Of a stretch of 64,000 nt of DNA, positions 1-64,000 are shown piece after piece. The position numbers and the translations under genes are program-made. This stretch comes from Mycoplana azooxidifex (lineage in GTDB: Bacteria > Pseudomonadota > Alphaproteobacteria > Rhizobiales > Rhizobiaceae). The stretch spans positions 248,001 through 312,000 of the forward strand of contig NZ_JACIEE010000007.1 of NCBI RefSeq assembly GCF_014196765.1. Reading direction: 5' to 3'. Position 1 is the first letter of the stretch. Each line of letters starts with the position of its first letter. The notes below the pieces were generated by a model. It was not told where the DNA came from. It made no database searches and saw only the letters and a program-made list of their open reading frames with translations.

Positions 1-1130
1 TGGACAGGGTGGGCGAACTCGTGATCGCGCAGTCCCGTCTTTCGCAGCTAGCGAACTCCAGTGCAGATATCCAGCTGCGCTCGGTCTCCGAGGATGTCGA
101 GCGGCTTTCGGGCGAACTGCGCGACACGATGATGGTCCTGCGGATGGTGCCGGTCACCCAGCTCTTCAATCGCTTCCGCCGCCTGGTTCACGACCTTGCG
201 CGCGAAACCGGGAAGATGATCGAGCTGGAGTTCGAGGGAGAGACCACGGAGGTAGACAAGACCGTGATCGAGCGGCTGGCGGACCCGCTGGTGCACCTCG
301 TGCGTAATTCGGTCGACCACGGCCTGGAGCTTCCCGATGAGCGGACCGCCGCGGGCAAGGCCCGGTCCGGGCGCGTCCTCCTGTCCGCGCGCCAGTCCGG
401 CGGCGAGGTCATCATCACCATCAAGGATGACGGGCGGGGGATCGACCGCGATCGGGTCCGGGCGAAGGCGGAGGCATCGGGGCTCATCCAGCCCGGGCAG
501 CAGCTGATGGACCAGGAGCTGTTGCAGCTCATCTTCCAGCCCGGCTTTTCGACCGCCGCCCAGGTCACCAACCTCTCCGGCCGCGGGGTCGGCATGGATG
601 TGGTGAAGAAGACCGTGGAAGCCTTGCGCGGTGTGATCGACATGCGCAGCGAGCCCGGAAAGGGCTCGGAGATATCGCTCCGCATCCCGCTGACGCTCGC
701 GATCATCGATGGCCTGCTCGTCCGGATCGGAACGGGCTGCTACGTCATTCCGCTCTCGGCCGTGGAGGAGTGCCTCGAGCTGTCGCTCGAGCAGGACCTC
801 CGCTCGCGCGGGCGCAGCTTCATCTCGCTTCGTGACAGCCTCGTCCCGTTCCTGCGGCTGCGCGACCTGTTCCGGACCGGCACGCCGCCGGATCCCTACC
901 AGAAGGTCGTGGTGATCTCGACCGGCGACGAAAGAGTGGGGCTCGTGGTCGACCAGATCATCGGCGACCACCAGACCGTCATCAAATCCATGTCCAAGCT
1001 GCATCACGACGTCGTCACTTTCTCGGGCGCGACGATCCTCGGCGACGGCAGCGTGGCACTCATCCTCGACGTCGCGCACCTGGTCAACGTCGGGCAGCAG
1101 CAGGAGGCGCAATTGCGGGCGGCAGGATGA
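1..1130 (+). CDS. cheA: Chemotaxis histidine kinase CheA (3' part)
   Basis: The gene enters from outside the window and only its C-terminal ~375 residues are visible. CheA autophosphorylates on His in response to receptor signals and passes phosphate to CheY and CheB. Seen here: the end of the dimerisation helices, then the HATPase domain with the N-box (HLVRNSVDHGLE), G1 box (DDGRGID) and G2 box (GRGVGMDVV), then a CheW-like regulatory domain to the C-terminus. The P1 phosphotransfer domain is upstream and unseen. The stop codon overlaps the following cheW start as ATGA, so the two are translationally coupled. A first in-frame GTG near base 9 is internal, not the real start, because the frame is open to the window edge with CheA-like sequence. 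Confidence 0.95.
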   Translation, partial: DRVGELVIAQSRLSQLANSSADIQLRSVSEDVERLSGELRDTMMVLRMVPVTQLFNRFRRLVHDLARETGKMIELEFEGETTEVDKTVIERLADPLVHLVRNSVDHGLELPDERTAAGKARSGRVLLSARQSGGEVIITIKDDGRGIDRDRVRAKAEASGLIQPGQQLMDQELLQLIFQPGFSTAAQVTNLSGRGVGMDVVKKTVEALRGVIDMRSEPGKGSEISLRIPLTLAIIDGLLVRIGTGCYVIPLSAVEECLELSLEQDLRSRGRSFISLRDSLVPFLRLRDLFRTGTPPDPYQKVVVISTGDERVGLVVDQIIGDHQTVIKSMSKLHHDVVTFSGATILGDGSVALILDVAHLVNVGQQQEAQLRAAG

Positions 1131-1654
1131 CAATGGTGGCGGCAAGGCATGATATCGACGAACTGTGGAACGGCGCCGAGGAGCTCTCCGTCCTGACCTT
1201 CAACCTCAACGGAGAGACCTTCGCCATCGAGGCGACGGTGGTGCAGGAGATCCTCGACCTCCTGCCGGAAACGCAGGTGCCGGGGTCGAAATCGTTCGTC
1301 GGCAGCGTCATCAACTTCCGCGGCAAGGTCATTCCGCTCGCGGACATCAGGCTCGCCTTCGGAATGGAGGCCACGGAGCCGACCATCGACAGCCGCATCG
1401 TCGTCATCGAGCTCGACCTCGACGGCGAGCCCACGCTCGTCGGCATCCGCACGGATCGCGTCTACGAGGTGACGACGCTGCCACGGGCTGCAAGCGAGCC
1501 GCCTCCCAGCGTGGGGATGCGCTGGCGCGCGGACTACATCGATTGCCTCGTCAAGCGGGGCGGCGAATTCATCATTCTCCCTAACCTCCGGGCGATCTTC
1601 GCTTCCCAAGACGAACGGTCCGGATCGGCAGCAGGGAACAATCAGGGACTTTAG
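1127..1654 (+). CDS. cheW: Chemotaxis coupling protein CheW (first copy)
   Basis: A 175-residue CheW domain protein that docks CheA to receptor tips. The core FNLNGETFAIEATVVQEIL, the INFRGKVIPLADIR segment and the terminal KRGGEFIILPNLRAIF match the CheW fold. The start ATG overlaps the cheA stop by four bases. A short N-terminal extension (~20 residues) precedes the domain and a Ser/Gly-rich tail follows it. It is the first of two CheW genes in the operon; they flank the two receptor genes. The receptors' paired origin suggests the two CheWs may have come from the same kind of duplication, but the CheWs themselves are clearly diverged. Confidence 0.93.
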   Translation: MTMVAARHDIDELWNGAEELSVLTFNLNGETFAIEATVVQEILDLLPETQVPGSKSFVGSVINFRGKVIPLADIRLAFGMEATEPTIDSRIVVIELDLDGEPTLVGIRTDRVYEVTTLPRAASEPPPSVGMRWRADYIDCLVKRGGEFIILPNLRAIFASQDERSGSAAGNNQGL

Positions 1655-1663
1655 AGGGCTATC

Positions 1664-3364
1664 ATGAAATTCACGATCAAGCTGAAGCTGGGCCTCGCCT
1701 TTGCCCTGCTCATCATTCTTCTCCTGGGCACGGCAGCCTACGCGGTCGTCAGCCTGGCCGAGCTCAACAACTCCGTCGTCGCCATGACCAAGGGCCCGGT
1801 GACGCGTCTGGAACTGGTGCAGAACATCAACATCGCGCAGCTTCAGAGCATCCGCCAGCAGAAGAACATGGTCGGCGCCGACACGCCGGCGGAGATCCAG
1901 GCCGCACGCTCCAAGGGCGACGAGGCCAGGGCCGAATTGAAGGAGGCGCTCGTCGGCGCGCTCGCCATCTCGACGGAAGAGGGGCGCCCGCGCTGGCTGA
2001 AGATCCAGGCACTCGTAGCCGATGCGGATGCCGCCGACGACAGGATCCGCGCGCTGATGCAGAGCGGCGCGGCCGACCAGGCCGAGCGCGTGTCGGTCAC
2101 GGACGGTCGCGAAGCTGCAAACGCGCTCGACGATGCCGTCGAGGAACTGGTCACGCTTTCCAAGCAGCAGCTGGCCGACGCGACCAACCACGCACAGGAA
2201 TCCTACGAGAACACTCGCAACGTGATGATCACCGTGTCCGCCGTCGCAGCCGTGATCGCGCTTCTCGCGGCCATCTGGATCTCGTTGACGATCAGCCGCG
2301 GCCTGCTACGGGCGACGACGGCCGTGCGCACCGTTGCCGAGGGCGACCTGACCAGCACCGCCGAGATCACTCAGAACGACGAGATCGGCGAACTGCTCGG
2401 CCACGTCAACGCGATGGTCGAGCGCCTCCGCGGCGTGGTCGGCGATGCGCTGGCGGCTTCCGACAACGTCTCGTCCGGCAGCCAGGAGCTGTCTTCGAGT
2501 TCCGAGCAGCTCTCCCAGGGCGCCACCGAACAGGCTTCGTCCGCCGAGGAGGCCTCCGCCTCGATGGAGGAGATGGCCTCCAACATCAAGCAGAACGCCG
2601 ACAACGCCGCCCAGACCGAAAAGATCGCCCGCCAGTCGGCCAAGGACGCCGAGACCAGCGGCGAGGCCGTGGGCCGGGCCGTCGGCGCCATGCGCACGAT
2701 CGCCGAGAAGATCTCGATCGTCCAGGAGATCGCCCGCCAGACCGACCTTCTGGCACTCAACGCGGCCGTCGAGGCGGCGCGCGCCGGCGAGCACGGCAAG
2801 GGCTTCGCCGTCGTCGCTTCCGAGGTGCGCAAGCTCGCCGAACGCTCGCAGGCCGCCGCCGCCGAGATCAGCGCGCTTTCCGGCGAGACCGTGCAGGTGG
2901 CGACCGAGGCCGGCGACATGCTGAACCGGCTGGTCCCCGACATCCGCAAGACGGCGGAGCTGGTGGCCGAGATCTCGGCTGCCTGCCGCGAGCAGGACAT
3001 CGGCGCATCCCAGATCAACGAGGCGATCCAGCAGCTCGACAAGGTGACGCAGCAGAACGCCGGCGCTTCGGAAGAGATGTCGGCGACCTCCGAGGAGCTC
3101 GCCGCGCAGGCCGAGGAACTGCAGGCGTCGATCGCCTTCTTCCGGATCGACAATGCCCAGGCCCGCCAGGCAAAGGCACAGGCTCGACCTGCGCCGGCAC
3201 GGCAGGCACCGCGACCCGCAAGCCCGGCCCGGCCGGCAGCGCCCGCCCGCACCCCGGCCGGTCAGTCGATCGCCGCACAGCAGGCCCGCGCCAAGGGTTT
3301 TGCCCTCGACATGTCGATGGGCGGCCCCGACGACGAGGACGCCGATTTCCGGCAGAGCGCCTAG
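1664..3364 (+). CDS. Methyl-accepting chemotaxis protein (first copy)
   Basis: A transmembrane chemoreceptor of 566 residues. TM1 is about residues 9-31, followed by a periplasmic four-helix-bundle-type sensor to ~185 and TM2 at ~186-208. A HAMP linker runs to ~262 and the cytoplasmic coiled coil contains the receptor tip ([20 protein letters not shown]). After a Pro/Ala-rich linker the protein ends in an acidic tail (PDDEDADF) rather than the NWETF-type pentapeptide. The start ATG follows AGAGGG nine bases after cheW stops. From the tip region to the linker the DNA is nearly identical to the next receptor gene. The ligand cannot be read from the sequence. Confidence 0.93.
2459..3152 (+). repeat. 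Direct repeat, copy 1 (receptor signalling domain)
   Basis: This segment and 4461-5154 are aligned at a constant offset of 2002 bases with only about ten single-base differences by eye (roughly 98.5% identity). The surrounding parts of the two receptor genes are clearly diverged. It codes for the cytoplasmic signalling hairpin. Confidence 0.9.
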
Positions 3365-3378
3365 TCCGAACGATGGAA

Positions 3379-3409
3379 GCGGGGCGCAGCACCTGATGCA
3401 GCGCCCCGC
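3379..3409 (+). other. GC-rich hairpin between the two receptor genes
   Basis: Nine-base perfect arms GCGGGGCGC and GCGCCCCGC are separated by 13 bases, starting 15 bases after the first receptor stops. No T-run follows, so it is not a classical intrinsic terminator. It could partially terminate transcription or stabilise an mRNA end. The rest of the 184-base gap shows nothing else I can name. Confidence 0.4.
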
Positions 3410-3548
3410 CGATCGCTCCGGCGCGTGTAAGCGTCGGCACCATGGGCCGCATCCGCGGCCCGCGGAAGAGTGAGTGTATCGGTCTTCTCGCATAACGGGC
3501 GCAGCCACCGGCCGCGCTTTCCTGAACAAGGTTGCCAAGGAGCACCGA

Positions 3549-5375
3549 ATGCGCCTCACCATAAAACTCAAGCTGGCCCTCGCGTTCGGCTTCCTCATAA
3601 CCCTCCTCTGCCTGTCGGCGGGCATCGGCATTCGCAGCCTCGGCGAAATGAACACGATGCGCAACGAGCTCATCGAAGGGCCGATCCACCAGGACGACTA
3701 CGCCAACGACGTCGCTGCCGCTTTCGACGGGCTCGGTCTTGCCGACGGCGACCTGCTGATGGCCACCACGCTCGAGCGCAGCAGCAAGGCCAAGGCGACC
3801 ATCGCCGAAGAGCGGCAGGCATTCGAAAAGGCGCTGAACGACGGCCAGAACCATGCGACCGGCGCGTTCAAGGAGAAATGGCAGGAAATCCGCGCGTTCT
3901 GGGACGACTACCTCGTCATCAACGACAGGATTTCCTCCCTCGTCGCCTCCGGCCAGCGCGACCTGGCGATGGAAGTGAACCAGTCGGAAGGCGCAATCGC
4001 TGCCGGCAAGCTCGACGCGCTGACGGAAGGCCTCGCGGCACTCACCGAAACAGCGATCCATGATTCCGATGCGCTTGCCGATGCACGCTACGACACGGCA
4101 TTCTACACCCTCATCACGCTCGCCATGATCGCCTTCGTGCTTTCCATCGCCGCCGCCCTGTGGATTGCCCTCGGCGTCAACAAAGGTCTCAACAAGATCA
4201 AGCTGGTCGCGGAGGCCGTCGCCATCGGCGACCTCGACCAGACTGTGGAGATCCGCACCAACGACGAAATCAAGGATGTCGTCGACACCATCAACATCAT
4301 GACCCGCAACCTGCGCAACACGGCGAACGTCGCCGATCAGATCGCCAACGGCGACCTGACCGTGACGCCGAAGCCGCTGTCGGAAAAGGACACGCTGGGC
4401 ATCTCCCTGCAGAGCATGGTCGAGCGCCTTCGCGGCGTGGTCGCCGATGCACTCGCGGCGTCCGACAACGTCTCGTCCGGCAGCCAGGAGCTGTCTTCGA
4501 GCTCCGAGCAGCTCTCCCAGGGTGCCACCGAACAGGCTTCGTCCGCCGAGGAGGCCTCCGCCTCGATGGAGGAGATGGCCTCCAACATCAAGCAGAACGC
4601 CGACAACGCCGCCCAGACCGAAAAGATCGCCCGCCAGTCGGCCAAGGACGCCGAGACCAGCGGCGAGGCCGTGGGCCGGGCCGTCGGCGCCATGCGCACG
4701 ATCGCCGAGAAGATCTCGATCGTCCAGGAGATCGCCCGCCAGACCGACCTTCTGGCGCTCAACGCAGCCGTCGAGGCGGCGCGTGCCGGCGAGCACGGCA
4801 AGGGCTTCGCCGTCGTCGCTTCCGAGGTGCGCAAGCTCGCCGAACGCTCGCAGGCCGCCGCCGCCGAGATCAGCGCGCTTTCCGGCGAGACCGTGCAGGT
4901 GGCGACCGAGGCCGGCGACATGCTGAACCGGCTGGTGCCCGATATCCGCAAGACGGCGGAGCTGGTGGCCGAGATCTCGGCTGCCTGCCGCGAGCAGGAC
5001 ATCGGCGCATCCCAGATCAACGAGGCGATCCAGCAGCTCGACAAGGTGACGCAGCAGAACGCCGGCGCTTCGGAAGAGATGTCGGCAACCTCCGAGGAAC
5101 TCGCCGCGCAGGCCGAGGAACTGCAGGCCTCGATCGCCTTCTTCCGGATCGACACCGCAGCCCATGCCCGCCAGGCCCAGGGACACCCACAGGCCGCCCC
5201 GACACGGCAGGCCGCCCGGCCAGCAAGCCCGACCCGGCCGGCAGCACCTGCACCGACAGGCAAGCACGCCGCACACACGGTCGCCGCCCAGCAGGCCCGC
5301 GCCAAGGGGTTTGCCCTCGACATGTCAATGGGCGGGCCCGACGACGAGGACGCCGATTTCCAGAAGAGTGCATGA
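3549..5375 (+). CDS. Methyl-accepting chemotaxis protein (second copy)
   Basis: A 608-residue receptor with the same architecture as its neighbour: TM1 ~10-30, periplasmic helical sensor, TM2 ~184-208, HAMP with a longer connector, signalling hairpin, Pro/Ala-rich linker and the acidic tail PDDEDADF. The start was chosen at MRLTIKLK, which aligns with MKFTIKLK of copy 1 and has AAGGAG seven bases upstream; a longer frame upstream lacks both features. The sensor domains of the two receptors differ, so they probably sense different inputs while sharing an identical output domain. The stop overlaps the next gene as ATGA. Confidence 0.93.
4461..5154 (+). repeat. Direct repeat, copy 2 (receptor signalling domain)
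   Basis: Partner of 2459-3152; the differences are mostly third-codon-position changes. The sharp boundary of identity inside otherwise diverged paralogues suggests gene conversion or a recent partial duplication. Confidence 0.9.
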
Positions 5376-5866
5376 CCATGAACAGCAACGCCGCCAACTT
5401 CCAGTTCGTTACTTTCGCGCTCGGAGACGAGGTCTTCGCGGTGCCGGTCACCGTGGTCCGGGAAATCCTGGACCACGAGGAGGCCTTCAAGATCCCGCAC
5501 GGGCCGGACTACCTTCTCGGGCTGCGCGACGTGCGCGGCCAGGGCGTCCCCGTCATCGATCTGCGGCTCCGACTCGGAATGTCGCCGACGGTCAGGACGC
5601 CGCACACGCGCGTGCTCGTCCTCGACATTCCGATCGGCGAACGGACGCTCAGCCTCGGAATGGTGGCGGACAAGGTGTTCGAAGTGACGCCCTTCCACCG
5701 GGATGCGATCGACGATGCCCCGGATATCGGCGTGCGCTGGCGTTCCGAATACATCGAGGGCGTCGTCCGCCGGCAGGGTGATTTCGTCGTCATCATCAAT
5801 CTCGCCCGGCTCTTCTCCGATGGCGGCGCGGCGATCGCATCCGCCGCAGCCGCGGCAGTGGCCTGA
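5372..5866 (+). CDS. cheW: Chemotaxis coupling protein CheW (second copy)
   Basis: A 164-residue CheW domain protein ([56 protein letters not shown]). It starts with ATGA overlapping the stop of the upstream receptor; a second in-frame ATG lies two codons later, which is a less likely start. It ends in an Ala-rich tail. It differs clearly from the first CheW of this operon, so the two may couple different receptors, or bias array composition. Nine bases after its stop comes cheR. Confidence 0.92.
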
Positions 5867-5879
5867 GAGGCGCTTTCCT

Positions 5880-6728
5880 GTGTCCATCGCTGCGTCCTTT
5901 TCTCACAGCGACAGCCTGAGTTCTCGCAACTTCAAGCGGCTGTCCGCCTACATCTTCGACTACAGCGGCATAAAGATGCCTCCGACCAAGGTGACGATGC
6001 TGGAGGGCCGCCTGCGCCGGCGCCTGCGCGCCACCGGACTTTCGACCTTCGACGACTACTGCAACTATCTGTTCGACCGGGACGGGCTGGCACGGGAGTC
6101 GATCTATCTGATCGACGTGGTCACCACCAACAAGACGGATTTCTTCCGCGAGCCGAACCATTTCGACTACATGCGCGACGTCGCCCTTCCCACCCTTCAG
6201 GACAGGGGCGTGCGCCGCATCCGCACGTGGAGTTCGGCCTGCTCCATCGGCGCCGAGCCCTACACCATGGCCATGGTCCTGGAGGATTTCCGCAAGGAGG
6301 CCGGTGGTCCGGACTATTCCATCCTTGCAACCGATCTTTCGACCGAGGTGCTCGAGAAGGCGCGGCGCGGCATCTTTCCGGCCGAGATGATCGATCCCGT
6401 GCCGAAGGAGATGTCGCGCCGCTTCGTCATGCAGGCAAGGGATTCCGCCCGCCGCGTCGTCCGGATTGCCCCGCAACTGCGCGCCAAGGTCGGCTTCATG
6501 CGCCTGAACCTGATGGACGCGACCTATGGAGTTGGTGAACCGATGCACATGATCTTCTGCCGAAACGTGCTGATCTATTTCGACAAGAAGACGCAGCTGC
6601 ATGTGCTGACGCGGCTCTGCGAAAGCCTGAAGCCCGGCGGCTACCTTTTCATCGGGCATTCGGAATCCATCACCGCAATGAACCTTCCGGTCCGCCAGCT
6701 CGCCAACACCGTCTTCATAAAGGAGTGA
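5880..6728 (+). CDS. cheR: Chemoreceptor glutamate methyltransferase CheR
   Basis: CheR methylates receptor glutamates using S-adenosylmethionine, giving adaptation. The 282-residue protein has the N-terminal helical domain, the [12 protein letters not shown] segment, the SAM-binding loop ([14 protein letters not shown]) and [10 protein letters not shown]. The common loop form is STGEEPY; here it reads SIGAEPY, a conservative departure at the glycine-rich turn. The start is placed at a GTG preceded by GAGAGG with nine-base spacing, just after cheW; the frame stays open upstream but overlaps cheW with non-CheR sequence. AAGGAG lies across its end and serves cheB. Confidence 0.92.
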
Positions 6729-6732
6729 GCAT

Positions 6733-7827
6733 TTGGCCGCCAGGAAGATTCGCGTCCTGATCATCGACGACTCCGCCAGCGTGCGCCAGACGCTCGCATC
6801 CGTGCTGCAGTCCGATCCGGAGATCGAGGTGATCGGCACGGCCTCCGACCCGTTCATCGCCGCCAAGCGCATGCAGGAGGAAGTCCCTGACGTCATCACG
6901 CTGGATGTCGAGATGCCGCGCATGGACGGCATCACCTTCCTGCGCAAGCTGATGTCGCAGCGCCCCATCCCCGTGGTGATGTGCTCGTCGCTCACGGAAG
7001 AAGGGACCGAGACGCTGATGCAGGCGCTGGAGGCAGGCGCCGTCGACGTGATCCTCAAGCCACGGATCGGGGCGGCGGACCATCTGGCCGAGCAGGCGAC
7101 CCGCATCTGCGAGGCGGTGAAGAGCGCAGCACAGGCACGCCTGCGCCAGCGGCCCGCAACGGCGGCCCGTTCGGCCTCCCTATCCGGCCCGCAGCAGAAG
7201 CTGACCGCCGACGTGATCCTGCCGCCACCGTCCGGCAGGCCGATGGCGCGAACGACGGAAATGGTCGTCTGCGTCGGCGCATCCACGGGCGGTACGGAGG
7301 CTCTGCGCGAGATGCTCGAAATGCTGCCCGCGAACGCGCCGGGCATGGTCATCGTCCAGCACATGCCGGAGAAATTTACCGCCGCCTTCGCCAGGAGGCT
7401 CAACAGCCTGTGCGAGGTCGAGATCAAGGAAGCCGAGGATGGCGATCCGGTCCTGCGCGGCCACGTGCTGATCGCCCCCGGCGACCACCACCTGCTGCTG
7501 GAGCGGCAGGGTGCGCGCTACCAGATATCGGTGCGCACCGGGCCGCTCGTCTCCCGCCACCGGCCCTCCGTCGACGTCCTCTTCCGCTCCGCGGCCCGCG
7601 CGGCCGGCTCCAACGCCATGGGCGTCATCATGACCGGCATGGGCGACGACGGCGCGCGCGGCATGCTGGAGATGCATCAGGCCGGAGCCCACACGATCGC
7701 GCAGGACGAAGCGACCTCGATCGTCTTCGGCATGCCGAAGGAGGCGATCGCCCGCGGCGGCGTGAACCGCACCGTGCCGCTTGGCCAGATCGCGCGCGAG
7801 ATCCTCGCCGAGGACCGCCGGCGGTGA
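6733..7827 (+). CDS. cheB: Receptor methylesterase/deamidase CheB
   Basis: A 364-residue response regulator and methylesterase that removes receptor methyl groups when phosphorylated by CheA. The receiver domain has the acidic pair (IIDDSAS), the phospho-acceptor in [10 protein letters not shown] and the Lys in VILKPR. After a ~45-residue linker, the esterase domain shows the catalytic Ser (CVGASTGG), His (VQHMPEKFT) and Asp ([10 protein letters not shown]). The start is a TTG directly behind AAGGAG, four bases after the cheR stop; no in-frame ATG gives a full receiver domain. With cheR it forms the adaptation pair of this operon. No cheY is seen in the window. Confidence 0.94.
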
Positions 7828-7953
7828 CACCCGGCATCGGGCGTGTCCGCTTTACCTGCGGTTAACCATAATTCCACAAGATGGTCGGGCACCACGGGTC
7901 GGTGCGGAACGGCGGGCACCGATACGGTGGCCTGCCGATATGCGAGGTTCGCG

Positions 7954-8655
7954 ATGTCCATCATCACTTTCGCCAACACCAAGGGCGGGGCCGGCAAGAC
8001 GACGGCGGTCCTTCTACTTGCCACCGAGCTCGTCCGCCGCGGCCATCGCATATCGATCATCGACACGGACCCGCAGCGGTGGATCTCGCGGTGGTTCGAG
8101 GGCGCCGAACCTGTCGCAAACCTCACGGTCGCCACCTACGTCTCGCTCGCCTCGCTGTCGCGCACGATCACCGAATACCGGTCGAAGAGCGACTACGTGA
8201 TCGTCGACCTGCCGGGCTCGCAGTCGCCGTTGCTCGCCACCGCCCTCGGGCTGTCCGATTTCGTCGTCATTCCGATCCAGGGCAGCACGATGGACGCCCA
8301 GGGCGGCGCCCAGGTACTGGAACTCCTGAAATATCTCGACGAAAAGGCCAGCATCCGCATTCCCCATGCGGTCCTGCTGTCACGGGTCAACTCGCTCGTG
8401 ACCACCCGCGCCCTGCAGGCCGTGAAGCAGCTGCTGGCGGCACGGCAGGTGCGCATGCTCGATACGCCGATCATCGAGAGATCCGCCTATCGCGACATGT
8501 TCGAGTACAAGACCTTCCTGCACCGGCTGATGCCCGACAGGGTCAGCAACCTCGACAAGGCCATTCTCAATGCGGCGCGCTATGCCGACGAGGTCGAGGC
8601 GATGGTGGCGAACCGTTTTGCAATCCCGCACCCCGTCGTCGCCGCCGCGGCCTGA
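7954..8655 (+). CDS. ParA/MinD-family ATPase next to chemotaxis operon
   Basis: A 233-residue ParA-type ATPase with a deviant Walker A (NTKGGAGKTT), switch I region around DTDPQRWISRWFEG and a Walker B-like stretch (YVIVDLPGS). No DNA-binding N-terminal domain is present, as in small orphan ParAs. The start ATG was chosen where the ParA fold begins; the 126-base gap after cheB has no clear promoter, so read-through is possible. ParA homologues encoded in chemotaxis operons (PpfA in Rhodobacter, ParC in Vibrio) position receptor clusters before division. A similar role here is inference; VirC1-like or plasmid-partition roles fit less well because no parB is present. Confidence 0.85.
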   Translation: MSIITFANTKGGAGKTTAVLLLATELVRRGHRISIIDTDPQRWISRWFEGAEPVANLTVATYVSLASLSRTITEYRSKSDYVIVDLPGSQSPLLATALGLSDFVVIPIQGSTMDAQGGAQVLELLKYLDEKASIRIPHAVLLSRVNSLVTTRALQAVKQLLAARQVRMLDTPIIERSAYRDMFEYKTFLHRLMPDRVSNLDKAILNAARYADEVEAMVANRFAIPHPVVAAAA

Positions 8656-8716
8656 GCCCGAAGCTCGTCGCGAAATTCCATATCCGCCCTGCGGGCTGAA
8701 ACCTGCGCAAGACTCC

Positions 8717-10441
8717 TTAGAACAGCGCGTCCTCGAAGAGTTCCTCGTCGGTCTTTGCCGCGACCGGCTGCGGAAGCGGTGCGCCCGCAGCACCTGCAGG
8801 GAAGAAGGCCAGGTGAATGTCTCGTTCCTGGGCCATTGTGTAGATGGCGTAGATCCGCCTGCCGAGCTCTTCGGCACCGGCCGATGAAGCATCGGCACCG
8901 GCCGCCATGTCGCCGGCGATCATCACGCAGCCTTCCAGGACGTCACCCAGGTCGCTCTGGAAGTCGAGCGCCTGTACGGCGGATGCTATGCGGCCGAACA
9001 CGGCATTGCCTTCCTCTGCGAGGGCGTCAATGCTCTGGTCCATCTCGGCAGAAACGGTGGCAATGGCCTGACGAGCGTCGGCGAGGGGGGCACCGAGGGA
9101 GGTGACATCCCCCTCCTGCGCAGCACTCAGGGCAGCGGCCGCGGTCTCGACGAGGCGCATTTCCTCCACGACCGCGTCGGCGGGTGCTTCCAGCTTGCCG
9201 GCGAAATTGCGCAACTCCCCGCTGACCACGTTCACAGACCGCCCTTCGTCACCCAGTCGCGAGCAGCGCAGGTTGGAGTTGAGGGCCATGTGGTGGATGT
9301 CCGTCTTGATGAGGCGGATCGTTTCAATCATCGCGATCAGGGCATGGACCGCCTCGGTCACCGACGCCGCGAGCGCCGTCGAATCCTGGCTGCGGCCTTC
9401 GACACCTGCCACGAGCGCGCAGGCCTGGCCGAGGTCGCCTGCCATGATCGTGAGGATGCTCACGTCCGAGCCATTACGCGGGCGAGCCAAGTCATCGCGC
9501 AGCGCCAGGATGCGCGAGGCGTCGGCACTGAAGGAAGAGATGGTCGAGAAGATGCTGGCGCATTTCTCGCGAAAATCGATCATCGTTTCGTCGAGCTGCG
9601 CATGGGCCAGGCGCAGGATCGTTCCCTCCACGCGCGCATGCTCCTTCGGCGACAGTGCGGCCGCCTCGGCCGAGGCGAGAAACGCGTCGAGCAGGACGAA
9701 GCTCGTCTGCACGTGCTCGATGCGCTGGCGCGTTATGTCGCCGATCTGCAGCGCCGAAAGTGCCGTGGCAATCTTGCGCTGGACGGCGCCGGCGACGGTC
9801 CGGACCTCGGCGGCCAGCTTCGCCATGCTCTCGTGTTGCGCCTTCATCCGCTTCGTGTTTTCGGCAAGGTTGGCGACCACGGTCGGGATCGTCGCCTCGA
9901 AATCGCGGAGGATACCCGCCGAAAGAAGGCGCGCGTTCGACAGTTCCCCGCGCATGCGGTCCAGCTCGATGGCGAAGCGGTCTATCTCCTGGGCGCCGAA
10001 GAGGATGCGCTCGCGAATTTCGTCCGCGAATTCCGCAAACTCGGCAAGGCCGGCACCGGTGATCTTCACCGTCGTGGCAAAGACCTTCAGGTAGCGAAAG
10101 GTCTCGCGCATCTCGTCGACATGGCCGAAGGCGGTGGTGCACAGATCGGAGATCCTGTCGAACGACGCCTGGCGGGTACTGGCCAGTTCCGGCAGGTTCG
10201 CAAGGTCGCTGATCGTGCGCTTAAGCCCCTCGATCGTCGCATCCGCCGTCTCGCCATCCAGCGTGCGTGTGAAGCGGTCCAGCGTCTCGATCAGGCCGTT
10301 GACCATTTCCATGACGGAGACCAGTGTCGCCCCGCCTTCGAGAAACGAGGTTTCGATCCGGGCATGGGCAAACGACAGCCGTTCGGAGAGCGTGGCGCGA
10401 TCGGGTTCTGCATCCACGGTTGCCTTGATTGCATATGCCAC
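8717..10441 (-). CDS. Soluble receptor-like coiled-coil protein with degenerate MCP tip
   Basis: A 574-residue, mostly helical protein with no membrane segment or signal peptide. Near residue 430 it has MALNSNLRCSRLGDEGRS, which lines up with the MCP tip [18 protein letters not shown]. The invariant Glu is replaced by Arg and the Gly-Phe pair by Ser-Val, so normal CheA/CheW contacts are doubtful. It ends in an acidic/aromatic motif (DEELFEDALF). The start is placed at a GTG, because the frame upstream runs into the oxyR end. It converges on the che operon from the other strand. It probably belongs to a family of degenerate cytoplasmic receptors; the function is unknown. Confidence 0.8.
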   Translation of the reverse strand: MAYAIKATVDAEPDRATLSERLSFAHARIETSFLEGGATLVSVMEMVNGLIETLDRFTRTLDGETADATIEGLKRTISDLANLPELASTRQASFDRISDLCTTAFGHVDEMRETFRYLKVFATTVKITGAGLAEFAEFADEIRERILFGAQEIDRFAIELDRMRGELSNARLLSAGILRDFEATIPTVVANLAENTKRMKAQHESMAKLAAEVRTVAGAVQRKIATALSALQIGDITRQRIEHVQTSFVLLDAFLASAEAAALSPKEHARVEGTILRLAHAQLDETMIDFREKCASIFSTISSFSADASRILALRDDLARPRNGSDVSILTIMAGDLGQACALVAGVEGRSQDSTALAASVTEAVHALIAMIETIRLIKTDIHHMALNSNLRCSRLGDEGRSVNVVSGELRNFAGKLEAPADAVVEEMRLVETAAAALSAAQEGDVTSLGAPLADARQAIATVSAEMDQSIDALAEEGNAVFGRIASAVQALDFQSDLGDVLEGCVMIAGDMAAGADASSAGAEELGRRIYAIYTMAQERDIHLAFFPAGAAGAPLPQPVAAKTDEELFEDALF

Positions 10442-10611
10442 GATATCGCCCTGCCTAAAAAGTTGTCGGGTATATCTGTAGGCGAAAAGTGAGAACGCGC
10501 CGTAAAGCGGGAGGATTAATTGTTCCCTGTTTTTGCCCGCGCCGGAGGGAGGCAGTTGCGGCCTGCCGATGCAGTCGGTGAACCCTTGACGCGACCGGGA
10601 ATCCGCCGCCT

Positions 10612-11529
10612 TCAGCTCGCCTTGTCCAGGGGCTCGTCGGCAAGAAGCGTCTGCGAGATATCGCGCAACAACAAGGCCAGATCCTTCAGGAAGTCGCCCA
10701 TCGCCGAACTCCTGCGCCAGCACAGCGCGATCTGGCGGCTCGGAGCCGCATTCTCGAAGCGCAGGAGCCGGATAAGGTCCGAGGCCGGGGACCGCGTCGC
10801 GAGCTCCGGCAGGAGCGTCATACCGACATCGGCGCCGACCATCTGCCGCAGCGTCTCCAAGCTCGTGGCCCGGAAAGAGCCACGCTCGGCCGCACCCGAG
10901 GCGCGGCAGACGTCGAGGGCCTGGTCACGGAGGCAATGCCCTTCCTCCAGCAGCATCAGGTCGTAGCTGGAGAGCTCGTCGAGCGCGAGGCAACGGCGCT
11001 TCGCCAGGTCGTGCGTTGCGGGCACGGCAAGCAGGAACCGTTCCTCGAACAGGAATTCCGTCTGTAGCCGCTCATCGTCGACCGGAAGGGCCAGCAGGGT
11101 GGCGTCGAGCTTGCCCTCGCGCAGCCGCACCATCAGGCTTTCGCTCTTCTCCTCGACCAGCAGCAGTTCCAGCTTCGGATAGCGCGCCCGGATCCGGGGC
11201 ACGACGTGCGGGAGGAGATAGGGACCGAGCGTGGGGAAAATGCCGAGCCGCAGCGATCCGGTCTCCGGATTGCGGCAGCTCATCGCCGAGCGGCGCATCT
11301 CGCCGACCTCGGTCATGATCCGCCGCGCGCGGGCCACGGCGTCGCGGCCGAACGGCGTCAACATGACGGCCCTGGGCGAACGCTCGACCAGCGGCGCGCC
11401 GAGGTCTTCCTCGAGCTTGCGGATCTGCATGGAAAGCGTCGGCTGGCTGACATGGCAGGCCTCCGCCGCCCGGCCGAAATGCCGGTGGTCGGCGAGGGCG
11501 ATCAGGTATTCCAGCTCACGCAGCGTCAT
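10612..11529 (-). CDS. oxyR: Hydrogen peroxide-sensing LysR regulator OxyR
   Basis: A 305-residue LysR-type activator. The N-terminal winged helix (FGRAAEACHVSQPTLSMQIRKLEEDLG) is followed by the effector domain carrying the redox pair in GHCLRDQALDVC, the position and context of the E. coli OxyR C199/C208 switch. It is the last gene of ahpC-ahpF-oxyR, all on the minus strand, with a 112-base gap after ahpF in which an own promoter could sit. It very likely acts on the OxyR-type site before ahpC. Confidence 0.93.
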   Translation of the reverse strand: MTLRELEYLIALADHRHFGRAAEACHVSQPTLSMQIRKLEEDLGAPLVERSPRAVMLTPFGRDAVARARRIMTEVGEMRRSAMSCRNPETGSLRLGIFPTLGPYLLPHVVPRIRARYPKLELLLVEEKSESLMVRLREGKLDATLLALPVDDERLQTEFLFEERFLLAVPATHDLAKRRCLALDELSSYDLMLLEEGHCLRDQALDVCRASGAAERGSFRATSLETLRQMVGADVGMTLLPELATRSPASDLIRLLRFENAAPSRQIALCWRRSSAMGDFLKDLALLLRDISQTLLADEPLDKAS

Positions 11530-11641
11530 GAGGCGTTCGATCCGTGTGCGGCTCGCAGATCTCGCGATCGATCTCCGCGAAGCCGCTTCATATCCATCGT
11601 GCAGGTGCGCCGCGCCTTACCGACGCGGCGCGAAAGCGGCA

Positions 11642-13222
11642 TCAGGCAGCCCTGACGGAATCTGCCTCGGGGGCGGACGTCCGCATCAGATGGTCGAACG
11701 CTGCTAGCGACGCCTTGGCCCCTTCGCCGACCGCGATAACGATCTGCTTGTAGGGAACGGTGGTGCAATCGCCGGCGGCAAATACGCCGGGGACGGAGGT
11801 CTGCCCGTGGTGATCGACGACGATCTCGCCGCGCGGGGTAAGCTCCACCGTGCCCTTCAGCCACTCCGTGTTCGGCAGCAGTCCGATCTGGACGAAGATG
11901 CCGTCGAGCGCGAGCGTGTGGCGCTGGCCAGCGATGCGGTTCTCGTAAGTCAGACCCGTGACCTTCTGGCCGTCACCCAGAACCTCGGTCGTCTTCGCCG
12001 AAAGCAGCACGTCGGTATTGGGCAGGCTGCGGAGCTTGCGCTGAAGGACGTCGTCGGCGCGCAGCTTGTTGTCGAACTCGATCAGAGTCACATGGCTGAC
12101 GATATTGGCGAGATCGATCGCCGCCTCCACGCCGGAGTTTCCGCCGCCGATGACCGCCACGCGCTTGCCCTTGAACAGCGGGCCGTCGCAATGCGGGCAA
12201 TAGGCGACACCCCTGTTGCGATAATGATCTTCGCCGGGAACGCCCATCTGCCGCCAGCGCGCGCCGGTGGAGAGGATGACGGACCTGGAGCGGAGCGTCG
12301 CACCATTGGCAAGCTCGACGGCGAGCATGTCCTTGCCCGGCACCAGCTTTTCCGCACGCTGCAGGTTCATGATGTCGACGTCGTATTCCCTGACATGCTC
12401 TTCAAGGGAGGCCGCGAGCTGCGGGCCTTCGGTGTGGCGGACAGAGATGAAGTTCTCGATCGCCATGGTGTCGAGCACCTGGCCGCCGAAGCGCTCGGCA
12501 GCGATGCCGGTGCGGATGCCCTTGCGCGCCGCATAGATCGCAGCGGCAGCCCCTGCCGGTCCGCCGCCGATCACGAGCACCTCATAGGCGTCACGACCGT
12601 TGAGCTTCTCGGCGGCGCGGGCAGCCGAGTTTGTGTCGAGCCGGGCGACGATTTCCTCGATCTCCATCCGGCCCCGCCCGAACAGCTCGCCGTTGAGGTA
12701 GACGGTCGGAACCGACATGACCTGCCGGCTTTCGACTTCCGACGGAAACACGCCGCCGTCGATCGCCACGTGTTTGACGCGCGGGTTCAGCACCGCCATC
12801 AGGTTCAGCGCCTGCACCACGTCTGGGCAGTTCTGGCAGGAGAGCGAGAAATAGGTCTCGAACGTCAGCTCGCCGTCGAGCTCGCGGATCTGGTCGATGA
12901 TGGCCTGCTCGGTGCGCGGCGGATGGCCGCCGACCTGCAGCAGCGCCAGCACAAGCGAGGTGAACTCGTGGCCCATCGGGATGCCGGCGAAACGCAGGTG
13001 GATGTCGTGCCCGGGGCTATTGAGGGAAAAGGACGGAGCCCGCTCGCCGTAGTCGCGCCGCTCGGTGAGCGAGATCTTGTCGCAGAGCTCGACTAGGCCC
13101 CCAAGCAACGTCATCATCTCCGCCGACTTCGCGCCGTCATCGACGGACGCCACGATTTCGATCGGGCGAACGACCTTTTCGAGATAGGCCTTGAGCTGGG
13201 ATTTCAGATTGTCGTCGAGCAT
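11642..13222 (-). CDS. ahpF: Alkyl hydroperoxide reductase subunit F
   Basis: A 526-residue NADH-dependent flavoprotein that reduces AhpC. The N-terminal double thioredoxin-fold domain holds the CxxC pair in [11 protein letters not shown] (about C128/C131). The FAD-binding motif is [19 protein letters not shown], the thioredoxin-reductase-type CPHC is near residue 342, and the NAD-binding motif is [13 protein letters not shown]. The start [14 protein letters not shown] matches the E. coli AhpF N-terminus and total length. The longer open frame upstream overlaps the intergenic region after ahpC and is not part of the family. It sits 106 bases downstream of ahpC. Confidence 0.96.
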
Positions 13223-13328
13223 CGGGCGCTCCATCAAAATGTATAAGCTGCGGCCACGATCTTCCGAGGAAGCGCGGCGGGCGAATGCCGCCCCCTCAGC
13301 AATCCGAAGGGGCGGTTCGTGTTCGGTC

Positions 13329-13892
13329 TCAGATCTTGCCGACGAGGTGCAGCGACGGAGCGAGCGTCTTTTCGCCCTCTTCCCACTTGGCCGGGCAGAC
13401 TTCGCCCGGATGCGCGCGCACGTACTGTGCCGCCTTGATCTTGCGCAGCAGGTCGGCGGCATTGCGGCCGATACCTTCGGCGGTGATTTCCATCGCCTGG
13501 ATCACGCCGTCCGGATCGACGATGAAGGTGCCGCGGTCGGCGAGACCTTCGCCTTCGCGCATGACGTCGAAGTTGCGGGTGATCGTGCCGGTCGGATCCC
13601 CGATCATCGCATACTGGATCTTGCCGATGGTCTCCGAGCTGTCGTGCCATGCCTTGTGGGTGAAGTGCGTATCGGTGGAGACCGAGAAGACTTCGACACC
13701 GAGACGCTGCAATTCGTCGTAGTGGTCGGCGACGTCACCGAGCTCGGTCGGGCAGACGAAGGTGAAATCGGCGGGGTAGAAGAAGAAGACAGCCCACTTG
13801 CCCTGAACGTCGGCTTCGGTCACTTCGATGAACTTGCCCTGCTTGAAGGCCTGTGCCTTGAACGGCTTGATGGGGGTGTTGATGAGGGCCAT
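13329..13892 (-). CDS. ahpC: Alkyl hydroperoxide reductase subunit C (peroxiredoxin)
   Basis: A 187-residue typical 2-Cys peroxiredoxin, the same length as E. coli AhpC. The peroxidatic Cys is in [11 protein letters not shown] (about residue 47) and the resolving Cys is in [10 protein letters not shown] (about 166). It detoxifies peroxides with electrons from AhpF. The start ATG follows AGGAG. It is the promoter-proximal gene of ahpC-ahpF-oxyR, and an OxyR-like operator lies 82-118 bases upstream of its start codon. Confidence 0.97.
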
Positions 13893-13973
13893 GGGAACTC
13901 CTGTCAGAAAATTGCTGCAACGCGATAGGTCAATTTCGCGGCGCAACATAGACAGGTTGCCTCGATAAATGAA

Positions 13974-14010
13974 ATAGATAAAACCTCGATTTTCGATAGG
14001 TGCGAACTAT
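13974..14010. promoter_or_regulatory. OxyR operator upstream of ahpC
   Basis: Four tetranucleotides occur at the exact spacing of the OxyR consensus: ATAG (13974), N7, CTCG (two of four to CTAT), N7, ATAG (13996), N7, CTAT (14007). The inner T and A of the consensus half-site (ATAGnTnnnAnCTAT) are present in both halves. The remaining ~200 bases up to the divergent oxidoreductase gene show nothing distinct. Confidence 0.72.
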
Positions 14011-14213
14011 CGTCGCGGCACCGCAGCAAAGGACGGAGGACGATGGGAAATGCGTCCTTTGAAAGGGTCCGGGACATGCGCCGGTGCATGCAACTTCGAC
14101 CGGTTGGCGACGGGCGGCCCGATTGCCTCGGGCTACGATTTGACGATAGGAATGGGAACCACCGGCAATCGCGCGAGCCGCACCCGCCCGGCAGATGCAA
14201 GGCTGATTCCACG

Positions 14214-15500
14214 ATGCACCGATCCGAAGACGCAAGCCCGACCACCCTGTACTGGCAGTCTTCAGGACCCTCCGCAGCCTACCCGCCGCTGGATGGCGGC
14301 ATCGACGTGGAGGCGGCCATCGTTGGCGGCGGCCTGACCGGGCTGTCCGCGGCATTGCATGTGGCGGAAGCAGGCGGAAGCGTCGCTGTGCTCGAGGCAG
14401 CCCAGCCCGGCTGGGGTGCTTCCGGGCGCAATGGCGGGCAACTCAATCCGGGTCTGAAATTCGATCCGGATGCGATCGAAGCCATGTTCGGGGCGGAGCG
14501 GGGCAGGCAACTGGTCCGCCTCGCCTGGGGCGGTCCCGAATTCACAAGATCACTGATCCGGCGCCTCGGGATCGATTGCGACGTCCGCCAGAACGGGACC
14601 CTGAGAGCCGCCCCCCATCGCAAGGCCGCCGACGCGCTGCAGAAGACGGTGGAGCGCTGGCAGCAATACGGCATGCCGGTCGAATGGATGGATGGCGATG
14701 CGATCGCTGCGGCGACCGGAACCGGGCGATACCGGGGTGCGATGTTCGATCCCGGCGGGGGTGACCTGAACCCGCTGAAGTTCGTTCGCGGCCTCGCCGC
14801 CGCGGCTCAGGAAAAAGGGGCGCGGATCTTCGGCGACAGCAAGGTCCCGTCGCTGCACAGGCAGAACGGCGGCTGGGTCCTGAAGACGGCGCGGGGCACG
14901 GTCAAGGCACGCCGCGTCCTTATCGCCACGAACGGCTATTCGGACGATCTCGTGCCGAAGCTGCGCCGCTCGGTCATTCCCGTCTTCAGCGCGATCGTCG
15001 CCACCGATCCCCTCCCCGATGCGCTCGCGGCCGCCCTGCTGCCCAGCCGCTCGGTCCTCTACGAATCCGGCAACATCACCGTCTACTACAGGCTGGATGC
15101 CGACAACCGGCTCCTCATCGGCGGACGCGGTCCCATGCGCCCGGTCCGCTCGGCCGACGTTCTTCCCAACCTGACGCGCTATGCCGAGGTGCTCTGGCCG
15201 GCGTTGGCCGGCACCCGATGGACGCATGCCAGGAACGGCCGGGTCGCGATGACCAAGGATCATCTTCCCCATCTGCACCAGCCGCAGGAGGGCCTGTTCG
15301 CCTGCCTCGGATACAACGGACGCGGCGTGGCGTTGAGCACGTCGCTCGGCCCGGCCCTGGCGCAAGTATTGCGCGGCGGTCCAGTCGACGCCTGTCCGCT
15401 CCCGGTTACGCCGATCAGGCCCTTTGCATTTCACCCCTTCTGGCCGATCGGGGCGAAAGTTGCGATCTGGCACGGGCGGCTGAAGGACATGCTGCCGTAG
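14214..15500 (+). CDS. FAD-dependent oxidoreductase (DAO/PuuB-like)
   Basis: A 428-residue flavoprotein of the D-amino-acid-oxidase superfamily. The dinucleotide-binding motif AAIVGGGLTGLSAALHVAE near residue 30 is followed by SGRNGGQLNPG, typical of gamma-glutamylputrescine oxidase and glycine oxidase-like enzymes. The C-terminal FAD closure (GYNGRGVALSTSLG) is intact. It most likely oxidises a secondary amine or amino acid, releasing hydrogen peroxide. It is divergent from ahpC, so the two share a 321-base region; co-regulation is possible but unshown. The start was chosen at MHRSED, giving the usual family length; an open frame extends ~57 codons further upstream without family-like sequence. 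Confidence 0.82.
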   Translation: MHRSEDASPTTLYWQSSGPSAAYPPLDGGIDVEAAIVGGGLTGLSAALHVAEAGGSVAVLEAAQPGWGASGRNGGQLNPGLKFDPDAIEAMFGAERGRQLVRLAWGGPEFTRSLIRRLGIDCDVRQNGTLRAAPHRKAADALQKTVERWQQYGMPVEWMDGDAIAAATGTGRYRGAMFDPGGGDLNPLKFVRGLAAAAQEKGARIFGDSKVPSLHRQNGGWVLKTARGTVKARRVLIATNGYSDDLVPKLRRSVIPVFSAIVATDPLPDALAAALLPSRSVLYESGNITVYYRLDADNRLLIGGRGPMRPVRSADVLPNLTRYAEVLWPALAGTRWTHARNGRVAMTKDHLPHLHQPQEGLFACLGYNGRGVALSTSLGPALAQVLRGGPVDACPLPVTPIRPFAFHPFWPIGAKVAIWHGRLKDMLP

Positions 15501-15576
15501 CAGGATGACGAGAAACCGTTCGATCACCGGCGGAGCGGTCTTTCCTCCGACCCTCCCCGCAGGCCGGCCGGGCCAT

Positions 15577-15637
15577 TTGACACGCCCGTTTCGTCATGGT
15601 TAAGTTCACCTTATGGACACTTGTCCATATTATGGAC
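15577..15637 (+). promoter_or_regulatory. Promoter and palindromic operator before the cupin operon
   Basis: TTGACA (15577-15582) is followed, 17 bases on, by a weak -10 (TTAAGT). Just downstream lies the perfect inverted repeat TATGGACACTTGTCCATA (15612-15629), then a third half-site TATGGAC at 15631. The TGGA...TCCA core resembles IclR-family operators, and an IclR gene is the third gene of this operon, so autoregulated repression is the likely reading. Confidence 0.6.
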
Positions 15638-15651
15638 GATTGGAGGAGACG

Positions 15652-16194
15652 ATGACGAACAGCGACCCCGCCGAGACCGATCCGGAAACCCTGCGCCGGA
15701 TGCCATATCAGAAGCCGCAGCCGGCGGAGATTCTTCCGGACCTCGTTGTCAACAACGCGATCCCCGACGACGAGCGGATCTGGGTCCCGCAGTCGGATCA
15801 GGTCTGGTTCCGACCGCTGTGCCTCAACCGTTCCGCCGGCTACTGGATGAACCTCCTGCGCGTTCGCCGCGCGGGCGTGCTCAGCCGCCACCGGCATCCG
15901 GGACCCGTGCACGCCTTCGTGCTGAAGGGAAGCTGGCGCTATCTGGAGCACGACTGGGTCGCCACAGAAGGCTCCTATGCCTTCGAGCCACCGGGAGAGA
16001 CGCATACGCTGGTCGTCGACGAAGGGGTGGAGGAAATGATCACCTACTTCCAGGTCAACGGCTGCATGTACTACGTGGACCCCTGGGGCAACAACAGCGG
16101 CTACGAGGACGTGTTCACCAAGATCGACATGTGCCGCAAGCACTACGAGGCCGTGGGCCTCGGCGCGGACTATGTCGACCGGTTCATCCGTTGA
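15652..16194 (+). CDS. Cupin dioxygenase-like protein (2,4'-dihydroxyacetophenone dioxygenase family)
   Basis: A 180-residue single-domain cupin. Metal-binding cupin motif 1 is visible as SRHRHPGPVHAFVLKGSWRY and motif 2 as PPGETHTLVV. The overall pattern, including ending VGLGADYVDRFIR, matches the family named for 2,4'-dihydroxyacetophenone dioxygenase, a carbon-carbon bond cleaving Fe enzyme. Many family members are only distantly related to the biochemically studied enzyme, so the substrate is open. The start ATG has a strong GGAGGAGA upstream. It is the first gene of a likely operon with the SDR and IclR genes. Confidence 0.75.
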   Translation: MTNSDPAETDPETLRRMPYQKPQPAEILPDLVVNNAIPDDERIWVPQSDQVWFRPLCLNRSAGYWMNLLRVRRAGVLSRHRHPGPVHAFVLKGSWRYLEHDWVATEGSYAFEPPGETHTLVVDEGVEEMITYFQVNGCMYYVDPWGNNSGYEDVFTKIDMCRKHYEAVGLGADYVDRFIR

Positions 16195-16275
16195 CGAGGC
16201 AGGCCGGACACCACCCGGCCCATTCTAGCGAAATCAACCTGCAACGCCCCCTTCCCAATTCATCAGGCACGCCCT

Positions 16276-17001
16276 ATGACATTTCAATCTGATCTCTTCA
16301 CCGGAAAGGTGGCGCTGGTGACCGGCGCCACGACCGGCATCGGTGCGGGCGTCGCAGCCGCGCTCGCAGACCTCGGCGCCGATGTCGTCGCGGCCGGGCT
16401 CGGCGCCGACCAGGCCCGGCCGTCACCCGGCGCAAAGGTGGACATGCGCGAGCTCGACGTCTGCGACGAGAACGGCGTGCACGCGCTCGTCGACAGCCTT
16501 CCCCGCCTCGACATCGTCGTCAATTGCGCCGGCGTCATCCGAAGGCAGGAGGAGCACAAGCTCGACGTCTTCGAGGCCGTGCTCGCGGTCAACCTGACCG
16601 GGACGATGCGGGTCTGCGCGGCCGCGCGCGGCAAGCTGGCCGAAAGTCGCGGTGTCATCGTCAATACCGCTTCCATGCTCTCCTTCTTCGGCGGCGGCCT
16701 CGTGCCCGCCTATAGCGCCAGCAAGGGCGGTGTGGCGCAGCTGACGAAATCGCTCGCCATCGCCTATGCCCCCGACGGCATCAGGGTCAACGCCGTCGCC
16801 CCCGGCTGGATCGCCACGCCGCTGACCCAGGCCCTGCAGGACGACCCCGCGCGCGCCGCCCCGATCCTCGACCGCACGCCGCTGAAGCGCTGGGGCACGC
16901 CGGACGATGTCGCAGGGGCCGTGGCGTTCCTGTGCAGTCCGGCGGCGGCCTTCGTCACCGGCATTGTCATGCCGGTCGACGGGGGCTACCTGGTGGCCTA
17001 G
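16276..17001 (+). CDS. SDR-family oxidoreductase
   Basis: A 241-residue classical short-chain dehydrogenase. The cofactor motif is TGATTGIGAG, the structural NCAG is in VNCAGVI, the catalytic Ser is in TASMLS, and YSASK supplies Tyr and Lys. It ends in GIVMPVDGGYLVA, as is usual for classical SDRs. The acidic residue after beta-2 typical of NAD preference is not obvious, so the cofactor is unresolved. It lies 81 bases after the cupin gene on the same strand and 35 bases before the IclR gene; the substrate is probably the cupin enzyme's substrate or product. Confidence 0.88.
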   Translation: MTFQSDLFTGKVALVTGATTGIGAGVAAALADLGADVVAAGLGADQARPSPGAKVDMRELDVCDENGVHALVDSLPRLDIVVNCAGVIRRQEEHKLDVFEAVLAVNLTGTMRVCAAARGKLAESRGVIVNTASMLSFFGGGLVPAYSASKGGVAQLTKSLAIAYAPDGIRVNAVAPGWIATPLTQALQDDPARAAPILDRTPLKRWGTPDDVAGAVAFLCSPAAAFVTGIVMPVDGGYLVA

Positions 17002-17036
17002 ACGAACGAAACCAGCCACGGAGACCGGCACTGCCG

Positions 17037-17828
17037 ATGAGCAAGGACCAACACGACCCACCGCTGCGGGAAGAGGTTCCGGGCACTGCGGCTTTTTCCC
17101 GGTTCATGCGCGTGCTCCAGGCCGTCAGCGACTGCGACGATCCGCCGACCAAGGCCAGGCTCGCAACGCTGGTCGACCTGCCGCGGCCGACCGTCTACCG
17201 GATCGTCGCCGCCCTGAAGGCCGAAGGCATGCTGGCGGAATCCAGCGGATCGGGAACGCTGCTGCCCGGCCCGCGGCTCCTGAGCCTCGCCGCACGCGGC
17301 TGGGAACGGTCCGATTTCCGAAGGGCCGCGCGGGCCCCGTTGGCGCGGCTTCGCTATCTGCTCGACGAGACCATCCATCTCGCGATCTCGAGCGGCGACG
17401 AGATGGTCTATATCGACAAGCTCGAGAGCAATCGCACGGTGCGCATGATGTCGCGCATCGGCACGCGCGTTCCGCTGCACTCGAGCTCGGTCGGCAAGGC
17501 CTGGCTCGCGACGCTGGATCCCGAAGAGTTGCGGGGCATTCTCGACCGGCTGCCGCTTCCTGCCCGCACCCGCCACACGCTGACGGACCGCAAGGCGCTG
17601 GAACGTCAGCTCGATGCCACGCGCGAGCGCGGCTTTTCCCTGGATATCCAGGAGAACGAAGAGGACATCTGCTGCTACGGCCGCGCCATCGTCGGACGCG
17701 ACGGCCGGCCGCTCGGTTGCATCAGCGTCAGCATGCCCCGCTACCGTTTCGAGGAGACGGAGGCCCGGAAGATCACCCAGGCCATGGCGGAGTGCGTCCG
17801 TGACATCGCCCGCGCGTTCGACGCCTGA
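17037..17828 (+). CDS. IclR-family transcriptional regulator
   Basis: A 263-residue regulator. The N-terminal winged helix (KARLATLVDLPRPTVYRIVAALKAEGML) is followed by the IclR effector domain (IHLAISSGDEMVYIDKLES; PLHSSSVGKAWLATL; CISVSMPRYRF). IclR proteins bind a small acid or aromatic compound and repress or activate a nearby catabolic operon. As the last gene behind the palindromic operator it likely controls its own operon. Only 14 bases separate its stop from the convergent lactonase-like gene. Confidence 0.88.
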   Translation: MSKDQHDPPLREEVPGTAAFSRFMRVLQAVSDCDDPPTKARLATLVDLPRPTVYRIVAALKAEGMLAESSGSGTLLPGPRLLSLAARGWERSDFRRAARAPLARLRYLLDETIHLAISSGDEMVYIDKLESNRTVRMMSRIGTRVPLHSSSVGKAWLATLDPEELRGILDRLPLPARTRHTLTDRKALERQLDATRERGFSLDIQENEEDICCYGRAIVGRDGRPLGCISVSMPRYRFEETEARKITQAMAECVRDIARAFDA

Positions 17829-17842
17829 CGGTGTCGGGGCAG

Positions 17843-18931
17843 TCAGGCGAACAGGACACAGACGGGGCTGCCGGTCTCGTACGTTTCCCCTACCGGCGTC
17901 AGCGCGCCATCGTCCTGATCGATCGAGAACACCGACAGGCAATGGCCGTCCTGGTTGGCCGCGACCAGATAGTGGCCACTCGGATCGATCGCGAAGTCGC
18001 GCGGCGCCGCACCCCGGGTAGAGTACCAGCCGAGCCGCTTCAGCGAGCCTTCCACGGGATCGGCCTCGAAGGCGGCGATTGTGTCGTGACCCCGGTTGGA
18101 GGCATAGACAAAGCGGCCGCCGGGGTGGACGCGGATCGCCGCGCAGGCGGAATGGCCTTCGAAGCCGTCCGGCAGGGTGGGAGCCTCGTCGAGCAGCCGG
18201 ATTTCCGTGTCCGAATAGGCATAACAGCTCACCGAGCAGCCGAGCTCGTGGACGACGAAGACCTTCGTCGCATCGATCGAAAACGCCAGGTGCCGCGGCA
18301 TGTGGCTGCCCTTCGTCTTCACCACGAGGTCCGGCAGCGGATCGATCAGCGTACGCCCGATCGCATGCCGGGCGATTTCATCGGTTCCCGCGTCGCAGAC
18401 GAGAACCTTGCTGCCGTCCGGCGTGACCGTCGCCTGGTGGACATGCGGCCCCTCCTGCCGGCTTTCGTTGGGCCCGGTGCCGCGGCGCTGCAGGTTCGTC
18501 GCAACGCCGGTCGGCACGCCGGCCGCGTCGAGCGCGCAGGTGAGCAGGTTGCCGCTCACGTAGTTGGAGACAAAGATCCTTCGGCCGTCCCGATCGAGCG
18601 AAACATGGCACGGGCAATCGCCTGCAGCGCCCACGCGGGCAAGAACCTCCATGTCACCGGTGCGCGGGTCTAGGCTCAGTGCCACGGCCGACGCCCCGTC
18701 CGTCTCCAGCAGTTCCTCCACCGCGTAGAGCATGCGGTGCCCGGCGGCCAGCGCCAGATAGGTCGGATTGCGCAGTTCCGTGAAGCACGATACCGGCGTG
18801 ATGCGTCCTGTATCGGCTGAAAGACGCAGAACGCTGATCCCCTGCCCGCGCGCCGCCACATGCGGCAGGGAGTGGGTGTAGCTGCCGACAATCAGGGTGA
18901 ACGCGTCGGGCGGGGTTGTCTGTTCTGCCAT
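17843..18931 (-). CDS. Lactonase-family beta-propeller protein (Pgl-like)
   Basis: A 362-residue protein of the seven-bladed 6-phosphogluconolactonase/lactonase family: repeated blades such as GRRIFVSNYVSGNLLTCALD and GRFVYASNRGHDTIAAFEAD are present. No signal peptide is seen, so a cytoplasmic sugar-lactone hydrolase is the simplest guess. The start was set at the ATG behind GGAGGAAG; a GTG six codons upstream is also possible. It is convergent with the IclR operon and is followed on the same strand, upstream, by the RND pump, 105 bases away. The natural lactone is unknown. Confidence 0.8.
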   Translation of the reverse strand: MAEQTTPPDAFTLIVGSYTHSLPHVAARGQGISVLRLSADTGRITPVSCFTELRNPTYLALAAGHRMLYAVEELLETDGASAVALSLDPRTGDMEVLARVGAAGDCPCHVSLDRDGRRIFVSNYVSGNLLTCALDAAGVPTGVATNLQRRGTGPNESRQEGPHVHQATVTPDGSKVLVCDAGTDEIARHAIGRTLIDPLPDLVVKTKGSHMPRHLAFSIDATKVFVVHELGCSVSCYAYSDTEIRLLDEAPTLPDGFEGHSACAAIRVHPGGRFVYASNRGHDTIAAFEADPVEGSLKRLGWYSTRGAAPRDFAIDPSGHYLVAANQDGHCLSVFSIDQDDGALTPVGETYETGSPVCVLFA

Positions 18932-19036
18932 CGTCAAAGCTTCCTCCACGCAACGGGCGACGCGGGCGCCCGCGATCGTCCTGCGGCTTGTAGCCGGAAC
19001 GGCCGGAAGGTGGAAGCCTCCCCCTGCGACACCCGT

Positions 19037-22000
19037 TCAGCCGGGCAACAGCGCGCGCGAGGCCCTTTTGCCGGTGAGCCGTTGCACGGTCACAAACAGC
19101 AGCGGGACGAAGAATATGCCGAGGATGGTTGCGAAGATCATGCCGCCCATCACGCCGATGCCGATCGCGTTCTGGGCCGCCGAACCCGCCCCGGTGGCGC
19201 GCGCCAGCGGCAGCACGCCGAGAATGAAGGCGAGCGAGGTCATGACGATGGGCCGTAGCCGGAGGCGAGCCGCCTCCGTCACCGCCTCGACCGCGGTCTT
19301 GCCGCGCTCCATCAGGTCTTTCGCGAATTCCACGATGAGAATGGCGTTCTTCGCCGTCAGCCCGATGGTCGTCAGCAATCCCACCTTGAAGTAGACGTCG
19401 TTCGACTGGTCGAACGCCGCTGCAAACAGCAAGGCCCCGAAGACGCCGACCGGGACGGCAAGAATGACGGAGAAGGGAATGGACCAGCTCTCGTAGAGGG
19501 CGGCAAGGCAAAGGAAGACCACGACGAGCGAGACCGCGTACAGCAGTGCCTCCTGCGAGCCCGCCAACCGTTCCTGGTAGGACAACCCGGACCACGACGA
19601 CGTATAGCCGCCGTCCAGGCCGGCGACGAGTTGCTCGGCCTCCGTCATCGCATCGCCGGAGCTCGAGCCCGGTGCCGCGGATCCGTTCATGGCGATCGCC
19701 GCGGTGCCGTTGAACCGGGCAAGGGAAGGCGAACCCTGCACCCATTCGGTCGTGGCAAAGGCGGTGAAGGGCACCATCTCGCCGTCGCCGTTGCGCACGG
19801 ACCATCGGTTGATGTCGTCGGGCTGCATGCGGAAAGGCGCGTCCGCCTGCACATACACCGGCTTGATCTCGCCCTTGTAGACGAAGTCATTGACGTTGGA
19901 TCCGGAGAAGGCGGTGGTGATGAGGCTGTTCAGGTCGCTGAGGCTGATGCCGAGCGCGCTCGCCTTTTCCTGGTCGATGTCGATCTTGAGCTGCGCCTCC
20001 AGCGTTCGGGTGTTGCCGCGGATGTCGGAGACGACGGCGTTCGACTGCGCGTTGTCGGCCAGCCGGTTGCTGGCCTCGATCAGCGCGTCCCGCCCCTTGT
20101 TGCCGGTGTCCTCCAGGTACATTGAGAAGCCGCTGCTCTGGCCGAGGCCCTGGATCGCCGGCGGCGCCAGGACGAAGACCTCAGCATCGCGGATCTTCCG
20201 GAAATGCGCCGAAGCACGCTGCTGAACCGCGGAAGCCGAAAGCCGGGCATCACTGCGCTGGTCGAAATCCTTCAGTCGCACGAACCCCATCGCCGCATTC
20301 TCGCCACTGGCGCCGAAGCCGAAGCCGAGCGTCATGAAGACGCTCTGAACGGCATCCTTCTCCTCGTTGAGATAATAGTCGCGCACCATGTCGATCACGG
20401 CCTGGGTGCGGGCTGCGTTGGCGCCGGAGGGCAGCGTGATCTGCGTCATCAGCACGCCCTGGTCCTCCTCCGGCAGAAACGAGGTGGGCAGTTTGGTATA
20501 GAGCCCGTAGGCGGCGGCCAGGAGAACGGCGAACACGGCGAACATGCGCAGCGGACGCCCGACCAGCCAGCCGACCGCCGCCGCATAGCGGTTGGTGGCA
20601 CGGTCGAATCCCCTGTCGAACCAGCCGAGCCAGCGGGCGATCGGGCCGCCATGGGTGGGCTTCAGGATCATGGCGCACAGCGCCGGCGTCAGGATGATGG
20701 CGACGAGCACCGAAAGCAGCATGGCGCTGGCGATCGTGACCGAGAACTGTCGGTAGATGACGCCGACCGAGCCCGAGAAGAAGGCCATGGGGATGAAGAC
20801 GGCCGTCAGCACCAGGGCGATGCCGATCAGCGCCCCGGTGATCTCGCCCATCGACCTTTCCGTCGCTTCGCGGGCCGAGACCTTGTCCTCGCGCATGATG
20901 CGCTCGACGTTCTCCACTACGACGATCGCATCGTCGACCAAAAGGCCGATCGCGAGCACCATGGCGAACATCGTCAGCATGTTGATCGAGTAGCCGAGCG
21001 CTGCCAGCACGCCGAAAGTCCCCAGCAGCACGACCGGAACGGCGATCATCGGGATGATGGTCGCGCGCAGGTTCTGCAGGAACAGCAGGAGCACCACGAA
21101 GACGAGCACGATGGCCTCGATCAGCGTGTGCACCACCTTCTCGATCGAGAGCTCGACAAAGGGCGTGGTCTCGTAGGAATAGGCGATCTCGACGCCCTCC
21201 GGAAGCGACCCCGCCAGGCTGTCCAGCTCGGCATGGACGAGGTCGGCTGTGGAAATGGCGTTCGCACCGGAGGCCAGCTGGACACCGAAGCCTGCCGCCG
21301 GCATGCCGTTGAAGGTCGAGCCCTGGCCATAGGTCTCGAGCCCGATCTCCACGCGTGCGACGTCGGCGAGCCGCACGACCGCGCCGTCGGAAGCCGTCTT
21401 GAGGATGATCCGCTCGAACTCGTCGACGGAGGTCATCTGGGTCCGCGCGATGATGCTGGCCTTCAGTTGCTGTCCCTTGACGACCGGTGTCGCTCCGATC
21501 GAACCGGCGGCGACCTGGACGTTCTGCGCGCCGATCGCCGCGGTGACGTCGCTTGGCACGATCTGGTACTTCTCCATCAGCGCCGGATCGAGCCAGATGC
21601 GCATGGCATAGCCCGAGCCGAACGACTGCACGGAGCCGACGCCGTCCAGCCGTTCGATGCGCTCTTCGATCTGGCTGGCCATGATGTCGGACAGCTGGTC
21701 GGAGGTGTAGCGGCCGTCCCGGGAAATGATGTTACCGATCATCAGGATGCCGGAGGGCGAGCGGCTGACGCGAACACCCTGGTCCTGGACGGATTCAGGC
21801 AGTTGCGATTCCACTCGCGACAGCTTGTTCTGCACCTCCACCTGCGCGAGTTCCGGATCGGTGCCGTTCGCGAAGGTGAGCGAGATCGACGCTGAGCCGG
21901 TGCTGGACGTGGACTCCATGTAGAGGAGGCCATCGAGTCCCGTCATCACGCTCTCGATCTTCTTCGTCACCGAATTCTCCACCGCCTCGGCGGTCGCGCC

Positions 22001-22177
22001 CTGATAGGTCGCGCTGACCCGCACCGTGACCGGTGCGATGTCCGGATACTGCGAGATGGAGAGGGAATAGATACCCATCACCCCTGCCAGCATCGTCGCG
22101 ATCGCCAGCACGATGGCGAAGACCGGACGGGCGATGAAGAAGCTGGCGATCGCATTGCGCGGCGCAGTGACGTTCAT
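19037..22177 (-). CDS. RND efflux pump inner-membrane transporter (HAE1 family)
   Basis: A 1046-residue AcrB/MexB-type proton-driven drug exporter. It has TM1 after FFIARPVFAIVLAIATMLAG, two large periplasmic loops, and the proton-relay Asp pair in GLLVDDAIVVVENV (AcrB D407/D408). GLTAKNAILIVEFAKD supplies the TM10 Lys. The gene is full length with no frameshift. It overlaps the adaptor gene as ATGA. No outer-membrane channel gene is nearby, so it probably uses a TolC-like protein encoded elsewhere. The substrate range cannot be told; the divergent TetR regulator suggests drug- or plant-compound-inducible expression. Confidence 0.95.
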   Translation of the reverse strand: MNVTAPRNAIASFFIARPVFAIVLAIATMLAGVMGIYSLSISQYPDIAPVTVRVSATYQGATAEAVENSVTKKIESVMTGLDGLLYMESTSSTGSASISLTFANGTDPELAQVEVQNKLSRVESQLPESVQDQGVRVSRSPSGILMIGNIISRDGRYTSDQLSDIMASQIEERIERLDGVGSVQSFGSGYAMRIWLDPALMEKYQIVPSDVTAAIGAQNVQVAAGSIGATPVVKGQQLKASIIARTQMTSVDEFERIILKTASDGAVVRLADVARVEIGLETYGQGSTFNGMPAAGFGVQLASGANAISTADLVHAELDSLAGSLPEGVEIAYSYETTPFVELSIEKVVHTLIEAIVLVFVVLLLFLQNLRATIIPMIAVPVVLLGTFGVLAALGYSINMLTMFAMVLAIGLLVDDAIVVVENVERIMREDKVSAREATERSMGEITGALIGIALVLTAVFIPMAFFSGSVGVIYRQFSVTIASAMLLSVLVAIILTPALCAMILKPTHGGPIARWLGWFDRGFDRATNRYAAAVGWLVGRPLRMFAVFAVLLAAAYGLYTKLPTSFLPEEDQGVLMTQITLPSGANAARTQAVIDMVRDYYLNEEKDAVQSVFMTLGFGFGASGENAAMGFVRLKDFDQRSDARLSASAVQQRASAHFRKIRDAEVFVLAPPAIQGLGQSSGFSMYLEDTGNKGRDALIEASNRLADNAQSNAVVSDIRGNTRTLEAQLKIDIDQEKASALGISLSDLNSLITTAFSGSNVNDFVYKGEIKPVYVQADAPFRMQPDDINRWSVRNGDGEMVPFTAFATTEWVQGSPSLARFNGTAAIAMNGSAAPGSSSGDAMTEAEQLVAGLDGGYTSSWSGLSYQERLAGSQEALLYAVSLVVVFLCLAALYESWSIPFSVILAVPVGVFGALLFAAAFDQSNDVYFKVGLLTTIGLTAKNAILIVEFAKDLMERGKTAVEAVTEAARLRLRPIVMTSLAFILGVLPLARATGAGSAAQNAIGIGVMGGMIFATILGIFFVPLLFVTVQRLTGKRASRALLPG

Positions 22178-23373
22178 TGAGCCGTCTCCTTGCCTGCTTC
22201 CGCCGCCTTCGGCTCAAGGTCCTGGCGGACCACGCCGTCGTCGTCGATGCTGGCTTCGACCGGCTCGACCTCGCTTCCATCCGAAATCTTCTGGAAGCCG
22301 TCGACGATCAGCCTGTCGCCCTCCTTCACGCCGTCGGTGACGACCCAGTCGTTTCCGACGGTGCCGCTGGTGATGATGACGTGCTGCTGCGCACGCCCTT
22401 CCGCCGATACGAGATATGCGGTCGCCTTGCCGTCATCGCCGCGCGTCACTGCCCGCTGGGGAACGAGGAACGCGTTCGTCATCGTCCCGAGATCGACGGT
22501 CGCGGAGACGAACATGCCCGGTATCAGCATCCGCTCGGCATTGGGGAACGTCGCTCGCACGGTAAACGTACCGGTCGACTGGCCGACGACCATGTCGATC
22601 AGCGAAATCTCACCCTGAGTATCGTAGGTCGTACCGTTCTCCAGCGTCAGCGTCACGGGGATCGGCGTCCCCGGCTTCCGGCCCAGCCGCCCCGATCTCA
22701 CCTCTTCGCGGATCCGCAGGAAGTTGGCGCTGGAATCCACCAGGTCGACATGGATGGGATCGACCTGGCGGATGGTCGCAAGCGCGTCCGTCTGGTTCTC
22801 GGTCACCAGCGCCCCGACGCTGACATTGGAGACGCCGATGACACCGCCGATCGGCGCACGGATCGTGGCGTAGTCCAGATTGATGCGTGCGGTCTCCAGA
22901 TCGGCCTTGGCGGCCTCCTGGTCCGCCTGGGCCTGCAGCAGGGAGGTTTGGGAATCATCGAGCGTCTGAGTGCTGACCGCGCGCGTCTGAAGCAGGGTCC
23001 GATTGCGATCGTAGGTGGTCTGCGCCCCCGCCGTTACCGCTTCAGCCTTCTTCAAGACCGCCTGGGCTGCCTCGAAAGACGCCTTGAACTTCGCGTCGTC
23101 GATCTCGTAGAGAACGTCGCCCGCCTTGACCTCGCGGCCCTCGGCAAAGGCGATCTTGCGGATGATGCCGTTCACCTGCGGGCGGACTTCGGCGGTGGCG
23201 TAAGCCACGACACGCCCGCGCAGACCGATGGTCCGCGGCACGGATTGCGGCTTCAGCGTGACGAAGCCGACCTCTGCCTTCGTGGGGGGCGGCCCTTCGC
23301 GGCCTTCCTGGGGGCTGCAGGCCGCCAGGAAGGAAAATACGCCAAGAAAGCCCAGTTTGGTCGCCAGTCTCAT
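22174..23373 (-). CDS. RND efflux periplasmic adaptor (membrane fusion protein)
   Basis: A 399-residue AcrA/MexA-type lipoprotein that links the transporter to the outer-membrane channel. The lipobox is LAAC near residue 19. The lipoyl half-motifs (GRVVAYATAEVRPQVNGII; FAEGREVKAGDVLYEIDD) flank an alpha-hairpin of typical RND length, followed by beta-barrel and membrane-proximal domains (TVRATFPNAERMLIPGMFV). The C-terminus is charged and Ala/Glu-rich. It is the first gene of the pump operon and faces the TetR gene, with a 142-base divergent promoter region between them. Confidence 0.95.
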   Translation of the reverse strand: MRLATKLGFLGVFSFLAACSPQEGREGPPPTKAEVGFVTLKPQSVPRTIGLRGRVVAYATAEVRPQVNGIIRKIAFAEGREVKAGDVLYEIDDAKFKASFEAAQAVLKKAEAVTAGAQTTYDRNRTLLQTRAVSTQTLDDSQTSLLQAQADQEAAKADLETARINLDYATIRAPIGGVIGVSNVSVGALVTENQTDALATIRQVDPIHVDLVDSSANFLRIREEVRSGRLGRKPGTPIPVTLTLENGTTYDTQGEISLIDMVVGQSTGTFTVRATFPNAERMLIPGMFVSATVDLGTMTNAFLVPQRAVTRGDDGKATAYLVSAEGRAQQHVIITSGTVGNDWVVTDGVKEGDRLIVDGFQKISDGSEVEPVEASIDDDGVVRQDLEPKAAEAGKETAQ

Positions 23374-23454
23374 GCCGCAGATCGCCTCGTTTCGTATCGG
23401 TTCCGCTCGCGCCGACGTCCCCGGTCATGGCAGACGGTCGGCCCGGCGATGTTT

Positions 23455-23480
23455 ACAGTAATGCTGATTACGATTATTGT
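23455..23480. promoter_or_regulatory. Probable TetR operator between pump and regulator
   Basis: ACAGTAAT (23455-23462) and ATTATTGT (23473-23480) form an inverted repeat with one mismatch in eight and a ten-base spacer, in the AT-rich centre of the divergent region. AcrR/TtgR-type operators have comparable size and placement. Confidence 0.5.
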
Positions 23481-23515
23481 GAGGCTGATCGGATGTCAAT
23501 TCGCGGAAGGTGAGA

Positions 23516-24172
23516 ATGAGCGCAGAGCCGGGACAGAAACCCGCACGCGGTCGGCGTGGCCGGCCGAAGGTCGCCTCGGACGCCACCCACAGGGAGGCCG
23601 TGACCAGGGCTGCATGGACCTGCTTTCTGGAACGCGGATACGGCCGGACGACGATGGGGGACGTGGCTGCCGTCGCCCACATGTCGCTCAGCACGATCTA
23701 CCGGTTCTTTCCCAGCAAGACGGGCCTCTTTTCCGCCGTCGTTGCCCTTCATCGGCAAAGCATGCTGGCCCTGCCGGGCGCCTATGACGATCTTCCGCTG
23801 GACGTGGCCCTGGGCCGGATCTTCCAGATCGATCTCGATGACGAGGCCAGAAGGCAGCGCGAGGCATTGATGACGATGCTTCTGGTCGAATCGCGCCAGT
23901 TTCCGGAACTGGAGACGCTGCTTCACGAACAGGGCCCCCAGCATGCGCAGAGGCTGCTGGCCGAGTGGCTGGAGCACCAGCAAAGGTTGAGCCGCCTCGC
24001 CGTGCCCGATGCCGGCACTGCTGCCAGGATGCTAATGGACGTCGTTTTCGGCGCCACGTCGCTGAAGTCCACGGACGCCCCGCAATGGCCGGGCGGTGAC
24101 GACCGCCCCGCCTATCTCCGGCACTGTTTTTCCATGATCGCCGAGGGGTTGAAGCCGCGCGACACGGCCTGA
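23516..24172 (+). CDS. TetR-family repressor of the RND pump
   Basis: A 218-residue TetR regulator. A basic N-terminal arm (GRRGRP) is followed by the helix-turn-helix (TTMGDVAAVAHMSLSTIYRFFPSK) and a ligand-binding domain with the TetR_C pattern of AefR/AcrR-like proteins. The ATG was chosen behind GGAAGG; a GTG two codons earlier is an alternative. Divergent placement beside the pump is the usual arrangement for a ligand-released repressor. Confidence 0.88.
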   Translation: MSAEPGQKPARGRRGRPKVASDATHREAVTRAAWTCFLERGYGRTTMGDVAAVAHMSLSTIYRFFPSKTGLFSAVVALHRQSMLALPGAYDDLPLDVALGRIFQIDLDDEARRQREALMTMLLVESRQFPELETLLHEQGPQHAQRLLAEWLEHQQRLSRLAVPDAGTAARMLMDVVFGATSLKSTDAPQWPGGDDRPAYLRHCFSMIAEGLKPRDTA

Positions 24173-24174
24173 TC

Positions 24175-24300
24175 TATCCCGGCGGCTGTGCCGACGTCGC
24201 CCATCATGTCCTGATCGCCGACGATCAATGGCCCGTCCACCTCCACGCTGACCTCCACGCCGCCGCGCTCGAGGCCGCCATGGGCGGACAGCCGTTGTAG
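24175..24300 (-). pseudogene. Possible LysR effector-domain remnant
   Basis: Read on the minus strand, this gap encodes a stretch with EVDGPLIVGDQDMM, which resembles the conserved middle of LysR effector domains (V-x-GPL-x-x-ND-x-x-MM). Sequence on either side does not continue the fold and there is no start signal. It may be a decayed regulator fragment left by rearrangement. The call rests on a short resemblance only. Confidence 0.3.
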
Positions 24301-24313
24301 GTCCATCTTTTTC

Positions 24314-24329
24314 TTGACAGATCGTTCCA
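24314..24329. promoter_or_regulatory. Probable TetR operator before the second TetR gene
   Basis: TTGACAGATCGTTCCA matches, at 12 of 16 positions, the reverse complement of the site at 24940. It overlaps a -35-like TTGACA; the best -10 (TATGTC, 17 bases on) would put the transcript start at or next to the ATG of the regulator gene, suggesting a very short leader. Confidence 0.45.
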
Positions 24330-24348
24330 GAGTTCCTATGTCACGCTC

Positions 24349-24915
24349 ATGGCAAGGGCAAAGGAATTCGACAAGGAAGCAGCCGTGGACGCCGCGATCG
24401 GCGCTTTCCGCGAACACGGCTTCGAAGGCACCTCGACAGGCATGCTTGTCGATGCCATGCGGATTGGCCGGCAAAGTCTCTACGATACCTTCGGGGACAA
24501 GTGGCAACTCTACCGCGCTGCGGTCGAGCGCTACGCCGCCGGCGAAACAGAGGCGCATATCGCGGCGCTGCGCAGCGGGGCCAGCGCGCTCGACGGCATC
24601 CGCGCCATGCTGGCACGTGTCGTCCAGACTGCGGGGCAGAGCTGCCTCGGCATCGGGTCCATCTGTGAATTCGGCCAGAGCCGCCCGGACCTGTCGGCGC
24701 TGCACCAAGCCGCCGACCGTCGGTTGAAGCGGGCCGCCACGGAACGGATCATCGAGGCGCAGGCCGTCGGGGAGATCGACCGGGCCCTGTCTGCCGTGGC
24801 GGTGGCGGACTTTCTCTTCGCGAGCGTCGCCGCTATCCGCATTGCTGCCCGCGGCGGCGCCGATCGCGCGCATCTTCAATCGCTCAGCGAGATGACGCTG
24901 CGCGCGATGACGTGA
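24349..24915 (+). CDS. TetR-family transcriptional regulator
   Basis: A 188-residue TetR protein with the helix-turn-helix near residues 27-48 (TSTGMLVDAMRIGRQSLYDTFGDK). A Cys-containing segment (QSCLGIGSICEFG) sits in the ligand domain at a position where several electrophile-sensing TetR proteins carry Cys; redox or electrophile sensing is therefore possible but unproven. No good Shine-Dalgarno lies before the ATG. It precedes a dehydrogenase remnant and an SDR on the same strand, and matching operator-like sites sit before both transcription units. Confidence 0.85.
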   Translation: MARAKEFDKEAAVDAAIGAFREHGFEGTSTGMLVDAMRIGRQSLYDTFGDKWQLYRAAVERYAAGETEAHIAALRSGASALDGIRAMLARVVQTAGQSCLGIGSICEFGQSRPDLSALHQAADRRLKRAATERIIEAQAVGEIDRALSAVAVADFLFASVAAIRIAARGGADRAHLQSLSEMTLRAMT

Positions 24916-24939
24916 ACGTTCATTTTTTTTGTCCATTTC

Positions 24940-24955
24940 TGGACTGAACAGTCAA
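24940..24955. promoter_or_regulatory. Probable TetR operator before remnant-SDR unit
   Basis: TGGACTGAACAGTCAA contains the perfect inverted repeat GACTG-aa-CAGTC and pairs with the site at 24314. It lies 14 bases before the start codon of the next ORF, just after a run of eight T. Confidence 0.5.
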
Positions 24956-24968
24956 AAAGGAAACAAAC

Positions 24969-25124
24969 ATGAAAGCAGTCGACATGCCGAACCCGAAGAT
25001 CCTCGGCGTCGAAGGCGCTGACCGGGTGATCACCTTCGCGACCTTTCCGCTCGCCGAAGCCGCGAGTGCCCATGCCGACATGGAAAGCTGCCGCACGACC
25101 GGCAAACTCCTGCTCATTCTCTGA
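24969..25124 (+). pseudogene. Internally deleted zinc-type alcohol dehydrogenase/quinone reductase remnant
   Basis: A 51-codon ORF that begins MKAVDMP like an MDR-family reductase and then runs straight into what looks like that family's last ~30 residues (FPLAEAASAHADMESCRTTG then KLLLIL). The ~270 residues carrying the cofactor fold and catalytic site are missing. The simplest explanation is an in-frame internal deletion that joined the two ends. It keeps an operator, start and stop, and its stop shares one base with an upstream ATG of the SDR frame, so it may still be translated as a leader. A functional small protein cannot be excluded. Confidence 0.6.
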
Positions 25125-25135
25125 TGGAGAGAAAG

Positions 25136-25870
25136 ATGGAAAACAGAGATCAATCCCGGACAGCACTGGTTTTCGGTGGTTCGCGCGGCATCGGCGGTGC
25201 GATTGCGCAACGCCTTGCGGCAGACGGATTTCAGGTGGCGCTGACCTATGTCTCACGGCCGGAAAGAGCCGCGGAGGTGGTGTCAACAATCGAGGCCATG
25301 GGCGGTCGGGCGTTGGCGATCAGGGCCGATAGCGCCGAACCGGAAGAGATCCGTGCGGCCGTGGACCGTACGGTCGCGGAATTCGGTTCCCTGGACGTCG
25401 CCGTCGTTAATGCCGGCGTCCTGAAGATGGCGGCGCTCGCCGATTTCACGATCGAGGACCTCGACCTGTCGCTCAACGTGAATGTGCGCGGCGTCTATCT
25501 GGCAATCCAGGCGGCCGCCCGACAGATGCGCGATGGCGGCCGGATCATCACGATCGGCAGCAACACCGCATCAAGGACCGGATCCCCCGCCGGCACCGTC
25601 TATGCCATGACCAAGGCGGCGGTTGCGGCGATGACCAGGGGCATCGCCCTCGACCTGGCGCCCCGGCGGATCACGGTCAACAACATTCAGCCCGGACCGA
25701 CGGAAACCGACATGACAGCCGACATGATCACCGCCCTGAAGGACGTCATCCCCTTGAAGCGGGTCGGGCAGCCGAAAGAAATCGCCTCGCTCGCCTCATA
25801 CCTTGCAAGCGCGGAGGCAGGCTACATGACGGGCGCAAGCCTGACCATGGACGGGGGCTATATTCTCTGA
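25136..25870 (+). CDS. SDR-family oxidoreductase
   Basis: A 244-residue classical short-chain dehydrogenase: cofactor motif GGSRGIGGA, structural NAG (VVNAGVL), catalytic Ser in IGSNTAS, and YAMTK for Tyr/Lys. The Ser-Arg after beta-2 (TYVSRPERA) suggests NADP preference. The ATG is preceded by GGAGA at good spacing; an in-frame ATG four codons upstream is weaker. It is followed by a strong terminator. It is the only intact enzyme of the TetR-linked unit; the substrate is unknown, but electrophilic carbonyls are a reasonable guess. Confidence 0.88.
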   Translation: MENRDQSRTALVFGGSRGIGGAIAQRLAADGFQVALTYVSRPERAAEVVSTIEAMGGRALAIRADSAEPEEIRAAVDRTVAEFGSLDVAVVNAGVLKMAALADFTIEDLDLSLNVNVRGVYLAIQAAARQMRDGGRIITIGSNTASRTGSPAGTVYAMTKAAVAAMTRGIALDLAPRRITVNNIQPGPTETDMTADMITALKDVIPLKRVGQPKEIASLASYLASAEAGYMTGASLTMDGGYIL

Positions 25871-25910
25871 ACAGGCTGCCTTTGCCTGGAAAGGCGTGAA
25901 TGCCAGCAAG

Positions 25911-25940
25911 AGGGCGACCGCTTCATTCGGTCGCCCTTTT
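25911..25940. terminator. Intrinsic terminator shared by SDR and ohr units
   Basis: Perfect ten-base arms AGGGCGACCG and CGGTCGCCCT with a seven-base loop, followed by TTTT on the plus strand. It lies between convergent transcription units and may work in both directions. Confidence 0.88.
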
Positions 25941-25945
25941 GCCTG

Positions 25946-26080
25946 TCAGGCCTGCGGTCCAGCCGCGGTTGCGGCCGCGAGCAGACCGGCCAGTGGCGAC
26001 GGTTCCGGCGAGAAGACGTCATAGGCGCAAGGCGCTGCGAAGACGCCGGCTGCCAGCAAGCAGACGAGGATGCGTTTCAT
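25946..26080 (-). CDS. Small secreted peptide downstream of ohr (hypothetical)
   Basis: A 44-codon ORF too short for standard gene finding. It has a strong GGAGGT five bases before its ATG, starts MKRILVCLLAAGVFAAPCAY, a plausible signal peptide, and ends in an Ala-rich tail. It begins 22 bases after the ohr stop on the same strand and stops five bases before the terminator stem, so it fits exactly into the transcript end. No family is recognised. Secretion or membrane insertion is inferred from the hydrophobic N-terminus. Confidence 0.6.
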   Translation of the reverse strand: MKRILVCLLAAGVFAAPCAYDVFSPEPSPLAGLLAAATAAGPQA

Positions 26081-26101
26081 CGAGACCTCCGTCTTATTTA
26101 C

Positions 26102-26518
26102 TCAGACGACTGTCAGCACGACGTCGATATTGCCGCGCGTGGCCCTCGAATAGGGGCAGGTCTGGTGGGCCTGATCGACCAGTGCGCGGGCAATTTCCGG
26201 GTCGAGACCCGGCAGGCTGACGTTCAGGCGCGCCTGCAGGCCATAGGCGTCCCCGGTCTTGCCGAGGTCCACTTCCGCATCGACGGCGGTCTCGGCGGGC
26301 AGGCGGATCTTGCGCTCGGCCGCCGCAATGCCGAGGGCGCCGATGAAGCAGGCGGACCAGCCGGCGGCAAAGAGCTGCTCGGGATTGGTGCCGGGCTTGC
26401 CGCTGCCCGGCGGCGAAAGGCGGATATCGAGCTGCGCATCGTCGCTGCGCGCCGCGCCGTCGCGCCCGCCGGTGGTGTGGGTCTTGGCGGTATAGAGGAC
26501 TTTTTCGAGCTTCGTCAT
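26102..26518 (-). CDS. ohr: Organic hydroperoxide resistance protein Ohr
   Basis: A 138-residue OsmC/Ohr-family thiol peroxidase. Both redox cysteines are present: C57 in GWSACFIGAL and C121 in HQTCPYSRATRGNIDV. The family motif TGGRDG and the typical start MTKLEKVLYTAKTHTTGG are present, and AAGGAG precedes the ATG. Ohr reduces fatty-acid hydroperoxides using lipoylated proteins. No ohrR gene is adjacent, which is unusual, so control may come from an unlinked OhrR or another peroxide sensor. Length and sequence are typical. Confidence 0.95.
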   Translation of the reverse strand: MTKLEKVLYTAKTHTTGGRDGAARSDDAQLDIRLSPPGSGKPGTNPEQLFAAGWSACFIGALGIAAAERKIRLPAETAVDAEVDLGKTGDAYGLQARLNVSLPGLDPEIARALVDQAHQTCPYSRATRGNIDVVLTVV

Positions 26519-26685
26519 GAGACACTCCTTCGTTCTGCCGCATGCGGCGGCGTTGTTGATGGGCGTGTTCTGACGGATCGACGTATCCGACATGTTTCCG
26601 GAAAGGAACGGAAGTGTACCAGAGCGTAGCGGCTGCACGCCAGGCTACCGTTTCATACAAATGTCCGGGCAGGACGGGCCGCTGG

Positions 26686-28005
26686 TCAGGGCAGCGCTAC
26701 CTCGGCGGCGAGCCCCCCGCCGGGGCGGTTGTAGAGCCGGACCGTGCCACCGAGCGACGCCGCAAGCTGCTGGGCGATGGCAAGGCCGAGGCCTGCCCCG
26801 CCCGTCTCGCGGTTGCGCGATTGCTCAAGACGGAAAAACGGCTGCATGGCCGCCTCGAGCCTCTCCTCCGGTATGCCCGGCCCGTCGTCGAAGACGGTGA
26901 TGACCGTGCCGCCGTCTCTACCTCGCTCGACGCCGATCTCGGCGCTTCCGGCGAACTTCAAGGCGTTGTCGACGAAATTGGTCAGGACGCGGCGAAGGGC
27001 GTGGGGTTTGGTCGCGACCGTGCCGGAGACCGTACCCACGACCGCGACCGCCTTGCCCGTATCCTGGTAATCATAGGCGATGCTGTCGATGAAGGAGGAA
27101 AGATCGATGCGCGAGGGCTTCTCGCCATTGCCGTGGGCGCTGCGGGCATAGGCGATGCCGTCCTGCACCAGCCGCTCGATCTCGGCGAGGTCGCGCATGA
27201 GCTTTTCCCGCTCGGGCGTGTCGTCGGCCATGTCCGCGCGCAGTCGCATGCGGGTGATCGGCGTCTGGAGGTCGTGTGAGATCGCGGCAAGGATCTGCAC
27301 GCGCTCCTCCAGATAGTGAGCGATGCGCTCGCGCATGGCATTGAAGGCGGCTGCCGCATGGGCAACTTCGCTCGGGCCCTGTTCGCCGAGCGGCGGTCCC
27401 GGCTGGTTGGGATCGAGCGCGTCGGCGGCCGAGGCCAGGGTCTCCAGCGGCCGGACCGCCTGCCGGACGGCATACCATGCACAGAGCATGAGCAGCACCA
27501 TCTGCACGACGAAGACATAGGGCAGCCAGTCCGCCACCGGCATGACGCCGCGCGGCGTGATGTCGATCGTCAGCGGACTGCCGTCGCTGAGCGTCAGATG
27601 CGCCTGCAGGCGGGCGACGTCGCCGGGAATGGCCTCGACGCGCAACGGAAAGCGGTGGCCGACAGCCTCCTCGATGCGGGCTGCGATCTCGGCGCTGCGG
27701 CTCGACGTGTCGGGCACACCGGGCAGGCCTTCCCCGAGAACGAAGCGGTAGCTGCCTCGGCTGAGACGATCGACGAGGCCGGCGCGGTCGACCGCCGGCA
27801 GGCGGTCGAGAACGGCGATGGAGGTGGCCACGTCGTTTTCCAGGGTGCCCAGCATCATCGCCTTGGCCGAGATGTAGCGCTCCATGGAGAGCACGGCGAA
27901 GGAAAGGCCGTAGGCAATGGCGAGGCCGAAGAAGAGAATGAGGAAGATCCGGGCGCGCAACGTGCTCGGCCAGGGCAGCGAACGGGCGATACCTTCCACC
28001 GTCAC
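26686..28005 (-). CDS. Sensor histidine kinase (EnvZ-like)
   Basis: A 439-residue membrane kinase. TM1 is near residues 18-42, a ~120-residue periplasmic domain follows, TM2 is near 160-182, then HAMP, the H-box (ISHDLQTPITRMRLRADM), N-box (LTNFVDNALKFAG), and G boxes (FDDGPGIPEE; GGAGLGLAIAQQL). The pattern HDLQTPITRMRLR is that of EnvZ-class kinases. Its GTG start overlaps the upstream regulator stop as GTGA. The input is unknown; adjacent secreted hydrolases and a DipZ-type protein suggest an envelope stress or redox cue. Confidence 0.92.
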   Translation of the reverse strand: MTVEGIARSLPWPSTLRARIFLILFFGLAIAYGLSFAVLSMERYISAKAMMLGTLENDVATSIAVLDRLPAVDRAGLVDRLSRGSYRFVLGEGLPGVPDTSSRSAEIAARIEEAVGHRFPLRVEAIPGDVARLQAHLTLSDGSPLTIDITPRGVMPVADWLPYVFVVQMVLLMLCAWYAVRQAVRPLETLASAADALDPNQPGPPLGEQGPSEVAHAAAAFNAMRERIAHYLEERVQILAAISHDLQTPITRMRLRADMADDTPEREKLMRDLAEIERLVQDGIAYARSAHGNGEKPSRIDLSSFIDSIAYDYQDTGKAVAVVGTVSGTVATKPHALRRVLTNFVDNALKFAGSAEIGVERGRDGGTVITVFDDGPGIPEERLEAAMQPFFRLEQSRNRETGGAGLGLAIAQQLAASLGGTVRLYNRPGGGLAAEVALP

Positions 28006-28742
28006 TGCCGCGGCTCCGAGATCTCGACCGGCACGGAGAACACGTAGCCTTCGCTGCGCACCGTCTTGATGTAGGTGGGCTCGCGCGCCTCGTCACCGAG
28101 CCGCTGGCGCAGTCGGCTGACCAGAAGATCGATGGAGCGGTCGAAGAGGTCCGCATCGCGACCCTGCGTCAGGTTCAGGAGCTGGTCACGGTTCAGCACC
28201 CGTTGCGGATGGTCGATGAAGACGCGCAGCAGGCGGTATTCGGCCCCGCTGAGCGCAATCGCCGTGCCCTCCCGATCGAGCAGGTGCCGGGCGACGGTAT
28301 CCAGCCGCCAGTCGCCGAAGGTGAGCAACTGGCCTGCCTCGCTGATCTGGAGATTGGGCGGCAGCATGCGCGTGCGCCTCAGCACCGCCTTGATGCGGGC
28401 GAGCAGCTCGCGCGCAGCAAAGGGCTTGGCCAGATAGTCGTCCGCCCCCATTTCGAGGCCGATGATGCGGTCCATCTCGTCGCTGCGCGCCGTCAGCATC
28501 AGGATCGGCGTCGCCTTGTGCTTTCCCGCCCGCAGCTCCCGGCACAGCACGAGCCCGTCATCGCCGGGCATCATCACGTCCAGCACGATGAGATCGACTG
28601 TATTGGCCTCCAGAAAGGCACGCATTTGCCGGCCATCGGCGGCAATGCTCGCCCGCAGCCCGTTTTTCGTCAGGTAGGAGGAAAGCAGTTCGCGGATTTC
28701 GCGGTCGTCATCGACGATCAGGATATGGTCGATATGCTCCAT
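28002..28742 (-). CDS. OmpR-family response regulator
   Basis: A 246-residue regulator with receiver domain (IVDDDREIRELL; phospho-Asp in LIVLDVMMPGDDG; Lys in YLAKPF) and a C-terminal winged helix (LSGAEYRLLRVFIDHPQRVLNRDQLL; DRSIDLLVSRLRQRLGD). It is the partner of the kinase whose gene it overlaps. The start was set at MEHIDHILIVDDD where the receiver fold begins. Direct repeats of one helical turn upstream of the DipZ gene fit an OmpR-type binding site, so that operon is a candidate target. Confidence 0.92.
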   Translation of the reverse strand: MEHIDHILIVDDDREIRELLSSYLTKNGLRASIAADGRQMRAFLEANTVDLIVLDVMMPGDDGLVLCRELRAGKHKATPILMLTARSDEMDRIIGLEMGADDYLAKPFAARELLARIKAVLRRTRMLPPNLQISEAGQLLTFGDWRLDTVARHLLDREGTAIALSGAEYRLLRVFIDHPQRVLNRDQLLNLTQGRDADLFDRSIDLLVSRLRQRLGDEAREPTYIKTVRSEGYVFSVPVEISEPRQ

Positions 28743-28846
28743 GGACGGACTTTCGAAGCCTCCTGTGGCGGCCCATCTGCCACCACACCGTTCTAGACCT
28801 TGCGCCGGCTCCCGCGAAGGGGAGAAATGGCGATGAAGCAGTCCGC

Positions 28847-29890
28847 TCACAAGCGGGCGACGTCGAGCACGGCCTGCGCGAAGGCCTGCGGTGCCTCCTG
28901 CGGCAGGTTGTGGCCGATGCCGCCGGAAATGGTGCGGTGCTCGTATTTTCCGGTGAACTTCTTGGCATAGATGGCGGGATCGGGATGCGGCGCGCCGTTG
29001 GCATCGCCTTCGAGCGTGATCGTCGGGATGGCGATGGCGGGAGCCTCCGCGAGCCGGCGTTCATAGGCGTCGTATTTCTCCTCTCCCTGCGAAAGCCCAA
29101 GGCGCCAGCGATAATTGTCGATGGTGACGGCGACGTGGTCCGGATTGTCGAAGGCCGCAGCCGAGCGCTGGAAGGTCTCATCGTCGAAGTCCCAGGTGGG
29201 CGAGGCCGTGCGCCAGATCAGCCGTGCAAAATCGCGCGTGTTGGCCGCGTAGCCGAGGCGACCCCGCTCCGTTGCGAAATAGAACTGATACCACCAGGAG
29301 AGCTCTGCTGACGGCGCCAGCGGCCTGGCGTTCGCCGCCTGGCTGCCGATCAGGTAGCCGCTGACCGAAACCAAAGCCTGGCAGCGTTCCGGCCAGAGCG
29401 CAGCCATGATGTTGACGGTGCGCGCGCCCCAGTCGCAGCCGGCGACGATCGCCTTTTCGATGCCGAGCGCATCCATCAAGGCGATCATGTCGACGGCAAG
29501 CGCCGATTGCTGGCCGTTGCGCGGCGTCTCGTCCGAAAGGAAGCGGGTGGTGCCGTAGCCGCGAAGAAAGGGGACGATCACCCGATAGCCCGCCGCCGCG
29601 AGGATCGGCGCGACATCGACGAAACTGTGGATGTCGTAGGGCCACCCGTGCACCAGCAGCACCACCGGTCCGTCCGCCGGACCGGCTTCGGCATAGCCGA
29701 TATCAAGGACACCGGCCTTCACCTGCTTCAGCGTCGCAAAGGACGTATGCCCCTTCGCCTTGGCCATGGACGGTGATGCTGCCGACGATTGGGCATTGGC
29801 GATGGTTGCGGCGCCGAACTCGGCCGCGGCGACCATCATGGCGGCAAAGCCGAAGAACCGGCGGCGCTGGTGATCGATCATGTCTCGCAT
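28847..29890 (-). CDS. Exported alpha/beta hydrolase (epoxide hydrolase-like)
   Basis: A 347-residue protein with an N-terminal export signal containing RRRFFGF, a twin-arginine-like motif, then a hydrophobic stretch ending near ANAQ. The hydrolase core shows the oxyanion motif HGWPYD and the nucleophile elbow AGCDWGARTV, where an Asp replaces the usual Ser (epoxide hydrolase/dehalogenase type). GIGHNLPQEAP supplies the catalytic His. This points to an epoxide hydrolase or haloalkane dehalogenase-like activity in the periplasm. The start was chosen behind CGGAGAAAG. It is divergent from the DipZ-type gene. Confidence 0.8.
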   Translation of the reverse strand: MRDMIDHQRRRFFGFAAMMVAAAEFGAATIANAQSSAASPSMAKAKGHTSFATLKQVKAGVLDIGYAEAGPADGPVVLLVHGWPYDIHSFVDVAPILAAAGYRVIVPFLRGYGTTRFLSDETPRNGQQSALAVDMIALMDALGIEKAIVAGCDWGARTVNIMAALWPERCQALVSVSGYLIGSQAANARPLAPSAELSWWYQFYFATERGRLGYAANTRDFARLIWRTASPTWDFDDETFQRSAAAFDNPDHVAVTIDNYRWRLGLSQGEEKYDAYERRLAEAPAIAIPTITLEGDANGAPHPDPAIYAKKFTGKYEHRTISGGIGHNLPQEAPQAFAQAVLDVARL

Positions 29891-29938
29891 GGGCTTTCTC
29901 CGGGTGAGATTGAACATGACGCCGATATGGCCTGCTGC

Positions 29939-30019
29939 ATGTATCCCCGATGTGTTCGGGACGATCCCCTATTGCATGCGGGTGTAGCATCCGCCCGCCG
30001 GGATACATTCCTATACATT
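29939..30019. promoter_or_regulatory. Repeats in the divergent hydrolase/DipZ promoter region
   Basis: The 319-base gap contains ATGTATCCC (29939) facing GGGATACAT (30000), and a direct repeat ATACATT at 30003 and 30013, ten bases apart. One-turn direct repeats are typical of OmpR-family regulator sites. Nothing else could be identified in the rest of the gap. Confidence 0.35.
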
Positions 30020-30209
30020 TCCCGCCCCGACGCAGGCAATCAGCCGAAGCGATTGTCCCGCTGTGTAGCGAGGCGGGGCCTTCCTACACTTCGGTACAAT
30101 TTCGCCCCGTCCCTGACACATGCGAGATACGCGCCGCTGGCCAGATCGCTCCCGTTGCTGGCCGCGCCACCTCGCCGGTCAGCGCCGTAACCCCGGTTCA
30201 AAGGAAACG

Positions 30210-31970
30210 ATGATGACGCTTCTTGTCATTGCCTATCTCGGAGGCGCGCTGACCATTCTAAGCCCGTGCATCCTCCCCGTCCTGCCCTTCGTCTTCGCCC
30301 GTGCCGGCCAGCCTTTCCTGCACAGCACGCTGCCCATGCTGATCGGCATGGCGGCGACGTTCACGCTGGTCGCAACGCTGGCGGCGGTCGGCGGCAGCTG
30401 GGCGATCCACGCCAATGAATATGGCCGCCTCGCCGCCATCGCGCTGCTCGCCGTCTTCGGCATCAGCCTCCTTTCCCCCCGCATCGCAAGCATCGCCAGC
30501 CGGCCGGTGGTCGATCTCGGCAACCGGCTGTTGAAAGCATCCGATCGTTCGGGCGCCGGGCAGACGGCGGCGGGATCGCTCGTGCTCGGCATCGCCACCG
30601 GCCTGCTCTGGGCGCCCTGCGCCGGACCGATCCTGGGGCTGGTGCTGACGGGTGCAGCGCTTCAGGGCGCCAATCTCGAAACCACCGTCCTGCTGCTCGC
30701 CTATGCCGCGGGTGCTGTGACCTCGCTTGCCGTGGCTCTCTTCGTCGGTGGCCGGGTCTTTGCCGGCATGAAGCGGTCGCTCGGCGTCAGCGAAAGGCTT
30801 CGCCAGGCCTTGGGCGTCGCAGTTCTGGTGGGCGTCGCCACCATCGCACTCGGCCTCGATACCGGGCTGCTGGCCCGGCTTTCCTATGCCGGCACCACCG
30901 CCCTGGAACAGACCGTGCTCGACCGCCTTCATCCCAGGTCGAGGGATGAGAGTACCGAGGCGATCGTCGGCGTCGCCGAAAGCACGCAGCCGTTCCGCAG
31001 CGACCTGCCGGTCGAAGGCACAGCCCCCGCGCTCGACGGCGCCGTCGAATGGCTGAATTCGCCGCCGCTCGACAGCAAGGCGCTCCGCGGCAAGGTCGTG
31101 CTCGTCGATTTCTGGACCTATTCCTGCATCAACTGCATTCGCACAGTGCCCTACGTCCGCGCCTGGGCGGAGAAGTACAAGGACCAGGGCCTGGTCGTCA
31201 TCGGCGTGCATGCGCCGGAATTCGCCTTCGAGAAGAAGATCGACAACGTCAGAAAGGCGGTCGAGGACTTCGGCATCGTCTATCCGGTCGCGATCGACAA
31301 CGACTACCGCATCTGGCGCGCATTCGACAACAGCTACTGGCCGGCGCACTACTTGATCGATGCGCAGGGCCGGATCCGCTATCACCATTTCGGCGAGGGC
31401 AACTATGCCCGGACCGAAGAAGCGATCCAGGGCCTGCTGCGCGAGGCCGGCAGCAACAAGCAGGCAAGCGCTATGGTCACGCCCGACGCCAGCGGCGCCG
31501 AAGCGGGCCCGGACTTGCAGAACGTTCGCTCCGGCGAAACCTATCTCGGCTATCAGCGCGCCACGAACTTCGTTTCCCCCGAAGGCCTCGCTGCCGATGC
31601 CCCGCGCGCCTATTCGATCGAAAGGCCGGGCCTCAACGCATGGGGCCTGTCCGGAACTTGGACCGTCGGCCCGGAAAGTGCTAAACTCGACCGGCCGCAA
31701 GGCGGCATCTCCTACCGTTTCAGCGCCCGCGACCTGCATCTCGTCCTCGGACCGACTGCCGCGGGAAAGGCGGCACGCTTCCAGGTCACGATCGATGGCA
31801 AGGCGCCGGGCGCCGATCACGGTGCCGACATCGACGAAGCCGGCAACGGCACGGTGACCGCGACCCGGCTCTACCAGCTCGTCCGCCAGGCGGGCGAGGT
31901 GGAGGAGCGGACGTTCGAAATCCGTTTCCTCGATCCCGGCGTCGAGGCCTACGCCTTCACTTTCGGCTGA
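30210..31970 (+). CDS. DipZ-type fusion: CcdA-like transporter plus thioredoxin domain
   Basis: A 586-residue membrane protein that carries reducing power across the inner membrane. The CcdA/DsbD-like part (residues 1-~250) has the two transmembrane Cys in LSPCILPVLP and LWAPCAGPILG. The TlpA-like thioredoxin domain (~280-420) contains CxxC as YSCINCIRTVPY. A beta-rich C-terminal domain (~450-586) follows, as in mycobacterial DipZ. The start was placed at MMTLLV behind AAGGAAA. It is likely co-transcribed with the hydrolase 45 bases downstream. Role: periplasmic thiol redox or peroxide repair; inferred from family. Confidence 0.9.
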   Translation: MMTLLVIAYLGGALTILSPCILPVLPFVFARAGQPFLHSTLPMLIGMAATFTLVATLAAVGGSWAIHANEYGRLAAIALLAVFGISLLSPRIASIASRPVVDLGNRLLKASDRSGAGQTAAGSLVLGIATGLLWAPCAGPILGLVLTGAALQGANLETTVLLLAYAAGAVTSLAVALFVGGRVFAGMKRSLGVSERLRQALGVAVLVGVATIALGLDTGLLARLSYAGTTALEQTVLDRLHPRSRDESTEAIVGVAESTQPFRSDLPVEGTAPALDGAVEWLNSPPLDSKALRGKVVLVDFWTYSCINCIRTVPYVRAWAEKYKDQGLVVIGVHAPEFAFEKKIDNVRKAVEDFGIVYPVAIDNDYRIWRAFDNSYWPAHYLIDAQGRIRYHHFGEGNYARTEEAIQGLLREAGSNKQASAMVTPDASGAEAGPDLQNVRSGETYLGYQRATNFVSPEGLAADAPRAYSIERPGLNAWGLSGTWTVGPESAKLDRPQGGISYRFSARDLHLVLGPTAAGKAARFQVTIDGKAPGADHGADIDEAGNGTVTATRLYQLVRQAGEVEERTFEIRFLDPGVEAYAFTFG

Positions 31971-32015
31971 ACAGCCCTTCCCTTTTCCTTCCCCCATCAA
32001 TCACAGGAGACAGAC

Positions 32016-32774
32016 ATGAACCGCCGTACTCTCTCGACACTCGCCCTCGCCTTCGCAACCAGCGTCATCGCCGTTGCCGCGCATGCGGCCGAGGTGAAGA
32101 ACATCGTTATCGTCCACGGCGCGCTGGCCGATGGTTCGGGCTGGCGCAAGGCGACGGACATCCTCGAAGATCGCGGCTTCAACGTCACGATCGTCCAGCA
32201 GCCGATCACCTCGCTTACCGACGATATCGCGGCAACCAGGCGGGTGCTCGACCTCCAGGACGGGCCGGTCCTGCTCGTCGGCCATAGCTACGGCGGCATC
32301 GTCATCACCGAAGCCGGCAACGACGACAGGGTGGCAGGTCTCGTCTACGTCGCGGCCTTCCAGCCGGACAAGGGCGAAAGCCTGCTCTCTCTGGCAAGCT
32401 CGAAGCCGGCCAGCGGCATGAATATCCGCGAAACGAAGGACGGCAAGTTCCTCTATATCGACCCCGCGGCCTTCCCCAACGACTTCGGGGCCGACCTGCC
32501 GAAGGATGAAGCGGAATTTCTCGCCAAATCCCAGGTGTTCGCCGCCAAGGAGGCTTTCGCGGCGAAGGTCGGCGATCCGGCCTGGAAGACCAGGAAGAGC
32601 TGGGCGATCGTCGCCACCGCGGATCGCTCGATCAATCCCGAGCTCGAGCGCGCCATGGCCAGCCGCGCCGGCAGCGACGTCACCGAGATCGAAGCAAGCC
32701 ACGCCGTCTTCGCCTCGCAACCGGAAAAGGTGGCCGACGTGATCGCAAAGGCCGCGAACGCGCTTTCGGAGTGA
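32016..32774 (+). CDS. Secreted alpha/beta hydrolase
   Basis: A 252-residue serine hydrolase with a Sec signal peptide ending AHAAE. The oxyanion segment is VIVHGALADGSGW, the nucleophile is in LVGHSYGG, an Asp/Glu follows later, and the His is in IEASHAVFASQPEKV. Its closest type is the small esterase/lactonase-like salicylate-esterase group (EstC-like). AGGAGA precedes the ATG. It follows the DipZ gene with a 45-base gap, and a weak hairpin follows it. Confidence 0.85.
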   Translation: MNRRTLSTLALAFATSVIAVAAHAAEVKNIVIVHGALADGSGWRKATDILEDRGFNVTIVQQPITSLTDDIAATRRVLDLQDGPVLLVGHSYGGIVITEAGNDDRVAGLVYVAAFQPDKGESLLSLASSKPASGMNIRETKDGKFLYIDPAAFPNDFGADLPKDEAEFLAKSQVFAAKEAFAAKVGDPAWKTRKSWAIVATADRSINPELERAMASRAGSDVTEIEASHAVFASQPEKVADVIAKAANALSE

Positions 32775-32782
32775 TGCGGAAC

Positions 32783-32813
32783 AGGGCGGCTCCGACGCGC
32801 TCGGGGCCGCCCT
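32783..32813 (+). terminator. Weak terminator-like hairpin after secreted hydrolase
   Basis: AGGGCGG and CCGCCCT pair, with a further inner TCCGA/TCGG pairing, soon after the hydrolase stop. The following sequence has only two T, so termination may be partial. Confidence 0.4.
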
Positions 32814-32850
32814 TGGTAGCTCCGCGAGCGCTGTTCTGCCTCTCGCACAA

Positions 32851-33762
32851 TCAATGCTTGAAGCAATTTTCGCGATGCCAGCGGAGAAAATGAGGATGCG
32901 GCCTTTCGAAAGGCCGCGATGGGACGATGGCCATTCCGGTCTTGTTGATCAACCCCCAGATGCTCTCCGGGTCATTGACCTGCCGTGAGACCAGGATATT
33001 CAGCTCGTCCGAAAGGCTGATGAGGCCGCGGTCAAACATCCAGTGAGCCGTGCCCGACAGCGCAATGCCATTGGTGAGAATATCGGGTCCGCTTGCCTCG
33101 ACAGGCCGAATATGGGCAGCGTCGACTTCCGCGCGCCCGCCGCCATTTATGAGCTTTAACCCGGTGATCGCACACCTCTTGTCGTAGGCCTGCAAGACAA
33201 GCCGTCGAAACAACCGGTCACGAACGATCCGCGACGAGAGCTGTGTGACGCGGTCGCGCTCCTGCTCAAATAGGAACGGCGCCTGAGCTCCATTTTCAAA
33301 CCCAGCAGCAGGGAGTGTAGCTCCCCACTCTTCCGTTCGCGGCAACTCAGGCTCATCCTCATCCAAGCCAATCGACACGATACGATTGAAATCTGCCACG
33401 GAAATGGGCCTTACAGCCGCCTGCGCCCTGCCAGAAATCCGCCCCTCATCATTCAAGACGCCGCGCTCTATGACCCCCTCTGGTCCAGTGAAAGGAACGG
33501 GATTGATGAAGTCGAGATAGCTGCCTGGATCTATCAGCGCCAGATGCATCCCTGGGGCCTTTGGGTCCGGGATAACCCGATCGACTTTGGCCACAGCAAA
33601 ATAGCCGCGTGTCGCCGCAACCTTGCGCGGCTCATAGTAAATAATCCAGTCTCCGACACAGGCTTGCACACGGCCGAGATACTGGCTCGGAAATTGATAC
33701 TGTTCCGCTGGACTGTCGTCGTAGATCGAATCTGACCGATGAATAAAAACCCCGAATCCCAT
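32851..33762 (-). CDS. HNH endonuclease with PUA/EVE-like N-terminal domain
   Basis: A 303-residue protein. The C-terminal HNH_2-type nuclease domain shows CAITGLKL, DAAHIRPVEASGPD and NGIALSGTAHWMFDRG, keeping the His-Asn-His core. The N-terminal ~110 residues (VGDWIIYYEPRK; RGYFAVAKVDRVI) have the look of an EVE/PUA-like domain, which in EVE-HNH enzymes reads modified cytosine. The gene is visibly less GC-rich than its neighbours, stands alone between two operons and has no methylase beside it, all consistent with a horizontally acquired modification-dependent restriction enzyme. The domain assignment of the N-terminus is inference. Confidence 0.75.
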   Translation of the reverse strand: MGFGVFIHRSDSIYDDSPAEQYQFPSQYLGRVQACVGDWIIYYEPRKVAATRGYFAVAKVDRVIPDPKAPGMHLALIDPGSYLDFINPVPFTGPEGVIERGVLNDEGRISGRAQAAVRPISVADFNRIVSIGLDEDEPELPRTEEWGATLPAAGFENGAQAPFLFEQERDRVTQLSSRIVRDRLFRRLVLQAYDKRCAITGLKLINGGGRAEVDAAHIRPVEASGPDILTNGIALSGTAHWMFDRGLISLSDELNILVSRQVNDPESIWGLINKTGMAIVPSRPFERPHPHFLRWHRENCFKH

Positions 33763-33854
33763 GCCTGATGCTTAGCACAGCAAGCACCGTCCCGGATATG
33801 ATGGCTGCACCTCACGCGAAGCGGGACGGGGCAGCCGGGACGGTGCGGCTTCAA

Positions 33855-34781
33855 TCATACGCTGGCTTCGAGACGCGCCCCTTCGAAGCGCTCGATCATG
33901 GCGACGATCGATCCTGCGTCGGGCATCAGGCAGGCGGCCGTTGCCACTGCGTCGGCTATTGCCGCCGTGGGGGCGGAGACCGAGATTGCGCGCCAGCGAG
34001 CGGGTCCCGGCCTCCCGGTGGCGGGGTCGAGAATATGGCCGTCTTGTCCGGCCTGGTCGAAGGTCGTGCCGAGGGGCGCGGAGGTGGCGAGCGCGCGCTG
34101 GCGCAGCGCCAGGCGTTCGCCCGTTTCCAGTCGTACTGGCCACCCCTCTCCGGATATGCCGCCGCCCTCCGGTCTGCCGCCGAGTGCGCGGAACTCTCCG
34201 GTATCGATCAGGATGTCGGTCAACCCTTCGGCTTCCAAAAGCGTGGCGACCCGGTCGGCGACATAGCCTTGACCGATGCCGTTCAGCGTCAGGGCCATGC
34301 CGGGCTGAAGGGCGATCACCGCGGCATCGAGTTCCACCTTGTACCAGCCGGTCCTGCGCCGTACCTCTTCGATCGCCTCCGCATCGGGCCGCCCCCCGTT
34401 TGCAGCGGATTGCGCCCAGAGCGCCCAGAGCGACTGCACGGTCGGATCGAACCGTCCGCCGCTAGCCCGATGCACGGCGCCCGCCAGCGACAGGCACTCC
34501 AACAGCTCGAAGGGCGGGGCTGTGAGATGCCCATCACGGTTCAGCCGCGAGAGCGCGCTGTCCGGGCGGTAGAGGCTGAGGATATCCTCCAGCCGGCCGA
34601 TTTCGGCCATGACCCGCGCGGCGATGGCCTCGCCATCGGGATGGTCGAGGCGGATCGAGGCGCGCGCACCGAGCGCCTGCCCGGTCCAGAGGCGGGCAGT
34701 TCCAGTATCGGCACGGGCGGCGGCGGGCAGTGCGGCCAGAACCGCGGAAATCGCGATCAGGCGGCGGCGGGTGATCGTCAT
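33855..34781 (-). CDS. nosX: FAD:protein FMN transferase NosX (ApbE family)
   Basis: A 308-residue ApbE-type flavinyl transferase, exported by a twin-arginine signal (ITRRRLIAIS...ARAD). NosX attaches FMN covalently to NosR, which passes electrons to N2O reductase. Motifs typical of ApbE (LTLNGIGQGYVADRVA, DTGEFRALG) are visible. It is the last gene of nosRZDFYLX, three bases after nosL. Full length with no defect. Confidence 0.92.
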   Translation of the reverse strand: MTITRRRLIAISAVLAALPAAARADTGTARLWTGQALGARASIRLDHPDGEAIAARVMAEIGRLEDILSLYRPDSALSRLNRDGHLTAPPFELLECLSLAGAVHRASGGRFDPTVQSLWALWAQSAANGGRPDAEAIEEVRRRTGWYKVELDAAVIALQPGMALTLNGIGQGYVADRVATLLEAEGLTDILIDTGEFRALGGRPEGGGISGEGWPVRLETGERLALRQRALATSAPLGTTFDQAGQDGHILDPATGRPGPARWRAISVSAPTAAIADAVATAACLMPDAGSIVAMIERFEGARLEASV

Positions 34782-34784
34782 GGC

Positions 34785-35366
34785 TCAGCCTCCGGCTGGA
34801 TGGGACAGGGTGTGCAGGCGGTCGCGAAAGTCCTCGTCGTCAGCCTCGCGGCCTTCGCCGGTCTCGACTGGCGCGAGGACCATGTCGTCGGCGATATCCG
34901 AGAGCGCCAAGACATGGCCGCCCTCGGCGAGCGCGAAAGCATCGGCCCGCTCCCGGCTGGAAAACGGCACGGCTTCCGGCGCTCCCATGCCGCCCTCTCG
35001 CGCCGAGCCGACAACATAGAAGGCCGCCTCGGCGGCGATCCAGTTGCCCTTGCCCGGCTGGTCCCACGTCGCCCCCGCAGCACCCATGTCATTGACATAA
35101 ACGGCGAGGATCGGGGCTACCTGCTCGGGTGCGCGGGTATAGGCAATGACGTCGCGCACCTGGCTAAAGAACAGCGGAGCGGGGTAGCCATCCAGAAAGA
35201 CCTGGGCCTTGGGACCGGGATGCTCCAGAAGGTTCATCTGGCAGTAATGGCCGAGGGTGTCGGGCGTCATCTCCTGCGGTGCGATGTTGCGGCTCACCTC
35301 TTCCTTGCAGGCGGAAAGGAGCGCGAGCGCGGCAAGGAGCAAAGCGTGGCGGAGGCGTTTCCTCAT
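34785..35366 (-). CDS. nosL: Copper chaperone lipoprotein NosL
   Basis: A 193-residue lipoprotein (LSAC lipobox after LLLAALALL) that delivers Cu(I) for NosZ CuZ assembly. The conserved segment is YCQMNLLEHPGPKAQVFLDG, where the Cys and Met are the expected copper ligands. WDQPGKGNWIAAEAAFYV and the later PFSSRERADAFA match the NosL family. The C-terminus carries an acidic tail. The start ATG overlaps the nosY stop by four bases, in the standard nos order. Confidence 0.92.
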   Translation of the reverse strand: MRKRLRHALLLAALALLSACKEEVSRNIAPQEMTPDTLGHYCQMNLLEHPGPKAQVFLDGYPAPLFFSQVRDVIAYTRAPEQVAPILAVYVNDMGAAGATWDQPGKGNWIAAEAAFYVVGSAREGGMGAPEAVPFSSRERADAFALAEGGHVLALSDIADDMVLAPVETGEGREADDEDFRDRLHTLSHPAGG

Positions 35367-36184
35367 GGCGTGACCTTCCGGAAAGCGGCGACGGCAAGGG
35401 CGATGGCGGCGAGCGGCCAGAGGAGGAGCGAGGCGGCCGATTGCCAGAGCGGGATCGCCCCCGCCGCCCCGCCGATGCCGCCGGCGGCCGCGACTGCCTC
35501 GGCCGCCGAGAGATTGAAGACGCGGAAGGCATCGGCCGGATTGGCGAGCAGGGCCACCGGCAGCGCCTGCGTGGTGAAGGCCCCGCCGCCGTCGGTGACG
35601 ATCAGCGCCAGCAAGGCGAGATCGTAGAGGACCACCGCCACCAGCCAAAGGGCTATGGCCAGCCCCGCCGCCCCGGAAGGCCGCTTCGCCATCGAGGAGA
35701 GCGCATAACCCGCACCGAGAAAGGTCGCGCCGAGCAGGACCGAGGACCAGATCAGGCGCCAAAGCGACGCCAGGCCTTTGAGCGCGCCGGGATCGGACCC
35801 CACCGCCACCAGCGCTGCCGCGCCATAGCCGAGAGCGGCCGCAAGACCGAGGATGGCGAGATGCGCCAGAAGCTTGCCGAGCAGGATCTGCAGGCGCGAG
35901 ACCGGATAGGTGAGCAACAGCGGCAGCGTGCCGCGCTCCACCTCGCCCGCCACCGCATCGAAGCTCATCAGCAGCGCCAGGAGCGGCACCAGATAGACCG
36001 CAAGCGAAGTAAGCGAGGCGACCGTCACCGACAACCGGTCCACGCCGACATCACCGGTCGGCGCCGAGCCGGCGGCGGCCAGCACCAGCGCGAAGAGCAC
36101 CATCATGCCGGTGGCGATGGAGACCCAGCGGTTGCGGAGCGCGATGCGGAACTCGCAGACCGCAGTGGCAAGGATGCGGCTCAT
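35363..36184 (-). CDS. nosY: ABC transporter permease NosY
   Basis: A 273-residue integral membrane protein with about six TM helices (for example WVSIATGMMVLFALVLAAAG; SLAVYLVPLLALLMSFDAV). NosY forms the membrane part of the NosDFY complex that supplies sulfur or copper for the CuZ centre of N2O reductase. It overlaps both nosF and nosL by four bases. The EVERGTLPLLLTYP segment is the typical ABC-2 permease coupling region. Confidence 0.93.
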   Translation of the reverse strand: MSRILATAVCEFRIALRNRWVSIATGMMVLFALVLAAAGSAPTGDVGVDRLSVTVASLTSLAVYLVPLLALLMSFDAVAGEVERGTLPLLLTYPVSRLQILLGKLLAHLAILGLAAALGYGAAALVAVGSDPGALKGLASLWRLIWSSVLLGATFLGAGYALSSMAKRPSGAAGLAIALWLVAVVLYDLALLALIVTDGGGAFTTQALPVALLANPADAFRVFNLSAAEAVAAAGGIGGAAGAIPLWQSAASLLLWPLAAIALAVAAFRKVTP

Positions 36185-37107
36185 TGCCCGTCCCTCCGAC
36201 TGAAATGGCTGTAGATGTCCTCGAGGCTCGGCGGGATCACGTCGAGGTCGGCGACCGCCGACCCGAGCATGGTGATGCGGGCAAGGAGCGGCAGCTTTTC
36301 CGCCTGCCTGCAGGCGAGACGCAGGAGTCCGTCTCCGTCTTGCGAACCTTCGGGAAAAGCCGCCGCCAGCCGTGCTGCATATCCGGGCGCTGGGCGGACC
36401 AGAAGGCTGACGGGGAGTGCTGCGCGGGCGCGAAGATCCGCGAGCGTGCCTTCCGCCACCAGTTCCCCACCGGAAAGGATGAGGATGCGGTCGGTGCGGG
36501 CCTCCACCTCGGTCAGCACGTGGGAGGAGAGCAGGATTGCGGTTCCCTCGGCGGCAAGACCGTCGAGCAGGTCGTAGAAGTCGCGCCGCGACACCGGGTC
36601 GAGGCCGGACGTCGGCTCGTCCAGCACCAGGAGACGGGGACGGCCGATCAGCGTCTGGGCCAGCCCCACGCGCTGGCGCATGCCCTTGGAATAGGTGCCG
36701 ATCCGCCGCCGCGCGGCAGGGGTCAGGCCCACGCGCGCCAGTAGCTCCATGGCCTGGCGCGGATCTTCGCCCCGCAGCGAAAGATAGTGGCGGAGCTGCT
36801 CCTCGCCGGTGAGCGCCGGATGGAAGGCGACGTTTTCCGGCAGATAGGCAACGCGCGTCCGTGCTGCGGGCGAGCCGGGATGCGCGCCGCAGACCGAAAC
36901 CTCGCCGCTGTCGAACGGGATGAGGCCGAGGACGATCTTCATCATCGTCGATTTGCCCGCGCCGTTGTGGCCCAGCAATGCCGCGCGCTTTCCGGCCTCC
37001 AGCGTCAACGAGACCTGCTTCAGCGCCTCGACGGCCTGAATGCGCTGTCTTCCCGCACTTCCCGGAAATGCCTTAGTGAGCCGCGAGATCGTCAGGGTCG
37101 GTGTCAT
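36181..37107 (-). CDS. nosF: ABC ATPase NosF
   Basis: A 308-residue ABC ATPase: Walker A GHNGAGKST, signature YSKGMRQRVGLAQ and Walker B LLVLDEPTSGLDP. It energises NosDFY during maturation of the tetranuclear copper site. The start MTPTLTISRL is preceded by AAGGAAA; it lies inside the 3' end of nosD, giving a 35-base overlap. A longer frame upstream has no family-like residues. Confidence 0.93.
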   Translation of the reverse strand: MTPTLTISRLTKAFPGSAGRQRIQAVEALKQVSLTLEAGKRAALLGHNGAGKSTMMKIVLGLIPFDSGEVSVCGAHPGSPAARTRVAYLPENVAFHPALTGEEQLRHYLSLRGEDPRQAMELLARVGLTPAARRRIGTYSKGMRQRVGLAQTLIGRPRLLVLDEPTSGLDPVSRRDFYDLLDGLAAEGTAILLSSHVLTEVEARTDRILILSGGELVAEGTLADLRARAALPVSLLVRPAPGYAARLAAAFPEGSQDGDGLLRLACRQAEKLPLLARITMLGSAVADLDVIPPSLEDIYSHFSRRDGQ

Positions 37108-38401
37108 CGTTGTTTCCTTCGGTCCAACGGCCGGCGGCCTCGGCCTCATGGGCGAGGATTTCAGGCGGGACGGATATCGTCAGGGGGCGCATCAGCGGCG
37201 CGCTGTCGCGCACGCCTCCGGGCAGCGTTGCGGGAAAGTCCCGCTGGCTCCAGCGCACGAGTTGCACGGCGGGCGAGCCGATCAGCAGACTTGCTGCCGG
37301 CTGCGACCAGAGGATCTGGTCCATCAGGTCGTTGGGGCGGTAGAAGCTGTCGGCGATGCCGTCGCCGTTGAGGTCGAAGGCCGGGTGGTCGGACCAGAAA
37401 TTACCCCTGCCCTCATGGCTCCATTCCATGTTGCGGGTGCCGACATATCTCACCTGCTCGCGATTGGCGATGAAGGCATTGCCGGTCAAGACGTTCTTCT
37501 CCGAGCCGGCGGTGAAATGAATGCCGATGCCGCAGCCTTCGAAACGGTTGTCCCAGATGAGATTCTTGTGGGCATTGTAGATGAAGAGGCATTTCTTCGT
37601 GCCCCCTCGCACCAGGTTGCCGGTGACGTCGGCGTTGTTGGCATAGTTCAGCATCAGCCCGTGCTCGCGGTCGCCGAGGCTGAGATTGTTCAGGATCTTC
37701 GCCCGGTTGGAGAACATGATGGCGAAGCCAAGATGGTTCCCGATCGAGACATTGCCGGAGACCTCGGTGTTGCGTGTGTACATGAAGTGCACGGCAAAGC
37801 GCAGGTCGCGCATGACGTTGCCGCGGTAGACGCTGTCGGCACTGGCATTGGAAAAGATACCGTCGCGGCCGTAGCGGATGACATTGCCTTCCAGCAGCGT
37901 GCCGGGACTGTTCCAGACATAGATGCCGTTGCCGCGTTCGTTCATGCGCGGGCTGTTCGTGCCGACGATCTCGTTTGCTACGACAGCGGCGTCGCGGCCG
38001 CCATGCACGTCGATGCCGTGCATGTTGCCGGTGACGAGCAGCCCCTCGATGCGGGCGCGGTCGGCGCCCTGAAGGATTTTCACGCCTGCGTCGAGTTCCT
38101 GGTTCACGCGGCCCGACCCGGTGACGGTAAAGCCCGTCAAGGTCACGTCCGGTGCGGAAATCGTCACCACGCTGCCGAGGCCCTGCCCGTCCACCACTGC
38201 CCCGCGCGGGCCGGTGATGGCGAGCGGCCGGTCGACGGTGACGGGGCCGGCATAGGCCCCGTCACTCAGTTTCAGCACATCGCCGGGTTCAGCCCCGGCG
38301 ACGGCAGCCGCGAGGCTGCCCTCTCCCGGCATGACCTCGCGCTCCGCCGCGGCAAGCGGCGAGGCGAGAAGAAGGCCGATCAAAAGGGCGAGCAGGCGCA
38401 T
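37073..38401 (-). CDS. nosD: Periplasmic copper-site maturation protein NosD
   Basis: A 442-residue secreted parallel beta-helix protein. The Sec signal (MRLLALLIGLLLASPLAAAE) is followed by repeated CASH/PbH1-type strands (GIDVHGGRDAAVVANEIVGT; EVSGNVSIGNHLGFAI). It works with NosF and NosY to build the CuZ centre of N2O reductase. It starts three bases after the nosZ stop, in the canonical order Z-D-F-Y-L-X. Full length; no frame defect. Confidence 0.94.
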   Translation of the reverse strand: MRLLALLIGLLLASPLAAAEREVMPGEGSLAAAVAGAEPGDVLKLSDGAYAGPVTVDRPLAITGPRGAVVDGQGLGSVVTISAPDVTLTGFTVTGSGRVNQELDAGVKILQGADRARIEGLLVTGNMHGIDVHGGRDAAVVANEIVGTNSPRMNERGNGIYVWNSPGTLLEGNVIRYGRDGIFSNASADSVYRGNVMRDLRFAVHFMYTRNTEVSGNVSIGNHLGFAIMFSNRAKILNNLSLGDREHGLMLNYANNADVTGNLVRGGTKKCLFIYNAHKNLIWDNRFEGCGIGIHFTAGSEKNVLTGNAFIANREQVRYVGTRNMEWSHEGRGNFWSDHPAFDLNGDGIADSFYRPNDLMDQILWSQPAASLLIGSPAVQLVRWSQRDFPATLPGGVRDSAPLMRPLTISVPPEILAHEAEAAGRWTEGNNDDTDPDDLAAH

Positions 38402-38404
38402 GGA

Positions 38405-40328
38405 TCAGGCGTCCTTCGGTTCCACGAACATGCGGCCGCGCATTTCCATGTGCAGGGCATGGCAGAACCACTGGCAATAGTACCAGTAGACACCGGGATT
38501 GGCCGCGACGAAGGTGACCGAGCTCGTCTGCTGCGGCCCGATCTCCATCGCCACGCCATGGTTGCCCATGGTGAAGCCGTGCGTCAGGTCGTCGATCTCG
38601 TCGAGGTTGGTGACGATCACCGTGACCTCGTCGCCTTCCTTCACCGTGAAGCTCTCGTGGCTGAAGCTCGGCGCGACCGAGGTCATGTAGACCCGCACCT
38701 TGTTGCCATCGCGGATCACGGCATCGGCCCACTCGTCGATATTGACGCCATCGGCCTCGGCCTGCTTGCGCGTTTCGGCCCAGAGCGGATCGTTCCGGTC
38801 CCAAACCGAGCGGATGTTCGGCAGGATCGAGGGGGCGACGGCGATCGCGTCATGCGGCTCGGCGAAATTCGGACCGTCATGCACCAGCACCATCTTGTCG
38901 CCCGAAATGTCGATGAGCTGATCGTTTTCCGGCTTCAGCGGACCGACGTTCAGAAACCGGTCCTTGGAGAACTTGCACAGGCACACCAGCCAGTCATTGG
39001 AGGCGTCCAGCGTCTCGCCCATTACCGTCTTCAGGTGGCCGGGCTGGTACTGGACGTCCAGCTTGTCCTTGATCGGGTTGATCTTTTCGCCGGCATAGGC
39101 GCGGATGGCCTCGTCGATGTTCCACTTCACCACCTGGCTGTCGAGGAACAGCGACGTGTAGGCGTTGCCGCGCCCGTCGAAGGCAGTGTGCAGCGGGCCG
39201 AGGCCCAGTTCCGGCTCCGCCACCACGGCGCTGCGCGGTTCGGCATCGTCGTAGAACAGGGCGTCGAACTTCGTCACGTCCAGCACGGTGACGGTGGGCG
39301 AAAGCTTGCCGGCGATGCACAGGTGCTTCTTGTCCGGCGCCATGTTGCAGCCGTGCGGGTTGTTGGCGATCGGGATGTAGCGGGTGAAGAGGGACTTGGC
39401 CTCCTTGCGGCCGTCCAGCACCTTGACGCCGTTGATCTCCTCATACTGTCCCGCTGCGATGGCCTTCTCGATCTCGGCGATGTTGAAGACGACGACGTGG
39501 TCCATCTCGGACTTGGTCATCTCACAGCGTCATCCCCATTTCGGAGTTGTAGCTGGTCGAAAACGCCCACTTGCCCTCGTAGTCGGCTTCGCAATTGTCG
39601 AGATTGCCCGAAACCCTCACCTGCCAGGCCACGTCCCACTTATCGGCATCGACGGCGGTGAAGATGTTCACGTAGGTCGACACGTCCTTCATGGTCGAGC
39701 CGTCATTGGCGAGCGGCGCCTCGTCCTCGCCGTTGCAGAACACGTAGTTCGAACGCGGCCATTTCTGCGGGCGCATGCCGTGGATTCCCTTGGCATTGGG
39801 AATTTCCAGGATGGCGTCGGTCTTCATCACGTCGCAACGCACGCGCCCCACGCGAGTGTTGGCCTTGTCGTTCATGAACAGGAAGCGACCGTCGTACTTG
39901 CCCTCGGTGAAGGACATGTGGACGTGGTGCAGGTCGCCGTTGTCGTGAATCTTCTTGCCGTTGGCGGCAAGCTGCTTCTTCGTCTTCTCCGACATTGTCC
40001 GCTGGTGGATGCGGATCGATTCGTTGGTCTGCCCCCAGCCGGTGGCCGAGCAACGGTTGAACACCGGCACCCGCATTAGTTCGCGCATCGAGGGAATGCC
40101 GAGGATGCGCATCTCGCCGGTCTGGCCCGAGGACCAGAAGCCGTAGTAGTCGTCCAGCTTGCCGGGCGAGACCGAACCGTCGCCCCCGGCTGCACGGGCC
40201 GGCGTGGCCAGGCCCGCAGCGCCGAGGCCGAGTGCCGCCGGCCCCATCGTGCCGGCCAGAACGGCAGTGCCTGCCGTGGCGCTGAAGAGAGCACGCCGGC
40301 TCAGCCCCTTGTTGTCCTTCGATTCCAT
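38405..40328 (-). pseudogene. nosZ: Nitrous oxide reductase NosZ, interrupted by a frameshift
   Basis: NosZ reduces N2O to N2 in the periplasm. The Tat signal ([13 protein letters not shown]) and the first ~268 residues, including the CuZ His pair in DLHHVHMS, end at a TGA (39522-39524) right after YNSEMGMTL. The protein then resumes in another frame at [13 protein letters not shown] and continues to the CuA site ([21 protein letters not shown]). Families read MTL-x-EMT here, so one base is extra or two are missing. TGAGATG would allow re-initiation, but the second chain would lack a Tat signal. Both halves are otherwise well conserved, so the lesion is recent or a sequencing error. Confidence 0.85.
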
Positions 40329-40347
40329 GATCGGGTTCCTTCCTTTG

Positions 40348-42504
40348 TTAAACCTTGGCTGCAGGTTGGTGGATCGGGGCGCCGCCAGGGCTCGCCGCCA
40401 GCTTTGCGCGCGATTTCATCTTCTTCATCACGACGGGGCAGACGGTTTCGGACTGGTAGAGCACCTGGCAGTGCAGACAGTTGATGCACTCGTTCGGATT
40501 GATCTCGCCGGTGCGGTGGATCGCCTGCACCGGGCACTGGTTGGAGCAGGTCTGGCAGGGGTTTCCGCATTCGTGGTAGCGCTTGAGCCAGTCGAACATG
40601 CGGATGCGCGCGGGGATCGCGAGCGCGGCGCCCAGCGGGCAGAGGTAGCGGCAATAGAACCGCTCGACGAAGAGCCCGGCGACCAGCAGGGCTACGGCAT
40701 AGGCCACGAACGGCCAGGCGCGGATGAACTTCAGGATGATCGCCGTCTTGAACGGCTCGATCTCGGCCAGGTGCTCGGCCTGCTCGACGCTGATCAGGGA
40801 GGTCCCGAAGAGACCGAGGAAAATCATGTACTTGATCGGCCAGAGCCGCTCGTGCAGGCCCCAGGGCAGCGTCCATTGCGGGATGCGCAGCTTGCGCGCG
40901 ATCTGGTTGGTCAGTTCCTGCAGGGCACCGAAGGGGCAGAGCCAGCCGCAATAGGCTCCCCGCCCCCAGAACAGAAGCGCGGCGGCGACGGCGAACCACA
41001 GGATGAAGGTCAGCGGATCGAGCAGGAACGCCTGCCAGCTGAAGCCGTTCACGAAGCTGCCGAACAATGCCATCAGGTTGACGACGGAGAGCTGCGCATT
41101 GGCGTACCAGCCGAGGAAGACCAGCGTCGCCGTCAGGAAGGACATGCGGAAGATAGTGAAGCCCCGCGCGCTCCTGACCGCATAGCTCTGGAAGAAGAAT
41201 ACCCCCGTCAATACGACAAGCATGGACGCCAGAACCGCGATCTTCAGCTTCGAGTCCTGCCAGATGCGCCGCCACAAGTCGGTCTGCGCGGTCCCTTCGT
41301 CGCGCTCGGCGACGGCCGCGACCTCCTTAGCCGGCGAAGCGACGGCACGCAGGTATTTCTGCGGCAGCTGGTAGGCGAGATCGAATGTGTGGAAGACCTT
41401 CTCGATCGGCCCGACCTCGCGATGCGCCAGAAGCTGGATGCGGAAGGGCTTTGTCGGATCGAAGCCGAGGCCGGCGGGAATGCGGAACAGGTCCATCTCG
41501 GAGAATTCCGGCGCGCCGGCAAGGGCGATGCCCCCGAGGCGGCGATGGTCGCGGTCGCGGAAGCGCACGGAAACATCGTCCTGGATCAGCACGATGCGGT
41601 CGAAGATGCCGCCGCGCACATAGCCGGACCCCTTGAAGGAATAGAGACCGCGTCCAAACAGGGCGATGGCGTTATCGCCCTCACCCAGCCAACCGCGCAG
41701 GTTGGCGTCCCCGGCCTTGCCGAGCACCGCTGCGCCAATGGAGGGCACCGAGACCAGCGCCGCCTGCATGTCGATGAAGGTGGTTTGCGGCGCTTCCGCA
41801 ATGGCGCGCTCGCGGGTGCGCTCGTCCGGATGGTCGGCGAAAGCGGCATTGACCTGCGCCACATCGAGCGACAGCCGGCGCAACGTACCGTCACCGTCCG
41901 CCTCGGCCCAGTCGGCCGGCGCGGCGGCGGCAGGATTGACCTCGAAACGAGGGCCGGCATTGTCCGTTTCCGGAGCCAGTCCGCCAAGACCGAGCGCTCG
42001 TGCGACCTTCAGCCCGGAACGGACGATCGAATCGTCGATCACCATCACCGTCACCGTCGCGCCCGAGATGATATCCACCTCATGCGCTGTGCCACCGGAC
42101 TTCGCCTCTGCGAGGAGATCGAGGCCGGCATAGCCGGCGACCAGCGCCTTGACCTTTGCCTCCGGAATACCGATCAGGACGATGGGCTCGGAGTGCTTGA
42201 CCAGCCGGACACCGACGATCTTCGCATCCGGATCCACCGCCACGAGCGTATGGATCGGCTTGCCGGAATAGCCGGTCGTTCCCACGAAATCCGAGGTCAT
42301 GAAGACCCAGGCCGCCGTCTTTCCACCCTTCAGCACCGGGGCCACCGCCAGATCGTCGCGCACCGGGCCGAAACCTTCGGCGCCCGGCACGATATCCGAG
42401 GCGGTCACGGTGGGCAGATACTCCTGCAGCACGGTGCGCGCGCTGGCGGACGCCGTGAAGCACAGGCTTGCGCAGAGCAGAAGGAAGAGGCGGACAAGCT
42501 TCAT
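40348..42504 (-). CDS. nosR: NosR, membrane electron donor/regulator for N2O reductase
   Basis: A 718-residue membrane flavo-iron-sulfur protein. A Sec signal is followed by the periplasmic FMN-binding domain with SGATVT (covalent FMN Thr). Several TM helices follow, with two CxxxCP motifs ([18 protein letters not shown]), and then polyferredoxin cysteines ([30 protein letters not shown]). The start ATG was chosen because it overlaps a 61-codon leader ORF as ATGA; an upstream TTG is possible. First full gene of the nos operon, 19 bases before nosZ. Confidence 0.93.
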
Positions 42505-42686
42505 TGCAGGACGTTCCCGCAAATCGCCGCCGGAACATTGGAGCGCCTGCGCGACGGGCGGGGCGCCGACAGGAGAGGCTGCCTGATCCTGAACGGCACC
42601 GCCACGCTGCGATCGGAAAAAGCACCGCGCAACAGGCCCAGGCCACTGCCGATTCCAAGATACCGAGAGAATTCCCTACCCGTCAT
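42501..42686 (-). CDS. 61-codon leader ORF before nosR, copy of the HutW N-terminus
   Basis: The predicted peptide MTGREFSRYLGIGSG... LRGAFSDRSVAVPF lines up without gaps with the HutW N-terminus MMGGEFSRYFANGNG... LRDAFSRRSAVMPF for ~40 residues, then diverges into an Arg/Pro-rich tail. The DNA match continues upstream to the FNR-type box, with identical spacing (85 bases from box to ATG). Its TGA overlaps the nosR ATG as ATGA, so it is placed to couple translation of nosR. It lacks the radical-SAM cysteines. It could be a decayed fragment captured with its promoter, or a functioning leader; translation is not shown. Confidence 0.55.
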   Translation of the reverse strand: MTGREFSRYLGIGSGLGLLRGAFSDRSVAVPFRIRQPLLSAPRPSRRRSNVPAAICGNVLQ

Positions 42687-42771
42687 AGCCCCGCCGGCCC
42701 TCTCCAATTTCGCGACCAATTCGTGGCCGGAAACTACCGAGGCGAAACCGGGGTGGGTTGCGCGAGATCAA
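42572..42771 (-). repeat. Duplicated FNR promoter plus HutW 5' coding segment (nosR copy)
   Basis: These 200 bases, read on the minus strand, align ungapped with 45964-46163 on the plus strand. The common order is FNR-type box, a -10-like region around TAG, the ATG, and the first ~40 codons ending near CAGGCAGCCTCTCC. Confidence 0.8.
42758..42771 (-). promoter_or_regulatory. FNR/NnrR-type box upstream of nosR
   Basis: Read on the minus strand, TTGATCTCGCGCAA keeps TTG-N8-CAA and a full TTGAT first half. It lies 85 bases before the leader ATG and 267 before nosR. FNR/NnrR/Dnr-type control of nosR is well established in other bacteria. Confidence 0.65.
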
Positions 42772-42982
42772 ATACTGGGAAAGTTTCGTCGCGTGTCTTG
42801 CCTACGGGGTATCGGCCGCGGAGCTGTCCTGGACCGCAAGGTGCTCGTATCAGCCGGGCCTTGAGCGTTCTTATCGATCTCGATTGTCGCACCGCGCGCC
42901 ATGCGACAATTGCGCCCAGGCCGCGCTTGCGGGACTGAGCGTAGCCTCGATAAGGCCGATCCTGAACAAGTTGGCCGTCACA

Positions 42983-44593
42983 TCATGGCCGCACCTCGAT
43001 TGCTTCCTGCAGGCGCAGGAGTTCAAAGTCGCCGATCAGGACGTCGATGCGCACCTGCCATTGACCGGCCAGGGGGATGATGACGTCCGAAGCCCGCCAG
43101 GTTCCGTCCGTCTGCAATTCGGCTTTCCTGCGCATCGGTTCGACGCCCGCCTGCGCGTTCGACAAGACGAACGTGACTTCCTTGGCATCGAGCGGGCTGA
43201 AGTGGGAGGAAAGGATGACGGCCGAGATTTCGACCGGCCCGGCACGGCCCGGAGCGACCGTGACCTCCGCCATCGCCTTGTCGGAATGGATGTGGATCGT
43301 GGCCGGCTGCGCGGCCGCGACGACAAGCGCACGCGGCGGCGGCGTGAACCGCCACGCCGAGGCGACCGCGAAAATCGCAACGACGATCAGGGCCTCGACG
43401 ACGATCGCGCGGAAGAGCCGACGCACGGCCTTCCGATCTCCCTGCGCAGCCGGCCCGGTGAGCTTCCAGCGGTTGACGGCGACGAGGCCGAAAAGAACCG
43501 CAAGCAATCCGATCTTCGCCAGAAGCACGTTGCCGTAGGCGGTCGAAAGGAGTGCGGCAGGGTCGCGAACCTGGATGGCGGCCAGCAGCAGGCCGGCCAA
43601 TGCGAGAAGGGCGACGCAAAGCGGGATCAGCCGGGAAAAGCGGCCGAGCGCGTGCCCACCGGCGTCCCCGTCGCGTCGCAGGGCGGACGCCAGCGGCAGA
43701 AGGGCGCCGACCCAGATCGCGATCGTCACCGCATGAACGAACACCGCCGGTCGCGTCAGCCATTGCGGAGCAGCGGCGCTCGCGTGTCCGCTCAAGGCCA
43801 GTGCAGCGCTCCCGGCGACGAGCGCGACAAGGGATGCTGTGCGGTTCAGCACCGCCGAGCCGGAGCGCCCCGCGACGACGGCAAGACAGAAGGCCGCCGA
43901 CAGGACCGCGACGGTCGGGCCGAAGCTTGTCGCGAAGCCGGCCTTCCACACGGCCGGATCGAAGAGGCCGGCGAGCGGCGCGCCGAGGGCATCGAGGCCC
44001 TGCAGGCTGAGGGAAAGGATAGTCGCGACGAGGCCGAGCAACGTTGCCGTCCCGACGAGCCGGGGACCACCGCCTTTACAGGGGATCAGCCAGCGCGTGG
44101 CGAAGACGCCGCCGATACCGAAGAAAAGACCGACATACATCGCGACCTTGGCAAGCCACAGCGCGGAGCGCACCGGCCAATCGATCGCCTCTGTTCCCGC
44201 CTGCGGCGCGCTGCCTGGCGCGCCGATCGAAAAGATCGTCGACCCCGCGACAGGATGCCCGTCCTCCGACACGACGCGCCAGGTCAGCACATGGGTTCCC
44301 GGCCCGAGACCGTCGGGCGTCGGGATCTCCAGCGTGGTGTCGCGAAGGACGAACTCGTCGAGCGACCTCGCCTGCCCGTCAGGCAGGAGGAGCTTCAGCA
44401 CCAGCGGCGAAACCGGCTCGCTGAAGGACAGGTACAGGATTTTCGGCGGTGCGCCCACGACCGCCCCGTCCGGCGGAACCGCCCCCGTCAGCGACGCATG
44501 CGCCATCGCCATCCCGGTCAGGCAGCACCAGAGGATGCCGGCCAGGAATGCCAGGACGCCGGGTCGACCAAAGCTGCGTTTGCGCACGAGCAC
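42983..44593 (-). CDS. Copper resistance CopC-CopD fusion protein
   Basis: A 536-residue protein. The signal peptide is followed by a CopC-like domain whose mature N-terminus would be His (AMA then HASLTGAVPPDG), the known Cu(II) ligand, with a second His in EDGHPVAGS. A CopD-type eight-TM domain (ALWLAKVAMYVGLFFGIGG; HAVTIAIWVGALLPLASAL) and a C-terminal YtkA-like periplasmic domain (~residues 440-536) follow. The GTG start was chosen behind CGGAG. It probably brings copper across the inner membrane. It lies next to nos, whose NosZ needs copper. Confidence 0.85.
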   Translation of the reverse strand: MLVRKRSFGRPGVLAFLAGILWCCLTGMAMAHASLTGAVPPDGAVVGAPPKILYLSFSEPVSPLVLKLLLPDGQARSLDEFVLRDTTLEIPTPDGLGPGTHVLTWRVVSEDGHPVAGSTIFSIGAPGSAPQAGTEAIDWPVRSALWLAKVAMYVGLFFGIGGVFATRWLIPCKGGGPRLVGTATLLGLVATILSLSLQGLDALGAPLAGLFDPAVWKAGFATSFGPTVAVLSAAFCLAVVAGRSGSAVLNRTASLVALVAGSAALALSGHASAAAPQWLTRPAVFVHAVTIAIWVGALLPLASALRRDGDAGGHALGRFSRLIPLCVALLALAGLLLAAIQVRDPAALLSTAYGNVLLAKIGLLAVLFGLVAVNRWKLTGPAAQGDRKAVRRLFRAIVVEALIVVAIFAVASAWRFTPPPRALVVAAAQPATIHIHSDKAMAEVTVAPGRAGPVEISAVILSSHFSPLDAKEVTFVLSNAQAGVEPMRRKAELQTDGTWRASDVIIPLAGQWQVRIDVLIGDFELLRLQEAIEVRP

Positions 44594-44652
44594 GAACAAT
44601 CTCCGAATGACAGGAATGGCCGGCGCCCAGAATAGCGCCGGCCGACTGGATG

Positions 44653-45183
44653 TTAGTGACCGGCCACAGCCTCGATCAGCTTTACGCCCGGTGCGGGAAG
44701 CTCGAGATCGTCCGCCGACTGGCCTTCGGCCGGAATCTCGATCCAGCGCTCGGCCATGCCGTCCGGGCATTCCTGCACGACCGGGAAATGAAGCGTTTCG
44801 CCCGCCTTCAGATCCTTCGTCAGATAGGCCCGAAGCACGAACTCGTCATATTCGTCGTCGGCGAGGTTGCCGCCACTCCAGACGACCTCCTTCACCCCTT
44901 CGCTGGTCGGCGTGCCGTAGTAGTCATAGGAATTCGCGTAAGCGCCCTTGACCTTCTCCAGCGTCCAGCCAGCCTTCGGCTGCGGCTTGACCGCGATCAC
45001 GCCTTCGGGGATCTGCACGCGCACCGTGAGCGTCGGCTTGCCTTCGCACCCGTGCGGCACCTGGAAGATCGCCCGGTATGTCGAACCGACCGGCGCTTCC
45101 TTCAGTTGCAGCGAAACATGGGCGAAGGCAGTTCCCGCGCCGAGCGCGAGGGCGGCAACGGTGGCAAATGTTCTCTTAAACAT
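44653..45183 (-). CDS. YcnI-like copper-binding protein (DUF1775)
   Basis: A 176-residue secreted protein: a signal peptide ending AFA leaves His at the mature N-terminus (HVSLQLKEAP), and GWTLEK supplies the Trp of the family's mono-His brace copper site. The C-terminus is short with no membrane anchor. It is encoded 59 bases upstream of the CopCD fusion on the same strand, the standard YcnI-YcnJ pairing for copper acquisition. The start at MFKRTFATVA gives a normal signal peptide. Confidence 0.85.
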   Translation of the reverse strand: MFKRTFATVAALALGAGTAFAHVSLQLKEAPVGSTYRAIFQVPHGCEGKPTLTVRVQIPEGVIAVKPQPKAGWTLEKVKGAYANSYDYYGTPTSEGVKEVVWSGGNLADDEYDEFVLRAYLTKDLKAGETLHFPVVQECPDGMAERWIEIPAEGQSADDLELPAPGVKLIEAVAGH

Positions 45184-45404
45184 GGTCAGTCTCCAATGGA
45201 GCCGGTCATCCTGCCGGCAAGGTTCGGAATGGGAAAAGCAAAGTGATTGCGGGATCGCGGGGCGCTGCATGGCGCGGTCGGCGACAGGTCAGATGGCGCT
45301 CGGGGTGGGAGGAAGCCCTGCGGCTGCCGCCTTCCCCGCCTGCAGACGCAGTCGTGCGGGGGACCATCGTGTCATGTCGGTCGAATCAAGTGCCGGCCCG
45401 GCGA

Positions 45405-45794
45405 TCAGGCGGCAGGGGGCCCGCGGGGATGGCCGGGAAGATCGTCGTATGCCGGCCCGATGGGCTCGGCAATGCCGTCGAACATCCGCTGCGATGGCTG
45501 GGCAAGCGGATTGAACAGGATCGCGACGGCGCGGTCGGTCGGAACGAAACCTGTCGCCACGCCACAGGCAAGCGTGCAGCAATCCGGCGCAAGCGATCGG
45601 TCGTTGCCGGGCGCGGGCGCCGGCTGCTGTTCTTCCATGTGGGTGATGCAGAGCGGATTGCCGAACGCATCGACCATCGACGGGCCGGTGGTCGCCGCAA
45701 GGGCGAAGGTGCCGAGAAGGGCCTGCAACAAAAACAGGACGGCGGCGGCCAAGGCCACCATTCCGCTCCTGCGCTGTTGCATTCGTTTCTTCAT
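45405..45794 (-). CDS. DUF2946-like exported small protein
   Basis: A 129-residue protein with one N-terminal hydrophobic segment (MVALAAAVLFLLQALLGTFALA) followed by Cys/His-bearing sequence (GNPLCITHME; DCCTLACG). The pattern resembles DUF2946 proteins that commonly accompany YcnI/CopCD copper genes. The start ATG was set at MKKRMQQRRSG behind GAGAGGG. It is the first of three same-strand copper-associated genes; a 221-base gap to the YcnI-like gene shows nothing else I recognise. Function is inferred only from context and metal-binding residues. Confidence 0.6.
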   Translation of the reverse strand: MKKRMQQRRSGMVALAAAVLFLLQALLGTFALAATTGPSMVDAFGNPLCITHMEEQQPAPAPGNDRSLAPDCCTLACGVATGFVPTDRAVAILFNPLAQPSQRMFDGIAEPIGPAYDDLPGHPRGPPAA

Positions 45795-45963
45795 CGAACC
45801 CTCTCGTGGCCGAGGCTTACCAAGCGAGCCCCGGCATGACCAGCCTCCCCGCCCCGTCTTATTGTCGCAGTGTTTGCGATGCGGCAAACAAGACGAAAAG
45901 AATGACCGGGCGCGGACAGCCGCGCACACTCAGGCAATAAACATGAGGGATTCTATCCGGTAT

Positions 45964-45977
45964 TTGATGTGGAGCAA
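45964..45977 (+). promoter_or_regulatory. FNR/NnrR-type box upstream of hutW
   Basis: TTGATGTGGAGCAA matches nine of ten defined positions of TTGATNNNNATCAA and keeps TTG-N8-CAA. Its centre lies about 79 bases before the hutW ATG; a start of transcription ~41 bases after the centre would leave a short leader. Anaerobic activation is the expected effect. Confidence 0.75.
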
Positions 45978-46163
45978 ACTTCTCATATTTTCTTCCGATA
46001 GGTTCCGCCCTCGAAATGGTCAGGAATTCGGGCGGGACCGGCAGATCGATGATGGGTGGGGAGTTCTCGCGGTATTTCGCGAACGGCAACGGCTTGAATC
46101 CGCTGCGGGATGCGTTTTCCCGTCGCAGCGCGGTGATGCCGTTCAGGGGCAGGCAGCGTCTCC
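45964..46163 (+). repeat. Duplicated FNR promoter plus HutW 5' coding segment (hutW copy)
   Basis: Partner of 42572-42771. It continues into a full hutW gene and so is the more likely source copy. Confidence 0.8.
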
Positions 46164-47401
46164 CCGCGGGCGACTTCCAGTCCACTTGGCAGCAGATCAT
46201 CTCGGCCCTCTGCCCTCCGGGAAAGCGGCTGGCCTATATCCACGTTCCCTTCTGCGCCAATCACTGCCTCTTCTGCGGCTTCTACCGCAATGCCTATATT
46301 CCTGACGCAGGGGCGGAATATGCCGCCCTTGTCGTGGAGGAAATCCGGCGCGAGGCGTCATCGCCTGCTCTGCGCAACAGTCCCATCCATGCGGTCTATC
46401 TCGGCGGCGGCACGCCGACCGCGCTCAGCGCGAAGGAACTTTCCCGTATCCTTTCCACGGTCAGGTCCGAGCTTCCGCTCGCCGCCGACTGCGAGATCAC
46501 CGTCGAGGGACGCATCATCCACTTCGATTCCGAAAAGATCGATACGTGCCTGGAAGCCGGTGCGAACCGATTTTCGATCGGCGTCCAGAGCTTCGATACG
46601 ACCGTCCGCCGCAGGCAGGGTCGTCGCGCCAGCCGCGAGGAGGCCGTTGGCTTTCTGGAAGACCTGCGCGACCGCGACCGCGCCGCCCTTGTGATCGATC
46701 TCCTCTACGGCTTGCCTGGCCAGACGCTGGAGGTCTGGCAGCAGGATTTGCACACCGCCGCAGCACTCGGCCCGGACGGCATCGACCTCTACGGGTTGAA
46801 CCTCATTCCCGGCACCCCGCTTTCGACAGCCATTGCGGCAGGGAAATTCCCCGCCGCTCCCGGCCTTGCGGACATCGGCGGCTTCTATGAGGCCGGCGCA
46901 GCGTTCTTCCGGCGCCGGAACTGGCGGCAGATCAGCAACAACCATTGGGGCCGCACGACGCGCGAGAGAAACCTCTACAACCTCCTCATCAAGGAGGGCG
47001 CGGATTGCATCGCCTTCGGCTCCGGCGCAGGCGGCTCCATCGGCAACGTCAGCTATGCGCTCACCGGCGATCTGGCGCAGTATCGGGAAGACCTTCGCGC
47101 CGGCCGCAAGCCCCTCGGCATCCTCGCCATCTCCGACGCCCTGCAGCCCTTGCGCAACTTCGTCACGGCGAGCTTCGAGGTCGGTCGTCTCGACATGGCG
47201 GCACTTGGCGAACTCGCCGGCGACGAGGCCGCCGCATCCCTCGCGCCTCTTCTGGTCCAATGGGAAGGAGCCGGCCTCCTGTCCTTCATCGACGACATCG
47301 TCGAACTCACCGTCGCGGGACGCTTCTGGTACGCAAACCTGATCTCCGCCTTCCACGACATTCTCGAACACAGGCTGCATTCCGCAGTCGACGCCGCCTG
47401 A
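46049..47401 (+). CDS. hutW: Anaerobic haem-degrading radical SAM protein HutW/ChuW
   Basis: A 450-residue HemN-like radical SAM enzyme. The Fe4S4 motif is CANHCLFC (C69, C73, C76), followed by HemN-family segments GGGTPTALSAKELSRIL and RFSIGVQSFD. ChuW opens haem without oxygen to give anaerobilin. The genes hutX and chuY follow directly, as in the E. coli O157 chuWXY order, which supports this over coproporphyrinogen dehydrogenase. The ATG chosen corresponds exactly to the ATG of the duplicated leader ORF; an earlier in-frame start at 46016 would lie too close to the expected transcript start. Confidence 0.88.
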   Translation: MMGGEFSRYFANGNGLNPLRDAFSRRSAVMPFRGRQRLPAGDFQSTWQQIISALCPPGKRLAYIHVPFCANHCLFCGFYRNAYIPDAGAEYAALVVEEIRREASSPALRNSPIHAVYLGGGTPTALSAKELSRILSTVRSELPLAADCEITVEGRIIHFDSEKIDTCLEAGANRFSIGVQSFDTTVRRRQGRRASREEAVGFLEDLRDRDRAALVIDLLYGLPGQTLEVWQQDLHTAAALGPDGIDLYGLNLIPGTPLSTAIAAGKFPAAPGLADIGGFYEAGAAFFRRRNWRQISNNHWGRTTRERNLYNLLIKEGADCIAFGSGAGGSIGNVSYALTGDLAQYREDLRAGRKPLGILAISDALQPLRNFVTASFEVGRLDMAALGELAGDEAAASLAPLLVQWEGAGLLSFIDDIVELTVAGRFWYANLISAFHDILEHRLHSAVDAA

Positions 47402-47430
47402 CCGAAATCGCATTTGAAAGGAGCCATCCC

Positions 47431-47961
47431 ATGCAGGACATGAGCCACGCGGAAAAACTGGAACGGATACGGCAGGCCATCGCCGAGAAACCGGACGGCA
47501 TTCTCGAAGCCCTTGCCACGCAGTTCGCAGTTCCCGTCCAGACCGTCGTCGAGTGCATTCCCGGCGATGGCGTGACCCGCATAGACGGCAGCCGGTTCGT
47601 CGACGTGCTGACGGACATCGCCGGGTGGGGGGACATCACCTTCATCGTCCACACCAAGGACGCGATCGTCGAGTTCTCCGGGCCGATGCCGCAAGGCAGG
47701 ATCGGCCACGGCATGTACAATCTCCACGGCGGGGCCGGCCTTTCCGGCCACCTGCGTCCGGAAAACTGCAAATCCATCTACCTCGTCCGCCGCCCCTTCA
47801 TGGGCATGGAGACGATGTCAGTGCAGTTCTTCAACGCCGACGGCGAGACGATCTTCAAGATCTATGTCGGACGGGACATGGAGAAAAAGCTGAAGGCCGA
47901 CCAGATCGAACGTTTCGACCGGTTGGCCGTGCTGTTTTCGGCGACGGTGGGCAATGCCTGA
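47431..47961 (+). CDS. hutX: Haem utilisation cytosolic carrier HutX/ChuX
   Basis: A 176-residue protein of the HutX/ChuX family that binds haem in the cytoplasm and passes it to the degrading enzyme. Typical elements are WGDITFIVHTKDAIVEFSG, HGMYNLHGGAGLSGHL and CKSIYLVRRPFMGMET. A strong AAAGGAG precedes the ATG. It lies 29 bases after hutW and overlaps chuY by eight bases, so the three genes form an operon. Confidence 0.92.
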   Translation: MQDMSHAEKLERIRQAIAEKPDGILEALATQFAVPVQTVVECIPGDGVTRIDGSRFVDVLTDIAGWGDITFIVHTKDAIVEFSGPMPQGRIGHGMYNLHGGAGLSGHLRPENCKSIYLVRRPFMGMETMSVQFFNADGETIFKIYVGRDMEKKLKADQIERFDRLAVLFSATVGNA

Positions 47962-48634
47962 GACGAGGCCACTGTTGATCTTCGGCGCGAGCCGGGGTGT
48001 CGGACTGGAACTGGCGCGGCTGGAATGCGCGCAAGGCAGGCATGTCGTCGCACCGGTCCGGCGGCAATCGGACGTGACGGCGCTCGCGGATACCGGCGCG
48101 GTCGTCCAGCGCTGCGATGCCCTGTCCAAGGCCGACGTGACAAACGTCATGACCCGGCTCAGCGGCGACTTCGATATCGTATCGACGCTCGGTGGACAGG
48201 CCCGCGACGGACGCCTGGCCGATGACGAGGGCAACATCAACGTCATCGGCGCGGCCGTCGCGACCGGCAGGGTGAGGCGCTTCCTGCTCGTCACATCGAT
48301 CGGCTGCGGCGAGATGGCGCCCTTCCGCTCGGCACGCGCGATCGCGGCCTTCGGCGCGGCGGTGGACGCCAAGACCCGGGCGGAAGAGCGGCTGAAGTCA
48401 ACCGACCTCAATTGAACGATCCTGCGTCCCGGCGGCCTCGTCTCCGAGCCTGCGACCGGGCACGGCCTCCTCTCGCAGGATCCGGAAATCCACGGCTTCA
48501 TTCACAGGGCGGACGTCGCCCAACTGGTGTTCCGTACCCTTCGCGATCCCGCCGCCATCGGTCACGCCTTCGCCGCCGTGGACGCACAGCGGATGAACAG
48601 CGTGAATGCCATCCATCCTTTTCCGCTGGCATGA
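47954..48634 (+). pseudogene. chuY: Anaerobilin reductase ChuY homologue with one in-frame stop
   Basis: A 226-codon NAD(P)-binding protein of the ChuY type (GASRGVGLELARL near the N-terminus). The frame contains a single TGA at 48413-48415, in STDLN-stop-TILRPGGLV. Relatives have DWTIxRPGG here, so a Trp codon TGG most probably became TGA. The protein resumes in the same frame to a normal end (HADVAQLVFRTL-like, then HPFPLA). Without readthrough only ~153 residues are made. A single base change, no other damage: recent loss, a sequencing error, or TGA readthrough. Confidence 0.8.
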
Positions 48635-48653
48635 AGATCTTCCGGGCGTGAAT

Positions 48654-48677
48654 TCGGCATCGTCATGACGATGCCGA
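48654..48677. promoter_or_regulatory. 24-base perfect palindrome after chuY
   Basis: GGCATCGTCA joins directly to its reverse complement TGACGATGCC (48656-48675), and two further flanking bases pair on each side. There is no loop and no T-run, so a protein-binding site is more likely than a terminator. The rest of the ~380-base gap to the ABC importer has an AT-rich stretch at 48863-48900 with a TATAAC but no convincing -35. Confidence 0.5.
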
Positions 48678-49015
48678 TATTGCGCCCGGCCGGCCGCTAC
48701 GCCTCGAGATTTCCCGCATCGGACCTTGCGAAGATCCGGGAGACCCGTCAACGGCCGCTCTCCGACCGCCCCGGACGGAGCGATTGTCCCGGCCGCCCCT
48801 GTCGCTGCGCGAAGATTATTCGAACAATCGGCACGCTCGCGCGATTTTGCTCTCTGGATGGGGCGAAAAACAGAATACTATAACGTTGATAGATTTTATG
48901 GTGATCTCTAGCCTTAGGGCCCGTGACGCTGACGCAGCCTCACGGAATTCCCTTCGCGGAACGGGCGCCGTGCTCCACCGCAATCATCAGATACACAGGC
49001 CAGATAGGAGCATCC

Positions 49016-50065
49016 ATGGCAGCCCACCGTCTTCCGACTTCGAAGATCGAACGCGGCCCGCGCAAGGCCTTGCTGGCCATGGGCGCCGCCCTCGGCATGT
49101 TCGCAGCACTGATGCCCGGGCAGGCCGCCGCGGAGGGCAAGATCCGCATTGCCCAGCAATTCGGAATTGCCTACCTGATCCTCGATGTCGTTCGCGATCA
49201 GGAGCTGATCGAGAAATACGGCAAGGAAGCTGGTCTCGACATCGAGGTCGAATGGGCGAGCATCTCCGGTGCCACCGCGATGAATGAAGCGCTCCTGGCC
49301 AACAATCTCGACATCGTCTCCGCCGGCGTGCCACCGGCGCTGACCATGTGGGATCGCACCAGGGACCGTCAGGGCGTCAAGGTGGTGGCAGCACTTGGCT
49401 CGCTGCCGAACTACCTGTTGACGATCAACCCCGATGTCAAAGCGCTCAAGGATTTCGGCGCCAACGACCGGATCGCGGTGCCCGCCGCCGGTGTGGGTTT
49501 CCAATCGCGCACCCTGCAGATCGAGGCGGCGAAGCTCTTCGGCCCCGAGAACTTCCAGAAGCTCGACGAGATTTCCGTCAGCCTGCCGCATCCCGACGCG
49601 ACCGCGGCGTTGATTTCGGGCGGGACCGAGGTGAATACGCATTTTTCCTCCGCGCCCTTCTACTATCAGGCGCTGCAGGCCAATCCCGCAGTACACAAGG
49701 TGATCAGTTCCTATGACATCCTGGGCGGACCGGCGACGTTCAACGTGCTCTACGCCACCACAGCCTTCCACGACGAGAATCCGAAGACCTATGCCGCCTT
49801 CTACTCTGCCTTGCGCGAGGCCGCGGAATGGATCAACGCCAACAAGCCGGAGGCGGCCGAGACTTTCATCCGCCAGCAGAAATCGAAGCTTTCGCCCGAA
49901 CTCATCCTCGAGATCATCAACGATCCGGAGAACGACTTCACGATCACGCCGCAGAACACCTTTGTCTACGCGTCGCAGCTTCACAAACTTGGCGTGTTGA
50001 AGAATGAAGCCGGTTCCTGGAAGGACTACTTCTTCCCCGAAGCCCACGCGGAAAACGGCAGCTAA
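49016..50065 (+). CDS. ABC importer substrate-binding protein (SsuA/NMT1-like)
   Basis: A 349-residue periplasmic binding protein of the sulfonate/nitrate/taurine class: signal peptide (LLAMGAALGMFAALMPGQAAAEG), then IRIAQQFGIAYLILDVV, DIVSAGVPPALTMW and PHPDATAALISGGTEVNTHFSS. The ATG was chosen behind AGGAG; a longer frame upstream lacks a signal peptide at the right distance. It is the first gene of an importer-enzyme operon. The ligand is not predictable; the linked flavin monooxygenase suggests an organosulfur compound. Confidence 0.85.
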   Translation: MAAHRLPTSKIERGPRKALLAMGAALGMFAALMPGQAAAEGKIRIAQQFGIAYLILDVVRDQELIEKYGKEAGLDIEVEWASISGATAMNEALLANNLDIVSAGVPPALTMWDRTRDRQGVKVVAALGSLPNYLLTINPDVKALKDFGANDRIAVPAAGVGFQSRTLQIEAAKLFGPENFQKLDEISVSLPHPDATAALISGGTEVNTHFSSAPFYYQALQANPAVHKVISSYDILGGPATFNVLYATTAFHDENPKTYAAFYSALREAAEWINANKPEAAETFIRQQKSKLSPELILEIINDPENDFTITPQNTFVYASQLHKLGVLKNEAGSWKDYFFPEAHAENGS

Positions 50066-50157
50066 GCCGGCCCTCAGCGCAGCAAACTCACAGCGCCCGG
50101 GTGGCGCCTCAACCTGCACTGCGGCGACGGAGCCGGGTGGAAGAAAGAACCGACGGA

Positions 50158-50976
50158 ATGAATGCATATGTTTCGGAGGCGGGCCTGCCCCTCTCCTCCC
50201 CCCTTCTGTCGGTCAAGGGCGTGACGCTGGAATATCGTGCGCCGGGGCGGGTGGTGCGGGCGACCCAGAACGTCAGCTTCGACGTCTGGGAATCCGACCG
50301 CTTCATCCTGCTCGGTGCTTCGGGTTGCGGAAAATCGACGCTTCTGAAGGCCGTCGGCGGCTTCATCCCGCCGCGCGAGGGACGGATCCTGCTGGACGGG
50401 CAGCCGGTGCAGGGGCCGGGACCGGACCGCGTGGTGGTCTTTCAGGAGTTCGACCAGCTTCCGCCCTGGAAGACCGTGCGCGAAAACGTGGCGTTCCCGG
50501 TGCGGGTATCGGGCCGTCTGGGCCGCAAGGAAGCAGCCGAGCGCGCCGACCACTACCTGGAAAAAGTCGGACTGAGCCGTTTCGCCGATGCCTATCCGAA
50601 CACGCTGTCGGGAGGCATGAAGCAACGGGTCGCCATCGCGCGGGCGTTGGCGATGGAGCCGCGCGTGCTGTTGATGGACGAGCCCTTCGCCGCGCTGGAC
50701 GCGCTCACCCGGCGCAAGATGCAGGAAGAACTGCTGGCGCTGTGGGAGGACGTTCGTTTCACCCTGCTTTTCGTCACCCATTCCATCGAGGAAGCGCTGG
50801 TCGTCGGCAACCGCATCGCGCTGCTGTCGCCGCATCCCGGCCGCATGCGCGCCGAGATCAACAGCCACGAGTGGGACCTGCATAGCGGCGGAAGCCCGGA
50901 ATTCCAGGCGGCGGCAAACCGCATCCACAGGCTTCTGTTCGACGAGGCCGGCGCAGGCGACGGAGTGCAGGAATGA
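50158..50976 (+). CDS. ABC importer ATPase (SsuB/TauB-like)
   Basis: A 272-residue ABC ATPase: Walker A GASGCGKST, Q-loop VFQEFDQLPPWKTV, signature LSGGMKQRVAIARAL, Walker B LLMDEPFAALD and H-loop VTHSIEEA. FQ(E/H)xxLLPW-like Q-loops are typical of the sulfonate/nitrate/taurine class. The start MNAYVSEAG was set where the sequence becomes family-like. It overlaps the permease gene as ATGA. Confidence 0.92.
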   Translation: MNAYVSEAGLPLSSPLLSVKGVTLEYRAPGRVVRATQNVSFDVWESDRFILLGASGCGKSTLLKAVGGFIPPREGRILLDGQPVQGPGPDRVVVFQEFDQLPPWKTVRENVAFPVRVSGRLGRKEAAERADHYLEKVGLSRFADAYPNTLSGGMKQRVAIARALAMEPRVLLMDEPFAALDALTRRKMQEELLALWEDVRFTLLFVTHSIEEALVVGNRIALLSPHPGRMRAEINSHEWDLHSGGSPEFQAAANRIHRLLFDEAGAGDGVQE

Positions 50977-51875
50977 GCGAGGCACCGATGTTCGTGGCCG
51001 CAGCTACAACGCGGCCCATGCCGCCGATCCGCCCGGAATACGAACGTGCGCTCGAACCGCTCGCAACACTTGCGAGCGAAGAGCCCCTAGCGCTGCACCA
51101 GCGCCTCTGGCAGCAGACATGGCTGCGCAAGGGGCTCATCCTGATAGCACTCGCCTTGCTTTGGGAAGTTGTCGCGACGCTCCAGGCAAACGATCTGCTC
51201 TTGCCGTCGTTCACGGCGACGATGCGCGCCTTCTTCGAGGACATGTCCAACGGGATCATCCCCGGGCGGGCACTGAACTCGCTCGATGTCCTGGTGAAGG
51301 GCTATGTCGCAGGCGTCGTGCTGGCCTTCGTGCTCACCTCGCTCGCCGTCTCCACCCAGATCGGGCGCGATCTGCTATCGACGCTCACGTCCATGCTGAA
51401 CCCCCTGCCGCCGATCGCGTTGCTGCCGCTGGCCCTGCTCTGGTTCGGACTGGGACAGGGAAGCCTCGTCTTCGTGTTGATCCATTCCGTGCTCTGGCCG
51501 CTGGCGCTAAACATGTACACGGGATTTACCAGCGTGCCGGAGACCCTGCGCATGGCGGGCCGAAACTACGGTCTCAGGGGCCTGCGCTACGTCCTCCTGA
51601 TTCTCGTGCCGGCAGCCCTGCCGGCCATCATCGCCGGGCTCAGGATCGGCTGGGCGTTTGCCTGGCGCACCCTGATCGCGGCCGAGCTCGTCTTCGGCGC
51701 CTCGTCCGGCCGGGGCGGGCTCGGCTGGTACATATTTCAGAACCGGAACGAGCTTTACACCGACAGGGTATTCGCCGGCCTCATCGTGGTGATCATGCTC
51801 GGTTTCCTGGTCGAGAACGTCCTGTTCCGCAAGCTCGAGCAGTGGACCGTGATCAAATGGGGAATGACGCGCTGA
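50973..51875 (+). CDS. ABC importer permease (SsuC/TauC-like)
   Basis: A 300-residue permease with ~six TM helices and the coupling loop in AGRNYGLRGLRYVLLILVPAALP. The N-terminus carries a longer soluble extension (~50 residues) than most SsuC proteins. WRTLIAAELVFGASSGRGGLG is conserved in this class. It overlaps the ATPase gene and is followed, after 117 bases, by the hydroxyacid dehydrogenase on the same strand. Confidence 0.92.
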   Translation: MSEAPMFVAAATTRPMPPIRPEYERALEPLATLASEEPLALHQRLWQQTWLRKGLILIALALLWEVVATLQANDLLLPSFTATMRAFFEDMSNGIIPGRALNSLDVLVKGYVAGVVLAFVLTSLAVSTQIGRDLLSTLTSMLNPLPPIALLPLALLWFGLGQGSLVFVLIHSVLWPLALNMYTGFTSVPETLRMAGRNYGLRGLRYVLLILVPAALPAIIAGLRIGWAFAWRTLIAAELVFGASSGRGGLGWYIFQNRNELYTDRVFAGLIVVIMLGFLVENVLFRKLEQWTVIKWGMTR

Positions 51876-51992
51876 AACATGTCGCGCAAAAGTGTGCAGC
51901 GGTTCTTACGATGACGACATGCGCAAAATCAAAGATCTGAAGCACGGGGGCGACAGGCAACGCGCTTCTGTGCGGGCAACGATGTCGGCGGA

Positions 51993-53003
51993 ATGAGAAT
52001 GGTATCGCAGAAGAAATACGTCGTCGGCATCACCGATCACATGATCGGCACGCCCGACCTCGAGGCGGACGTGCTGGGCGAGGACGTCGAGATCGACTTC
52101 TTCGCCTCCACCGACGAGACGCGCTTCGACGCTGAGCGCCTGGCTAGGCTGGATGCCCTGATGGTCTGGGGGGCGCGGCTCGGACCGAAAAGCATCGCCC
52201 ACCTGACGCGCTGCAAGGGCGTCGTGCGCTATGGCGTCGGCTACGAGAAGATCGACCTCTCGGCATTGAAGCGGGCGGGCATTCCCTTCGCCAACAATCC
52301 CGACTACGGCACCGAGGAAGTCGCCGACCACGCCATGGCGATGATCCTGTCCCTGCATCGACGGCTCTGGGAGCATGACGCCCACTCGCGCAGCTATGTG
52401 TCCAGCTGGCAGGTCAACAGCCTCAAGCCGCTTCCCCGGGCAAACCGTACCACGGTGGGCGTCGTGGGTGTCGGCCGGATCGGCACGGCCGTCGTCAACC
52501 GGCTGAAACCCTTCGGCTACCGCATCCTCGGCTACGACCCCGGACAGCCCCCCGGCCATGAGAAGGCCATAGGCTATGAGCGTGCCGAGCGTCTGGACGA
52601 CATTTTCACCCGGTCGGACATCGTCACGCTCCATTGCCCGGCGAATGAGGAGACACGAGGCATGCTGGGGGCCGACGGCCTCGCCCGGCTCAGGCCGGGA
52701 GCGATCCTGGTCAACACCGCGCGCGGAGAACTGCTCCACGATCTCAATGCGCTTGAAGCAGCACTTCGGTCCGGCCACATGGCCGCGGCCGCGATCGACA
52801 CGATGGAGCAGGAACCACCCGGCAACCATCCGCTGCTGACGGCATGGCGCGAGCGGGAAGACTGGCTCGCCGGACGGCTGGTGATCACGCCGCACAATGC
52901 CTTCTACTCCGACCATGCCGCAGTAGAGATGCGTCACAACGCAGCGCAAACCGTCAGGATTTTGCTGGATCAGGGAAGACTTAGAAATCGGGTCACGACG
53001 TGA
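51993..53003 (+). CDS. D-2-hydroxyacid dehydrogenase (CtBP-like)
   Basis: A 336-residue NAD-dependent dehydrogenase. The Rossmann motif is GVVGVGRIG, catalytic Arg in NTARGELL, Glu in DTMEQEPP and His in ITPHNAFYSD. The overall type is that of C-terminal-binding-protein-like bacterial dehydrogenases, where a bulky hydroxyacid may be oxidised. It is placed between the importer and the monooxygenase, so it probably acts on the same compound or its product. The frame has an earlier in-frame ATG two codons in; either could start. Confidence 0.85.
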   Translation: MRMVSQKKYVVGITDHMIGTPDLEADVLGEDVEIDFFASTDETRFDAERLARLDALMVWGARLGPKSIAHLTRCKGVVRYGVGYEKIDLSALKRAGIPFANNPDYGTEEVADHAMAMILSLHRRLWEHDAHSRSYVSSWQVNSLKPLPRANRTTVGVVGVGRIGTAVVNRLKPFGYRILGYDPGQPPGHEKAIGYERAERLDDIFTRSDIVTLHCPANEETRGMLGADGLARLRPGAILVNTARGELLHDLNALEAALRSGHMAAAAIDTMEQEPPGNHPLLTAWREREDWLAGRLVITPHNAFYSDHAAVEMRHNAAQTVRILLDQGRLRNRVTT

Positions 53004-53070
53004 GCGACCGCCCAGGCAGCAACGCTGCCGCAACGCATCCATTCATCCGAGAGAAGCAGAGCTTAAGACC

Positions 53071-54141
53071 ATGGGCAGCAATTCCGAATATCTCTGGTAC
53101 ATTCCGAACGACGTGAAGGCCGGCCATCGCGGCGATGCCTCCGTGGAAGGCCATGGCAGCCTCGACGCCCTGACCGCACAGGCACGGGCCCTGGAGGACC
53201 ACGGCTGGAAGGGAGCGCTGATCGGCACGGGCTGGGGCCGTCCTGATACCTTCACCGTCGCGACTGCGCTCGTGGCCCGGACGACCACCTTCGAGCCCCT
53301 GATCGCGATCCGCCCCGGCTACTGGAAGCCGGCCAATCTCGCCTCCTCTGCCGCAACGCTGGACCGGTTGAGCGGCGGCCGCGTGCGGATCAACGTCGTT
53401 TCCGGGCTGGATGGCCTTGCCGCCTATGGCGATGTCGAGGGCGACCAAGCGCAGCGCTATGCCCGCACGAAGGAGTTCATGCGGCTGGTCCGCAGGCTCT
53501 GGACCGAAGAAGACGTCACCTTCTCCGGCGACCATTTTCAGGTGACAGGCTCCACCGTCGAGCCGCGGCTTCAAGCCCGGGGCGACCGCCTGCATCCGAA
53601 GCTTTATTTCGGCGGCGCATCCGAGGCCGCCGAGCGGGTGGCCGCCACCGAGGCCGACGTCCAGCTTTTCTGGGGCGAGCCCCTCGACGGCGTGCGGGAA
53701 CGGATCGAGCGGTTGAGGGCGCTCGGCAAGGCGCTGGATCGCGACCTCCCTCCGCTGGAATTCGGCCTCAGGATCACAACGCTGGTCAGGGACACGACGG
53801 AAGAAGCGTGGGCGGATGCCGAAGCGAAGGTCGCCAGGATGGCCGACGGCAAGGCGGGAAGCTGGCATGACCACGGCCACGCGGTTGCCGTGGGGCAGCA
53901 ACGCCTCCTCGACCTTGCCGCCCGCGGCGACGTCCTGGACGATAATCTCTATGCGGCTCCCGGCAAGTTCGGCGGCGGCGGCGCCGGCACGACCTGGCTG
54001 GTCGGCTCGGCTGAGGATGTCGCGCGCTCCCTGCGCAAGTACGAGGCGCTCGGCATCACCCACTTCGTGTTGTCCGACACGCCCTACATGACGGAGATCA
54101 AGCGGCAGGGCGACCAGTTGCTCCCGCTTCTGCGATCGTGA
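53071..54141 (+). CDS. LLM-class flavin-dependent monooxygenase (SsuD-like)
   Basis: A 356-residue member of the bacterial luciferase-like family close to alkanesulfonate monooxygenase SsuD: PLIAIRPGYWKPANLASSAATLD, GRVRINVVSGLD, and EDVTFSGDHFQVTGS. It needs reduced FMN from a separate reductase; none is encoded here. Such enzymes cleave C-S bonds to release sulfite, so the operon may serve organosulfur use, although other carbon substrates are possible. It ends the plus-strand operon. Confidence 0.85.
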   Translation: MGSNSEYLWYIPNDVKAGHRGDASVEGHGSLDALTAQARALEDHGWKGALIGTGWGRPDTFTVATALVARTTTFEPLIAIRPGYWKPANLASSAATLDRLSGGRVRINVVSGLDGLAAYGDVEGDQAQRYARTKEFMRLVRRLWTEEDVTFSGDHFQVTGSTVEPRLQARGDRLHPKLYFGGASEAAERVAATEADVQLFWGEPLDGVRERIERLRALGKALDRDLPPLEFGLRITTLVRDTTEEAWADAEAKVARMADGKAGSWHDHGHAVAVGQQRLLDLAARGDVLDDNLYAAPGKFGGGGAGTTWLVGSAEDVARSLRKYEALGITHFVLSDTPYMTEIKRQGDQLLPLLRS

Positions 54142-54162
54142 CTGGGCAGACCGGGAAAGCGA

Positions 54163-54318
54163 TCAGAGCTGCTCTTGCGGGAAGGCCTCCATTGGCGGAG
54201 CCACGCGATCCGGTCTCGGCGGAGGAGCAACATCCTTCATCTGGTACAGGCCTGCGATCCCAATTGCCCAGCCCCGATATGAGCTGACGCCTTGAACGAC
54301 ACGAAAGCGGCTGGTCAT
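54163..54318 (-). CDS. Small hypothetical ORF, 51 codons
   Basis: An open frame starting MTSRFRVVQGVSSYRGWAIG and ending PPMEAFPQEQL, with AAAGG two bases before its ATG (unusually close). It sits between the monooxygenase and the aldehyde dehydrogenase remnant, on the strand of the latter. No family is recognised; Pro-rich C-terminus. It could equally be chance. Confidence 0.3.
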   Translation of the reverse strand: MTSRFRVVQGVSSYRGWAIGIAGLYQMKDVAPPPRPDRVAPPMEAFPQEQL

Positions 54319-54323
54319 GACCT

Positions 54324-54555
54324 TTACGCCAGCGTGTAGAACTCGCTGGCGTACTTGCCCTGTTCGCGCGGGCCGTAGGAGGATCCCTTGCGGTCGCCGA
54401 AGGGCACGTGGAAGTCGACGCCCGCGGTCGGCAGGTTGACCATCACCATGCCGGCCTCGGCGTTGCGCTTGAAGTGCGTCGCATGCTTCAGGCTGGTGGT
54501 GGCGATGCCCGAGGGGGGTGTCGTCGGCGACCGAAAGCGCTTCCTCGTAGTCCCG
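54324..54555 (-). pseudogene. Truncated ketoglutarate semialdehyde-type aldehyde dehydrogenase
   Basis: Only the last ~78 residues survive: YEEALSVADDTPLG, then after a frame disturbance GIATTSLKHATHFKRN, then AGVDFHVPFGDRKGSSYGPR to a TAA. This is the end of the aldehyde dehydrogenase family that oxidises 2,5-dioxopentanoate to 2-oxoglutarate. The catalytic Cys and cofactor site are gone and the frame shifts near 54525. Its neighbours encode an arabinonate-type dehydratase and a DapA-family protein, the two steps before this enzyme, so it looks like a lost third pathway gene. An intact copy may exist elsewhere. Confidence 0.75.
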
Positions 54556-54575
54556 ACGCGGCCGTTGGGCCGTGG

Positions 54576-55499
54576 CTATCGCTTTGCGAAATGTTCGAGC
54601 AGCGCTTCGACCATCCGGTCGCCCATCTGCTGCCGCGTCTCGCGCGTGCCGCTTCCCATATGCGGTGAAAGCACGACGCGGGGATCGTTTCTCAGAGCAT
54701 CCGGCACATGCGGTTCCTTCTCGAACACATCGAGACCGGCGCCGGCAATGCCGCCGCGCGAAAGCGTTGCGATGAGCGCCGCCTCGTCGACGATGGTGCC
54801 GCGGGCAATGTTGACCAGGAAGCCTTCCGGACCAAGCGCATCGAGCACGTGCTGATCGATGAGACCGATCGTTTCCGGCGTGGCCGGGCAGGTGACGATC
54901 AGAAGATCCGCCCAGGCGGCAAGTTCCACCGCGGTTGCAAAATAGGCGATATCCACCGGCTTCTTGCGCGGTCCCTGATAGGCGACCGTCGCACCCATGG
55001 CCTGCAGGCGTCTTGTGATGGCGGAGCCGATGTGACCGAGCCCGATGATCCCCGTTTTCAGGGACCGCAGGGAGCGGCCGAGCGGGAATGCACCGCCCTG
55101 CTCCCAGCTTCCGTCCCGCACGAAGTCGTGGCCGCGAACCGTGCCGCGGGTCACGGAGATCGCCAGCGCGACGGCGAGATCGGCGACGTCTTCCGCAAGG
55201 ATCTTCGAGGTATTGTGTACCGCGATGCCGCGTGCCTGCGCCGCCTCCACGTCAATGCCGTCCAGGCCGGCGCTGTAGCTGGAAATGATCTCCAGCGCCG
55301 GCATGGTATCGAGCATCGCCTTGTCGATATGGGCGTGGCGCACCGCGATGCCGCGGATTTTCGCTCCGAGCTCGGCGAGCATCCGCATGCCCTCGTCATG
55401 ATCCTTCGGCAAGCGGATGATGTCGAACGTTTCCTGCAACTCCCGTTCGGTCTTTTCCGGAAGGTGTGCTGCCTGGAGAATGGTGATGTTTTTGTGCAT
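54576..55499 (-). CDS. D-2-hydroxyacid dehydrogenase family protein
   Basis: A 307-residue NAD(P)-dependent dehydrogenase: IIGLGHIGSAI for the cofactor, NIARGTIVDE (Arg), DVFEKEPHVP (Glu) and LSPHMGSGT (His). The family converts 2-oxo acids and 2-hydroxy acids; similar proteins are hydroxypyruvate/glyoxylate reductases. The start was set at MHKNITILQ, because an earlier frame overlaps the RraA-like gene. It lies 38 bases downstream of that gene in a minus-strand operon with the dehydratase. Confidence 0.85.
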   Translation of the reverse strand: MHKNITILQAAHLPEKTERELQETFDIIRLPKDHDEGMRMLAELGAKIRGIAVRHAHIDKAMLDTMPALEIISSYSAGLDGIDVEAAQARGIAVHNTSKILAEDVADLAVALAISVTRGTVRGHDFVRDGSWEQGGAFPLGRSLRSLKTGIIGLGHIGSAITRRLQAMGATVAYQGPRKKPVDIAYFATAVELAAWADLLIVTCPATPETIGLIDQHVLDALGPEGFLVNIARGTIVDEAALIATLSRGGIAGAGLDVFEKEPHVPDALRNDPRVVLSPHMGSGTRETRQQMGDRMVEALLEHFAKR

Positions 55500-55537
55500 G
55501 TGGCCCGCCCGTGGCTTAAAGGATTTTGGGACGGTAC

Positions 55538-56263
55538 TTACCGTCCCTTGGCCTGACGCCATGCGGCGAAATCGACCTTCGTCTGTTCTTGAGTCGGCGG
55601 GTAGAGCCCGATGATCGAGCGGCCCTTCAGGACTTCTTCGGTAACGAAATCCTCGAACGCGGTCATTTCCACGGCCTCGTCGGCAATCTCGTCGGCTATG
55701 CCGGCCGGCACGATGATCACGCCCTCGCGATCGCCCACGACAACGTCGCCCGGCCAGACGGCCACGTCGCCGCAGCCGATCGGTGCATTGATGTCCAGCG
55801 CTTGGTGCAGGGTCAGGTTGGTCGGCGCGGAAGGACGGCTGTGATAGGCCGGGATATCGAGTTCGCCGATTTCCGGGCTGTCGCGAAAGCCGCCATCGGT
55901 AACGACGCCGGCGACGCCGCGCACCATCAGCCGCGAGACGAGGATGGAGCCGGCAGACGCCGCACGTGCATCCTTGCGGCTATCCATGACGAGCACGGAG
56001 CCGGGCGGGCACTGCTCGACGGCGGCGCGCTGCGGATGTTCCGGATTCTGGAAGACGGTGATCTGGTTCAGGTCCTCGCGGGCCGGAATGTAGCGCAGCG
56101 TGAAGGCCTGGCCGACCATGTTCTTCGCCTTCGGCGCAACGGGGCGCACATCCTGGATGAACTGGTTGCGCAGGCCGCGCTTGAACAGGGCCGTGCACAG
56201 CGTCGCGGTGCTGACGGCTTCGTATTTTTTGCGCGTTGCGTCGGAAAGGGTGTAAGCGGTCAT
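55538..56263 (-). CDS. RraA-like aldolase/decarboxylase family protein
   Basis: A 241-residue RraA-fold protein with the ligand motif GVVTDGGFRDSPEI and GDVVVGDREGVIIVP. In sugar-acid clusters such proteins act as HMG/oxaloacetate-type aldolases or decarboxylases, not as RNase inhibitors; the Arg/Asp of the metal site (DGGFRD) are present. It lies 44 bases after the dehydratase gene. The substrate is unknown; a pathway keto acid is likely. Confidence 0.82.
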   Translation of the reverse strand: MTAYTLSDATRKKYEAVSTATLCTALFKRGLRNQFIQDVRPVAPKAKNMVGQAFTLRYIPAREDLNQITVFQNPEHPQRAAVEQCPPGSVLVMDSRKDARAASAGSILVSRLMVRGVAGVVTDGGFRDSPEIGELDIPAYHSRPSAPTNLTLHQALDINAPIGCGDVAVWPGDVVVGDREGVIIVPAGIADEIADEAVEMTAFEDFVTEEVLKGRSIIGLYPPTQEQTKVDFAAWRQAKGR

Positions 56264-56307
56264 GGTTCCTCCAATCAGAAATTTCAGCCGGTCGAGAACG
56301 CCGACGA

Positions 56308-58038
56308 TCAGAAAATGTCGGGCTCGCCGGCAGACTTGCCGAATTCCGTTTTCAGGAAGTCGAAGTCGCAGCCCTCATCGGCCTGGGTGATGTGTTTGGA
56401 GAACATCCAGCCGTAGCCGCGCTCGAACTTATCGGCGGGCGCTACCCATTCGGCGCGGCGTCGTGCCAGCGTTTCCTCGTCCACCAGCATGTCGATCGAA
56501 CGGTTCGGCACGTCGACGCGAATGATGTCGCCGGTGCGCACCAGCGCGAGCGGGCCGCCGATATGGGCTTCGGGCGCGACATGCAGGATGCAGGCGCCGT
56601 AGCTGGTGCCGCTCATGCGCGAATCGGAAATGCGCAGCATGTCACGGATGCCCTGCTTGATCAGCTTCTTCGGGATCGGCAGCATGCCCCATTCCGGCAT
56701 ACCGGGGCCGCCCTTGGGGCCTGCATTGCGCAGCACCATGATGTGGTCTGCAGTGACGTCCAGGTTTTCGTCTTCCACGGCCTTCTTCATCTCCGGATAG
56801 CTGTCGAAAACGAGCGCCGGACCTTCATGAACACGCAAGCGTTCCTCGCAGGCCGACGGCTTGATGACGCAGCCGTCGGGCGCAAGGTTGCCGCGCAGGA
56901 CCGCAAGCGACCCCTCGTGATAGATCGGGTTCGACAGCGGCCGGATGACGTCGTCGTTGTAGACTTCGGCGCCCTCCAGCGTTTCGCCGAGCTTGAAGCC
57001 GCTGACGGTCATGACGTCGAGATCGAGCTTGTCCTTCATTTGCGCCATCAAAGCGCGCAGGCCGCCGGCATAGTAGAAATCCTCCATCAGGTACTGCTTG
57101 CCGGACGGCCGGATGTTGGCGATGACAGGCGTCTTGCGGCCGGCTTCGTCGAGTTCGTCCAGCGTCAGCGGCACGCCGGCGCGCCGCGCCATGGCGATCA
57201 GGTGCACGACGGCATTGGTGGAACAGCCCGTGGCCATGGCGACGGCCACGGCATTGTCGACGGACTGCCGGTTGATGATCTTGTCCGGTGTCAGATCCTC
57301 GAACACCATGTCGACGATGCGGCGGCCGCAGCGTGTGGACATGCGGATGTGGTTGGCATCGGCGGCGGGAATGGAGCTTGCGCCCGGCAGCGTCAGCCCC
57401 ATGGATTCGGCAATCGCCGTCATCGTGCTGGCCGTGCCGAAGGTCATGCAGTGACCATAGGAGCGGGCAATCCCTTCCTCGACACCGGTCCATTGCTCGT
57501 CTGTGATCGTTCCGGCGCGACGCTCGTCCCAGTATTTCCAGGCATCGGAGCCGGAACCCAGATATTCGCCCTTGTAGTTGCCGCGCAGCATGGGTCCGGC
57601 CGGCAGGAAGATCATGGGAAAGCCGGCGCTGATGGCGCCCATGACGAGCGCCGGCGTGGTCTTGTCGCAGCCGCCCATCAGCACGACGCCATCGACCGGA
57701 TGCCCCCGCAGCAGTTCCTCCGCTTCCATGGCGAGGAAGTTGCGGTAGAGCATTGTCGTCGGCTTCAGTGACGTCTCCGACAGCGATTGCACCGGCAGCT
57801 CGACGGGAAAGCCTCCAGCCTGCAGGACGCCGCGCTTCACATCCTCGACCCGGTGCTTGAAATGCGCATGGCAGGGATTGAGATCGGACCAGGTGTTGAG
57901 GATGGCGATGATGGGCTTCTGGCCCCAGTCCTTCTCGTCATACCCCATCTGCATCAGGCGGGAGCGATGGCCTGAAGACCGCAGATCATCGGGAGCGAAC
58001 CATCGGGCGCTGCGCAGCGCAGTCACTGTCTTGGACAT
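56308..58038 (-). CDS. IlvD/Edd-family dehydratase, L-arabinonate dehydratase type
   Basis: A 576-residue dehydratase. The iron-sulfur ligands are visible as C56 (LNPCHAHF), C124 (GGCDKTTPA) and C197 (GHCMTFGTAST), at nearly the same positions as the [2Fe-2S] cysteines of Rhizobium L-arabinonate dehydratase, and the catalytic Ser is in SDSRMSGTSYG. Length and pattern fit sugar-acid dehydratases better than IlvD. The reaction would be L-arabinonate (or another aldonate) to the 2-keto-3-deoxy acid. A palindromic operator lies between it and the gntR gene. Confidence 0.88.
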   Translation of the reverse strand: MSKTVTALRSARWFAPDDLRSSGHRSRLMQMGYDEKDWGQKPIIAILNTWSDLNPCHAHFKHRVEDVKRGVLQAGGFPVELPVQSLSETSLKPTTMLYRNFLAMEAEELLRGHPVDGVVLMGGCDKTTPALVMGAISAGFPMIFLPAGPMLRGNYKGEYLGSGSDAWKYWDERRAGTITDEQWTGVEEGIARSYGHCMTFGTASTMTAIAESMGLTLPGASSIPAADANHIRMSTRCGRRIVDMVFEDLTPDKIINRQSVDNAVAVAMATGCSTNAVVHLIAMARRAGVPLTLDELDEAGRKTPVIANIRPSGKQYLMEDFYYAGGLRALMAQMKDKLDLDVMTVSGFKLGETLEGAEVYNDDVIRPLSNPIYHEGSLAVLRGNLAPDGCVIKPSACEERLRVHEGPALVFDSYPEMKKAVEDENLDVTADHIMVLRNAGPKGGPGMPEWGMLPIPKKLIKQGIRDMLRISDSRMSGTSYGACILHVAPEAHIGGPLALVRTGDIIRVDVPNRSIDMLVDEETLARRRAEWVAPADKFERGYGWMFSKHITQADEGCDFDFLKTEFGKSAGEPDIF

Positions 58039-58104
58039 TGGTGTTTCCTGGGTGGTGTTTCTTGTCTTGCTCCGGGAGTAGCACAGGCAGAACAGGACGG
58101 CAAT

Positions 58105-58128
58105 ACACTAATGCATTAGCATTAATGC
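58105..58128. promoter_or_regulatory. GntR operator before the dehydratase gene
   Basis: Two fused perfect palindromes, CTAATGCATTAG (58108-58119) and GCATTAATGC (58119-58128), lie 67-90 bases upstream of the dehydratase start. The same words occur at 58905 and, in variant form, at 60761. Confidence 0.7.
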
Positions 58129-58165
58129 GGCTGTCTCTGACGCCAGGAACGGCGCGGTAGCCGGG

Positions 58166-58870
58166 CTAATCGTACTGGACGAAATCCGGATATTTCTCGA
58201 CGATGCTGGCGACCATCGAAAGCGTGCCCGACAGATGGATCTTCATCGCCTCTTCGGCCTTGGCGGAATCACCCGCGGCCAGCCCCTCGATGATGGCGTC
58301 GTGATTGTCGACCACGCGCGCCTTGCCGACATTCGGCAGGTTGAGCCGGCGCAACCGGTCGATATGGCCGCTGTGGCGCCTGACCACCGGCCAGATGTCC
58401 TGCAGGCCCGCCTCCTCGTAGAGAATTTGATGGAAGGCCCGATCCTGGCGGAGGAAGTCGCCGTATTCGTCGGACGAGACAAGCGTCTTCAGTTTCGCAT
58501 TGGCGGCTGCCAGGCGGTCGATGAAGCGTCGATCCGTCTTGGTGGCCAGTTCATGTACGATCTCCTGCTCGATGGCACGCCGCATGAAATGCGTCTGCCT
58601 GGCAAGATTGATATCGATCTTGGACACCAGGGTGGCGTATTGTGGGTAGACGGTGACGAGCCCCTCCTCCTCCAGCCGCATCAGAGCGTCACGAACCGGC
58701 GTCTGGCTGAGGCCGAACTGATTTTGCAGTTCGACTCGAGACAAAGGCGTACCGGGTGCGAGTTCGAGTTCGAGAATTTTTTCGCGGAGATATTCCACGA
58801 TCTGAGGAGCGATTTGGCGCGTGCGGTCCAGGCCGGTACGGTGCTTGGCGAAGGGCAGATCCGAAGTCAC
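58166..58870 (-). CDS. GntR-family regulator (FCD domain)
   Basis: A 234-residue GntR regulator. The winged helix (GTPLSRVELQNQFGLSQTPVRDALMRLEEEGL) is followed by an all-helical FCD domain with metal-ligand residues (DRAFHQIL; HSGHIDRLR; NHDAIIEGL). It probably binds a sugar acid. The start is placed at the GTG behind AAAAGGAAG; a TTG six codons earlier has no ribosome site. Operator-like palindromes lie before its own gene, before the dehydratase and before the ABC importer, consistent with one regulon. Confidence 0.85.
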   Translation of the reverse strand: MTSDLPFAKHRTGLDRTRQIAPQIVEYLREKILELELAPGTPLSRVELQNQFGLSQTPVRDALMRLEEEGLVTVYPQYATLVSKIDINLARQTHFMRRAIEQEIVHELATKTDRRFIDRLAAANAKLKTLVSSDEYGDFLRQDRAFHQILYEEAGLQDIWPVVRRHSGHIDRLRRLNLPNVGKARVVDNHDAIIEGLAAGDSAKAEEAMKIHLSGTLSMVASIVEKYPDFVQYD

Positions 58871-58904
58871 AGACGTCTTCCTTTTCAAATCGTCTTTGAC
58901 TGTC

Positions 58905-58919
58905 TTAATGCATTAATGC
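58905..58919. promoter_or_regulatory. GntR operator in the divergent regulator region
   Basis: TTAATGCATTAA (58905-58916) overlaps GCATTAATGC (58910-58919), both perfect palindromes, between the two divergent GntR genes. Confidence 0.7.
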
Positions 58920-58975
58920 TTTAGTGAGAAGCAGTCCGCTTGATTTGTAAACCGCCGGTAGAAAGTTTTATCTCC

Positions 58976-59707
58976 GTGGCCGAAAGCACAAACTCTGTTG
59001 CAGATCTACCTGAACTAAGACCGTCCAGCTATGCCGATCAGGTCTATGGCCATGTTCTGCAGGACATTCTGAAGGGCGGCTTCCCGCCGGGCAGCCGGCT
59101 GCCTTCCGAAAGCGAACTTTGCGATCGTTTCGGTGTTTCCCGCCCCGTCATCCGGGACGCTCTGGCGCGCCTGCGCCTGGACGGCCTTGTGGAGGCACGT
59201 CGCGGCAGCGGCACCTATGTGCTGACCACGCCCTCCCGCAGCCTGCCGGATCTCGCCAACCTCACCGATATCTCGCGCTTTCTGCGCTACCAGGAACTGC
59301 GGCTGTGCGTCGAAGGCAATGCGGCCGCGCTGGCGGCGGAACGGCGCACGGACAAGGCGCTCGCCGAAATCGTCGAAGCGCACGAACAGTTTTCCAGCCA
59401 GGTCGCCCGCGGCCTTTTCCTGCCGGAAAGCGATCGGCGCTTTCATCTCTCCATCGCCGATGCCACGGGCAACGAGTTTTTCAGCCTGGCGCTCGAGGGC
59501 CCCGACGTGTCGCTCAGCGGCTTCATGAACGTCTCCCTGTCGCTCACACGCTCGGGATCGCCGGCCCGCGCCCGCAAGGTGATCGGCGAGCATGCCGATA
59601 TCGTCGAGGCGATCCGCAACAAGGATCCCGTTTGGGCGCGTGTCGCAATGGAAAGCCATATTCTTCAGGCACGCCGGCGCATGACCAACGGTGCCCTGGA
59701 CCCTTGA
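58976..59707 (+). CDS. FadR-type GntR-family regulator
   Basis: A 243-residue regulator of the FadR type: winged helix SRLPSESELCDRFGVSRPVIRDALARLRLDG, then an FCD domain with DRRFHLSIADATGNEFFSLAL. It is divergent from the other GntR gene and directly followed by a DapA-family gene. The GTG start is a compromise: a TTG 12 codons upstream also keeps the frame, and neither has a strong ribosome site. Whether this protein or its neighbour binds the palindromes cannot be told from sequence. Confidence 0.83.
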   Translation: MAESTNSVADLPELRPSSYADQVYGHVLQDILKGGFPPGSRLPSESELCDRFGVSRPVIRDALARLRLDGLVEARRGSGTYVLTTPSRSLPDLANLTDISRFLRYQELRLCVEGNAAALAAERRTDKALAEIVEAHEQFSSQVARGLFLPESDRRFHLSIADATGNEFFSLALEGPDVSLSGFMNVSLSLTRSGSPARARKVIGEHADIVEAIRNKDPVWARVAMESHILQARRRMTNGALDP

Positions 59708-59759
59708 TGTCAAAATATGTAATTTATCTTTACAACTTTTCGCCAGTCCAGTAAGGATA

Positions 59760-59780
59760 GTTGACTTCAGGAGGGTCAAC
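59760..59780 (+). other. Hairpin presenting the Shine-Dalgarno of the DapA-family gene
   Basis: GTTGAC and GTCAAC pair as a six-base stem with the nine-base loop TTCAGGAGG, which is the ribosome-binding sequence itself, two bases before the ATG. It would expose the site in a loop rather than hide it. Confidence 0.45.
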
Positions 59781-59781
59781 T

Positions 59782-60741
59782 ATGCAACAAGCACTTGCCC
59801 CGGCTGACTACGCATCGTCCGTGGTCGCCGTGCCTCCCATCGCGCTCAATGCCGACTATTCGGTCAATGCAGGCGCTAACGAGGCTATCATCAAGCATAT
59901 CGAAGCCGGCGGGGTGGATATCCTGCTCTATGGCGGCAATGCCAATCTCTATCATTTCGGCCTGGACGATTTCCGGATCGCCATGGAAGCGATCAAGGCT
60001 TCGGTTGCGCCGACCACGCATCTCATCACCTCGATCGGCCCGGACTTCGGCAAGGCGATGGCGCAGGTGCCGATCGTCCGTGATCTCGGCCTCAAGAACG
60101 TCATGGTCCTGCCGACCAATTTCCCGGCAGATCCGGCAGGCGTCGCCAATGGCGTGCGCAAGCTTGCCGCTGCCCTTGGAAGTGGTCTCGTCCTCTATCT
60201 CAAGCGCGAGAACTATGTCGATCCGGACGAACTGGCCAAGCTCATTGCGGAAAAGGCCGTAAGCTTCGTCAAGTATGCCGTCGAGAAGCCGGATGCCGCC
60301 AAGGATCCCTATCTCGATGCTGTCGTCTCGGCGATTGGCACGGAATATCTGGCGAGCGGCATGGGCGAGACGCCCATCCACGACCACCTTGGCGAACGCA
60401 AGCTGACCACATACACATCCGGCGCCGTCTGCATCGCTCCGACTGCCGCGTCCGAGCTTCTCGCGCTCTACAAGGCGGGCCGTGCGGCGGAAGCATTCGA
60501 GCTCAGCAGGCCGTTCCTGGAATTCGAAAAGATTCGCCTGGATCTCGGCGGCCTTCAGGTTCTCCATGATGGCGTTCGCCTTTCGGGAGTCGCGGATACC
60601 GGCCCGTTGATGCCGATGGTCTCGAACCTTCCAGTCGACAAGTTGCCACCGGTCGAAGCCGCGGTCGCCGCTCTGAAAGCCGCTGAGAAACAGGCACTTT
60701 CGCGGTCGCCTGCACCGAGGAAAGCTGCTGCCGGCGCTTAG
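59782..60741 (+). CDS. DapA-family aldolase/dehydratase for a sugar acid
   Basis: A 319-residue TIM-barrel protein of the dihydrodipicolinate synthase/N-acetylneuraminate lyase family. The Schiff-base Lys is probably K174 (SFVKYAVEKP) and the Tyr is Y139 (LVLYLKREN), spaced as in the family. Members next to arabinonate dehydratases are 2-keto-3-deoxypentonate dehydratases or aldolases, which would give ketoglutarate semialdehyde or pyruvate plus glycolaldehyde. A strong AGGAGG precedes the ATG. The C-terminal Ala/Lys-rich tail is longer than usual. Confidence 0.82.
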   Translation: MQQALAPADYASSVVAVPPIALNADYSVNAGANEAIIKHIEAGGVDILLYGGNANLYHFGLDDFRIAMEAIKASVAPTTHLITSIGPDFGKAMAQVPIVRDLGLKNVMVLPTNFPADPAGVANGVRKLAAALGSGLVLYLKRENYVDPDELAKLIAEKAVSFVKYAVEKPDAAKDPYLDAVVSAIGTEYLASGMGETPIHDHLGERKLTTYTSGAVCIAPTAASELLALYKAGRAAEAFELSRPFLEFEKIRLDLGGLQVLHDGVRLSGVADTGPLMPMVSNLPVDKLPPVEAAVAALKAAEKQALSRSPAPRKAAAGA

Positions 60742-60778
60742 TTGACAGTTATCTATATGTACACTAATACATTAGTGT
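60742..60778 (+). promoter_or_regulatory. Promoter and overlapping GntR-type operator of the ABC importer
   Basis: TTGACA (60742-60747), 17 bases, then TAATAC. The -10 lies inside the perfect inverted repeat ACACTAATACATTAGTGT (60761-60778), so a bound repressor would block polymerase. The half-site CTAAT is shared with the other two operators. Confidence 0.68.
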
Positions 60779-60879
60779 TCTAGCGTGGCTCAGCAGCGTG
60801 GAGGCGCTGCGACCGATCTCGCGCATCAGATGCGAGGTCGGTCGGCATTCAACGTCGCGGTCTTTAATGAGGAGGAGAA

Positions 60880-62394
60880 ATGACAATGACCATGAAGCTT
60901 TCGCAGGGTGTGTCGGCTGCGCTGATATCGATCCTGCTCTCCGGTGTCGCGTATGCGGCCGAAGGGGAAGTCAAGATCGTGCTGCCCGAACAGCCGGCCA
61001 ATCTCGAGCCCTGTCGCTCGATCCGCTCCGACATCGGGCGCGTGATCAATTCGAACATCACTGAAACGCTGACCAATATCGAGCCGGAAAAAGGCACGGT
61101 CGCCCCGTGGCTCGCCGAAAGCTGGGAGCAGGTCGACGACCTGACCTGGCGCATCCATCTGAAATCCGGCGTCAAATTCCAGGACGGCGCGGAGTTCAAT
61201 GCCGAGGCCGTTGCCAAGTCCATCGACCGGCTCATGAACCCCAAGCTCACCTGTGACAGCCGCTCGAAGTTCGGCGACGTCAAGCTGACGCCGAAGGCCA
61301 TCGACGCGACGACGCTCGAAATCACCTCCGACAGCCCGGTCCCGATCATGCCGACGCTGCTCGGCACGGTTCAGATCGTTTCTCCGAACATGCCCTTCGA
61401 TGCCGAGACCAACGCGCCTGTCGGCACCGGTCCCTACACGCTGGAAAGCGCCACCAACGAACAGATCGTCCTCGCCCGTAGCGACAGCTACTGGGGTGCG
61501 AAGCCCGAGGTGACCAAGGCGACCTACGTCTGGCGTGGCGAATCCGCCATCCGGGCCGCCATGGTGGAATCCGGCGAGGCCGACATGACGCCGTCGCTGG
61601 CCGTGCAGGACGCCACCAACTCCGACACCGACTTCGCCTATCTGAATTCCGAGACGACGCGCATGCGCATCGATGCGGAAATTCCGCCGCTCAACGACGT
61701 GCGGGTTCGCAAGGCGCTCAACCTCGCCATCGACTGGGACGGCATGGGTGAAGCGCTGTTCGGCAAGGATGTTCTGCGGGCATCGCAGATGGTGGTTCCG
61801 GGCGTGCTGGGCCACAACCCCGACATCAAGCCCTGGCCCTACGATCCCGACCAGGCCAAGAAGCTGATCGAGGAAGCCAAGGCTGACGGCGTTCCGGTCG
61901 ATACCGAAATCGTCCTCATCGGCCGCAACGGCTTCTTCCCGAACTCTGCCGAGTCGTTGGAAGCGATGATGGCCATGTGGCAGGAAATCGGTCTCAACGT
62001 CTCGCTGCGCCAGCTCGAAGCCGCAGACTGGGTCCGTTATCTCGACAAGCCCTTCCCTCAGGGCCGCGGCCCGACCCTGTTCCAGCAGCAGCATGACAAC
62101 AACACCGGCGATGCGGGCTTTACCGCACCGGTCATGTTCCTGAGCGAGGGCCAGTATTCGACGATCGCTGTTCCGGAACTCGACGTCATCCTGAAAAAGG
62201 CGATGGCTGCGACCGGCACCGAGCGTGAAAAGCTCTTCCAGGAAGCCTTCCTGAAGGTGCACGACGAGATCGTCGCCGATGTCCCGATGTACCACATGAT
62301 CGGCTATGTCCGCGTCGGCTCCCGCCTCGACTGGAAGCCGGATCTGAAGACGAACAGCGAGATTGCGCTGTCTCAGATCAAGCTCAAGGACTAA
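60880..62394 (+). CDS. Peptide/opine-type ABC importer substrate-binding protein
   Basis: A 504-residue family-5 binding protein (DppA/OppA class): signal peptide ending VAYAAEG, then WLAESWEQVDDLTWRIHLKSGVKFQDG, GTGPYTLES, and LNDVRVRKALNLAIDW. Such proteins bind peptides, opines, or sugars. GGAGGAGA precedes the ATG. A strong terminator follows, so the binding protein is probably made in excess over the permeases. The GntR-type promoter upstream suggests the ligand belongs to the sugar-acid pathway encoded alongside. Confidence 0.88.
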   Translation: MTMTMKLSQGVSAALISILLSGVAYAAEGEVKIVLPEQPANLEPCRSIRSDIGRVINSNITETLTNIEPEKGTVAPWLAESWEQVDDLTWRIHLKSGVKFQDGAEFNAEAVAKSIDRLMNPKLTCDSRSKFGDVKLTPKAIDATTLEITSDSPVPIMPTLLGTVQIVSPNMPFDAETNAPVGTGPYTLESATNEQIVLARSDSYWGAKPEVTKATYVWRGESAIRAAMVESGEADMTPSLAVQDATNSDTDFAYLNSETTRMRIDAEIPPLNDVRVRKALNLAIDWDGMGEALFGKDVLRASQMVVPGVLGHNPDIKPWPYDPDQAKKLIEEAKADGVPVDTEIVLIGRNGFFPNSAESLEAMMAMWQEIGLNVSLRQLEAADWVRYLDKPFPQGRGPTLFQQQHDNNTGDAGFTAPVMFLSEGQYSTIAVPELDVILKKAMAATGTEREKLFQEAFLKVHDEIVADVPMYHMIGYVRVGSRLDWKPDLKTNSEIALSQIKLKD

Positions 62395-62403
62395 CCTTGG
62401 CCC

Positions 62404-62435
62404 AGGCACGGCGGTCGTCCCGCCGTGCCTTTTTT
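62404..62435 (+). terminator. Intrinsic terminator between binding-protein and permease genes
   Basis: Perfect 11-base arms AGGCACGGCGG and CCGCCGTGCCT, five-base loop, then a T-run (six T). It is inside the operon, so partial read-through would adjust stoichiometry. Confidence 0.9.
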
Positions 62436-62454
62436 GTTTTCGCTGTGGAAGGGA

Positions 62455-63384
62455 ATGGCTGTGTTTGGCTTTATCCTGAGACGTTCGGCCCAGAGCCTGA
62501 TCGCGGTGATCGGCCTGCTCGTGCTCGTCTTTTTCTTGTCGCGCCTCACTGGCGATCCGGCCTATCTCTATCTGCCGCTGGATTCCTCCGAGGCGCAGCG
62601 GCAGGCTTTCTCGGAGGCCCATGGCTTCAACGATCCGCTCTACGTCCAGTTCGGACGCTATCTGCTCGGCGTCGCCAATCTCGATTTCGGCACGGCACTG
62701 AGCCGCAACCGGCCTGCGATGGAAGTGGCGCTCGAAGCCTTCCCGCAGACCCTGAAGCTGGCGGCCATAGCCATGTCGCTGGCGTTGACGCTGGCGATCG
62801 TCGTCGGTTCGCTGGCGGCCGCAAAGCCCGACAGCCTGTTCGACCGCATCGCCAGCACGGCATCGCTTGCCGGCGCCAGCGCACCGGATTTCTGGGTGGC
62901 GATCGTTGCCATCCTCGTCTTCTCCGTTGGCCTCGGACTGTTGCCGACCTCCGGCACCGGCACGCCGCTGCACTGGATCATGCCGATCTTCGTCCTGACG
63001 CTGCGCCCCTTCGGACTGCTGGTGCAGGTGGTGCGCGGCACGATGATCAGCGCGCTCGCGTCGCCTTACGTGAAGACGGCACGCGCCAAGGGCGTGCAGC
63101 GTTCGCAGATCATCTTTCGTCATGCGCTCCGAAACTCGCTCCTGCCGGTCATCACCGTCGCCGGCGATCTGGCCGCCAGCCTCGTCAACGGCGCCGTCGT
63201 GGTCGAATCCATCTTCGGATGGCCAGGCATCGGCAAGCTGATGATCGACGCGATCATCCGGCGTGATTTCGCGTTGATCCAGGCAACGGTGCTGATCACC
63301 GCCATTGCGATCTTCGTTCTCAACATTCTGATCGACCTTCTCTACGCAAGGCTCGACCCGCGCATCAGGTTTCAAGCGAAATGA
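62455..63384 (+). CDS. ABC importer permease (DppB-like)
   Basis: A 309-residue permease with ~six TM helices. The N-terminal signature of DppB-type permeases (FGFILRRSAQSLIAVIGLLVLVFFLSRLTGDPA) is split by the family's periplasmic loop. The coupling motif is YVKTARAKGVQRSQIIFRHA. The start was placed at MAVFGF behind GGAAGGGA, after the terminator. It overlaps the next permease as ATGA. Confidence 0.9.
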   Translation: MAVFGFILRRSAQSLIAVIGLLVLVFFLSRLTGDPAYLYLPLDSSEAQRQAFSEAHGFNDPLYVQFGRYLLGVANLDFGTALSRNRPAMEVALEAFPQTLKLAAIAMSLALTLAIVVGSLAAAKPDSLFDRIASTASLAGASAPDFWVAIVAILVFSVGLGLLPTSGTGTPLHWIMPIFVLTLRPFGLLVQVVRGTMISALASPYVKTARAKGVQRSQIIFRHALRNSLLPVITVAGDLAASLVNGAVVVESIFGWPGIGKLMIDAIIRRDFALIQATVLITAIAIFVLNILIDLLYARLDPRIRFQAK

Positions 63385-64000
63385 GTGTGCCAGCGATGAC
63401 CATCCCCGCAGACACCAAACAAAAGGCGGCCGGGCGGTTCCAGGTCCTCCGCCTGGTTGCCCGCAACAAGCTGGCGCTGGCCGCCGTGATGTTCCTGATG
63501 CTCGTCGTCCTCTGTGCCATCTTCGGCCCCTGGCTGATGGGCAACCTGATCGACAAGCCGAACTTCCGCGCCCGCAACATGGCGCCGTTCAGCCTGGCGC
63601 AGGGCTGGGCCTACGTCCTCGGCGCCGACACGCTCGGACGCAGCCTCTTGGCCCGCCTCATCGTCGGCGCGCAGAACACACTCGGAATTGCACTCTTTGC
63701 CGTGTTCTTCTCGATGGTGATCGGCGGCTTCCTCGGCCTGATCGCGGGCTATTCCCGCGGGCTCCTGAGCAGCGTCATCCTGCGCGTCGCCGATATCGTC
63801 ATGAGCTTCCCCTCGCTGCTCTTGGCCCTGATCGTGCTTTTCAGCCTTGGTCCGTCGGTCACCAACCTCATCATCGTCCTGGCCGTGACCCGCATTCCGA
63901 TCTATCTGCGCACGACACGGGCCGAGGTTCTTGAAGTGCGCGAGCGCATGTTCGTCAGCGCCGCGATGGCCTTGGGGGCCGGGCATATGCGGATCGTCTT
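63381..64000 (+). CDS. ABC importer permease (DppC-like), 5' part
   Basis: About 206 codons are visible before the window ends. After a short cytoplasmic start, TM1 is KLALAAVMFLMLVVLCAIFGPWL, then the DppC-type LGADTLGRSLLARLIVGAQNTLG, further TM helices, and the beginning of the coupling region (REVRERMFVSAAMALG-like). It overlaps the upstream permease as ATGA. The ATPase genes expected after it are outside the window. Confidence 0.9.
   Translation, partial: MSVPAMTIPADTKQKAAGRFQVLRLVARNKLALAAVMFLMLVVLCAIFGPWLMGNLIDKPNFRARNMAPFSLAQGWAYVLGADTLGRSLLARLIVGAQNTLGIALFAVFFSMVIGGFLGLIAGYSRGLLSSVILRVADIVMSFPSLLLALIVLFSLGPSVTNLIIVLAVTRIPIYLRTTRAEVLEVRERMFVSAAMALGAGHMRIV

Follow-up and report, generated by a model that had tools for sequence, protein, structure and literature searches.

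A split reading frame in the only nosZ gene of Mycoplana azooxidifex and its likely consequence for N2O reduction

Can a denitrifier whose nosZ is interrupted within an otherwise intact nos operon still reduce nitrous oxide? The question is raised by a stretch of 64,000 nucleotides of the M. azooxidifex assembly (contig NZ_JACIEE010000007.1, positions 248,001 to 312,000; here called the window), in which the gene for nitrous oxide reductase is read in two frames. We consider that nosZ has recently suffered a loss-of-function lesion, leaving a denitrifier that ends at N2O, and put the probability of this reading at about three in four. The alternatives weighed against it are an error in the assembly, a working enzyme made of two chains, and ribosomal frameshifting.

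The lesion and its setting in the nos operon

Within nosZ, the motif CTG TGA G ATG occupies positions 39527 to 39518 of the minus strand. The TGA closes the frame of the N-terminal half, and the ATG of the C-terminal half sits one base past it. The features of the locus are listed below, with NosZ residues numbered as in the intact protein (641 aa) of Rhizobium sp. GN54.

40348..42522, minus: nosR, intact, 724 aa; 795 bits, below the model's curated cut-off of 1000, and full-length in GN54 at 94%
39522..40328, minus: nosZ N-terminal half, 268 aa; twin-arginine motif, propeller to blade IV, CuZ histidines 134, 135, and 183, Ca2+ ligands Y260 and E263
39518..39527, minus: lesion, CTG TGA G ATG; a net loss of two bases against relatives, the stop being made here
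38405..39520, minus: nosZ C-terminal half, 371 aa; opens at the M271 codon without a signal peptide; remaining propeller, four CuZ histidines, Ca2+ ligands M271, D277, and N324, CuA cupredoxin domain
37073..38401, minus: nosD, intact
36181..37104, minus: nosF (ABC ATPase), intact; start chosen in this analysis within a longer listed ORF (to 37149)
35363..36184, minus: nosY (ABC permease), intact; assigned by operon position
34785..35348, minus: nosL (copper chaperone), intact; start chosen in this analysis within a longer listed ORF (to 35762)
33855..34781, minus: nosX (ApbE-like), intact; named from its position and a weak ApbE match

DNA alignment with GN54 places a 2-base gap in the window at position 39524; the nearest relatives have two more bases at this site and an open frame. 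Together with the two frames and the TGA at their join, this gap bears out the original prediction that a frameshift splits nosZ at 39518-39530. Relative to the inferred ancestor, two bases were lost and one changed, or three were lost and one gained, a slightly unusual make-up for a single mutation. Apart from the lesion, no frame-changing gap in the approximately 21.7 kb aligned to GN54 falls well within a conserved gene; by comparison with the ORF positions, the others were placed in intergenic stretches or at the ends of genes. Against the profile of the TAT-dependent NosZ (TIGR04244), the N-terminal half matches positions 2-259 with 406.3 bits and the C-terminal half positions 263-627 of 627 with 668.8 bits, above the cut-off of 625; the match is divided between the two ORFs, with no single protein spanning the entire model.

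The remaining nos genes had been called intact, and their GN54 counterparts agree: those of nosR, nosF, nosY, and nosX are free of stops over the whole length, while the matches of nosL and nosD begin at residues 11 and 20, respectively. Upstream of nosR and on the same (minus) strand, a CopC-CopD-like fusion (42983-44770) and a DUF1775 protein (44653-45270), both also present in GN54, form a copper-related pair beside the operon of a copper enzyme. About 3.5 kb from nosR lies a gene on the plus strand (46016-47401) for a HutW-type radical SAM protein of anaerobic heme use (TIGR04107, 533.7 bits), and at 32851-33762 on the minus strand there is a partial match to a phosphorothioated-DNA-binding restriction endonuclease model (94.1 bits, under the cut-off of 180). 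FNR-like boxes gave no signal in the window, with 13 matches at up to two mismatches compared to a shuffle mean of 10.9.

A lesion read from a draft of 29 contigs might be a sequencing or assembly error over a nosZ that is actually intact in the organism, and truncated nosZ sequences in databases have earlier been attributed to fragmented assemblies (PMC11102522). Against this, the site is neither in a homopolymer nor near a contig end, and two missing bases plus a changed one would be an odd error. The assembly holds no alternative nosZ; a comparison of the 19 other window ORFs with GN54, overlapping antisense ORFs among them, showed no stop and no split match, and the genome's seven COX1-family genes, nirK, and napA are likewise free of internal stops. 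We therefore regard an error as rather unlikely and infer that the organism does carry the lesion.

Relatives and the rest of the pathway

GN54, the nearest relative found, shares 97.4% amino acid identity with the N-terminal half and 97.6% with the C-terminal half. It is probably a different species from the window strain, since the aligned DNA pieces around nosZ are only 87-92% identical. At 106 of 111 scored loci (a figure that includes at least three contigs fetched twice and three loci of a distant type, L029-L031), nosZ lies in one stop-to-stop frame of more than 600 codons; three loci end at contig edges, and the remaining two are the window's own locus. Among 394 sampled genomes of the family, 94 exceeded the clade I nosZ cut-off by profile score, and two more (G110 and G194), with NosZ-like genes below that cut-off, stand outside this count. 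A single frame of at least 611 codons was found in 91 of the 94; in two (G037 and G049) the gene runs off a contig, and the window genome alone has it split within a contig. A lesion common to the relatives, the check that the original prediction had proposed, can thus be rejected: it is absent from all those examined, i.e., the 111 loci and the 394-genome family sample, and by the same token no relative examined keeps the split as it would a functional two-part enzyme. A plasmid collection yielded 63 records with similar DNA, counted irrespective of the nosZ frame.

Within the genus, five other genomes carry nirK, nosD, and an unbroken nosZ. The exception is G001, which is rated 100% complete and has none of nosZ, nirK, and nosD above the family cut-offs; given this genome, denitrification is patchy across the genus. 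Another genome of the genus, G003, carries two complete nosZ copies (G003:C4:386793-387881 and G003:C1:3000969-3002060), each 66% identical to the C-terminal half in the window and each followed by its own nosD. The genus thus contains at least two kinds of nosZ.

The window genome is a 5.88-Mb draft assembly in 29 contigs, rated 100% complete. No second nosZ was found in it, and a compensating copy was accordingly rejected; the broken frame, set against intact orthologues, is that of the only copy in the draft. The genome carries napA and nirK (377-aa ORF), both with open frames, and near them, on contig 2, a 448-aa COX1-family protein adjoins a cytochrome c and a CbbQ/NirQ/NorQ-type ATPase. 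These are probably norB, norC, and norQ, named from their Pfam domains and arrangement because the NCBIfam models named no nor subunit among four proteins of the probable cluster. The earlier expectation that the strain would make N2O without reducing it, which remains a prediction, is strengthened by the single nosZ and by the open napA, nirK, and probable nor cluster.

The site of the cut and the possibility of a two-chain enzyme

All seven CuZ histidines, the CuA-site residues, and the twin-arginine motif are still encoded, although divided over two ORFs. The CuA-site residues lie in the C-terminal half, where all six that we checked are present. The CuZ histidines, transferred from the list in PMC11573801, are 134, 135, and 183 in the N-terminal half and 326, 381, 432, and 493 in the C-terminal half. 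That both halves keep copper ligands, as had been proposed, holds for these seven histidines and six CuA-site residues, with the ligands shared out between the halves.

In an alignment with PDB 1qni, which we take to be the NosZ of M. nauticus, the first four Ca2+ ligands correspond to Y260, E263, M271, and D277 of the GN54 protein, and N324 follows by offset. The alignment maps the cut between L268 and M271, within the loop of propeller blade IV that binds Ca2+, so that the Ca2+ ligands are separated and no strand is broken. In M. nauticus NosZ, Ca2+ is bound by Y257, E260, T268, D274, and N321, and the loop, which runs from strand 2 to strand 3 of blade IV, contacts the cupredoxin domain of the partner protomer and was disordered in a Ca2+-free structure (PMC11573801). 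An AlphaFold model of the intact GN54 protein agrees with such a position, predicting strands at 254-260 and 277-283 with low confidence at 265-269; given its moderate quality (28 sequences; mean pLDDT of 67.4), it served solely for secondary structure near the cut.

Such a position is one argument for a working enzyme of two chains. The C-terminal half could be re-initiated at the ATG by the TGA, pair in the cytoplasm with the Tat-bearing N-terminal half, and be exported folded, after which the Nos accessory proteins would supply the copper. Dimerization of NosZ takes place in the cytoplasm, and it is the folded dimer that is exported (PMC11573801), so a re-initiated C-terminal half could in principle travel with the N-terminal one. 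The original suggestion that the stop with its immediate ATG could allow re-initiation stands as far as the TGA-G-ATG spacing and the anti-SD energy upstream of the C-terminal half (-7.4 kcal/mol, within the range of -6.2 to -11.6 at six other nos starts tested) permit it; re-initiation itself would be possible, to judge by the sequence. Both halves, moreover, look constrained (see below), an observation equally explained by recency. The exact spacing of stop and ATG is rare in simulated lesions, arising in 14 of 7,668 overall and in 14 of the 319 that make a stop themselves. However, broadly suitable geometry is common, the first old-frame ATG falling between -5 and +13 from the new stop in 2,427 of the 7,668 simulated lesions of this class, and the test was devised post hoc; we therefore do not lean on the stop beside the ATG as support. 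The split is absent from all relatives examined, the C-terminal half lacks a signal peptide, and the cut separates the ligands of the Ca2+ clamp. A working two-chain NosZ is thus unlikely, and we give the route outlined here only a very small chance.

Programmed ribosomal frameshifting, which would restore a full-length NosZ, is more doubtful still. The downstream frame stays open and conserved throughout, as that explanation would have it, but inspection of CTG TGA G ATG revealed no slippery site, as neither a +1 nor a -2 slip brings a CUG-reading tRNA to a codon with which it pairs, and the frameshift site is absent from the relatives examined. We rejected it.

Age of the break and its meaning

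Differences between the window and GN54 in nosZ were polarized with nine other relatives. The window lineage had 18 synonymous and 5 nonsynonymous changes and the sister (GN54) lineage 24 and 6 (Fisher p = 1), with a further 33 synonymous and 5 nonsynonymous changes assignable to neither side. Relaxed selection on the window lineage was thus seen in neither half of nosZ. By the same test, p was 1 for nosR, 0.34 for nosF, and 0.07 for nosD, the last running toward fewer nonsynonymous changes on the window side. For an unconstrained gene of the make-up of nosZ, the expected ratio of nonsynonymous to synonymous events is 2.4-3.4. Under a simple Poisson model, the lineage spent at most 19-25% of its time without constraint (95% upper bounds).

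Since nonsynonymous changes are not in excess, three readings fit: a recent break, an artefact, or a continued need for both halves. The substitution counts do not discriminate between these. The absence of relaxed selection is what would be expected of a very recent break; as a dating clue it limits the age, and it fits an assembly error equally well, since a misread intact gene would likewise show neither such an excess nor a second lesion. Apparent constraint on both halves, with their conserved residues, counts against a loss and also fits a working split enzyme. "Pseudogene" is accordingly a provisional label, taken here from the broken frame.

If nosZ was recently lost, as we favor, one small complex lesion, in which a single base stands for a codon's worth of sequence, would have shifted the frame and created a TGA after Leu268. 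The cell would then make a Tat-targeted fragment of 268 residues, unable to form the CuZ site, whose histidines must come from both halves, and at most some signal-less C-terminal half through re-initiation at the ATG beside the stop. In Tat-leader mutants, NosZ is folded, stays in the cytoplasm, and is free of copper, maturation being periplasmic (PMC6530538). The earlier view that active enzyme is unlikely when the C-terminal half lacks a Tat signal fits the behavior of these mutants. Nap, NirK, and Nor would persist, so denitrification should end at N2O. Most likely, then, active NosZ is not made and N2O is the end product.

The event is of a known, ordinary kind, in which a nirK denitrifier loses the final step of the pathway. 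Loss of nos genes is also known from Neisseria. The window NosZ resembles clade I NosZ (best solved match, PDB 2iwf) and the M. nauticus enzyme in sequence and in the positions of the CuZ and Ca2+ ligands (PMC11573801), but those proteins are encoded in one open frame and the window nosZ in two. Rhodanobacter thiooxydans FW510-R12 has the nir, nor, and nos genes found here, a full gene set described with a non-functional nosZ and no N2O reduction (PMC12146267). N2O as the end product was measured there and is predicted here; conversely, the consulted parts of that report name no frameshift, whereas in the window strain the lesion is seen in the sequence. Pseudogulbenkiania NH8B is likewise a denitrifier with broken nosZ sequence, but its nosZ-like pseudogenes are short extra pieces beside a full-length nosZ, while here the sole copy is broken (PMC5017806). 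In a survey that excluded truncated nosZ sequences and those with stops, 70% of nirK organisms were without nosZ (PMC4250227). Their pathway ends at N2O, as predicted here, but no nosZ was counted in them, whereas in the window strain the accessory genes and both halves persist.

No description of this nosZ lesion was found in the consulted portions of PMC5017806, PMC4574385, PMC9270275, PMC13313319, PMC6530538, PMC11573801, PMC4250227, PMC12146267, PMC11102522, and PMC8809349. The phrase "nosZ pseudogene" had no match in a literature search of incomplete coverage, and we make no claim that the lesion is unpublished.

The finding changes no general idea. If the lesion is real, it is a reminder that detection of nosZ by a short marker may not mean a functional nosZ, and it would offer a small test case of the loss of N2O reduction. 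The strain would be a natural denitrifier ending at N2O, a greenhouse gas, caught soon after losing the last step and with the accessory operon still in place.
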